Shown here piece by piece: positions 1 through 34,001 of a stretch of 34,001 nt of DNA (positions are counted from its first letter, which is position 1; the number at the start of each line of letters is the position of its first letter). The DNA lies in the IMG/VR virus record IMGVR_UViG_3300027969_000022, positions 1 through 34,001 of that record. One strand, written 5' to 3'. A program made the translations under genes and the position numbers. Origin of the DNA: a virus. Below the pieces are notes generated by a model, which saw only the letters and a program-made list of their open reading frames with translations, ran no database searches and was not told the origin of the DNA.

Positions 1-102
1 ATAGATAATAATTATGAGTTTAGTAAAAATGTATTTAACAAATTAAAGGCATTAGAACTTACATTTAATATGAATCAAAACAGATATTCCCAATTAAGAT
101 GA
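1..102 (+). CDS. C-terminal end of tail protein (duplicate of the end of the gene at 32828-33976)
   Basis: This is the last 34 codons, including the stop, of the 382-aa tail protein, present a second time because the circular contig overlaps itself. Its TGA stop overlaps the ATG of the next gene (ATGA). It is not a separate gene. Confidence 0.93.
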   Translation: MDNNYEFSKNVFNKLKALELTFNMNQNRYSQLR

Positions 103-127
103 CAAGAATATTTATAGAGAAAAACGA
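1..127. repeat. Terminal direct repeat, left copy (circular contig overlap)
   Basis: Positions 1-127 are identical to 33875-34001, read base by base. The repeat starts and stops inside coding sequence, crossing the end of one tail gene and the start of the next. A length of exactly 127 equals a common largest k-mer in de Bruijn assemblers, so the simplest reading is an assembly overlap of a circular or circularly permuted molecule with a 33,874-bp unit. Confidence 0.95.
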
Positions 128-2171
128 GTTAGATATTGATAAAGGTTTAAGTAATCAAATAACTTATTCTGTAAGTGATTTAAAAAACTTAGATAGTAAG
201 ACAACTGCATTCAGTAAAACTATTATATTGCCGGGAACTGCAAACAATAATAATATACTAGGTAATATATTTGATTTTAATAATGCAAATTTTACAAATG
301 ACTTACTACCAAATGTAGGATATAATTATAATGCAAGTAAGACTGCCTTATGTTCTATTGAAGTAGACAGAATGACTGTTATTAAAGGAGTTTTTAAATT
401 ACTTGAAATAATAGTTGATGGAAAGAATGTAGAATATGAGTGTAGTGTTATTGGAGAGTTAGGTGGTTTCTCAATGAAGTTAGGTGCAAAGAAGATAGAA
501 GAATTAGATTTTAGCGCATACAATCATACATATAGTTATCAAAACATTGTAGCAAGTTGGGATAACTGGCAAGGTGGAAGCGGTTATTACTATCCTCACA
601 TTGATTATGGTTTGTATTCAACAGACAAGCATAATTGGCAGTATGGAACATTTAGACCTGCCTTATTTGTAAAAGAATATCTACAAAAAATATTTGCAGC
701 AGCAGGTTATACTTATGAAATAACTTGGGGTAGTACTGCTGAATCGAACAGGTTTAAATCTTTAATAATTCCTTTTAACAAAAAAAAATTAACTAAGTCT
801 GGAACAAAACAAGTAGGATGTACACCTATAAATACTACAGGATGTATTGACCAGTTATATCCAATGCCTATTGGATGGGAAAATTTTAGTGGAACAAACT
901 GGACTATTAATGGTGGAACTACTGGAAGTGTTTTTACTTATGTAGGATTAGACCCTACTAATGTAACGTTTAAAGTTGACATAACATTTACGGCTACTAC
1001 AACTAACACACCTGTTAATAATGGTATTTATATAGAAACTTTAAAAAATGGAGTTGTAATAACATCTTCAATAAAATTTATTCCACCATTCTCAGGTACT
1101 GTAAATGATTTTTATATTGTTAATTTAATAGATGAACCTATTGTAACAGGAGATTATTTTTCAGTACAAGCAAGGGCAGATGATACAGGTAATTGCTATG
1201 ATAGTTTAGTTAATCAAGCAGGTACAGTAAGTATTAGTTCAGATGCACCAATTACATTAAATGTTAATTTAGGAGATACAGTTTCTTTAAATGATTGCAT
1301 ACCACCAAACATTTTACAAAAAGATTTCTTTGCTTCTTTATTAAAATTATTTAATTTATATGTAGATGAAAATAGATTTGAAGAAAAGCATTTAATAATT
1401 AAACCATATACAAGTTATTATGATGGAAGTGTAGAAGATTGGAGTGATAAAGTAGATAGGTCAAAGCCAATAAGACTTAAGCCTATGTCAGAATTAAATA
1501 GTAGATATTATTCTTTTAAATACAAAGATGATAGTGACTATTGGAATGAGTTATATCGTAAAAGATATAATGAAGGATATGGCAGTAGAATATTTGATAG
1601 TGAATATGAATTTTCTAAGGAAACTGAAAGTGTAGAAATAGTATTTTCTCCAACAGTATTAGTAGGAATAACTGATGAAGATAAAGTTTATAGTACTATT
1701 TATAAGTTCACAAATACACTAGAAGAACGTATAGATAGTAATATAAGAATATTACAAGCAAAGAAAGTAACAGGGGTAACCAGTTGGAATTTATTAGATG
1801 GAGGCACAACCTTGCAAACTTTAACTAAGTATGGTTATGCAGGACATTTTAATGATCCTGATGCAGTAGCTAATGATTTAAACTTTGGCGCACCAAGAGA
1901 ATTGTTTTTTATTTTAGTTAGTGGAGCAATAAATGTAAATCAATTTAATGTTTATTACAGTCCTTATATGGCTGAGATAACAGATAAAAATAGCAGGTTA
2001 TTAACTTGCAATTTAAAGTTAAGTGATACAGATATATATAATTTAAACTTTGCTTCATTTAAATATATAGATGGTGGTTTATATAGATTAACTAAATTAA
2101 TTGATTATACACCTGAAGCAAATGAAACAACAAAAGCAGAATTGCTAAGAGTAATTAATAAAGTATATTAA
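99..2171 (+). CDS. Tail tip / baseplate-like structural protein
   Basis: The product has 690 aa. The N-terminal 100 residues (FSKTIILPGT near residue 40, then an asparagine-rich stretch and an LPNVGYNY segment) resemble a family seen beside tape-measure genes in Bacteroidota phages. The middle (about 245-400) is rich in Thr, Asn and Val and looks like beta-sandwich domains. No enzymatic motif is visible. The ATG overlaps the stop of the upstream tail gene, and the tape measure follows one base downstream. The position suggests a virion tail protein, perhaps a distal-tail or Tal-like part. That role is inferred from position, not shown by motifs. Confidence 0.6.
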   Translation: MTRIFIEKNELDIDKGLSNQITYSVSDLKNLDSKTTAFSKTIILPGTANNNNILGNIFDFNNANFTNDLLPNVGYNYNASKTALCSIEVDRMTVIKGVFKLLEIIVDGKNVEYECSVIGELGGFSMKLGAKKIEELDFSAYNHTYSYQNIVASWDNWQGGSGYYYPHIDYGLYSTDKHNWQYGTFRPALFVKEYLQKIFAAAGYTYEITWGSTAESNRFKSLIIPFNKKKLTKSGTKQVGCTPINTTGCIDQLYPMPIGWENFSGTNWTINGGTTGSVFTYVGLDPTNVTFKVDITFTATTTNTPVNNGIYIETLKNGVVITSSIKFIPPFSGTVNDFYIVNLIDEPIVTGDYFSVQARADDTGNCYDSLVNQAGTVSISSDAPITLNVNLGDTVSLNDCIPPNILQKDFFASLLKLFNLYVDENRFEEKHLIIKPYTSYYDGSVEDWSDKVDRSKPIRLKPMSELNSRYYSFKYKDDSDYWNELYRKRYNEGYGSRIFDSEYEFSKETESVEIVFSPTVLVGITDEDKVYSTIYKFTNTLEERIDSNIRILQAKKVTGVTSWNLLDGGTTLQTLTKYGYAGHFNDPDAVANDLNFGAPRELFFILVSGAINVNQFNVYYSPYMAEITDKNSRLLTCNLKLSDTDIYNLNFASFKYIDGGLYRLTKLIDYTPEANETTKAELLRVINKVY

Positions 2172-2172
2172 G

Positions 2173-3924
2173 ATGGCAGATAAAACAGTTGCGTTAACCA
2201 TAACTACCGATTCTAAACAAGCTGAAGCATCGGTAGGAAGTTTTAAAAAACAATTAAGAGAGGCGAATGCTGAATTAGTCAATATGGCTATGCAGTTTGG
2301 AGAAGCATCTACAGAAGCAGTTAATGCAGCAAAGAAAGTTGCACATCTTAAAGATGCTATTGGAGATGCAAAAGCACTTGCAGATACATTTAACCCTGAT
2401 AAAAAGTTTGTAGCATTAGGTGGTGCTTTACAAGGAGCAACTGCAGGATTTAGTGCGCTGCAAGGTGCAATGGGTTTATTCGGAGATGAAAATAAAGATT
2501 TAGAAAAGACTTTGTTAAAAGTACAAAGTGCAATGGCTTTGCAACAAGGTATTAGCGGATTATATGAAGCAAGAGATGCCTTTGGTTTATTAAAGGATGG
2601 AGCAGTAAGGGCATTTCAGGCGATTAAAGGGGCAATCGGAGCAACTGGTATAGGTTTACTTGTTATTGCTTTAGGAACAATTGTAGCCTATTGGGATGAC
2701 ATTAAGGGAGCAGTTAGTGGAGTAAGTGAAGAACAAAAGAAACTTACAAAAGCATCACAAGAGAATTTAGCAGCAGAGAAAGAAAAATTAAGTGAAATTG
2801 GTAGCCAAGATAACATATTAAAACTACAGGGTAAGAGTGAAAGAGAGATTTTAATGATGAAGAAGAATCAGGTAGTTGCAGTTATTAAAGCAACTGAAGC
2901 TACTATTCTTCAAGATAAAATTACTACAAAAGCGCAAGTTGATGCAGCTGCAAGAAACCAACATTTTTTAAAAGGTTTATTAGATTTAGTATTCTTACCA
3001 CAAAAGTTATTATTTGAATATTCCTCTAAGGCTATTAATAAACTTATTGAATTATTAAATAAAATACCGGGAATTAAAATAGACTTTAAGATTAACGACC
3101 AGTTAGCAGATAATGCAACTGATTATATATCAAAATTAGTATTTGACCCTGAAGAAATACAAAAGAAAGCAGATGCAGCAGCGGAAGTAAACCAAAAAGC
3201 AATTAAGAAACTTCAAAATGATGCTGCAGGTTATCAGTTATCTGTTAATTCAATAGATAAACAAGCTAAAGAAAATGCCTATGTAGATAGAATGAAAGGA
3301 TTGCAACAAACTAAAATTGATACAGAATTATTTGAAACAGAAGCAGCACAATCTAAAGTTCAAATAAGTGCAAATGCAGCCAATGCTATTTTAGAAAAAA
3401 CTAAAATGACAGAAGAACAAACTGCTGCATTGAGAAAGAAATATGCTGAAGAAGATGCAAGGGATGCACAGATAGCAAAAGATGCTAAAATTAAAGCTAC
3501 AGTAGATACTTTAAATATAGTTAGTGATGTATTAGGTAAAGAAAGTGCAGCAGGTAAGGCATTAGCAATTAGTGGTGCTTTAATTAATACATATTTAGGT
3601 ATTACTGCAGGAGTTAAACTAGGATTTCCTGCAGCTATTCCGGCAGTATTAGCAGCAGCAGTAACTGGTTTTAAAGCGGTTAAAAGTATAATGTCTACTA
3701 AAATACCGGGAGCAGCAAGTAGTTCTGCAGGTGGTTCAATGTCAGCACCTACAATGTCAAGTGCTACTGCACCAATAACACCACAAGCGCAAACAACAAC
3801 TTTATCTACTCAATCTATTAATCAAATAGGAGTAGCAAGTTCAAGGGCATTTGTATTAGAAAGTGATGTTAGTAATAACCAAGAAAGGACACAAAGATTA
3901 AATAGAGCAGCAAGAATAAATTAA
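2173..3924 (+). CDS. Tail tape measure protein
   Basis: The product has 583 aa. Tape measure proteins set tail length and are injected with the DNA. The sequence is rich in Ala, Lys, Glu and Gln, with long predicted helices. There is a hydrophobic segment at about residues 154-174 (GIGLLVIALGTIVAYW) and another Ala/Gly-rich one at about 458-500. The C-terminus (about 515-560) is low-complexity Ser/Thr/Ala/Gln. The N-terminus has the repeated short helices and QLREANAEL coiled-coil pattern common in this family. It is short for a tape measure, which suggests a fairly short tail. It sits directly after the 690-aa tail protein and before the head protease. Confidence 0.8.
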   Translation: MADKTVALTITTDSKQAEASVGSFKKQLREANAELVNMAMQFGEASTEAVNAAKKVAHLKDAIGDAKALADTFNPDKKFVALGGALQGATAGFSALQGAMGLFGDENKDLEKTLLKVQSAMALQQGISGLYEARDAFGLLKDGAVRAFQAIKGAIGATGIGLLVIALGTIVAYWDDIKGAVSGVSEEQKKLTKASQENLAAEKEKLSEIGSQDNILKLQGKSEREILMMKKNQVVAVIKATEATILQDKITTKAQVDAAARNQHFLKGLLDLVFLPQKLLFEYSSKAINKLIELLNKIPGIKIDFKINDQLADNATDYISKLVFDPEEIQKKADAAAEVNQKAIKKLQNDAAGYQLSVNSIDKQAKENAYVDRMKGLQQTKIDTELFETEAAQSKVQISANAANAILEKTKMTEEQTAALRKKYAEEDARDAQIAKDAKIKATVDTLNIVSDVLGKESAAGKALAISGALINTYLGITAGVKLGFPAAIPAVLAAAVTGFKAVKSIMSTKIPGAASSSAGGSMSAPTMSSATAPITPQAQTTTLSTQSINQIGVASSRAFVLESDVSNNQERTQRLNRAARIN

Positions 3925-3954
3925 ACAACAAGTATTTAATTATATATTATAAAT

Positions 3955-4974
3955 ATGAAATTGCCTATTTACGATTTAATTATAAATCAAGATGAGAATA
4001 ATGATGCTGAGGTTTCTTTTGTGGCACTTGTTGACAGTCCGGCGATTAAAAAGGACTTTATTGCTTTTAAAGAAGAATTCATAGACCCAAATAAAGGAGA
4101 AAAAAAAGACGAGTTTTTACCACATTGCATAAGTTATGTAATAAATGAAGGTAAAGAAACAGAACAAGCAGTAGCAATATGCAATAGTTTATGGGAGCAG
4201 CATTTTGCAGGTTCAAAGATTTCATTTGATTATGATGATACTTTAAGCACAAGCAGAGGTAAAGAATTAGCAAAGAAAGAAATTGAGTCAGGTAATACAG
4301 TTTATATTATTTCAGCAAGAAGTGATAAAAATCCTATGTTATCAGTAGCAAAAGAATTAGGAATTCCTGAAAGTAGAGTTTATGCTACAGGAAGTAATAA
4401 AGCTAAAGTTGAAAAGGTTAAAGAATTAGGAATAGCAAAGCACTATGATAATAATGCAGATGTAATTAAAGAACTTGGCAGTATTGGAGAGAAATTTAGT
4501 ATAATGGCATTTGCTATTCAGTCAGAAAGTGAACATATTATTACTGGTCCTTTAATGATTCCTCAACAATTAATTTATAGAAATTCAGAGCAGTTTGGAG
4601 AACATTATGTTAAATTCTCAGTAGATACCATTAAACAGATTGCAATTAAGTTTAGCAAGAAGGGTTATCAAAAGAATGTAAATCTAATGCACGAAGCAGA
4701 TATGCAAGTTGATGGAGTTACAATGTTTGAGAGTTTTATTAGTGATTCTAAAAGAGGTATTAAACCAATGGAAGCATTTAAAGACTTGCCAGATGGAACT
4801 TGGTTTGGTAGTTTCTATGTAGAGAACCCTAAAGTATGGGAGATGATTAAACAAGGAAATGTAAAGGGATTTAGTGTAGAGGGAATGTTTGATTATGAAG
4901 CACCTAAAAAGGAAATATTAAATGAAGATCAAAAACAACTAGCAGAATTAAGAGAAATTTTAAACAGTTTTTAA
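3955..4974 (+). CDS. Prohead maturation protease (XkdF-like) with an inserted HAD-like domain
   Basis: The product has 339 aa. Residues 6-38 (VSFVALVDSPAIKKDF) and 180-315 look like the XkdF / S78-type capsid maturation protease. H246 (NLMHEAD) and S307 (KGFSVEG) are the likely catalytic residues. Between these halves are a Cys-Cys segment at 53-82 (LPHC58, AVAIC76NSLW), a pattern recurring in phage head proteins, and a HAD-like segment at 88-175. The latter has FDYDDTL (D92, D94, T96), YIISAR (S120) and a late HYDNN (D165). Downstream come the probable scaffold and the major capsid protein, the usual place for a head protease. Protease assignment is firm; activity of the HAD part is inferred. 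Confidence 0.82.
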   Translation: MKLPIYDLIINQDENNDAEVSFVALVDSPAIKKDFIAFKEEFIDPNKGEKKDEFLPHCISYVINEGKETEQAVAICNSLWEQHFAGSKISFDYDDTLSTSRGKELAKKEIESGNTVYIISARSDKNPMLSVAKELGIPESRVYATGSNKAKVEKVKELGIAKHYDNNADVIKELGSIGEKFSIMAFAIQSESEHIITGPLMIPQQLIYRNSEQFGEHYVKFSVDTIKQIAIKFSKKGYQKNVNLMHEADMQVDGVTMFESFISDSKRGIKPMEAFKDLPDGTWFGSFYVENPKVWEMIKQGNVKGFSVEGMFDYEAPKKEILNEDQKQLAELREILNSF

Positions 4975-4993
4975 AAATCAATATAATAGTATT

Positions 4994-5560
4994 ATGGAAG
5001 CAAAAGAAATTTTACAAAAAGTAAAGCAATATTTTAATGAATTAGCTGCTGCACCAATGGATATGCCTATGCCAGTTGAAACACTAGATTACGAATTAAA
5101 AGATGGAGGTAGTGTATCTATCGACAAACTAGAAGTTGGTGGTATAGTAATGATTGATGGTAATTCAGCTTTGCCGGGAGATGTTGAATTGGCTGATGGT
5201 ACAAAAATGACTATTGGCGATAATGGAGTTATTTCAGCAATCACTTTAGGTTCTGGAATGCAACCTGCTGAACCAGTAGGACAACCTGCATCAGAAGATA
5301 TGAATTCTAAATTTGCTGCATTTGAAACATTAACAAGCGAAAAGTTTGCTAATTATGAAATTAAGTTTTCTGCATACGAGCAACGTTTTGCTGATTACGA
5401 AGTTAAAATGAAAAAAGCAAACAAAGTAATTGATGAACTTTTAAAATTATCAACTTTACTTGTGGAAGCACCAGTACAAGCACCTGATAATTCAGTAAGA
5501 ACTTCAAATGCTTTTAAAGAAGTAGAAGAAAAGAAAACACTAAATATTTTATTTAACTAA
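4994..5560 (+). CDS. Probable capsid scaffolding protein
   Basis: The product has 188 aa and lies between the protease and the major capsid protein, the classic scaffold position. Residues 30-88 form a small glycine-rich, probably all-beta segment with repeated LxDGxxxxIxxxxxGxI patterns. Residues 90-100 are a Pro/Gln linker. Residues 104-157 form a likely coiled coil with regularly spaced Phe and Tyr. The capsid protein is short and shows no N-terminal delta-domain-like extension, which fits a separate scaffold. No catalytic motif is visible. The role is inferred from position and architecture. Confidence 0.6.
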   Translation: MEAKEILQKVKQYFNELAAAPMDMPMPVETLDYELKDGGSVSIDKLEVGGIVMIDGNSALPGDVELADGTKMTIGDNGVISAITLGSGMQPAEPVGQPASEDMNSKFAAFETLTSEKFANYEIKFSAYEQRFADYEVKMKKANKVIDELLKLSTLLVEAPVQAPDNSVRTSNAFKEVEEKKTLNILFN

Positions 5561-5574
5561 ACAATTATAAAAAA

Positions 5575-6540
5575 ATGGCATTAGCTTTTAGCGGATTATC
5601 CGCATACACAAAACAACTTGTTAAACCTCTATTGACTAGCGCAGTATTTGAGGCAAAAACACAACAATTAATCCTTGCAAATGGTATCGTTATTCCGAAC
5701 GTTAAAAGTTCAGTAGCTATTCCTTTGATGGAAACAGATGCAGTATTTGCTGCACAATCTTGTTCTTTTGATGCTTCAGGAACAACTACTTTCTCTCAGA
5801 GATCAATTACAGTAGGTAAAATTAAAGTAGAAGAAAAAATTTGCCCTAAAGATATGGAAGCATATTTTACACAAGAGGCATTGAAAGCAGGTTCTACTTA
5901 CGAAGATTTTGGTAATGCAGATTTCCAAAAAGCATTCTTAGATAAAAAGAATTTACGTATTGCTGCACAACTTGAAACTGCAATATGGCAGGGAGATGCA
6001 ACAGGTGCAACTGCAAACACAAATAAGTTTGATGGTTTACAGAAGTTAATTGCTGCAGGTTCTCCAGTTGATGCAAACGTTTCAGGATATACAGGTGTAA
6101 CTGGTTCTCCAATTGCAACAATTACTGCTTCTAATGTAGTAGCTGCAACTGAAGGTATTTATAAAGCAATTCCAGTTCAAGTATTAGCTAAAGGAGATGT
6201 TAAAATATTTGTTGGTAATGATTGGTATCGTTTATTGATTCTTGCTTACAGAGCATTGAATTTGTTTGCTTACAATCCACAAGATTCACAAGCTGCTTCA
6301 TTTATCCTACCGGGTACAAATGTAGAGATAGTTAGTGTTAATGGTTTGAACGGAACAGGAGATGCTTATGCAATTTCTTTAGGAAATATGGCAATGGCAG
6401 TTGATTTGGTTGATGAAGAAGGTTCTTACAAAATGTGGTATTCTGAAGATAACAATGATGTACGTTACCGTGTAGAATTTAAAATCGGTGTAAACGTAGC
6501 ATTCACAAATGAATGTGTAAAGTTCATCGCAGCAATCTAA
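5575..6540 (+). CDS. Major capsid protein
   Basis: The product has 321 aa. It follows the protease and scaffold genes. The N-terminus (about 8-60) is helical and then beta, followed by a long KxxKIKVEEKICPKDME segment (around residue 80-100) and a helix with LRIAAQLETAIWQGD, a pattern typical of HK97-fold capsid proteins in Bacteroidota phages. There is no signal peptide or enzymatic motif. The start is ATG after an A-rich leader (ATAAAAAAATG) with no Shine-Dalgarno, as expected for a Bacteroidota host. A hairpin follows the gene. Confidence 0.85.
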   Translation: MALAFSGLSAYTKQLVKPLLTSAVFEAKTQQLILANGIVIPNVKSSVAIPLMETDAVFAAQSCSFDASGTTTFSQRSITVGKIKVEEKICPKDMEAYFTQEALKAGSTYEDFGNADFQKAFLDKKNLRIAAQLETAIWQGDATGATANTNKFDGLQKLIAAGSPVDANVSGYTGVTGSPIATITASNVVAATEGIYKAIPVQVLAKGDVKIFVGNDWYRLLILAYRALNLFAYNPQDSQAASFILPGTNVEIVSVNGLNGTGDAYAISLGNMAMAVDLVDEEGSYKMWYSEDNNDVRYRVEFKIGVNVAFTNECVKFIAAI

Positions 6541-6551
6541 TTTTCTAACAT

Positions 6552-6574
6552 AGGGAGGTAGTTTCTATCTCCCT
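6552..6574 (+). terminator. Hairpin after the major capsid gene, possible attenuator
   Basis: The arms AGGGAGGTAG and CTATCTCCCT pair over ten positions with one G-U pair and a TTT loop. There is no long T run after it, so it may be a weak terminator or an mRNA 3'-end stabiliser that raises capsid expression. Confidence 0.5.
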
Positions 6575-6591
6575 TATTAATATTATAATTT

Positions 6592-7110
6592 ATGCCTTGT
6601 GCAATAGTAAGCGGTTATACAATAGATTGTAGAGAATCTGTAGGTGGAATCGATGCAGTTTTTTTTGCTGAATATGGTAATGTCACTCCACTTGATGCAA
6701 GTGGAATAGTTACAGGAATAACAAAAGTTGCAGGAAAAAAATTCTTTAAATTTGAAATACCTACAAAATCAAGTGCAGTTGCTTCTAGCAATCCAACAGG
6801 TTCGATTGAGAATGGCACTTTATTTTATGAGCAAACTTTGGATTTTCCAGTTAATAAAAGAGATGCTACCACTAGGAATATTGTTACTACTTTGGCTAAA
6901 AATAAAGTGGTTGCAGTTACACTTGATAAAGATGGTACTTATAGACTTTATGGTAAAGGTGCAGGTTTGTACTTAGTAGCAAGTACTGGAACAAGCGGTG
7001 CTGCTGCAGGAGATGCTCAAGGATATATGTTGAAATTTGAAGGTACAGAAAAGGAAGATTTCTTTGAAGTTACAAATGCAATAGGTTTAGCCTTAACAAC
7101 TGCAGGATAG
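6592..7110 (+). CDS. Probable major tail (tube) protein
   Basis: The product has 172 aa. The N-terminus SGYTIDCRESVGG and the C-terminal GYMLKFEGTEKEDFFEV fit a family found widely in Bacteroidota phage structural clusters. The C-terminal pattern, a strand with GYxLxFxG after a Gly/Ala-rich loop, resembles tail-tube proteins. It is flanked by two hairpins, the downstream one a strong terminator, which suggests a separately controlled abundant product like the capsid protein. A head decoration protein is the main alternative. Confidence 0.5.
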   Translation: MPCAIVSGYTIDCRESVGGIDAVFFAEYGNVTPLDASGIVTGITKVAGKKFFKFEIPTKSSAVASSNPTGSIENGTLFYEQTLDFPVNKRDATTRNIVTTLAKNKVVAVTLDKDGTYRLYGKGAGLYLVASTGTSGAAAGDAQGYMLKFEGTEKEDFFEVTNAIGLALTTAG

Positions 7111-7133
7111 AGTTTTTTAATTTTTAATTTATG

Positions 7134-7165
7134 CCCCGACCGATAAAAAAAGTCGGGGTTTTTTT
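7134..7165 (+). terminator. Strong intrinsic terminator
   Basis: Perfect seven-base arms, CCCCGAC at 7134-7140 and GTCGGGG at 7152-7158, are followed by seven T. The loop is A-rich. It sits right after the probable tail-tube gene and before the next gene at 7169, so readthrough or a new promoter is needed for the portal block. Confidence 0.9.
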
Positions 7166-7168
7166 AGT

Positions 7169-7537
7169 ATGATTAATTTAACAAAAGGACTTACTGAAAC
7201 AATTTATTTCACAGGTACTGAAAAGGCTACTATTAGTAACCCTTTCTTTTTATTTGTGTTTATCCACAGAGTAACAGGCGATGTGGTTAAGTTGATGGCT
7301 ACAAATCAAAGTATAACTGGCAGATACGATAAATTTGCTTTTACAGTTAATAACTATTTTAATTTAAAAGAAGAAGGATTTTGGAGTTATACGATTCATC
7401 AAAAAGTATCTTCAAGTGATTTAACAGTTGCCGGATTGATTGTAGAAGAAGGTTTTATGTATTTAAATCCTGCTACACCATTTGAGCCAACTAAATACGA
7501 AGAACAAAATAATAATTTCGTTACTTATGGACTATAA
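7169..7537 (+). CDS. Conserved phage structural-cluster protein, function unknown
   Basis: The product has 122 aa. It starts MINLTKGLTETIYFTGTEK and ends with a segment in which LIVEEGFMYLNP precedes a Tyr-rich tail. Proteins of this pattern are common beside portal genes in Bacteroidota phages; I cannot assign a role. It looks all-beta and has no membrane segment. The start lies four bases past a strong terminator, so the leader is very short. Its end overlaps the portal start by 11 bases. Confidence 0.75.
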   Translation: MINLTKGLTETIYFTGTEKATISNPFFLFVFIHRVTGDVVKLMATNQSITGRYDKFAFTVNNYFNLKEEGFWSYTIHQKVSSSDLTVAGLIVEEGFMYLNPATPFEPTKYEEQNNNFVTYGL

Positions 7538-9500
7538 AAATATTATTACAATAAAATTTGCACAAGCAGAGCAACCACGATTTGAAGAAAAGAGGGCAAA
7601 AGGTTATGTAGAATTTGGTCATCATAATAATTACCCTGAATACTTAATAGGATTATTTAATGAAAGTCCTAAGCACGGAGCAATTATTAAGAGTAAAACA
7701 AATTATATATTCGGTCAAGGGTGGGATGGAGTAGACCAAAAGGCTAATATTAAAGGAGAAACGTGGAATCAAATTACTAAAAAATGTATATTAGATGATG
7801 AACTTTTTGGTGGTTATTATCTACAAGTTATTTATAACTTATTAGGACAGATAAAAGATGTATACCACCTTGAATATCATAAAGTTAGAACTAATAAAGA
7901 ACAAAACGAATTTCAAGTAAAGAATGATTGGCAAGATAATAAAGAGAAACCTAGATGTTATCCTGCTTTTAATATTAATGATCCTGCCGGAAGTCAAATA
8001 TTATTTGTAAAACAATATAATCCTAAATCTGATATTTACCCTTTACCAAACTATTTTCAAGGTTTAAATTACATTGAGAGTGATGTACAGGTAAGCAGAC
8101 ATATTTTAGGTAATGCAAAAGATGGTTTTGTTGCTACTACTTTAATTAATTTAAATGGTGGAGAACCGGCAGAGGAAGCAAAAGAAGCAGTAGAAAGAGG
8201 AATTAAAAAGAAGTTTACTGGAAGCGAAGGCGATAGGGTTGTTATAATGTTTAACAAGTCAAAAGATAATAGTGCAGAGATTTTGCCTTTATCTTCTACT
8301 ATGTTAACAAAAGAAGATTTTACAAACGTTAATAATTTAATTCAACAAGAAATATTTGCTTGTCATCAGGTTACTTCGCCATCACTATTTGGTATTAAGA
8401 CAGAAGGGCAGTTAGGTGGTTCAACAGAGATAAGGGATGCTTATAAGATATTTGCTAATACTTATGTAAACGAAAGACAACAAGCGATTGAAGAAGTATT
8501 TAATCAGTTATTTAATTATGTAGGTATTAAAGGCGAATATGAATTAATACCAGTTGAACCATTAAGTTTTGAATTTAGTGAGTCAGTAATGGCTGCTAAT
8601 ATGACAAGGGATGAAATTAGAGAGAAGTTAGGTTTAGCATCTGAGGTTGTTACAAATTCAAGTATAAATGTAACAGATCAACCTATTGCTGCTTCAAATG
8701 ATTCTATAAAGAATCTTACCGGCAGACAGTATCAAAATGTAATGAGAATTGTTAGACAGTTTACTAATGGTAAACTTTCAAAGGAACAAGCTGCATTAAT
8801 GTTAAAGAATGGATTTTCTTTTACAGATAGCGATGTAAATACTTTCTTAGGTTTAGATTCAGATCCTGCTACATTTTCTGCTGAAGATAGAGATATGGAA
8901 TTGGTAGAAATGTTTGCCAATTTTAGTGATGAATTAGCTGATTATGAAATAATAAGTGAAAAATCTGCAAGAGAATTTAATCACTTTGCAGAGATTAAGC
9001 AGCTAAGCCAATTAGAAGCCGATATTTTAGGTTATATTAATAAAGATAAGAGAATCACTAGCGAAGGACTTGCACAGGTTTTAAAGGCAGATATAAAGGT
9101 TGTAGAGGCAACATTGCAAAGTTTAGTTGATAATAAGATATTAGATGTTAAAGAAGTTAAGATAGGTAAAGATACAGTAATTGAAAGAGTAAGAACAAAT
9201 GTTGAAGCAGATGCGCCTAAACCTAAAAACTTATTATCTATTGCTTATACCTATGCTTGGAGAAGTATTGTACCAAGTTCAGAAAGGAATACACCATCGC
9301 ATCCATCAAGAAAATTCTGTGTGCATATGATGGAACTTGCTAAGACTAAATTATGGTCAAGAGCAAGAATAGAACAAATGAGTGCTGCTTTAGGTTATTC
9401 GGTATTTGATAGAGTTGGTGGATTTTGGAATAATGATGGAGAAATAGATACACAATGCAGACACGAATGGAAGGCATTAATAATTCAAAAGAAAAAATAA
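7527..9500 (+). CDS. Portal protein with C-terminal MuF-like domain
   Basis: The product has 657 aa from the ATG at 7527, which overlaps the previous stop; the frame also extends upstream to a TTG at 7482, which is less likely. The portal ring is the DNA entry vertex. The N-terminal part (PEYLIGLFNESPKHGAIIKS, then YIFGQGW) and the central GSEGDRVVIMFN region match portals of Bacteroidota phages. About residues 485-560 look like a winged-helix segment. Residues 568-657 hold HPSRKFC598, GGFWNND and C644RHEW, the pattern of MuF-type head morphogenesis domains, here fused to the portal. It is followed directly by connector genes. Confidence 0.82.
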   Translation: MDYKNIITIKFAQAEQPRFEEKRAKGYVEFGHHNNYPEYLIGLFNESPKHGAIIKSKTNYIFGQGWDGVDQKANIKGETWNQITKKCILDDELFGGYYLQVIYNLLGQIKDVYHLEYHKVRTNKEQNEFQVKNDWQDNKEKPRCYPAFNINDPAGSQILFVKQYNPKSDIYPLPNYFQGLNYIESDVQVSRHILGNAKDGFVATTLINLNGGEPAEEAKEAVERGIKKKFTGSEGDRVVIMFNKSKDNSAEILPLSSTMLTKEDFTNVNNLIQQEIFACHQVTSPSLFGIKTEGQLGGSTEIRDAYKIFANTYVNERQQAIEEVFNQLFNYVGIKGEYELIPVEPLSFEFSESVMAANMTRDEIREKLGLASEVVTNSSINVTDQPIAASNDSIKNLTGRQYQNVMRIVRQFTNGKLSKEQAALMLKNGFSFTDSDVNTFLGLDSDPATFSAEDRDMELVEMFANFSDELADYEIISEKSAREFNHFAEIKQLSQLEADILGYINKDKRITSEGLAQVLKADIKVVEATLQSLVDNKILDVKEVKIGKDTVIERVRTNVEADAPKPKNLLSIAYTYAWRSIVPSSERNTPSHPSRKFCVHMMELAKTKLWSRARIEQMSAALGYSVFDRVGGFWNNDGEIDTQCRHEWKALIIQKKK

Positions 9501-10286
9501 ATGAGCGCAAACATACTTTTTATATCTGAAAATTTAATCAAAAGTAGAACTGGAATAAGTGATGCTATTGATGGTAAACAATTAAAGCCACATATTAAAG
9601 TAGCGCAAGACCTATATTTGCAACCTGCTTTAGGAAGTACTTTATATTTACGTTTACAATCAGGAATAGAAGCAAATAATTTATCTGCATTAGAAAAATC
9701 TTTATTAGATAATTTTATTACAGATTGTTTGGTTTGGTATACTATGAGTTTATTGCCATTTGGTTTAAGTTATCAATTTTTTAGTAAGGGTATTTTACAA
9801 AAAACAAGTGAGGAAAGCAATGCTCCAAATAGAGCAGATTTAGAATTGATTGGTAATGAATATAAAAAGACTGCAGAGTTTTACAAGCAAAGATTAATTA
9901 ATTATTTAAGAGAAAACTATTTATTATTCTCTGAATACTTTAATCCTGCTACTGGATTGGATGTTATATTCCCTGAATTAAAAGCATATACAAGTCCTAT
10001 TTATTTAGGTAATATTATAGATGGAGTAAGGGTATTTTCTAATAATGCAACTACAGGTGGAGCAACAACTATTTATCATACACCGGCAGCAGGCGACCAT
10101 AGTTTTTCAGTTGGTGGTTTAACAAATAAAGTAGTTTTAATTGCAATGAGGTCAGGACTTGTAAAAGGTATTACAAACTTACCTACTGACAATCCAATGT
10201 ATTTACAAATTGTTGGTAGTGTAGTTACTTTATCTACTGGAGATGTAACACAAGCAGGAGAGTTATTTTCATTCACAATAAGATAA
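9501..10286 (+). CDS. Head-tail connector (adaptor-like) protein
   Basis: The product has 261 aa. Its ATG follows the portal stop with no gap. Residues 1-150 are mostly helical, with QPALGSTLYLRLQ and LENFITDCLVWY-like segments; helical proteins of this pattern follow portals in many Bacteroidota phages and resemble head-tail adaptors. Residues from about 187 on look like a separate beta domain (TTIYHTPAAGDHSFSVGG and a repeated Val/Leu pattern), possibly an appended virion-surface domain. Assignment rests on position and fold type. Confidence 0.6.
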   Translation: MSANILFISENLIKSRTGISDAIDGKQLKPHIKVAQDLYLQPALGSTLYLRLQSGIEANNLSALEKSLLDNFITDCLVWYTMSLLPFGLSYQFFSKGILQKTSEESNAPNRADLELIGNEYKKTAEFYKQRLINYLRENYLLFSEYFNPATGLDVIFPELKAYTSPIYLGNIIDGVRVFSNNATTGGATTIYHTPAAGDHSFSVGGLTNKVVLIAMRSGLVKGITNLPTDNPMYLQIVGSVVTLSTGDVTQAGELFSFTIR

Positions 10287-10329
10287 ATTATGGCTTATAA
10301 AAAAGCATTAATTCAAAGAGTTTTATTTT

Positions 10330-10764
10330 ATGACTTACAACCAATTAATAACAACAATAACAAGTCTATTGCAAAGCCACGCAATGATAAAGACTGCAAA
10401 GTACGCAACACCGAAAGAGTGGCTATTAAGAGACAGTCAACCTGATTATCCTATAGCTTGTTTTTCTATTAATTCAGGTAGTTTAAATATTGGTAGAGAA
10501 CAAGTTTTTAATGTTCAATTTTTCTTTTTAGACAAAAGCGGTAAAGAGGCAGAATATGAGAATGATGTAATAAGTGACCAAGTGCAGATTGCTTCTGATA
10601 TTTTAAGTTTAATGAGAACAAGTAGAAAGATTTACTCAATAGATGATAATGTTACCTTTAATGGTATATCGGATAAGTACGAAGATTATTTAGCAGGAGT
10701 AGAGTTAACAATTAATATTTCAACCCAAAACGAATTCACTGGATGCAACGTGCCATTATTATAA
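10330..10764 (+). CDS. Neck / tail completion-like protein
   Basis: The product has 144 aa. The pattern is an N-terminal helix, a strand with YPIACFSI, then VFNVQFFFLDKSGKE, a helix (IASDILSLM) and a final strand (VELTINIST). This arrangement resembles tail-terminator or neck proteins that cap the tail. It is placed between the connector and the tail fibre. Its 3' end overlaps the fibre gene by 22 bases. Confidence 0.55.
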   Translation: MTYNQLITTITSLLQSHAMIKTAKYATPKEWLLRDSQPDYPIACFSINSGSLNIGREQVFNVQFFFLDKSGKEAEYENDVISDQVQIASDILSLMRTSRKIYSIDDNVTFNGISDKYEDYLAGVELTINISTQNEFTGCNVPLL

Positions 10765-13700
10765 TTACATTAATACTTTTATCTTTTGGATTAAAAGCGC
10801 AGGTTTATCAAGCTATGCCACAGGCAGGATATGGACCAGTTAAACGTATGCTATTTGATAGTGTTTTAACTATTCCATTGAATATCAATCAGTTAAGAAA
10901 TATAACAGGTGGTAGAGATGCCGGACAGATAAGATATAATGTAACTGATAGTGGACTTTATGTATATAGTGGTTATCAATGGATTAAAGCAAACTTAGAT
11001 AGTAGTAATATTTCAAATAGAATTAACGGCAAATTAAATATAAGCGATACGGCACAAATGCTTAGTGTATATTTAAGAAAGAGAGATACAATTTCTTTGT
11101 CAAATAGAATTGATTTAAGGGTTAAATATTCCGATACTGCAGCAATGCTTTTGCCATATTTACGCAAACTAGACACGGCAAGTTTATCAAGAAGAATTGA
11201 TGAAAAACAAAATTTAATTAAATTAACTACTAATTTTAAAAGTGGTGCAGCAACATTAATAAGAGATACTTTAAATATCCCTAAGTATAGCGATACATTA
11301 ACTGCTTATGTTCCTTATGTTGGAGCAACTACCGATGTTACATTAGGAGATTATGGATTAAGAGCAAATAAATTAAAATCTGACTTTTTACTTGAATTAA
11401 AAAACCAACAAAACATTCAAAATGAAACCTTAGATTATACAAGTATAGGAGCAACAAGACAAAGTTTCTCATATTATACTCAATGGATGCAAGGGCAAAC
11501 AACATATACACAAGGTAGTATTTTTATTTATTCTAATTTAGGACAACAAAGTAATACAAGGCTTTATACTTTACCTGTAAGAGATGGTACTTTAGCATTG
11601 GTTGAGGACACGGTTAATTTATCAAATAGAATTAATTTAAAGGCAGATAAATCTACAACCTTAACAATCAACGGACAAACCTATGATTTAAGTGCAAACA
11701 GAACTTGGACTATCCCTACTTTTGATTCTACTTCTATATCAAATAGAATAAATTTAAAACTTAATATCAGCGATACTGCAGCAATGCTTAGTCCTTACCT
11801 TAGAAAAGCAGATACAAGTTCATTATCTAATAGGATTGATTTAAGAGTAAAATATAGTGATACTGCTGCAATGCTAAGTCCTTATTTAAAGAGTGCAGTT
11901 ACAAGTGTAGGTTTATCTATGCCGGCAGCATTTACGGTCACTAATAGCCCTGTAACAAGCACAGGAACAATTGCAGTAACAGGGGCAGGAACGGCAGCAC
12001 AATATATAAGGGGCGATGGTCAATTAGCTACTTTGCCATCAGGCGCAATCGGTGGTAGTTCGGTAGCTTACTATTTAAATGGTAGTGTTAATCAAGGTAC
12101 AATAGGCGGAAGCGTTTATTATGAAATGAATAAGACTCCAATTATTGGTGCAGGTACTGATTTTTCACTAGCAGGAAATGGTTTAATATCTCAATTTATA
12201 ACTGATGTAGCAGACCCAAATAGACTTCAAATTCCTGCTGGTAACTGGAATTTTGAAATGTATATGAGTGCATCTTCTTCAGGTGGTACTCCTAAATTCT
12301 ATGTTGAACTACTCAAATATGATGGAACAAATTTTACAAGTATTGCATCATCATCTGCAAATCCCGAAGCAATTACTAACGGAACTACAATAGATTTATA
12401 TGTAACTGCTTTGGCAATTCCTCAAACAACTTTACTAGCTACTGATAGACTTGCAATAAGAGTTTACATTGTTAATAGTACAGGCGGTAGGACAATTACA
12501 ATGCACACAGAAAATTCACATCTTTGTGAAATTATTACAAACTTTGCCGGTGGAGTTAGTGCGTTAAATGGATTAACTGCAAATACTCAATACTTAGCAG
12601 TAGGAACAAGTGGCAATGACTTTGCAATTAATAGCTTAACAGATACACATACATTTAATTTACCTACTGCTTCTTCAACTAAAAGAGGTGCTTTATCAAG
12701 TGCTGATTGGAGTACATTTAATGGTAAAATGAATTATAGTGATACTGCTTCTTTGTCTAATAGAATAAATTTAAAATTAAATTCTAGTGATACAGTTTCT
12801 TTATCTAATCGTATAAATACAAAATTAAATTCTACTGATACTGCAAGTTTATCAAATCGTATCAATGCAAAAGCGGATGCACTGAGTGGAACTACTAACA
12901 CAGTACCTAAATTTACTTCAGGAACTACAATAGGAAATAGTAATATTAAAGACAACGGAAGTGCGGTAAGTGTAAATACAACGGCAGGTTCATTCGGTGC
13001 TTTACAAGTTGGAAGCTACAATGGAAATATTTTAATGAATACTACTAATACAAGTGGCGGTTTAATATTTCAAAATACATCATCATCTAATAAGTTATGG
13101 GATTTTTCTTCTGATAACAATGATTTGGCTTTTAATGAATCAAATGTTGCTCCAGTAATAAAATTAAAAGCAGGTGGTAATGTTCAAGTATATAATCTAT
13201 CAGGCACAGGCACTAGAATGGTAGTGGCAGATTTAAATGGTGTATTATCTACACAAGCAATTAGTAGTGATACAACTTCATTAAGTAACCGAATCAATTT
13301 AAAATTAAACATAAGTGATACTGCTTCTATGCTTAGCGGATATCAAAGCGCAATTAATTCTAAACAAGCAACAATAACATTAACTACCACAGGCACAAGT
13401 GGAGCAGCAACCTTTAGTTCTAATACTTTAAACATACCACAATATCAAGCTGCCGGAACTTATGTTACAAGTGTTACAGGAACTTCTCCAATAGTATCAA
13501 GCGGAGGAACTACACCTGCTATTTCTATTCCTGCTGCAACCAGTTCAGTAAATGGATATTTAAGTTCTACTGATTGGAGTACGTTTAATGGTAAAGTTTC
13601 TACTGCAACATTAAGTGGATATCTACCATTAACAGGTGGAGCATTAACTGGTTCTTTATCTATTACTTCTGGTTCTCCTTATGCACTTGATGTAATTGGT

Positions 13701-15428
13701 ACTGCAAGAATATCAGGCAACGTAACATTAACTGGTACTTATACAGATTTTAGACAGACAAGTTATTTAAGATTTTCAAATACAGGTGGCGGTACTCGTT
13801 GGGGATATATACAACACGATGGAACTAATATGGCTTTCTTTAATGATATTGGCGGAGGTGCTTTTACATTTAATAAAGCTGCTTCATTTGCTAGTAGTAT
13901 AGTTACAGGTGGTGGAACAATTGATGCATCATTACCTGAAATACAAGCTAGTGGTACTATAATGTCAACAGGTTCTTCTCTAGCTGCTGCACCTACAACT
14001 GCTAGTGTTGTTTTAGATTATCAATCAGCAAGTAATTCAGGTAGATTAATGGCAGGTAGTGCAGGGGCTTGGAATAAAAATATTGCTATTAATCCTTATG
14101 GAGGTAATACAATGATTGGCACCACAACAGATGCAGGATATAAACTAGATGTTAATGGTACAGGAAGGTTTAGTGCTACAGATGCTTCATATCCATTAAC
14201 TTTAAGTAGTACAGTATCAGCTGCTAACCAAAATTATTTAAAATTTGCTGCTGGAGGAACAACAATAGGAACTATATATAGACCAAGTGGAACAAATGCT
14301 GTAGCTATAACTACAAATTATGAAGCATTACAAATATTAAATGGTCTTGCTGTAACAGGAGCAGCTACATTCTCTAGTAGTGTAATGGTAAATAATTCTA
14401 CTGTTTCAACTGAAGGATTAAGTGTACAATATAATCAAGCTAAAACTTATACTACACAAACTGCCGTATCAAGATGGCATTCAAACGAATCAAGTGGCTC
14501 ACAATTTAAATTAAATTTATTTGCTATTGGAAATGCTACAGGTTCATCAAGAGTATTTAAATTTCAAACTTCAAATGAAGGAGTAGCAAATGATGGAGTA
14601 TTATCATTTCAATCAGATGGGGGCAATGTAGGAATAGGAACTACAAGTCCAAGTAGTTATGGTAATTTAACAGTAGTTATGCCATCAGCTTCTAATGGAA
14701 CAGGTATCGTAGTTAAAGCAATAAATGATGGAGGTTCTTCTTCTCAACCTGCATTAACATATTTAAACGGGAGTGGCAATCCTATTGCTCAAATTGTAGC
14801 TGATAATGGAACAGGATATTTAGCGTTTAATACAAGTACAAGCAACGTAGAAAGAATGCGAATATTAAGTTCATCTGGTAATATTCAAATGGGTGGTACA
14901 ACTGCTGCTAGTGCAAGATTATTTGTTAAAGGTATTTCTACTTCAAGCGCAGATGTTACTTTACTTTTAAATGATATAAATAATGCAGATTTATTTTATG
15001 TCAGAAACGATGGTTTTATATTGACAGGTAATAGGTCAGTATCTCCGTATAATAATAGTACTACAGGTAGGTCAATGGTAATTGAACCTAGTGGTGGATT
15101 AGGTTATTTAGTATCTACTAGAGAATCAAAAGCAAATATAAAATCTATAAATAATATTAACTTTATAAATCAACTTAATCCAGTATCATTTAATTATCGG
15201 AAAAAAAATAACGGAACAAATACTTTTACTAATGAAGTATATGATAATAAAACTTATGGATTTATAGCAGATGAGGTTGAAAAGGTAAATAAAGATTTAG
15301 TTTTTTATGACATTGCAAAAGATGGTACAAAGAAATTAGCAGGAGTTGAGTATAATAGTATGATAGCTATATTAGTTAAAGCTGTTCAAGAATTACAAAA
15401 AAGAATTGAAATATTAGAAAACAAATAA
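10743..15428 (+). CDS. Tail fibre with signal-peptide-like N-terminus and S74 chaperone domain
   Basis: The product has 1561 aa, the largest protein here. Residues 1-20 (MQRAIIIITLILLSFGLKAQ) look like a Sec signal peptide. Many copies of SDTxSLSNRINxKxN occur in the first 900 residues and suggest a trimeric coiled stalk. Much of the rest is Gly/Ser/Thr/Asn-rich beta sequence. The C-terminus (from about 1450) is an intramolecular chaperone of the S74 type: S1458 and K1463 have the spacing of the self-cleavage dyad, followed by LNPVSFNYR, YGFIADEVE and a final coiled coil. In known families the chaperone trimerises the fibre and is cut off. It probably binds the host receptor. Confidence 0.85.
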   Translation: MQRAIIIITLILLSFGLKAQVYQAMPQAGYGPVKRMLFDSVLTIPLNINQLRNITGGRDAGQIRYNVTDSGLYVYSGYQWIKANLDSSNISNRINGKLNISDTAQMLSVYLRKRDTISLSNRIDLRVKYSDTAAMLLPYLRKLDTASLSRRIDEKQNLIKLTTNFKSGAATLIRDTLNIPKYSDTLTAYVPYVGATTDVTLGDYGLRANKLKSDFLLELKNQQNIQNETLDYTSIGATRQSFSYYTQWMQGQTTYTQGSIFIYSNLGQQSNTRLYTLPVRDGTLALVEDTVNLSNRINLKADKSTTLTINGQTYDLSANRTWTIPTFDSTSISNRINLKLNISDTAAMLSPYLRKADTSSLSNRIDLRVKYSDTAAMLSPYLKSAVTSVGLSMPAAFTVTNSPVTSTGTIAVTGAGTAAQYIRGDGQLATLPSGAIGGSSVAYYLNGSVNQGTIGGSVYYEMNKTPIIGAGTDFSLAGNGLISQFITDVADPNRLQIPAGNWNFEMYMSASSSGGTPKFYVELLKYDGTNFTSIASSSANPEAITNGTTIDLYVTALAIPQTTLLATDRLAIRVYIVNSTGGRTITMHTENSHLCEIITNFAGGVSALNGLTANTQYLAVGTSGNDFAINSLTDTHTFNLPTASSTKRGALSSADWSTFNGKMNYSDTASLSNRINLKLNSSDTVSLSNRINTKLNSTDTASLSNRINAKADALSGTTNTVPKFTSGTTIGNSNIKDNGSAVSVNTTAGSFGALQVGSYNGNILMNTTNTSGGLIFQNTSSSNKLWDFSSDNNDLAFNESNVAPVIKLKAGGNVQVYNLSGTGTRMVVADLNGVLSTQAISSDTTSLSNRINLKLNISDTASMLSGYQSAINSKQATITLTTTGTSGAATFSSNTLNIPQYQAAGTYVTSVTGTSPIVSSGGTTPAISIPAATSSVNGYLSSTDWSTFNGKVSTATLSGYLPLTGGALTGSLSITSGSPYALDVIGTARISGNVTLTGTYTDFRQTSYLRFSNTGGGTRWGYIQHDGTNMAFFNDIGGGAFTFNKAASFASSIVTGGGTIDASLPEIQASGTIMSTGSSLAAAPTTASVVLDYQSASNSGRLMAGSAGAWNKNIAINPYGGNTMIGTTTDAGYKLDVNGTGRFSATDASYPLTLSSTVSAANQNYLKFAAGGTTIGTIYRPSGTNAVAITTNYEALQILNGLAVTGAATFSSSVMVNNSTVSTEGLSVQYNQAKTYTTQTAVSRWHSNESSGSQFKLNLFAIGNATGSSRVFKFQTSNEGVANDGVLSFQSDGGNVGIGTTSPSSYGNLTVVMPSASNGTGIVVKAINDGGSSSQPALTYLNGSGNPIAQIVADNGTGYLAFNTSTSNVERMRILSSSGNIQMGGTTAASARLFVKGISTSSADVTLLLNDINNADLFYVRNDGFILTGNRSVSPYNNSTTGRSMVIEPSGGLGYLVSTRESKANIKSINNINFINQLNPVSFNYRKKNNGTNTFTNEVYDNKTYGFIADEVEKVNKDLVFYDIAKDGTKKLAGVEYNSMIAILVKAVQELQKRIEILENK
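12738..12881 (+). repeat. Three tandem 48-bp repeats in the fibre gene
   Basis: Units at 12738-12785, 12786-12833 and 12834-12881 encode 16-residue repeats of the form S/T-D-T-x-S-L-S-N-R-I-N-x-K-x-x-x. Diverged copies of the same unit occur near 11010, 11090, 11610, 11730, 11810 and 13266. The in-phase DNA repeats could allow stalk-length change by recombination. Confidence 0.75.
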
Positions 15429-15436
15429 AATCAAAT

Positions 15437-15670
15437 ATGAAAAAAACACTAACAACCCTAGTATTGACATTATGTATGTCAGCAGCATTTAGTCAAGTAT
15501 CCGACACATTAATTGTAAAGATGGACACAAGCCGATTTAAGGCAATTATCTCAATCATTCAAAAGCAATTAGACAGTAAAGCAGCAAGTGATTATATTTT
15601 AGAAGCACTTAGTCATTACGAATTAATCGCTACAAAGCCTAAAGAAATAGAAATACCTAAAAAAAAGTAA
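15437..15670 (+). CDS. Small secreted protein, function unknown
   Basis: The product has 77 aa. Residues 1-20 (MKKTLTTLVLTLCMSAAFSQ) are a clear Sec signal peptide with a likely cut after FSQ or before the Gln. The mature part (about 57 residues) is charged and helical, ending in a Lys-rich KEIEIPKKK tail. There is no lipobox. It lies between the fibre and another secreted protein. A periplasmic role in adsorption control, superinfection exclusion or lysis is possible but unsupported by a motif. Confidence 0.72.
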   Translation: MKKTLTTLVLTLCMSAAFSQVSDTLIVKMDTSRFKAIISIIQKQLDSKAASDYILEALSHYELIATKPKEIEIPKKK

Positions 15671-15671
15671 T

Positions 15672-16046
15672 ATGAAAAAAATAATCTTATCAGCTTTAAT
15701 CTTGGCAAGTTTGTCAACGAAAGCGCAAATGTTTAGAAACAGTAGCGATACTGCAATAATCGGAAACGATACTATCTACTATCAAAAAGGTGGCATCTTA
15801 ATTAAGCCAGTTATTGTTAACTATCAAGGGGAATCTGCTTGGTCATTAAGTTGGACTGCAAACAACCTTTCAAGCAACGGAGAAGGGTGTAATACCTACG
15901 TTATTCTAAGAGGTAAAAACAACCAACAATTAGCTGATTTTAATTGCTATATTCCTGCTTCAGTAGTTGAGGTTTGGGGAATTAGCAATGCTCCAATAGA
16001 TTCATTTATCTTATCTCAATATCCACGTTTCGTAAAACAAGACTAA
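15672..16046 (+). CDS. Secreted small beta-rich protein, function unknown
   Basis: The product has 124 aa. Residues 1-19 (MKKIILSALILASLSTKAQ) form a Sec signal peptide with the KAQ end typical of Bacteroidota. The mature part has Trp/Asn-rich strands and two Cys (in GEGCNTY and FNCYIP) that could form a disulfide in the periplasm. It starts one base after the previous stop and its last base is the first base of the next ATG, so the set is probably translated together. Confidence 0.72.
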   Translation: MKKIILSALILASLSTKAQMFRNSSDTAIIGNDTIYYQKGGILIKPVIVNYQGESAWSLSWTANNLSSNGEGCNTYVILRGKNNQQLADFNCYIPASVVEVWGISNAPIDSFILSQYPRFVKQD

Positions 16047-16204
16047 TGAACTGGCACGACTACAAAATATACATTCTTAATGGCTTTGCGTTATCTGTAT
16101 CAATGACAAACATTGAGACTTACTTACGCATTACGTTATTAGTACTATCAATAGCTTACACAATTTTTAAACTTTTAAAAAATGATAAAAATGAAAAACT
16201 TTAA
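16046..16204 (+). CDS. Small one-helix membrane protein in the lysis cassette
   Basis: This 52-aa frame starts at an ATG that overlaps the previous stop (TAATG). It reads MNWHDYKIYI at the start, has a hydrophobic segment at about residues 28-44 (LRITLLVLSIAYTIFKLL), and ends in a charged tail. It overlaps the holin-like gene by 23 bases. The tight coupling and fixed place before the holin, spanin and lysozyme suggest a lysis accessory protein or second holin/antiholin. There is no family motif beyond the helix. Confidence 0.65.
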   Translation: MNWHDYKIYILNGFALSVSMTNIETYLRITLLVLSIAYTIFKLLKNDKNEKL

Positions 16205-16373
16205 GACAAGTTTAGCCGGTTTACTTGCCGGTACTCCTTTTATATTAGATGCTTTGATTCAAGCATATAATGCAGGAACTTTTACCAACAAAAGCGGTTT
16301 ACAATTAGTTGCTGCTATCGGGGTAGTTTTATTAGGTCTATATTCAAAAGACCACGATGTTAAAGGTTTATAG
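16182..16373 (+). CDS. Holin-like membrane protein
   Basis: The product has 63 aa. There are two hydrophobic stretches, about residues 11-28 and 41-54 (LQLVAAIGVVLLGLYS), and a charged end (KDHDVKGL). Small proteins of this pattern occur in lysis cassettes of Bacteroidota phages. A second ATG at 16191 (MKNFKTSLAGLLAG) would give 60 aa; dual starts are a known way for holins to set timing, but this is only a possibility here. The spanin gene overlaps its end. Confidence 0.65.
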   Translation: MIKMKNFKTSLAGLLAGTPFILDALIQAYNAGTFTNKSGLQLVAAIGVVLLGLYSKDHDVKGL

Positions 16374-16860
16374 GATATTAGTAGCAGCTTTCTTATTAGG
16401 AGGCTGCTACACCCAAAACAAGGCGGTAAAACAAGTTAATAAGGCATTGGGTATCTATCCTGAAATAGTTGCTAAAATTGCCTTAGATTCATTCCCTTGC
16501 AATGTTATCAAAGTAGACACAATCATCACTCACTTTGATACAACAATCGAAGTAATTTACCCTCACTTTGATACAAGTTTGTCCCAAATAGATACAATAT
16601 ATGGGACTAAAAAAGTATACGTTAAATTGCCGTACAAAACTGTTTATATTACTAAGTCAGTTGAAAGTACTGCTAAATTAACAATCTTAAATGCTAGTTT
16701 AGATTCGCTTTTCAAAGTTACTACTAATATCAAAAAGTCAAATGAAGATTTAACCAGTAAGGTAGGCAGAAAGAATAAAGTTATTTATTGGCTTATTGCT
16801 CTATTAATTGGTTTCTCAATTCCCTACTTAATTAAGTTAATAAAAATACTAGATATATGA
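16357..16860 (+). CDS. Single-gene spanin (u-spanin) candidate
   Basis: The product has 167 aa. The N-terminus MLKVYRILVAAFLLGGC has a lipobox with C17 as the likely lipid-modified residue. A periplasmic stretch of Val/Thr/Asp-rich beta-like sequence follows (50-105), then a C-terminal membrane helix at about 142-163 (VIYWLIALLIGFSIPYLI). Outer-membrane lipid at one end and inner-membrane anchor at the other is the plan of T1 gp11-type unimolecular spanins, which fuse the two membranes in the last step of lysis. It overlaps the holin-like gene and the lysozyme (ATGA). Confidence 0.75.
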   Translation: MLKVYRILVAAFLLGGCYTQNKAVKQVNKALGIYPEIVAKIALDSFPCNVIKVDTIITHFDTTIEVIYPHFDTSLSQIDTIYGTKKVYVKLPYKTVYITKSVESTAKLTILNASLDSLFKVTTNIKKSNEDLTSKVGRKNKVIYWLIALLIGFSIPYLIKLIKILDI

Positions 16861-17306
16861 CACCATCAAATGAATTTTATAGATTATTAAAGTTATTTGA
16901 AGGTTGTAAATTAGAGGCATATAGATGTCCGGCTAATGTAGTAACTATTGGTTTTGGTAGTGTAATAGATAGTAAAGGCAATCCATTTCAGATGGGAACT
17001 AAAATAAGTCAAGCTGATGCTGATTTATTATTAAAAAATGAAGTTGATAAAAAAGCTATATTTTTAACAAAAGAATTAGGCAAAACAGAATTAACACAGA
17101 ATCAGTTTGATGCTTTATTATTATTTCAATATAATTGTGGTAATGCAGCACTAAGTGGAAGTACTTTATTTAAAAAAGTAAAAGCTAATCCAAATGATAA
17201 AAGCATTGAAGCAGAATTTAAGCGATGGGATAAGGGTGGCGGTAAAGTACTAAAAGGTTTAACAATACGCAGGGCAACTGAATCAAAACTATACTTCACG
17301 AAATAA
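16857..17306 (+). CDS. Endolysin, GH24 phage lysozyme
   Basis: The product has 149 aa, the usual length of T4/P22-type lysozymes. It cuts the glycan backbone of peptidoglycan. The E-8x-D/C-5x-T catalytic pattern is present as E15, C24 and T30 within LFEGCKLEAYRCPANVVTIG; Cys replaces the commoner Asp, as in some P1- and P21-type enzymes. LTQNQFDALLLFQYNCG and a late helix match the family. There is no signal peptide, so it needs the holin. The ATG overlaps the spanin stop. Confidence 0.9.
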   Translation: MTPSNEFYRLLKLFEGCKLEAYRCPANVVTIGFGSVIDSKGNPFQMGTKISQADADLLLKNEVDKKAIFLTKELGKTELTQNQFDALLLFQYNCGNAALSGSTLFKKVKANPNDKSIEAEFKRWDKGGGKVLKGLTIRRATESKLYFTK

Positions 17307-17311
17307 AATCT

Positions 17312-18145
17312 ATGCGTCCAAGATTCAACAAAACACAAACGGAATGGTGGCAGCAGAAACAGTTATTTGATAAGCAACTTTATAAGGTATTAATATTTTC
17401 AGACTGTCACGGATGGTTAGCAGATTTAACTGCTTTAAGATGTATTAACCAAGTATTGCAGCATAATAAATTTGATGAAGTAATAATTAATGGCGATGTA
17501 ACAGATATGCCTTACATATCAAAGCACAGTCAGAAACTTTACCAAGAGGGAATACTTAAAGGATATACCGAAGTCGGAGAAATAGAATACACTAAAGAGC
17601 AGATACTCAAGCCTTTACGATTAAGTACTGATGCTAAAATCAGAGTAAGACTTGGCAACCACGATGAAAGAATAACTAATCCGTACAATCTAGGAGATAA
17701 ACAACTTGCAAGATTAGCAGTTCTTTACAAGAATTATAATTCTACTAAGTATAATGAAATGCTTGATCTTAAGGAAAGTGATGGCTTTCACTATGACGAA
17801 AGCGATGTGTACAATTTATTTAATATTTTCGACATTTGCCACGGATTAAGCCTTAACAAAAGCGCAGCAGAAAAAAACATATTTGAATATATGGGTAGTG
17901 GAAGCACTGGTCATACACACCGATTAAATTCTAAGTATTTAACTAACAGAAAGAATCCGTATGTATGGCTTGAATCAGGGTGTACAAGGTTAACAAAAGA
18001 AGTAGAATTTTTCCCTACTGGAAAGACTGCAGACTGGCAGCAAGGATTTATTGAGGTTGTATTTACAAAGACAGGATTCTTTGCTCAGCCGACATTAATA
18101 TTAAATGGCGAATGTTATTATAACGGTATAATCTATAAAGGATGA
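17312..18145 (+). CDS. Calcineurin-like metallophosphoesterase
   Basis: The product has 277 aa. All core metal-binding blocks are visible: D31-x-H33 (FSDCHG), GD62 (INGDVTD), GN116HDE, H177 and GH201-T-H203. Substrates of the family include nucleic acid ends, phosphoproteins and small phosphoesters; nothing here selects one. It starts five bases after the lysozyme stop and is coupled by an ATGA overlap to the next gene. Its place at the end of the lysis unit suggests late expression. Confidence 0.85.
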   Translation: MRPRFNKTQTEWWQQKQLFDKQLYKVLIFSDCHGWLADLTALRCINQVLQHNKFDEVIINGDVTDMPYISKHSQKLYQEGILKGYTEVGEIEYTKEQILKPLRLSTDAKIRVRLGNHDERITNPYNLGDKQLARLAVLYKNYNSTKYNEMLDLKESDGFHYDESDVYNLFNIFDICHGLSLNKSAAEKNIFEYMGSGSTGHTHRLNSKYLTNRKNPYVWLESGCTRLTKEVEFFPTGKTADWQQGFIEVVFTKTGFFAQPTLILNGECYYNGIIYKG

Positions 18146-18450
18146 ACGGCAGCATATTAATACCGGAGAAATTTAAATTGAATGGCAAAACTATTCAGGT
18201 GTTAATTGACAATGATTATTGCCACGATAATAAATGTCTAGGAGAAGCAGACTTTACTTTAAATATTATAACTTTGTGCGACCAGTATGCCGGTAAGAAA
18301 GTTAACAAAAGAAGTAAAGAGCAGATATTTTACCACGAATTAATACATCATATTTTAAACGCAATGAACTTAGAAAAATTAAAGTATAATGAGTTATTTG
18401 TAGACTGCTTTGCTGATAAATTAATTGAGTACGAACGTACAAAAAGATAG
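18142..18450 (+). CDS. Small zincin-like putative metalloprotease
   Basis: The product has 102 aa. It has an HExxH motif in YHELIHH (H65, E66, H69) inside a helix, followed by a second helix with LFVDCFADKLIEY that could give a third ligand (D88 or nearby). Small HExxH proteins of this size occur in phages, some distantly ImmA/SprT-like. There are no secretion signals. It is the last gene before a strong terminator and overlaps the phosphoesterase by ATGA. Confidence 0.65.
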   Translation: MNGSILIPEKFKLNGKTIQVLIDNDYCHDNKCLGEADFTLNIITLCDQYAGKKVNKRSKEQIFYHELIHHILNAMNLEKLKYNELFVDCFADKLIEYERTKR

Positions 18451-18472
18451 TTTGTTTTTTGGTTTTGGTTTT

Positions 18473-18502
18473 AACCCTGTCATTTTTATGATGGGGTTTT
18501 TT
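18473..18502 (+). terminator. Strong intrinsic terminator ending the late/lysis unit
   Basis: The arms AACCCTGTCAT and ATGATGGGGTT pair over eleven positions (two wobble pairs) around a TTTT loop, and a T run follows. It comes 22 bases after the last gene of the structural and lysis block and marks the border with the early region. Confidence 0.85.
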
Positions 18503-18646
18503 ATTTGAAACCCAATAGAATAAATAGTTATTAAAATAATTATATATATAATATAAATTAATTTAAAATAAAGTTTAAAAAAAAGTTTATTATATGGATT
18601 ATTATTTATAACTTCGATTTATCAAATAACCAAAAAACTAAAAACA
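18503..18646. other. AT-rich intergenic leader before the early genes
   Basis: This 144-bp gap has no open frame worth calling. It is almost entirely A and T, with a run of TA repeats near 18540. It lies between the terminator and the first early gene, so an early promoter is expected here. Confidence 0.6.
18586..18616 (+). promoter_or_regulatory. Candidate Bacteroidota-type promoter for the early genes
   Basis: TTTA at 18586-18589 and TAACTTCG at 18609-18616 are separated by 19 bases. The Bacteroidota primary promoter consensus is TTTG or TTG, about 19 bases, then TAnnTTTG. Each box has one mismatch. The expected start site is about 25 bases before the gene at 18647. Confidence 0.35.
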
Positions 18647-18988
18647 ATGGAAAATTTAAAATCAAACATTGAAAAAACATTAAAAAGTGGAACTAAACTT
18701 TATGAAGTTTATATTGAAAATGGGGAAATAAAAATGCTAATGCCAAATGCAAGTATTGTTATTGGTTTTACTTCTGATTATATTAAATCAGCAATTAAAT
18801 TAATTAATGATGATAGTATTGCATACACAAGAATTGATAATGATTGGTATGGAGATGGTAAATTAGTTAAATTTTATAGTAGAGATTCAAGAGGTATAAG
18901 TAATTTAAAGGGATGGATTAACAATCAATTAAATTTTATGTTTAAAAAAGGATTTTATTCTTCATTATCTACAACTGAAAAATCTTAA
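18647..18988 (+). CDS. Unknown early protein
   Basis: The product has 113 aa. I do not recognise it. It is a soluble, mixed alpha/beta-looking protein with many Lys, Ile and Asn and no Cys. It is the first gene after the border terminator, with an A-rich leader (AAAAACTAAAAACAATG), a common place for host-takeover or anti-defence genes. That role is speculation from position. Confidence 0.7.
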   Translation: MENLKSNIEKTLKSGTKLYEVYIENGEIKMLMPNASIVIGFTSDYIKSAIKLINDDSIAYTRIDNDWYGDGKLVKFYSRDSRGISNLKGWINNQLNFMFKKGFYSSLSTTEKS

Positions 18989-19038
18989 TTAAAAAGGGGT
19001 GCAGCATCCTATCAACTGCATAAACTAAAAACAAACAA

Positions 19039-19140
19039 ATGAAAACAGTTCAACCACCAAATCCCCCAAGTGATTTTAATACTTGGATTAACTACATTTT
19101 TAAATTAATAAAAACCAACTATGACACACCAAGAAATTAA
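19039..19140 (+). CDS. Possible tiny gene (33 aa)
   Basis: A frame of 33 codons starts at an ATG preceded by AACAAACAA and encodes a Pro-rich N-terminus (MKTVQPPNPPSDFNTW) and a short amphipathic helix. It fills an otherwise empty gap and overlaps the next tiny frame. Size makes this uncertain. Confidence 0.35.
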   Translation: MKTVQPPNPPSDFNTWINYIFKLIKTNYDTPRN

Positions 19141-19207
19141 AGATGCAATCATTATCTCAATCCTAATTTTTGGCGCATTGATCGCCGACAAACTTTTAAA
19201 CTTTTAA
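19121..19207 (+). CDS. Possible tiny membrane peptide (28 aa)
   Basis: The frame encodes MTHQEIKDAI and then a hydrophobic stretch (IIISILIFGALIA) and ends with DKLLNF. One membrane helix is likely. The stop is two bases before the next ATG, which supports coupled translation, but chance cannot be excluded. Confidence 0.4.
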   Translation: MTHQEIKDAIIISILIFGALIADKLLNF

Positions 19208-19209
19208 TT

Positions 19210-19479
19210 ATGAAATTTAAAATTGAATCAACAGAAGAAATAGAAATTAACCTACCTCTATTTTTTAAATTAAATAATGGTGTTATTCAGGATTCCTACT
19301 TTGCTATCCTTAAAGATGATTTAGCAATATCTAACTGGGGGGGTAGAGATATATTAATAGGCAGATTTCCTGAACATATAGCAAAATTAACACTTGATAA
19401 AGATTATCAAGAAGTAACTAAAGAAGAATTTAAAACTAATTTAACCCAATCTTGTAACTATTTAATAAACTTAATATGA
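19210..19479 (+). CDS. Unknown early protein
   Basis: The product has 89 aa. It is not recognised. It contains LPLFFKLNNGVIQDSYFAI and an acidic, Lys-rich C-terminal half, and looks soluble. It overlaps the ERF recombinase start by four bases (ATGA), so it is probably co-translated with the recombination genes. Confidence 0.68.
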   Translation: MKFKIESTEEIEINLPLFFKLNNGVIQDSYFAILKDDLAISNWGGRDILIGRFPEHIAKLTLDKDYQEVTKEEFKTNLTQSCNYLINLI

Positions 19480-20003
19480 GCAATTTAATTAAAATTCAAG
19501 CCGAATTAAAAGCACCTAAAAATCAAACGAATGCGTTTGGTAAGTACAAGTACAGAAGTTGCGAGGATATTCTCGAAGCAGTTAAACCTTTACTTTTAAA
19601 ATATAATTGTCAGCTAATTATTAGCGATTCAATTAAAGAAGCAGGTGGAGTTATTTACTGCGAAAGCAGAATAGTATTTACGGATGGTTTAGAAAACTAT
19701 TATACAACTGCCTGTGCCGGGATAGAGCCAAACAGAAAGGGAATGGACATTGCACAATCCTTTGGCGCATCGAGTAGCTATGCTAGAAAGTACGCATTAA
19801 ACGGTTTATTCTTAATAGATGACACTAAGGATGCAGATGCTACAAACGACCACGGCAAAGCAGAGAAACCATTTATGACAGACCAACAAATGATATCTTT
19901 AGTAGCTAGATATAACGAAGGCGAAAGGGATGTATTTGAGAAAGCAAAAGCGCACTTAGTATTAAGAGACAAAGATTTATTAACCATAAAAGCAATGAAA
20001 TGA
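19476..20003 (+). CDS. erf: ERF-family single-strand annealing protein
   Basis: The product has 175 aa. ERF proteins bind single-stranded DNA and pair complementary strands for recombination and repair of phage DNA ends. Family blocks are visible: KYKYRSCEDILEAVKPLL at residues 23-40, then GASSSYARKYALNGLFLIDD at about 97-120 followed by the acidic DTKDADATND. The C-terminal third is helical. Coupling by ATGA to the exonuclease makes a Red-like pair. Confidence 0.85.
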   Translation: MSNLIKIQAELKAPKNQTNAFGKYKYRSCEDILEAVKPLLLKYNCQLIISDSIKEAGGVIYCESRIVFTDGLENYYTTACAGIEPNRKGMDIAQSFGASSSYARKYALNGLFLIDDTKDADATNDHGKAEKPFMTDQQMISLVARYNEGERDVFEKAKAHLVLRDKDLLTIKAMK

Positions 20004-20641
20004 TAGAGCAATATAGCAAAGAATGGTTTGAACAAAGAATGGGAAAGATAACCAGTTCAACCGTATACAATTTAATGATTGAGCCAAAGTTAAAATCTGA
20101 AGTAGGTAATTTATCTGCAACCACTAAGGAGTATTTAACTACTAAGTTAGCTGAAAGGCTTACAGGAGTACAAAGAGAGTTTACTTCTAATGCAACCAAT
20201 TACGGTTTAGAATTAGAGAACGAAGCAATTAAATTCTATGAAGGTAAAACAGGATTAAATATTAAGTCCGGCGGTTATATAGAAATGATAAGCGGATTAT
20301 ACGGTGGCACTCCTGATGGATTAATAGAAGGCGGTGGAATTATACAGGTTAAATGCCCTTACAATTACACTAATCACATTAACAATGGTTTAATAGAAGG
20401 TCAGGAGTATTTTAAAAAGAATTACAAACAGTATTACTGGCAATGTCAAAGCGATATGATGATAACCGAAAGCGAGTTTTGTGATTTTGTTTCTTATTGT
20501 CCTGAGATTGCTGATAACTTAAAAATGTTTATTTTTAGGATTGAGGCTAATATTGAAGATATGGAATTACTTTTATCTAAGATTAAACAGGCAGGGGAAT
20601 ATTTGAATAACCTTTATAACCAATTAACGAATGACCGATAA
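20000..20641 (+). CDS. YqaJ / lambda-exonuclease-type recombination nuclease
   Basis: The product has 213 aa. It resects double-stranded ends to load the annealing protein. Visible blocks are an N-terminal EWFEQRMGKITSS, NYGLELENEAI (67-77), GGTPDG with D106, then IIQVKCP (Q116-x-K118), and YYWQCQSDMMIT (146-155). In lambda Exo the catalytic set is D119, E129, K131; with the same spacing the Glu is Gln here. It overlaps ERF upstream and the DnaA-IV-like gene downstream. Confidence 0.85.
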   Translation: MIEQYSKEWFEQRMGKITSSTVYNLMIEPKLKSEVGNLSATTKEYLTTKLAERLTGVQREFTSNATNYGLELENEAIKFYEGKTGLNIKSGGYIEMISGLYGGTPDGLIEGGGIIQVKCPYNYTNHINNGLIEGQEYFKKNYKQYYWQCQSDMMITESEFCDFVSYCPEIADNLKMFIFRIEANIEDMELLLSKIKQAGEYLNNLYNQLTNDR

Positions 20642-21008
20642 CCTAAAAACAATTTTAAAGTACATTCAAATTTATACTAATTGCAGTAATTACGATTTAG
20701 ACAAAGTAGCTTTATTATTTGATAGATACCCTTTAGAAAAGATTAAGATTCAAGTAATTGAGAAAGAAAAAAAAGAATTTGTTAAAAATTATAATGATTT
20801 AGATAAATGGACTAACAATTATTTAAAAGAAAATAATATAACTTACGAACAATTAACAGAGAATAATAGAAAATATGAAACTGTTAAACGTAGGGTTGAT
20901 TTTTCAAAAGCAGCTAGAGAAGATGGATTTTATTTAACTGATATTGGAAGAAAATTAAAGATGCATCATTCTAGTATTATACACCTTGTAAACCATTTTA
21001 AACCATAA
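20631..21008 (+). CDS. Small protein resembling DnaA domain IV
   Basis: The product has 125 aa. Residues 86-122 (VKRRVDFSKAARE, LTDIGRKLKMHHSSIIHLV) resemble the C-terminal DNA-binding domain of DnaA, where a helix-turn-helix with an IGxxxxxxHSxxIHxV pattern contacts DnaA boxes. The AAA+ core of DnaA is absent. Residues 40-85 are a charged, probably coiled segment. It sits between recombination and helicase genes, so a role in origin recognition or helicase loading is plausible but inferred. Confidence 0.6.
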   Translation: MTDNLKTILKYIQIYTNCSNYDLDKVALLFDRYPLEKIKIQVIEKEKKEFVKNYNDLDKWTNNYLKENNITYEQLTENNRKYETVKRRVDFSKAAREDGFYLTDIGRKLKMHHSSIIHLVNHFKP

Positions 21009-21011
21009 AAA

Positions 21012-21266
21012 ATGACAACACCAACAAATCAAAATGCAGAAGTACTAAATTTATTACTTACTGAAAAAACCACAACAAGTTTAAATCTTGTTATGAATGG
21101 TATTCTTAACCCAACTGCTAGGATATCATCCTTAAGAGCAAAGGGAGTAAATATTATTTGCAGATTTATTAACCACACTAACAAGTTTGGTAGGTCAATC
21201 AGGTACGGCGAATTTTCAGTATTAAACAAAAAAGATTCAAGAAGAATCTACAATGAAATCAATTAA
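21012..21266 (+). CDS. Helix-turn-helix domain protein
   Basis: The product has 84 aa. The segment LNPTARISSLRAKGVNIICRFI (about 31-53) reads like a winged-helix recognition helix and wing, seen in small phage DNA-binding proteins. There is a short basic C-terminus. The start follows the previous stop by three bases. A hairpin follows the gene. Confidence 0.6.
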   Translation: MTTPTNQNAEVLNLLLTEKTTTSLNLVMNGILNPTARISSLRAKGVNIICRFINHTNKFGRSIRYGEFSVLNKKDSRRIYNEIN

Positions 21267-21273
21267 TTAACTT

Positions 21274-21294
21274 GGGGAGGTTAATTGCCTCCCC
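21274..21294 (+). terminator. GC-rich hairpin between early genes
   Basis: GGGGAGG at 21274-21280 and CCTCCCC at 21288-21294 pair perfectly with a seven-base loop. Only TT and then an A-rich stretch follows, so it is a weak terminator at best, or a processing or attenuation site. Confidence 0.5.
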
Positions 21295-21307
21295 TTAAAT
21301 TTAACTT

Positions 21308-21538
21308 ATGATTAGCATAAAAAAAGATATATTAGAATACAAAATAAATAATTCGGCAAAGATTTTTTATATTTACCTTGAGCATACGAAAAGAACAGAA
21401 AAGTCAAATGCTTATTATGCAGATGCTTTTGAGGTTTCTACTATGACAGTAAACAATTGGTTAAATGAATTAAAAGATACAGGATTGGTAGAGGTAACAT
21501 TTGAAGATAACAAACGTAAAATCTTAATAAATGAATAA
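21308..21538 (+). CDS. Winged-helix DNA-binding protein
   Basis: The product has 76 aa. ADAFEVSTMTVNNWLNELKDTG (about 39-60) reads as a helix-turn-helix followed by the wing LVEVTFEDNKRKILI, a typical winged-helix replication or transcription regulator. It overlaps the next gene by eight bases. The neighbours suggest a replication-initiation role, but transcription control is equally possible. Confidence 0.62.
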   Translation: MISIKKDILEYKINNSAKIFYIYLEHTKRTEKSNAYYADAFEVSTMTVNNWLNELKDTGLVEVTFEDNKRKILINE

Positions 21539-21965
21539 AAGTTATTACTTTAGTCACGATTATAATTCGGCAAATGATGTTAAGATTTTATTTCTTAGGC
21601 AGCAGTTAGGAATGGAAGGTTATGGTATTTATTGGTTCTTAGTTGAAAATCTTGCTCAGGCAGGTGGCATTTTACCTTTAAATATTACTCCAGTATTAGC
21701 GATGCAGATGCAGACAAATGAGGTTAAAGTTAAGGCAGTTATTGAGGAATTTAATTTATTTACTATTGCAGAAAATGGATTCTTTTCTAGGAGATTAAAT
21801 GACCATTTAGGATTAAGAAAAAAGCTAAGCGACAAAGGTAAATTAGGTGCTTCTTTACGTTGGAAAAATGGGGGGGCTATTACCCTCCCTAATAGCGACC
21901 CTAATGCAAAGAAAGAAAGAAAAGAAATAAATAAAGGGGATTTTTTAACAAAAATAGTTCTTTAA
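21531..21965 (+). CDS. DUF4373 / Lin1244-like replisome organiser-type protein
   Basis: The product has 144 aa. The N-terminus YYFSHDYNSANDVKILFLR followed by GMEGYGIYWFLVENLAQ matches a family in phage replication regions, and SDKGKLGASLRWKN also recurs in it. Proteins of this type are thought to help load helicase at origins. A run of seven G (21870-21876) lies in the coding sequence; both other frames close quickly, so it is not needed as a shift site. The C-terminus is short and Lys-rich. Confidence 0.7.
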   Translation: MNKSYYFSHDYNSANDVKILFLRQQLGMEGYGIYWFLVENLAQAGGILPLNITPVLAMQMQTNEVKVKAVIEEFNLFTIAENGFFSRRLNDHLGLRKKLSDKGKLGASLRWKNGGAITLPNSDPNAKKERKEINKGDFLTKIVL

Positions 21966-22093
21966 TACAATTTCAGTTATCAAATTAGTATAAGTATCAT
22001 TTAAACGCATTTTAAGATATCAAGGTTTGATTTAAAATAACTTTTAATGCAATCTATCAATAATACATTAACAAACCTAAAAACAGGCTTAAA

Positions 22094-23413
22094 ATGGCTA
22101 AAACACCACCGAACAATAAAGATGTCGAAGATAGGATTCTTGGAGTACTTTTGATTGAACAGAATTCAGTTCATACATATATAGCAAAAATTACAAGTGA
22201 GTTCTTTTATCAAACTAAAAACCAATTAATTTTTAAAGCAATTCAGTCACTTTATGATAAAATGAGTGCTATTGATATAGTAACTGTATCACAATACTTG
22301 ACAAATAAAAAAGAAATGGATTTGGTAGGCGGTGCTTATGAGATAGTAAAGTTAACTAATAATGTAACCGGCAGCAGTTCAATGAATGACTGGATATTAA
22401 TACTTCAGCAAAACTATCTTCAAAGGAAAGGAATTACAATAGGTCAAGAATTAATTAATGATTCTTATATAGGCGAGATTGAAAACCATTTAAATACTGC
22501 AGCTACTAAGATTTTAAATGCTCAAGAAAGTATTTATAAAAATAGTGAGAAAGGGATGGCGCATTACATAATGAGTCTAGCTAAAGAAAGGGATGCAGTA
22601 ATTGAGAATGGGCAAATAGGAATAGATACTGGATGGCAGAGTTTAAATAAATATATAAGTGGGTGGGTTAATCCTGATCTTATAATATTAGCTGCAAGAC
22701 CGGCACAAGGTAAAACTGCTTTTATGCTTAATGCAATACTAAACGTATTAAAACAAGATAAGCCAGTAGGAATATTTAGTTTAGAAATGAGTGGAGAACA
22801 ATTAGTTAACAGGTTAATAAGTTTAGATTCTGGCATTGCACATTATTTACTTAGAAATAACAATCTTACAGAAGCACATAAATTTATGTTAATGGCTTCT
22901 GAAGATAGGTTACAAAAAGCAAAATTATACATTGATGATACACCAAGTTTAAATATTAGAGATTTAAGAAGCAAGGCAGCAATACTTAAAAGAAAATATC
23001 AAATTGAGTTCTTATGCGTTGATTATCTGCAACTTATGAGTGGAGTAGATAGGAAAGGAAACAGGGAAAGCGAGATAGCAGAAATAAGTAGAGGATGTAA
23101 AATAATAGCAAAAGAATTAAATATACCAGTTCTTGCATTATCTCAATTAAGTAGAGCAGTAGAAAGTAGAAATGATAAAATGCCTCAGTTATCCGATCTT
23201 AGAGAAAGCGGTGGTATAGAACAAGATGCTGATTCGGTTATCTTTTTAATGCGACCTGAGACATACGGAATAAGAGAAATAGAAGTTGATGGTATGACAC
23301 ACAATGCAGAAGGAAAATGTATAGTTAAAATTGCTAAAAATAGGCACGGAAGTTTAAAAAATATTCCATTTCAATTTATAGGAGAAAGAATGGAATTTAA
23401 AGAATTATTATAA
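22094..23413 (+). CDS. dnaB: Replicative DNA helicase, DnaB family
   Basis: The product has 439 aa. It unwinds DNA at the phage fork. The N-terminal domain (KDVEDRILGVLLIEQNSVHT) and linker are typical. Walker A is AARPAQGKTAF with K207; Walker B is CVDYLQLM with D310; the late ALSQLSRAVESR and DLRESGGIEQDADSV blocks are the family's H3 and H4 motifs. A 128-bp gap precedes it. No phage polymerase or primase is seen, so the host supplies the rest of the replisome. Confidence 0.93.
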   Translation: MAKTPPNNKDVEDRILGVLLIEQNSVHTYIAKITSEFFYQTKNQLIFKAIQSLYDKMSAIDIVTVSQYLTNKKEMDLVGGAYEIVKLTNNVTGSSSMNDWILILQQNYLQRKGITIGQELINDSYIGEIENHLNTAATKILNAQESIYKNSEKGMAHYIMSLAKERDAVIENGQIGIDTGWQSLNKYISGWVNPDLIILAARPAQGKTAFMLNAILNVLKQDKPVGIFSLEMSGEQLVNRLISLDSGIAHYLLRNNNLTEAHKFMLMASEDRLQKAKLYIDDTPSLNIRDLRSKAAILKRKYQIEFLCVDYLQLMSGVDRKGNRESEIAEISRGCKIIAKELNIPVLALSQLSRAVESRNDKMPQLSDLRESGGIEQDADSVIFLMRPETYGIREIEVDGMTHNAEGKCIVKIAKNRHGSLKNIPFQFIGERMEFKELL

Positions 23414-23418
23414 TTTAT

Positions 23419-23450
23419 TTATCATATTGTTGATGTCAACGTAATGATAA
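23419..23450. promoter_or_regulatory. 32-bp imperfect palindrome (operator or hairpin)
   Basis: Outer arms TTATCAT and ATGATAA and inner arms GTTGA and TCAAC surround a TG centre, with three unpaired bases between the two pairs of arms on each side. It sits six bases after the helicase stop and 22 before the next ATG. The symmetry fits a dimeric regulator site; an RNA hairpin is the alternative. Confidence 0.5.
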
Positions 23451-23472
23451 TTTATAAAATAATATATAGCAA

Positions 23473-24234
23473 ATGAAAAGATTTATAAGTTTTAGCGGAG
23501 GTGTAGAAAATACTACTATGTGTATTTTATATGGCAAAGGATCAACTGCAATATGGTGTGATACAGGAGCAGAACATAATGAAATGTATGAAAGAATTAA
23601 TTATGTAGAAAATAAATTAAAAACATTACACAAAGGAGATTTTAATTTAGTAAAAGTTAAAAATAAAAAACATATAGGATTAGAGGCTTATGCTAAAAAA
23701 CAAAAATATATGCCTTCAGGTCAAGCAAGATATTGTACTAGACTTTTTAAGATTGAGCCAATAGATAATTTTTTACATAATCAAGGAGAATGTGAATTAA
23801 TGATAGGGTTTAATGCAGATGAAGAAGGTAGAACTGGTAACTTAGAATTAAAATCAAATGTTAAATATAGTTATCCATTAATTGAAAATGGATTAAATAG
23901 AAATGATTGCGAAGATATTTTAAAACTAAATAACCTTCATCCTGAGTTTCCAGTTTATATGTTAAGGGGTGGATGTAGGATGTGCTTTTTTAAATCAGAA
24001 AAAGAATACAGAGCAATGTATCATTTAAATAAAAAAGAGTTTAATGAAATGATTGAGTTTGAAGAAGGGATGCAGGATAAAAGATTAAAGTATTATTCTA
24101 TAATGGGCAATGGTAAAAGTCTTAGACAGTTAGCTGAAGAATGTAAACAAGAGAAATTAATGTTTAATGAAATAGAAACACTTTATAAATCTTTAAAAAA
24201 AGAAACATCTTGTGGTGCTTTTTGTCATAGATAA
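23473..24234 (+). CDS. PP-loop protein resembling PAPS reductase / sulfurtransferase
   Basis: The product has 253 aa. The PP-loop reads SFSGGVENTT at residues 6-15, with E12 where SGGxDS proteins usually have Asp. Next come WCDTGAEHNEMYER and YC88TRLFKIEP, the layout of the PAPS-reductase superfamily (ATP-binding, sulfur or nucleotide activation). Four further Cys, C168 and C171 (GGCRMCFF) and C247 and C251 (CGAFC), could hold an Fe-S cluster or zinc. Phage members are linked to sulfur metabolism or DNA modification in other systems; no partner genes such as dnd are visible here. Confidence 0.75.
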   Translation: MKRFISFSGGVENTTMCILYGKGSTAIWCDTGAEHNEMYERINYVENKLKTLHKGDFNLVKVKNKKHIGLEAYAKKQKYMPSGQARYCTRLFKIEPIDNFLHNQGECELMIGFNADEEGRTGNLELKSNVKYSYPLIENGLNRNDCEDILKLNNLHPEFPVYMLRGGCRMCFFKSEKEYRAMYHLNKKEFNEMIEFEEGMQDKRLKYYSIMGNGKSLRQLAEECKQEKLMFNEIETLYKSLKKETSCGAFCHR

Positions 24235-24260
24235 AAAGTAGTAATACTTCTAAAATTTAA

Positions 24261-24312
24261 TAAAAAGTAAACCTATAACTTAACAAATTATATAAAAAGT
24301 AAAATTATAACT
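24261..24312 (+). repeat. Direct repeat pair A
   Basis: Copies at 24261-24280 and 24293-24312 match at 18 of 20 bases (TAAAAAGTAAACCTATAACT in the first). Start-to-start spacing is 32 bp, about three helix turns. A shorter TAAAAAGTA copy begins at 24232 on the PP-loop gene's stop codon. Confidence 0.7.
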
Positions 24313-24361
24313 ATACTTTTTGCATGAATTTTACAAAATATTGATGCAATAACTGGTCATT

Positions 24362-24393
24362 AAAGTCACAATTTTAGCTTAATGTGTGACTTT
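24362..24393. promoter_or_regulatory. Inverted repeat, operator-like or hairpin
   Basis: AAAGTCACA at 24362-24370 and TGTGACTTT at 24385-24393 are perfect nine-base arms around a 14-base spacer. One more T follows the second arm. It may be a protein-binding dyad in the control region or a weak terminator for the helicase unit. Confidence 0.55.
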
Positions 24394-24406
24394 TACAACA
24401 CATTAA

Positions 24407-24467
24407 TTATACGCAATAGGGTATAAATATCTAAAATATTAAGGATTTATATGCGATAGGGTATAAA
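24407..24467 (+). repeat. Direct repeat pair B (iteron-like)
   Basis: Copies at 24407-24427 and 24447-24467 match at 19 of 21 bases around the core GCRATAGGGTATAAA. They are 40 bp apart start to start, about four helix turns, so both would face the same side of the DNA. Confidence 0.72.
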
Positions 24468-24591
24468 CTAAAAATTAGAAATATAAATCTAAAATTATAA
24501 AAATTAATTGTAAAATAATTTAAATAGCAACAAAATAGAAATATATATATAAAACAAACTGTTCCAATTTGTCACGCTTTAAATTAAAATT

Positions 24592-24855
24592 ATGAAAACA
24601 CCCTTAAAAGAATTAATTGAAAGGATTGAAAAGCAAATGTCTGCAATACCCGATGACCCAAATTTGACTGAGAGAGCATTATATGACTCTTATTTAAACT
24701 GTAAGAATTGGGCTACTGAATTACTTGAAAAAGAAAGAGAGCAGATAAGTAAGGCTTGGGATGATGGTGATTACGCTTATTTTTATTCAAAAGAAACAGG
24801 AAGAAATTTTGATAATGGTGAAAATTATTTTAATGAAAAATACAAAAACAAATAA
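24592..24855 (+). CDS. Unknown small acidic protein
   Basis: The product has 87 aa. It is highly charged and mostly helical (ELIERIEKQMSAIPDDPN, then LLEKEREQISKAWDDGDYAYF). Small helical proteins with this pattern occur in early regions of Bacteroidota phages; function is unknown. It is the first gene after the repeat region and starts a run of three small genes. Confidence 0.65.
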   Translation: MKTPLKELIERIEKQMSAIPDDPNLTERALYDSYLNCKNWATELLEKEREQISKAWDDGDYAYFYSKETGRNFDNGENYFNEKYKNK

Positions 24856-24858
24856 CAT

Positions 24859-25050
24859 ATGACAACAGTTTATTTTCAACCTAAAGGAATTAAACCTGAA
24901 TTCTGTGAGATAGGTATGATTCACGACACAGACAAAGAGCATATTTGGTATTTAGATGAACCTGCTAAGATATTGATAAGTGAAGTTAAAATTATACCTA
25001 AAGAAAATGTAATACACGATTCAAAAAATAATTCTTATAAAATTAAATAA
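24859..25050 (+). CDS. Unknown small protein
   Basis: The product has 63 aa. It is not recognised. It looks beta-rich and soluble (TTVYFQPKGIKPEFCEIG). It starts three bases after the previous stop and the next gene follows in six bases, which supports a shared transcript. Confidence 0.6.
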   Translation: MTTVYFQPKGIKPEFCEIGMIHDTDKEHIWYLDEPAKILISEVKIIPKENVIHDSKNNSYKIK

Positions 25051-25056
25051 AAAACT

Positions 25057-25251
25057 ATGGCAGACATAACAAAATGCGAAGGACAAAAAGGTGCAATTAA
25101 TTGCCCTTATAAAGAAAATTGTTACAGGTATACTGTAAAGGGAGATGAAATATACCAAAGCTATTTTATGGAATTACCATTAAAAAAAGACAAGTGTGAT
25201 CATTACTGGGGAGAAAATGGAGAAAAGATATGGAGTACTAAAGAAAGATAG
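25057..25251 (+). CDS. Small four-cysteine protein, likely zinc-binding
   Basis: The product has 64 aa. C7, C16, C22 and C47 (ITKCEG, NCPYKENCYRY, DKCDHYW) form a possible zinc site. The pattern with EIYQSYF and the CDHYW end recurs in small phage proteins of Bacteroidota. There is no known role; DNA or protein binding is possible. Confidence 0.7.
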   Translation: MADITKCEGQKGAINCPYKENCYRYTVKGDEIYQSYFMELPLKKDKCDHYWGENGEKIWSTKER

Positions 25252-25301
25252 TATTGATAACTTTTTTAATAATGTGAATAACTTTATTTTAATTTTATTT
25301 T

Positions 25302-25679
25302 ATGTTAGAGAAAGACTTACACAGGTTAGTTTGCGACTACATACGGAAGTTATACCCTTACGTTATATTTAGAACTGACTTTAGTTCAGGAATGCGAATG
25401 AGCATAGGGATGGCAAAGCGACACAAGGCACTCCAGTTTTCAAATGCTTATCCTGATTTATTTATTGCTGAACCTAAAGGAAACTATGCCGGTTTATTTA
25501 TAGAATTAAAAACAGTTAATAACGTGGTATTTAAAAAAGATGGCACAATGCGAAAGAATGAACATCATCAGGAGCAAGAGATAATGATGATGAAGCTAAG
25601 AGGCAAGGGATATAAGGCAGAGTTTGGACAAGGATTCGGACATACGATTAAAATAATAAACGAATATTTAAACCAATAA
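25302..25679 (+). CDS. VRR-NUC domain nuclease
   Basis: The product has 125 aa, a stand-alone VRR-NUC size. The PD-(D/E)xK core is PD52LFIAEP with E68-L-K70 (GLFIELK), followed by HHQEQEIMMMKLRGKGYKAEF, where a Gln and a late strand are conserved in the family. These enzymes cut structured DNA such as Holliday junctions or flaps, so it may resolve replication or recombination intermediates before packaging. Confidence 0.85.
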   Translation: MLEKDLHRLVCDYIRKLYPYVIFRTDFSSGMRMSIGMAKRHKALQFSNAYPDLFIAEPKGNYAGLFIELKTVNNVVFKKDGTMRKNEHHQEQEIMMMKLRGKGYKAEFGQGFGHTIKIINEYLNQ

Positions 25680-25690
25680 AAACAAAACAA

Positions 25691-25954
25691 ATGAGTACAG
25701 AAAAAAAACAACCTATCAGACTAGGAAGCGGAAAAAAGATTAATGAAAATTTCTTAAGTTCAAGTATGTGTTTAACAGATGCTTTAAAATATGCTTATGA
25801 ATATAATGGTAAACAATACATTAAATTTAATACAAGTATATTTAAAGAACCTGACCAGTATGGTAAAGATGTTAAAATAACTTTAAATGACTTTGAACCT
25901 AAATCAGAAAGTAAGGCAGTAAATATAAACACCAAAAGCGATTTACCATTTTGA
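25691..25954 (+). CDS. Small protein with an SSB-like C-terminal tip
   Basis: The product has 87 aa. The core (IRLGSGKKINENFLSSSMCL, KYAYEYNGKQYIKFNTSIF, EPDQYGKDVKITLNDF) looks like a small beta-barrel, then a Ser/Lys-rich linker ends in SDLPF at the very C-terminus. In SSB proteins an acidic tip ending PF recruits repair and replication partners. It lies between nuclease genes. A single-strand DNA-binding role is a good guess but not proven by fold motifs. Confidence 0.65.
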   Translation: MSTEKKQPIRLGSGKKINENFLSSSMCLTDALKYAYEYNGKQYIKFNTSIFKEPDQYGKDVKITLNDFEPKSESKAVNINTKSDLPF

Positions 25955-26199
25955 AAAATCACACTAAAATATATTTAAAGTATTTTGGTTATGGACAAGA
26001 TGATTATATACCCTGTGAAGTATGTGATAATCGTGCAGTTGATATCCACCATATAGAAGCTAGAGGAATGGGTGGTAGCAAAGAGAAAGATTTAATTGAA
26101 AACCTTATGGCATTGTGTAGGCAATGTCATTTGTTTTTTGGAGATAAGGAACAATATATGCAATTTTTAAAAGATAAACACAATGAAATTAAGAAATGA
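25951..26199 (+). CDS. HNH nuclease (small, TTG start)
   Basis: The product has 82 aa. Two Cys pairs (C22/C25 and C56/C59) frame the HNH core: DIHHIEARG (H33, H34), N51 in ENLMALC and CRQCH60. The start is a TTG overlapping the previous stop (TTGA); no ATG is available nearby in frame. The pattern YGQDDYIPCEVC matches a small HNH family of Bacteroidota phages. HNH proteins near terminase can assist packaging, but this one sits in the replication region. Confidence 0.78.
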   Translation: MKNHTKIYLKYFGYGQDDYIPCEVCDNRAVDIHHIEARGMGGSKEKDLIENLMALCRQCHLFFGDKEQYMQFLKDKHNEIKK

Positions 26200-26362
26200 A
26201 ATTATTGAGGACTTACTAAAACGAGAAGATAAAGGAATTAAAACCTACGGAACTACTTTAGATAATGCAAATTTAAATGAATTAGAATTATTAAATCATT
26301 TATACGAAGAATTACTAGATTCAGTATTTTATATAAAAAAATTAATTAATGATAAAAGTTAA
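26183..26362 (+). CDS. MazG-like / nucleotide-hydrolase-related small helical protein
   Basis: The product has 59 aa. The frame starts at ATG 26183, overlapping the HNH end. The segment GIKTYGTTLDNANLNELELL then HLYEELLDSVFYIKKLI recalls small phage proteins related to MazG-type dNTP pyrophosphohydrolases, where the EE-x-x-D pattern binds metal. If active it would change the nucleotide pool. At this size it could need a dimer, or be only a remnant of that fold. Confidence 0.65.
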   Translation: MKLRNEIIEDLLKREDKGIKTYGTTLDNANLNELELLNHLYEELLDSVFYIKKLINDKS

Positions 26363-26380
26363 GGTAGCTGCATAACTAAT

Positions 26381-26914
26381 ATGAAAGAATATATTTGTAA
26401 AAAATGCAATTCTGTATTTGAAAGTAATAAAGGTTGTAAATCAAGAATTCCATTATTTTGTAGTAGAAAATGTGCAGCAATATATAATGTTAGTTTAGAA
26501 GATGTCAAAGCAAAAATGTCTAAAGCTAAAATTGGCAAAGCAGTATGGAATAAAGGAATAAAAATGTGGCAAAATAAAGAACATCCAAGAGGTTCAAAAG
26601 GAATGAAATTCCCTCATCTAGCAGGAGAAAATTGTAAATGGTGGAAAGGTGGAATATCGACAGAAAATGAAATAGAAAGAAAAGGTACTAAATATAGAGA
26701 TTGGAGAATTTCTGTATTTGAAAGAGATAATTATACTTGTGTTCATTGCGGTAAAAGAGGTACAAAATTAAATGCAGACCATATTAAACCATTTTCTTTA
26801 TTTAAAGAATTAAGATTTGATATAAATAACGGAAGAACATTATGTTTAGAATGTCATTATAAAACAAATACTTATGGAAGTAAAATGCTAAAATATGAAT
26901 ACACAATTAATTAA
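26381..26914 (+). CDS. HNH homing-type endonuclease
   Basis: The product has 177 aa. An N-terminal zinc finger (C6, C9, C27, C31) is followed by a NUMOD-like DNA-binding stretch (KMSKAKIGKAVWNKGIK, about 45-61) and a C-terminal HNH domain (YTC120VHC, DH134IKPF, N150, C155LEC158H159). This is the architecture of free-standing homing endonucleases. It overlaps the ParB-like gene by 20 bases, which suggests it arrived by insertion or replaced an earlier gene end. Confidence 0.85.
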   Translation: MKEYICKKCNSVFESNKGCKSRIPLFCSRKCAAIYNVSLEDVKAKMSKAKIGKAVWNKGIKMWQNKEHPRGSKGMKFPHLAGENCKWWKGGISTENEIERKGTKYRDWRISVFERDNYTCVHCGKRGTKLNADHIKPFSLFKELRFDINNGRTLCLECHYKTNTYGSKMLKYEYTIN

Positions 26915-27371
26915 AGTTTCAACACTTAAAAATAATACTGGACAAATAGAAGGTTTGCCTAAAAATCCAAGATTGTTAAAAGATGACAAATTTAAAAAAT
27001 TAGTTAAGTCAATTAAGGATGACCCTGAAATGTTACAATTAAGGGAAGTTATTGCTTATGATTTAAATAATGAGTTAATAGTTATTGCAGGTAATATGAG
27101 ATTAGGTGCTTGTAAAGAATTAGGAATAAAAGAAATACCAGTTAAAATACTTCCACAAGATACATCAGTAGAAAAATTAAAAGCATATACAATTAAAGAT
27201 AATTTAGGATATGGAGAATGGTCTTGGGATGACATTGCTAATGATTGGGATATGGAAGAACTAGATAATTGGGGATTAGACTTACCTTTATTTGATAAAT
27301 ATGTTGATGAAGTAGAAAGTAAAGATAAAAAAGTAGATTCAACTGTAAAATGTGATTATTGTGGTAAATAA
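26895..27371 (+). CDS. ParB/Srx-fold nuclease-domain protein
   Basis: The product has 158 aa. The ParB N-terminal domain is visible: KNPRLLKDDKFKKLVKSIKD (24-43), then VIAGNMRLGACKELGIKEIP with the GNMR box, and TIKDNLGYGEWSWD. ParB-fold proteins bind CTP or act as nucleases. Phage forms often stand alone or sit near methylase or terminase genes. It ends in VKCDYCGK, a Cys pair that looks like a half zinc ribbon. No ParA partner is seen. Confidence 0.75.
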   Translation: MNTQLIKVSTLKNNTGQIEGLPKNPRLLKDDKFKKLVKSIKDDPEMLQLREVIAYDLNNELIVIAGNMRLGACKELGIKEIPVKILPQDTSVEKLKAYTIKDNLGYGEWSWDDIANDWDMEELDNWGLDLPLFDKYVDEVESKDKKVDSTVKCDYCGK

Positions 27372-27876
27372 GTGTAATGATATAGTTCTAGAAATATATA
27401 ACCATCCTGACCTTATAAAAGCGATAAGCAAAACAAAACCTGAATCAATACAAGACGATTTAAGGCAAGAAATAGCAGTTAGTCTACTACTTCAGCCTTG
27501 TGATAAGATAGCGGCTTTATTCGCCTCTAATAACTTATTACGGTATGCAATTAAGATATGTTGGTTTATGGCAACCTCCAAGACATCAGAATTTTATTAT
27601 AAGTACAAAAAAAGTGATTTATTAAAGGCAGTTGAGTATTTTAATAGTCAATTAGATTTACCTACAATCCCTGAGAGTTTAGCAGAAGAGGCAACAAAAG
27701 CACTAACAAAAAATAATATAGACATAGAAACAGACCACGAGATAAGAATATTTAATAAATACGTAGAACTAGGCAGCAATAGAAAAGTAGCAGAGTATTA
27801 CGGAATACCAGTTAATCACGTTTGCAATATTACTAACAAAGTAAAAAAAGAATTAAGATGTATATTATTAGCCTAG
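27352..27876 (+). CDS. Sigma-factor-like regulator
   Basis: The product has 174 aa. The N-terminal IQDDLRQEIAVSLLLQP recalls region 2 of sigma-70-like proteins in Bacteroidota phages. The C-terminus (about 135-170: YVELGSNRKVAEYYGIPVNHVCNI) reads as a helix-turn-helix like region 4. It probably directs host RNA polymerase to phage promoters, perhaps the late ones. The start is GTG 27352 or GTG 27361 inside the end of the ParB-like gene; no ATG is available. Moderately certain. Confidence 0.55.
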   Translation: MIIVVNKCNDIVLEIYNHPDLIKAISKTKPESIQDDLRQEIAVSLLLQPCDKIAALFASNNLLRYAIKICWFMATSKTSEFYYKYKKSDLLKAVEYFNSQLDLPTIPESLAEEATKALTKNNIDIETDHEIRIFNKYVELGSNRKVAEYYGIPVNHVCNITNKVKKELRCILLA

Positions 27877-28097
27877 CCGCATTTACCTTTGCTTATTATT
27901 TCATTAATGTATTTAATGGGCATATCATACTAAAGCGCATACTAAAAATACCAATGATAAAAAGATTCAGACCATTTGACTGCATCCAATGTCTAACAGT
28001 ATGGAGTGCTTTATTATTTACATTCTTACCAATACATTTAGTAGAATTAATAGCAGTAATATTTGCAGCAGGGTTTATATCAATTAAGATTAAATGA
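27858..28097 (+). CDS. Small membrane protein, function unknown
   Basis: The product has 79 aa. Hydrophobic segments at about 4-19 and 47-76 suggest two or three membrane helices, with a basic loop and a CxxC motif (FDC42IQC45) between. It overlaps the sigma-like gene by 19 bases and the glycosyltransferase by ATGA. It may anchor or partner the glycosyltransferases, but that is only from position. Confidence 0.68.
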   Translation: MYIISLAAFTFAYYFINVFNGHIILKRILKIPMIKRFRPFDCIQCLTVWSALLFTFLPIHLVELIAVIFAAGFISIKIK

Positions 28098-29083
28098 ATA
28101 TAATAGGATTAACAAATAAAGAATCAGGTTGTGGATTTCATAGAGTAATATTACCATTAGCTTTTATGGATGATATTAAAGGCTATGTAACAAACTTTAT
28201 TACTGAAGATAAGACTGAAAATTGGGATTTATTACTGTATAATAGAATTTGTCAATACGATATAAATTGGAATAAAACTAAGGAACTGCTTGGGTGTCAA
28301 GTAGTTATGGATATAGATGACCATTGGAAGCTACCAGTAAACCATATAAATTATAATACTTACCTTGATATAGGTAAAAGAATAGAAAAGAATCTAGGCG
28401 AAGCAGACTTAGTAACTGTTACTAATCCAAATCTATTAGAGAAAGTAAAAGAGTTTAATGATAATGTTATTGTTATACCAAATGCTTTGCCTTATGGATT
28501 AAATCAATTTAACGATACTAAGTTTAAATCAGATAAGGTAAGAATATTTTGGTGCGGTTCAGTTAGTCACGAAAACGATATTAAGATATTAAGAGAACCA
28601 CTTAAAAGATTAACAGGTAATATTCAAATGGTAATGGGTGGTTATAATGATAGCGATCCTTATACTAAATCAATATGGGATAGAATGTTCTCTATGTATG
28701 CCGGTAAACATCCTTATATTAAATTACATTCTGCTAGTCCTACTCAGTATATGGATATGTATAATTATGCTGATATTGTTTTGATTCCTTTGGAAGATTC
28801 AGATTGGCACGGATGCAAAAGCAATTTAAAAATATTAGAAGCAGCAGCAAAGAGATTACCAGTTATTTGTTCAAACGTTGCACCTTATAATATGGATGCT
28901 GATGCACCTGTATTATGGGTTAACAATCAAAAGGATTGGTTTAAGTACATTAATTTATTAATCAATAATCCTAGTCTAAGGGAAAATTTAGGTAACGAAC
29001 TTTATGCGTGGGCGTCCAAAAGGTACAACTTCAAAGAAATTAATCAGCAGCGATACGAAGCCTATCGCAAAATTATCAAATGA
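28094..29083 (+). CDS. Glycosyltransferase, GT-B fold (GT1/GT4-like)
   Basis: The product has 329 aa. It transfers a sugar from a nucleotide donor. A Rossmann-like N-domain holds SGCGFHRVILPL and DIDDHW; the C-domain has VRIFWCGSVSHENDI, YADIVLIPLEDSDWHG and NLKILEAAAKRLPVICSNV, matching the donor-binding half of GT-B enzymes. Targets could be host surface glycan, virion protein or DNA; nothing here decides. It is the first of two glycosyltransferases before terminase. Confidence 0.82.
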   Translation: MNIIGLTNKESGCGFHRVILPLAFMDDIKGYVTNFITEDKTENWDLLLYNRICQYDINWNKTKELLGCQVVMDIDDHWKLPVNHINYNTYLDIGKRIEKNLGEADLVTVTNPNLLEKVKEFNDNVIVIPNALPYGLNQFNDTKFKSDKVRIFWCGSVSHENDIKILREPLKRLTGNIQMVMGGYNDSDPYTKSIWDRMFSMYAGKHPYIKLHSASPTQYMDMYNYADIVLIPLEDSDWHGCKSNLKILEAAAKRLPVICSNVAPYNMDADAPVLWVNNQKDWFKYINLLINNPSLRENLGNELYAWASKRYNFKEINQQRYEAYRKIIK

Positions 29084-29282
29084 GATATTTGATAAACACC
29101 GGCATTACTATGACTTTTACCATAGAACTGGAGAGATAGTAAACTTTTATCACGATGTTCAAAGTGAACTTCTAAATGAATATCGTAGATTAAAAGATGA
29201 ATACTATCATTACAATACAAATTGTCTAGTATGTGTAATAGAATTTTTAAATACAATATACAGATGGTATGACAACATTTAA
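29004..29282 (+). CDS. Small RGRPKG (AT-hook-like) protein overlapping the glycosyltransferase
   Basis: The product has 92 aa. It opens with MRGRPKGTTSKK, an AT-hook-like motif, then a Tyr/His-rich helical region (HYYDFYHRTGEIVNFY, LLNEYRRLKDEYYHYN). The first 80 bases lie inside the glycosyltransferase in another frame. There is no later ATG in frame, so this start is needed for most of the product. It overlaps the second glycosyltransferase by 14 bases. Perhaps a DNA-binding protein. Confidence 0.6.
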   Translation: MRGRPKGTTSKKLISSDTKPIAKLSNEIFDKHRHYYDFYHRTGEIVNFYHDVQSELLNEYRRLKDEYYHYNTNCLVCVIEFLNTIYRWYDNI

Positions 29283-29940
29283 GCATAGTGGAGCAACAGG
29301 AGATTTAATATTTAGTTTACCAACCATTAGAAAGATGGGTGGCGGTACTTTATATATTACTCCTTATAATTTACAAAGAGCAGAAAGCATTGCTCCTTTA
29401 GTAAAGATGCAACCATATATTGAAGATGTTATTATATCAGATAATTTACCACATATAGATGTTGACCTAAATAAATTTAGACAATATGCAAGTCATCACT
29501 TTAATATTATTGAGGCGCATTTAAAGGCACAAAATTTGGAGGATAATACTTGGAAGGATGGTTGGCTTACTTTAAATAAAAAAGACTTCTATATCCCTTA
29601 TTCTTATTCAGTAATAAATACCGGAAGCAATTATCTTGACCCTAATTTTGACTGGCATAAAGAGATTAGATATTTATTAAGCATAAGTGAGAAAGTATTT
29701 TATTTAGGTTATAAACAAGAGTTTGATAGATTAAACACAAATGAAGCAGAGTTTTTTGATTGTGATTTTTTAACTGCAGCAGAAATGATTTACAATGCTG
29801 AAATGTTTACAGGTGGTTATTCTGCTTTATCAACCATAGCAATGGGATTAGGAATTAATTATAGAATGGTTCAAGCACCCGGACATACCTGCAGTAGTTT
29901 ATTGATGGAACGAGAAAAAATAATAAATATATGTCACTAG
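29269..29940 (+). CDS. Glycosyltransferase family 9-like protein
   Basis: The product has 223 aa. The N-terminus TFKHSGATGDLIFSLPTIRK is the GDLIFSLP block of heptosyltransferase-like GT9 proteins, and the C-terminal AEMFTGGYSALSTIAMGLG recalls the donor-site loop. It is shorter than typical GT9 enzymes (about 300-350 aa), so it may be a minimal form. Neighbouring genes are another glycosyltransferase and the small terminase. Confidence 0.7.
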   Translation: MTTFKHSGATGDLIFSLPTIRKMGGGTLYITPYNLQRAESIAPLVKMQPYIEDVIISDNLPHIDVDLNKFRQYASHHFNIIEAHLKAQNLEDNTWKDGWLTLNKKDFYIPYSYSVINTGSNYLDPNFDWHKEIRYLLSISEKVFYLGYKQEFDRLNTNEAEFFDCDFLTAAEMIYNAEMFTGGYSALSTIAMGLGINYRMVQAPGHTCSSLLMEREKIINICH

Positions 29941-30314
29941 AGAAACAACCACACGGAGGATATTTAAACCGATACGAGAAAGGGGCAGCTTGGAAAGGTA
30001 ATCGTAATGGCAGACCTAGAAAATATATCACAGAACTTGCACCACACGGATATAAGAATGCACAAGTAATGGATTGCATTCAGGTATTAATGGCAATGAC
30101 TGTTGATGAACTTAAAGCGGTATGGGATAACAAAGAAAGTACAATACTAGAAAAGACTTTGGCTAATGCTTTAATTAAATCAATGGCTAAAGGTTCTTTG
30201 TATTCCGTAGATACTTTATTATCAAGGGTTTATGGTAAACCAAAAGAAACTACTGCAGTAACACAGGATAGTAAAATAGAGGTTGTATTTGTTAAAGGCA
30301 AAACAATATTATGA
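29931..30314 (+). CDS. terS: Small terminase subunit
   Basis: The product has 127 aa. It recognises phage DNA for packaging. The N-terminus WKGNRNGRPRKY is the short basic, AT-hook-like entry typical of this group, followed by helices (VMDCIQVLMAMTVDELKAVW, LEKTLANALIKSMAKG) and YGKPKETT near the end. It is coupled by ATGA to the large terminase. The basic N-terminus may bind DNA. Confidence 0.8.
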   Translation: MSLEKQPHGGYLNRYEKGAAWKGNRNGRPRKYITELAPHGYKNAQVMDCIQVLMAMTVDELKAVWDNKESTILEKTLANALIKSMAKGSLYSVDTLLSRVYGKPKETTAVTQDSKIEVVFVKGKTIL

Positions 30315-31465
30315 TTTTAGAGTTACCAGAAGCGCACATCAACCAAACTAAGATACTTGAATCAACTGCAAGATTCAGAGTAGTTATGTGCGGAAGGCGA
30401 TTTGGTAAGTCTGAACTTTCACAGGTAGAAATTATTAGCAATGCTTTACAAGGTATGAAGGTTGCATATATAACACCAACCTATAAACTAGCCAAAACAT
30501 TCTTTGAGAAACTTACTCAATGTGTACCTTTTGAAAATAACAAAAGCGATTTAACGATTCACTTTCCAAATGAAGGCACAGTTGAATTCTTTACAGGAGA
30601 AAGACTAGATAATCTAAGAGGTAGAAAGTTTCATTTAGTTGTAATTGATGAAGCCAGTTTTATATCTGATTTACAGGATGGATGGTTAAATTCAATTAGA
30701 CCTACTTTAACCGATTTTCAAGGCAGAGCATTATTCCTATCTACACCAAGAGGAAAGAATTATTTTTATTCCTTATATATGAAAGGTGGGCAAAGAGATT
30801 GGGAAAGTTTTAAATTTACTACTTATGATAATCCTTATATCTTAACATCAGAGATTAACGATGCAAAAGCGCAATTACCAAAAACAGTATTTGAGCAAGA
30901 GTATATGGCTAACCCTATGGAGAATGCAGCTAATCCATTTGGTGCTGAACATATTACAAAGTGTACTTGCAGTTTAAGTTATAATGAACCAATGTTTTAT
31001 GGAATAGATTTGGCAAAGTCTTTTGACTGGACTGTTATTATAGGATTAGATAGCGAAGGTAAGGTTTGTCACTTTGATAGATTTCAAAAGGATTGGCTAC
31101 AGACTAAAGAAACAATTAAACAGATACGAAAGCATAAACATATTTTTATAGATAGTACTGGAGTAGGCGATGCAATAGTTGAGGACTTACAAAAGTACTT
31201 TAATGATATGACAGGATTTAAATATACATCAACCAGTAAGCAGCAGTTAATGGAAAGCCTTGCTTCATCAATCCATAAAAAAGAAATAGGATTCCCTGAA
31301 GGTGCAATCAAAGATGAATTAGAAATATTTGAATATCTATTTACTTCAACAGGGGTAAGGTATTCAGCACCTGCAGGATTCCACGATGACTGCGTTAATG
31401 CCCTTGCTTTAGCTAATAAATGCAAGATAGAGAATAGAGGAAGTGGTCAATATCACTTTATTTAA
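30311..31465 (+). CDS. terL: Large terminase subunit
   Basis: The product has 384 aa. It is the packaging motor. ATPase motifs: Walker A CGRRFGKSE (28-35) and Walker B HLVVIDEAS (D113, E114). Nuclease domain acidic residues: D233 (YGIDLAKS), D281 (IFIDSTG) and D359/D360 (FHDDCVNALALA). Length fits the short TerL forms. It follows TerS by ATGA. The order to the tail chaperone downstream, rather than to the portal, is unusual. Confidence 0.95.
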   Translation: MILELPEAHINQTKILESTARFRVVMCGRRFGKSELSQVEIISNALQGMKVAYITPTYKLAKTFFEKLTQCVPFENNKSDLTIHFPNEGTVEFFTGERLDNLRGRKFHLVVIDEASFISDLQDGWLNSIRPTLTDFQGRALFLSTPRGKNYFYSLYMKGGQRDWESFKFTTYDNPYILTSEINDAKAQLPKTVFEQEYMANPMENAANPFGAEHITKCTCSLSYNEPMFYGIDLAKSFDWTVIIGLDSEGKVCHFDRFQKDWLQTKETIKQIRKHKHIFIDSTGVGDAIVEDLQKYFNDMTGFKYTSTSKQQLMESLASSIHKKEIGFPEGAIKDELEIFEYLFTSTGVRYSAPAGFHDDCVNALALANKCKIENRGSGQYHFI

Positions 31466-31496
31466 TTACATTTTTCAAAAACTTATATAATAGATT

Positions 31497-32138
31497 ATGA
31501 CAATTAAGCAATTTCAAGAATTATACTATGTAGCTACATCAAAAGATATGGACTTTGACAAGTCTATAAAGATGGTAGGAATTGTAACAGGAAAGACACC
31601 TGAGCAAGTAGAAAAGATGTCAATGAGGAAGTTTAATATTTTATGTGGTGCTATACATAATCACTTTAAAATATTTGAGAAAGATTTATTAAAAGGTAAA
31701 CCTAAAAAAATAGTTAGGGTAGGAAAGCGATTTTATAGAATAAATTATGATGTAACTAAATGTAAAGCAAGTACTTATGTAGAGGTATCTACTTTTAGTA
31801 CTGATATTATTCAGAACTTACATAAGATAATGGCTTCAATAGTTACACCTGTTAAATTTAAATGGGGTAAGTGGGTAGAACACGAAGAACTATCAAGTGA
31901 CTTAGAAAAAATGAATTTTGAGGTTGCATATCACGCAGCGGTTTTTTTTTACACTTTATTCAACGTATCAATGCAGGTTATCCAGCCTTATTTGATAAAC
32001 GAGATGAAAAGCAAGGGGATAGCAGAAGAACAAGCGAAGGAGATGTTGACAACTTCACAAAGCATTTTGGATGGCTTTATAATGCCAAAATGGTCGCAGA
32101 CTTCGAAGGAATACCTGTTGAATCGGTTTGGAGTTTAA
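31497..32138 (+). CDS. Tail assembly chaperone, 0-frame form (G-like)
   Basis: The product has 213 aa. The first 150 residues are common with the frameshifted form. After the T9 run the 0-frame continues 62 residues (YTLFNVSMQVIQPYLINEM and so on) to a TAA at 32136. Codons in that stretch are richer in G than the surrounding genes (AAG, GGG, GCG, TCG, CGG), as expected where two frames code. It sits between terminase and the tail genes. Chaperone role follows from position and the frameshift pattern. Confidence 0.7.
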   Translation: MTIKQFQELYYVATSKDMDFDKSIKMVGIVTGKTPEQVEKMSMRKFNILCGAIHNHFKIFEKDLLKGKPKKIVRVGKRFYRINYDVTKCKASTYVEVSTFSTDIIQNLHKIMASIVTPVKFKWGKWVEHEELSSDLEKMNFEVAYHAAVFFYTLFNVSMQVIQPYLINEMKSKGIAEEQAKEMLTTSQSILDGFIMPKWSQTSKEYLLNRFGV

Positions 32139-32221
32139 AAGTAATTCATTTTTTAAATGATCTGCTTTACTTAAAATTAAAATTAGAAAAGGATAATGAG
32201 CATAACAAAAAGTCAAATTGA
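31497..32221 (+). CDS. Tail assembly chaperone, -1 frameshift product (GT-like)
   Basis: A one-base slip back at 31943-31949 joins the first 151 residues to an open -1 frame of 90 codons ending at TGA 32219-32221, giving 241 aa. The -1 frame reads like real protein: DNFTKHFGWLYNAKMVADFE and SLKVIHFLNDLLYLKLK. The last 58 nt past the 0-frame gap and the first bases of the next gene are covered only by this frame. In lambda and many other tailed phages the G and GT proteins are made this way. Confidence 0.72.
31943..31949 (+). promoter_or_regulatory. Slippery heptamer T TTT TTT for -1 frameshifting
   Basis: The run of nine T (31942-31950) is read GTT TTT TTT TAC in frame 0, so T TTT TTT is in the right phase for tandem slippage (X XXY YYZ). 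No clear GC stem follows in the AT-rich sequence; a downstream stimulator is not obvious. Confidence 0.68.
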
Positions 32222-32831
32222 TGCAATTGCCAAAGGTAAAGTAACTGGAGATATAGAATTTGGCGATAGTAAAGTCATTGATTTAAATGATGTTACATTA
32301 TCATTCTTTGAAAGATATTCAGCAATTTATGTAAAAGCAATTGCAGAAAGCATAAATAAAAATGAAGTAGTTGCTAGTGGTAATATGCTTAAAGGAGTAG
32401 ACCCTGAGGTTTCTAAAGATGGTAATACTTTGAGAATCTATATGGCTAACTACTATGACTTTGTAAATAAGGGAGTTAAAGGTGTTAAAAATTATAAGAA
32501 TGCACCTAACAGTCCTTATAAGTACAAGAATTATGGAATGAGTGAGGAAGGGAGAAAGAGTATTAAACAATATATTCAAAGTGGTAAAGCAAAGATAAAA
32601 GTAGCAACTAAAAAAAGCACAGTTAATGCAGTAGGTCAAGAAAAAAAGAAAGTTAATTTATTAGATTTAAAAACTGAAGCATTAGTTTATTTAATTAAAA
32701 AATATGGTATTAAGACAACTAATTTCTTTGATGAGGCAACCGATAAAGTACAAGAAGAAATGATAAAAGATTTAGGCGAAGTAATGGCACAAACAATAGT
32801 TATTCAAATAGGAAATCCTAAAAAGAAATGA
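32196..32831 (+). CDS. Tail/neck module protein, function uncertain
   Basis: The product has 211 aa. It begins MSITKSQIDAIAKGKVTGDI, has a central LRIYMANYYDFVNKGVKGVK segment and a Lys-rich C-terminal half. The YDFVNKG pattern and place recall head-tail joining proteins of the gp10 type, but this is a weak resemblance. It starts inside the end of the -1 chaperone frame and overlaps the next tail gene by ATGA. Confidence 0.6.
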   Translation: MSITKSQIDAIAKGKVTGDIEFGDSKVIDLNDVTLSFFERYSAIYVKAIAESINKNEVVASGNMLKGVDPEVSKDGNTLRIYMANYYDFVNKGVKGVKNYKNAPNSPYKYKNYGMSEEGRKSIKQYIQSGKAKIKVATKKSTVNAVGQEKKKVNLLDLKTEALVYLIKKYGIKTTNFFDEATDKVQEEMIKDLGEVMAQTIVIQIGNPKKK

Positions 32832-33976
32832 GTATAACAATTAATACAAATCCTGCAAGTGGTTCAACTGTTCAGGATGACTTATGGCACATAGCAACCA
32901 GTACTGCATCCGGCAGCACAGATATGAAATACATATTTGAAGTATATGTAGGTGGAGTAAAAAAAGTATCAGTAAGACAATTCCCTGAACCTTCAAATGG
33001 TAAGGCATATTTTAATGCCGGTGCTACAGTTCGGAATTCAATAACTTTTAACTGGTTTGAACCACTAGGAACTGCTTTTGTATATCAGCCTAATGTTACA
33101 GGGGAAATGGGTGTACAGTATCAAATAAGAGTAGGAGAAGAAATAAGCGGAGTTACTACATTAAATCTAGCATCAGCAACGACAACTGCCTATAATTTCA
33201 AAGCACCTTTATTTAAAAGGAGAGTAATATCATTACAAGATAAATTAAATAAGTGGTTGACTAACAGACCATTATATGCTAATACTAAATTAGGAGAGAA
33301 TCTATATATACCATTTTATACAAACACAAGTGTAAATTTAAAATGCACAACTTTTGATGCTGCAAATAATCAGATAGCAACTGCATCAGGAAGCACTACT
33401 GCAGTACCAAATGGATTTGTACAAATGAATATAGGAAGTGCTGCAATCTCAACTAACTTAGGAATAACAATTAATGATAGTGTTAGATACTATGATGTTT
33501 GGTTTAATAGCTTTGACAAGATAAGAGTTTATGTAGTTTGTAATCCTAAGTATGAACCTATCAATATTCATTTTATGAATGATTGGGGAATGTGGGATAG
33601 TTTAAGATTTGATTTAGTTAGCAAACTGAATATGAATGTAGAAAAGAAATCTTTTGAGCAAAGAGATTATAGGTTTAATGGTAATTCAGTAGACTACAAA
33701 AGCACATCTAATAGGTATTATGAAGGCGCAACTAATTATAGTATTAAATCTACTTTTAATTATAAGCTAACTGCAGATGCTTTAACAGATGATGAATATA
33801 CTTGGATGGCTGATCTTATATCAAGTCCTCAAATATTAATGGAGATAGATAGTTATTTCTATCCAGTTACATTAATAGATAATAATTATGAGTTTAGTAA
33901 AAATGTATTTAACAAATTAAAGGCATTAGAACTTACATTTAATATGAATCAAAACAGATATTCCCAATTAAGATGA
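32828..33976 (+). CDS. Tail structural protein
   Basis: The product has 382 aa. It is mostly beta (ITINTNPASGSTVQDDLWH, RQFPEPSNGKAYFNAGATVR, NDWGMWDSLRFDLV), with no signal or catalytic motif. The WGMWDSLRFD and late YxLTKLxxx-like strands recur in proteins upstream of tape-measure genes in Bacteroidota phages. It is coupled by ATGA at both ends, to the 690-aa tail-tip-like protein downstream. Likely a distal-tail component. Confidence 0.62.
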   Translation: MSITINTNPASGSTVQDDLWHIATSTASGSTDMKYIFEVYVGGVKKVSVRQFPEPSNGKAYFNAGATVRNSITFNWFEPLGTAFVYQPNVTGEMGVQYQIRVGEEISGVTTLNLASATTTAYNFKAPLFKRRVISLQDKLNKWLTNRPLYANTKLGENLYIPFYTNTSVNLKCTTFDAANNQIATASGSTTAVPNGFVQMNIGSAAISTNLGITINDSVRYYDVWFNSFDKIRVYVVCNPKYEPINIHFMNDWGMWDSLRFDLVSKLNMNVEKKSFEQRDYRFNGNSVDYKSTSNRYYEGATNYSIKSTFNYKLTADALTDDEYTWMADLISSPQILMEIDSYFYPVTLIDNNYEFSKNVFNKLKALELTFNMNQNRYSQLR

Positions 33977-34001
33977 CAAGAATATTTATAGAGAAAAACG
34001 A
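33875..34001. repeat. Terminal direct repeat, right copy
   Basis: Identical to 1-127. The unique genome is 33,874 bp and closes here. Confidence 0.95.
33973..34001 (+). CDS. Start of the 690-aa tail protein (duplicate of 99-127)
   Basis: The first codons of the tail-tip-like gene, repeated because of the circular overlap. The ATG overlaps the TGA of the upstream tail gene. Not a separate gene. Confidence 0.9.

Follow-up and report, generated by a model that had tools for sequence, protein, structure and literature searches.

What is a phosphatase-like domain doing inside a capsid maturation protease? This question is raised by an ORF in the head gene cluster of the window (the whole stretch of 34,001 nucleotides analysed here), with a probable scaffold gene, a probable capsid gene, and a portal gene downstream (Table 1). 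In this ORF, the first-pass annotation had recognized an XkdF-type protease flanking a Cys-Cys (CC) segment and a HAD-like segment. Both were borne out, by a protease match to PF14550 and by the Cys pair C58/C76, and the proposed motif residues D92-x-D94-x-T96, S120, and D165 lie at the positions given there.

Table 1. Coordinates of the protease ORF, its parts, and neighbouring head genes in the window.
Feature	Position	Strand	Remarks
XkdF-type prohead protease with inserted CC and HAD	3955..4974	+	339 aa, ORF intact
XN, protease N-terminal segment, residues 1-41	3955..4077	+	Joined directly to the C part where the loop is empty (L068, L037, L329-L345)
CC module, residues 42-85	4078..4209	+	Helical hairpin; C58 and C76
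HAD module, residues 86-181	4210..4497	+	Capless fold; D92, D94, T96, S120, R122, K151, H163, D165, N166, N167
XC, catalytic protease part, residues 184-318	4504..4908	+	PF14550 at 189-311
Probable scaffold protein	4994..5560	+	Coiled-coil repeats (KFA/RFA); gene conserved downstream of the protease; assigned from position and composition
Probable major capsid protein	5575..6540	+	phrog_11320 (function unknown), 1e-19; weak matches to phrog_752 (major head protein) and phrog_1623; assigned partly from position
Portal protein	7482..9500	+	C-terminal MuF-like 'C...CRHEW' module

In a Pfam profile search, residues 189-311 match Peptidase_S78_2/XkdF (PF14550) with an E-value of 2.4e-12 and 47.4 bits, the curated cutoff for this family being 24 bits. 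H246, S307, and E309, which are presumably catalytic, are invariant in an alignment of 58 relatives whether inserts are present or absent, and the protease therefore looks functional. The earlier description of two protease halves holds in part: the interruption is real, but the Pfam protease domain is confined to the C part. The first 41 residues are recognized as protease by their equivalence to the N-terminus of relatives without an interruption, which are 195-199 aa long (e.g., L037 and L068). The insert, comprising the CC and HAD modules (about residues 42-184), occupies the loop after the second N-terminal strand of the protease. The CC module leads most inserts and also occurs alone at this site; it gave a weak match to phrog_2423 and, as sole query, no match among phage records. 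A chimeric assembly or a frameshift artefact was rejected on the basis of many independent contigs and exact in-frame module boundaries. Relatives of the whole protein are encoded in 84 viral stretches and the HAD module in 278, a number which, along with near-identical flanks around empty or less-filled versions, excludes chance.

With regard to the HAD module, the independent fold suspected earlier is supported by a confident Rossmannoid prediction at residues 85-184, in which residues 91-170 reach pLDDT values of mostly 82-94 and follow the Rossmannoid strand/helix order (AlphaFold2, 58-row alignment). Using VIA-align, residues 85-184 matched human phosphoserine phosphatase (PSPH) with a Z of 11.5 and the T4 Pnkp 3'-phosphatase with a Z of 11.3 (2.2 Å, 97 residues), while AphA and MDP-1 were also matched at lower Z; HAD-phosphatase matches spanned Z 10-11.5 across 94-101 residues. 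Universal stress proteins, which are unrelated Rossmann-like folds, reached similar Z, so the motifs weigh more than Z for the HAD assignment. KdsC phosphatases came first in the Foldseek list for the module (3e-4).

HAD motifs I-IV are complete: in the predicted structure, strand 88-91 leads into D92-x-D94 (motif I), and K151 (motif III) is present and invariant besides D92/D94, S120, and D165. D92, D94, R122, K151, H163, and D165 are invariant in all 93 fused copies and retained almost everywhere in the 55 copies not fused to XkdF, while position 120 is S or T and position 96 is T or V. The site is thus complete throughout the fused copies, contrary to the possibility, raised at first pass, of a defective site in all relatives. 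The module is under purifying selection (median dN/dS about 0.09, with 0.045 for XC), which together with the invariant catalytic residues rules out a pseudo-enzyme.

No Pfam HAD family matched the module above cutoff. The nearest families are phrog_4256 and phrog_4919 (function unknown), which match 10 of 14 HAD members, and weak matches were obtained to phrog_8630 (nucleotidase) and the Pfam 5-nucleotidase. A Pfam match to ADH_zinc_N (5e-4) was below cutoff and taken as a generic Rossmann match rather than as the identity of the module. Nor was the module assigned to Pnkp, for lack of specificity, since its Z is level with that of PSPH and T4 Pnkp was not retrieved by the HAD sequence profile; fold similarity is uninformative on the substrate. 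As predicted from sequence, the module is a folded, catalytically complete, and autonomous capless HAD with putative phosphohydrolase activity.

Rather than the one-off for which it was first taken, the insert represents one among the states of a cassette site that is widespread. Module profiles distinguished 27 module arrangements in 184 distinct XkdF proteases from 328 loci, which were drawn by similarity, with some contigs fetched more than once, so that the counts are not population frequencies. The protease loop, or less often the C-terminus (in a few XkdF proteases), holds CC, HAD, DYP, HiPIP-like, Zn-ribbon (ZnR), MuF-like, or other modules, or is empty. The search suggested earlier for other head proteases with the same insertion thus retrieved CC-HAD and further HAD-bearing arrangements. 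The arrangements include empty, CC, CC-HAD, CC-DYP, CC-HAD-DYP, CC-DYP-HAD, and CC-HiPIP-HAD, as well as CC-E-DYP, DYP-CC-HAD, HAD-ZnR-CC-DYP, and MuF-like-HAD-DYP. The cassette-bearing viruses form a large group whose hosts are mostly Bacteroidetes. HAD is dispensable, since half of the 26 records checked were without any HAD, and ten records with an empty or CC-only protease had none anywhere.

Among the other modules, a Cys-rich HiPIP-like module was observed in the same protease site of L007, L044, L112, L118, and L285. It matches phage proteins that carry the annotation 'high potential iron-sulfur protein', one of which adjoins capsid maturation proteases, and is possibly an Fe-S domain; its model has a pLDDT of about 30. 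KTSC domains were seen in similar module-rich proteins of L184 and L209, one of which is a protease.

Filled and less-filled proteases from viruses with 92-98% identity in the flanking DNA testify to recent changes at the site. For example, L003 (CC-HAD) and L019 (CC without HAD) share 95.7% DNA identity on both sides, and L037 (empty) and L279 (CC-HAD) have flanks that are 98% and 93% identical. When L017 is aligned with L003, the alignment runs to the end of CC and restarts at XC, with 11 bp versus 296 bp between. Module order may also be opposite, as in L117 (HAD-DYP) and L141 (DYP-HAD). There is almost no correlation between DYP identity and protease identity (r 0.13): XC is 100% identical in L051 and L052 and DYP 55%, while L072 and L195 have DYP 91% identical and XC 26%. 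The corresponding r for HAD is 0.75, and HAD is therefore exchanged less than DYP. These sequence comparisons show that modules are gained, lost, swapped, and reordered at the site in closely related viruses, and the loop would accordingly be an insertion-tolerant docking site for exchangeable modules.

The modules are also encoded as separate genes: 33 ORFs consist of CC-HAD alone, and others of HAD, DYP, or CC-DYP alone. Where the context is visible, most of them lie just upstream of TerS/TerL, from which a ParB-like gene sometimes separates them; in L255, the neighbour is the terminase large subunit according to PHROGs. An XkdF protease is present in 18 of 20 records picked from this set, and its loop is empty in 17 of the 18 (two of the 17 carry DYP at the C-terminus); the eighteenth, G016, has a loaded protease and not a separate gene. 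In L166, an empty protease is followed by an overlapping 97-aa HAD gene. A second HAD copy was absent from every locus and record searched, and a second DYP copy from the 41 examined. No obvious head-targeting signal was found in the separate module genes, except possibly CC; a targeting role of CC is a guess, as CC is common without any enzyme.

Among the relatives of the HAD module are HADs from Bacteroidetes chromosomes and prophages. An Empedobacter prophage has a distant, separate HAD gene in its head gene cluster (L170:5995-6399), where it overlaps the next head gene. In Elemovirus Flavobacterium phages, an HAD family hydrolase with 31% identity to the module has a gene of its own (L164:2977-3330), which lies close to GroES/GroEL and a tail fibre gene.

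Head proteins other than XkdF proteases also carry these modules. In the window, the portal ends with the MuF-like 'C...CRHEW' module, which was also observed inside the prohead proteases of L153, L202, and L236, implying an exchange of modules between the two kinds of protein. A head protease of a different family, Peptidase_S78 (2.3e-21), is preceded by HAD-DYP in L220. The DYP module is about 100 aa long, with the pattern 'DYP...CGT.VG..RA.QLA...CG..MW.AWGG', forms part of phrog_2859, and was noted in L159, L160, L161, L075, L215, L217, L220-L222, L229, L230, and L250. Its fusion partners include S78 proteases (L215, L222, and L250) and portals (L217, L229, and L230); among isolates, DYP occurs in the HGTV-1 prohead protease, the HRTV-28 portal/MuF protein, and the protease-capsid polyprotein of Roseobacter phage CRP-811. 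DYP thus occurs, across viruses of bacteria and haloarchaea, in portals, in head proteases, and in one capsid polyprotein, and some isolate matches to modules are not head proteins. The repeated fusion to head proteins points to the prohead interior as a possible module location. Further downstream, positions 10743-15428 of the window encode a protein of 1561 aa that contains repeated 'DTASLSNRINLK' units and whose C-terminus is chaperone-like; it is presumably a tail fibre or spike.

Prohead proteases assemble inside the prohead and are often lost or degraded in maturation. We consider it moderately probable that the ORF encodes a working XkdF protease with exchangeable accessory modules, whose fused HAD enters the prohead and acts in head or host. 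Because the protease is assembled inside the prohead, a HAD fused to it would be co-incorporated, a step to which we give even chances. On maturation, the HAD would either stay attached to the protease or be cut from it, and it would then work inside the head, or in the host following DNA ejection. Its probable role would be that of a phosphatase whose substrate is a nucleic-acid end or a small phosphorylated molecule, and phosphatase action in the head or after ejection seems to us to fall just short of an even chance. As prohead proteases are often lost or degraded, the module may not remain in the virion; where HAD is a separate gene, the enzyme would act without covalent attachment. Delivery of an enzyme into the prohead, one of two roles proposed at first pass, is the best-supported functional reading, with carriage, release, and substrate all putative. 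It is also possible, though doubtful, that the loop is an evolved, combinatorial cargo bay through which small enzymes and metal-binding modules, fused to the protease, are loaded into the prohead, the cargo perhaps being self-cleaved and delivered with the genome as a fast-changing early-infection toolkit.

The main rival to delivery is that HAD processes DNA ends or nucleotides in genome packaging, for instance as a 3'-phosphatase on nicked or cut ends. The location of separate copies beside the terminase genes, the presence of the T4 Pnkp 3'-phosphatase among the best structural matches, and the invariance of R122 of the SAR motif are consistent with it. However, many close relatives package without HAD, the HiPIP-like, DYP, and CC modules share both locations without evidently being end-processing enzymes, and the Z of Pnkp is tied with those of phosphoserine phosphatase and AphA, which together make a packaging role unlikely. 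A second view is that the modules are morons or accessory metabolic genes, for which fusion only secures late in-frame expression and the protease location is meaningless. An insertion-tolerant loop, modules that are dispensable and also exist as free genes, and the Bacteroidetes chromosomal and prophage relatives would all suit such genes. Yet the hosts found for the fused modules are time and again head proteins (portals, a capsid polyprotein, and proteases of two families), and the free copies lie in the packaging/head cluster, so that we rate this view as quite unlikely.

The other role proposed at first pass was control of capsid maturation, with the insert regulating the protease as, e.g., a phosphate sensor or a steric timer. 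The protease chain is indeed interrupted near its N-terminal strands, but unrelated folds occupy the same site, near-identical phages have it empty or filled, and a separate HAD gene beside the terminase may accompany an empty loop. The coexistence of unrelated modules, empty sites, and separate genes disfavours maturation control, which is highly improbable.

With regard to delivery, a cargo might be released by self-cleavage at the module junctions. Of the 68 CC|HAD junctions inside proteases, 66 have F-[A/S], versus 4 of 34 outside, the fused copies in this count being related by descent. Within most modules F-[A/S] is rare, and motifs of a similar kind (KFA/RFA) are repeated in the scaffold. 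As cleavage sites, however, the F-A junctions are no more than a lead: LA/MA is frequent at DYP|HAD junctions inside proteases, descent is shared, and the scaffold motif fits a coiled-coil heptad. Self-release of the module at its junctions would seem rather unlikely. In addition, a Met was observed in junctions such as REKMAGEKISID and EQIDREKMVVNPRS exactly at the expected start of a free-standing module gene, as if these residues were fossil start codons of fused genes.

In many viruses, an essential capsid-maturation enzyme thus serves as a platform into which exchangeable domains of unrelated kinds are plugged, and natural empty/filled protease pairs make module function testable. Frequent 'hypothetical' modules (CC, DYP, HiPIP-like, and phrog_4256/4919/2423/2859) acquire a common context. 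If the modules enter the virion, they would represent a second route for accessory enzymes of tailed phages beside MuF and ejected internal proteins, and a natural template for protein loading into capsids.

Phage domain mosaicism and head-carried effectors are already known, and a combinatorial internal site in a prohead protease was not found in the literature searched; a full-text search, beyond whose reach subscription papers lie, returned no paper on enzyme cassettes in prohead proteases. Domain exchange between phage proteins was reported to be ongoing (Smug et al. 2023, PMC10684548); the parts of that study seen here concern tail, replication, and lysis proteins, with capsid assembly only as a class and no head-protease cassettes. 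In fold and in the four catalytic motifs, the HAD module resembles the capless phosphatases Pnkp 3'-phosphatase, MDP-1, and KdsC; it is distinguished by a length of about 96 aa without a cap and by its setting within a viral protease.

MuF polymorphic toxins of temperate phages bear variable enzymatic domains on a head/packaging protein, and their delivery by phages has been proposed (Jamet et al. 2017, PMC5576092). The present system likewise has variable domains on a head protein, with a MuF-like module at the portal C-terminus and in some proteases. The layout of a MuF domain with a C-terminal toxin is absent from the protease ORF, which has no MuF-like module and an internal HAD; in contrast to MuF toxins, the modules are borne mainly by the prohead protease and in an internal loop, they are serial and reordered, the domains are not toxin-like, and no immunity gene was noticed. 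T4 internal proteins (IPs) and Alt and the SPN3US head proteins are incorporated into the prohead, processed by the protease, and ejected with DNA (PMC7411985), and P1 DarA is an ejected head protein processed by the prohead protease (PMC12810830). The modules would resemble T4 internal proteins/Alt, the SPN3US ejection proteins, and P1 DarA/Hdf in prohead incorporation, which is proposed here from sequence. However, the cargo of T4, SPN3US, and P1 consists of separate substrates with propeptides, whereas the putative cargo described here is fused into the protease itself.

Follow-up and report, generated by a model that had tools for sequence, protein, structure and literature searches.

A predicted recoding site with a near-invariant T9 run and a long dual-coding overlap in a putative tail-chaperone gene of phages related to Nonlabens phage P12024S

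The gene that follows the terminase large subunit (TerL) gene in the phage DNA studied here contains a run of nine Ts at which, judging from sequence comparison, recoding of some kind almost certainly takes place. The window, by which we mean the whole stretch of 34,001 nucleotides analysed (IMG/VR record IMGVR_UViG_3300027969_000022, positions 1 to 34,001), holds at this site what appears to be a conserved recoding cassette for a short and a long chaperone that share 151 residues. We favour ribosomal -1 slippage at T_TTT_TTT, which would give a chaperone pair of the lambda G/GT or P2 E/E' type, and put the probability of this reading at roughly 0.6; we infer both the slippage and its ribosomal step, and precedent favours the ribosome. 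An earlier note on this DNA had proposed a programmed -1 shift with long dual coding and a tail-chaperone-like anatomy, and that description withstood each test that we ran.

The length of the dual-coded stretch, the near-invariance of T9 over a very divergent superfamily and the existence of a clade that does without the shift are new, and -1 recoding in tail chaperones, T-run sites and the absence of a stem are already known. The cassette would extend tail-chaperone recoding to a large and almost unannotated phage group, and it offers a clean case of long alternative-frame coding that comes with a natural control, the fused clade described below, and with a cultured phage. It bears on the need for a ratio of short to long chaperone, as one clade manages without it, and on the choice between ribosomal and transcriptional slippage at pure T runs. 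Gene callers overlook or mis-split such genes, as in the case of P12024S gp39.

The slip site, its predicted products and the surrounding genome

In the 0-frame the site reads GCA GCG GTT TTT TTT TAC, and the run is in the phase for T TTT TTT slippage that the earlier note had described, with the heptamer T_TTT_TTT at 31943–31949 (Table 1). Past TTT TTT, the 0-frame continues for 62 codons to a TAA at 32136–32138, and the -1 frame stays open to a TGA at 32219–32221; the tail lengths and the overlap of about 190 nt that had been proposed are all confirmed by these coordinates. The overlap had also been called unusually G-rich. It is modestly so (23% G, the window as a whole having 18%; near the 94th percentile among stretches of equal size), but "unusually" was too strong. 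The suggestion that no evident stimulatory stem accompanies the site was borne out: the region downstream of the slip site in the window has nothing unusual (z 0.14), and the mean z is 0.07 in family 1 (n = 100) and -0.13 in family 2 (n = 78). A Shine–Dalgarno (SD)-like motif within 20 nt upstream of the T run was found in none of 100 relatives.

Table 1. Coordinates of the recoding site, its predicted products and selected genes in the window
Feature	Coordinates	Strand	Comment
Terminase large subunit (TerL)	30311..31465	+	Directly upstream of the putative chaperone gene; phrog_2, E 3e-45; Terminase_6N
0-frame product (short form)	31497..32138	+	213 aa: shared N-terminal part of 151 residues and alternative tail of 62 residues; conserved in homologues
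T9 slip run	31942..31950	+	Invariant in 148 distinct family-1 slip regions
-1 frame extension	31949..32221	+	90 codons and TGA; in relatives it lacks its own start codon; joined to residues 1–151, it gives the predicted 241-aa long form
Dual-coding overlap	31949..32138	+	About 190 nt; rates by codon position and at synonymous sites reduced in both frames
Next gene, 211 aa	32196..32831	+	Start overlaps the final 26 nt of the -1 frame; family matches weak
Tape-measure-like protein, 583 aa	2173..3924	+	phrog_24676, E 1e-11; downstream of the chaperone gene after closing the circle

We infer that the gene encodes a tail-assembly chaperone from its anatomy, from its position and from a sub-threshold Pfam hit, namely a match of the N-terminal part to Phage_TAC_7, the P2 gpE family (E 0.02, short of the cutoff). 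The match to phrog_166, "tail protein", had an E of 0.078. A search of the PDB by sequence and by fold gave no useful match, and the structure matches in BFVD were uncharacterised phage proteins. The AF2 model of the short form has a pLDDT of 75 and a pTM of 0.70, with low to moderate confidence in the tail.

The window probably represents a whole circular genome (about 33.9 kb, 31% GC), because it carries an exact terminal repeat of 127 nt: positions 1–127 equal 33875–34001, and the genes that begin at 33973 and at 99 are one and the same. On the circle the order is TerL, chaperone, a 211-aa, a 382-aa and a 690-aa protein and the tape-measure-like protein, all on the same strand, so that the chaperone and tape-measure genes are not adjacent but are separated by three genes. 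A gene similar in size to that of the 211-aa protein also follows the chaperone gene in a locus of the fused clade (L161). Apart from the T9, the genome has a single 9-nt homopolymer, an A9 run at 780–788, within the gene of the 690-aa protein (99–2171). The host would be a member of Bacteroidota, judging from the relationship to the Nonlabens phages.

Homologues with and without the T run

Homologues of the window's gene (family 1) were collected by scanning IMG/VR with either frame, using degenerate peptide patterns that lie away from the slip site and therefore carry no bias towards T9. All 148 distinct slip regions had a run of exactly nine Ts in the same phase, and the codon preceding TTT TTT was always NTT. 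The 0-frame stays open past the slip site in all 100 nonredundant members, and in relatives of either family the -1 frame opens 3–52 codons before it (usually 9–22) and runs for 80–95 codons after it. The phenylalanines of the site are written TTT TTT, yet elsewhere in the gene TTC is in regular use, accounting for 284 of the 1205 Phe codons of family 1 and 272 of the 533 of family 2. Two copies were set aside: L128, an indel-ridden contig with T5 at the site and a broken TerL that we regard as sequencing noise, and L233 (3001–3620), an unreliable copy that lacks the middle of the gene or has it rearranged about the slip region. No match came from INPHARED phages, searched with the proteins of the window and of L161, or from GTDB genome contigs.

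Eleven contigs without a T run (L161–L168, L171, L202 and L203) have both parts in one frame, in a gene of 251–253 codons that follows the TerL gene. They form one clade with full support in a quick tree that was midpoint rooted for drawing; to say that this fused clade lost the T run assumes that the root lies off its branch. The model of the fused protein is confident (AlphaFold pLDDT 90.5, pTM 0.85). By its sequence the fused clade would make only the long product, which matches the product predicted for the frameshift, and in this way it is evidence for the shift and not a sign of error.

When the model of a naturally fused relative was compared with predicted viral structures by Foldseek, it matched a protein of Nonlabens phage P12024S with an E of 2e-7 (I6R9M9, 175 aa, the size of P12024S gp38). 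In the P12024S genome (NC_018271), gp38 lies after TerL and contains a T9 in the same phase as in the window; gp39, which the annotation gives as a gene in its own right that starts at an internal ATG and encodes a "hypothetical protein" (23663–23830), is the -1 tail of gp38. Phage P12024L is 99% identical to P12024S here. Scans that started from P12024S, the last of which matched more than 590 contigs of which the best 80 were read, gave 120 distinct regions of a second family, 109 of them with T9 and 11 with T10. Profile comparison found families 1 and 2 to be homologous in both domains (hhalign E 6e-18 and 4e-8), with the slip site at the same junction, and their N-terminal parts are 13% identical. 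The 268 distinct recoding regions of the two families all have T9 or T10; T7, T8 and TTC variants were sought at the slip site, and the T10 runs were the sole departures. Some of these (in L320, L333, L359 and L382) sit one codon or one base away, which is not diagnostic as between ribosomal and transcriptional slippage.

A likely structural relative was seen in Flavobacterium phage 6H (NC_021867, L239; 10352–10927, minus strand). It has 191 aa and reads TGT TTT TTC TAT close to the end, where the -1 frame runs into a TAG at once; a chaperone-like C-terminal domain lies further on in that frame.

The earlier note had held that homologues with the two frames as separate genes, or with a T run of another length that joins them into one frame, would mean that the T9 is an error. 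A one-frame clade does exist, but it is a single, fully supported clade and has no T run at all. Homopolymers are error-prone, and L128 is an example, so one could imagine that T9 is a miscounted T8 or T10, or that the gene has decayed. The comparative data refute that reading: many metagenomes contributed to the 148 distinct regions with the same T9, a cultured Nonlabens phage has it too, and both frames are under selection.

Selection on the two reading frames

The check by alignment that had been proposed, namely conservation of the T run together with purifying selection in both frames, gave a positive answer on both counts. Close pairs differ at third positions at a rate of 0.247 in the part coding in the 0-frame only and 0.175 in the part coding in the -1 frame only, and the three positions of the overlap change at 0.096, 0.056 and 0.077. 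We used the clade as the statistical unit, as pairs within a clade are not independent. In every one of the 14 clades, and for either frame, the overlap showed fewer synonymous third-position differences than the single-coding regions did. The overlap rates in family 2 were 0.052 and 0.037 for the two frames, as against 0.211 in the 0-frame-only part; the short -1-only part is also low, at 0.035. These patterns indicate that both tails, encoded by the same 190 nt or so, are under purifying selection.

It could be argued, separately from the mechanism of the slip, that the 0-frame tail is a passenger, kept open by accident of the -1 codons, and that what matters is the shared part and the -1 domain. 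The point at which the 0-frame tail ends does vary by clade (16–88 codons past the slip over both families), its sequence diverges between clades, and its motif LDGF.MPKW shares its DNA with the -1 motif FGWLYNAKM. The low to moderate confidence of the modelled tail points the same way. Synonymous reshuffling of the -1 protein usually closed the 0-frame sooner than observed, but the single tests are modest, with a median p of 0.076. Against this stands the finding that changes silent in the -1 frame, by which a 0-frame residue is altered, occur less often in the overlap than in the part coding in -1 only, in 14/14 clades (sign test, about 6e-5). In the clade of the window, the overlap positions change at 0.166, 0.088 and 0.104, without a maximum at the wobble position of the -1 frame, and in the fused clade the equivalent alternative frame is open for 0–33 codons, compared with 44–85 in the T9 members of family 1. 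We consider a passenger tail unlikely, and a function of its own for the 0-frame tail probable.

Mode of slippage and comparison with known systems

If the slippage is ribosomal, most ribosomes would pass the T9 unshifted and make the short form, and in a minor fraction both tRNA-Phe would slip back by one base on the heptamer to give the 241-residue long form. The two forms would have residues 1–151 in common and would end in either the 62-residue 0-frame tail or the 90-residue -1-frame domain, whose conserved motifs FGWLYNAKMVADFE and FLNDLLYLK mark a domain that may play the role of lambda T. Ribosomal slippage is favoured because of precedent: P2 E/E' makes its -1 shift at TTTTTTG without a stem (PMC3091744), P2 relatives have sites of T7G and T7C (PMC3931495), and reporters with phage tail chaperone sites showed 6–7% frameshifting (PMC3711429). 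The same P2 site means that a stemless T-run site is not the distinct variant that had been supposed for the window. The depletion of slippery heptamers in the -1 phase agrees with the ribosomal reading. Among 811 non-chaperone genes of the fetched loci, these heptamers were rarer in the -1 phase (ratios of 0.11 for T_TTT_TTC, 0.59 for A_AAA_AAC and 0.62 for G_GGA_AAG), and for heptamers such as T_TTT_TTC and T_TTT_TTG the -1 phase was the most depleted of the phases, or nearly so; the depletion of TTTTTTC may in part be codon-pair bias. Pure T7 was avoided in all three phases of the same genes (.46,.34 and.54), and this result, having no phase specificity, does not favour the ribosome.

The avoidance of T7 in every phase is one of several observations that would fit programmed transcriptional slippage, in which RNA polymerase would add one U at T9 and the T10 transcripts would give the same long form in the same role. 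Slippage at T runs has been reported for Tn with n above 8 (PMC3711429); nine is a run length avoided in many genomes, and U-run slippage occurs in Shigella mxiE (PMC1088944). Every recoding member has an uninterrupted homopolymer of at least nine, which is the reported threshold for T runs (PMC3711429, PMC1088944), and the searches for a stimulatory stem or an SD-like element found neither. We regard this alternative as a serious one but as the less likely of the two, as the tail-chaperone shifts that have been described are translational (PMC5009743, PMC3091744), these phages selectively avoid several heptamers in the -1 phase, and the full length of the run can have another explanation. At the slip position of the fused clade, FF is replaced by N/Q/M and W/R, and so FF would be retained for recoding and not for a need of the protein; the flanking residues there are still hydrophobic (M; I/L/M), and so constraint on the protein itself can account for the outer two Ts. 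With the outer Ts explicable in this way and FF dispensable, T_TTT_TTT is the core left for recoding to explain. A joint reading, in which RNA-polymerase slippage at T9 is combined with a functional alternative 0-frame C-terminal domain and the two chaperone tails are chosen at transcription, seems to us doubtful.

The ribosomal reading has its closest parallel in the P2 E and E+E' pair, which shares with the window a T-run heptamer, the -1 direction, the lack of a downstream hairpin and a long form that extends the short form (PMC3091744, PMC3931495). The P2 pair differs in that E' reaches 37 nt back into E (PMC3931495), whereas here the tails overlap over a far longer stretch and both are selected, and in that its site ends in G, whereas T9 or T10 is found here throughout.

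No sequence similarity to lambda G/GT was found. The slippery heptamer of lambda, GGGAAAG, is unlike that of the window. As predicted for the window, lambda makes a short and a long chaperone off a single start by -1 recoding and has a C-terminal -1 domain (PMC5009743); the lambda shift is placed close to the 3' end of g, leaving little dual coding (PMC5009743). In Shigella mxiE, a U run in the transcript likewise makes a longer product out of two overlapping frames, but the gene is an unrelated regulator and the mechanism is that of RNA polymerase (PMC1088944). Nonlabens phage P12024S gp38/gp39 has the same place after TerL, the same T9 phase and a similar predicted fold, in a family homologous in both domains; it differs in its shorter 0-frame tail, of 25 codons, and in being annotated as two hypothetical genes.
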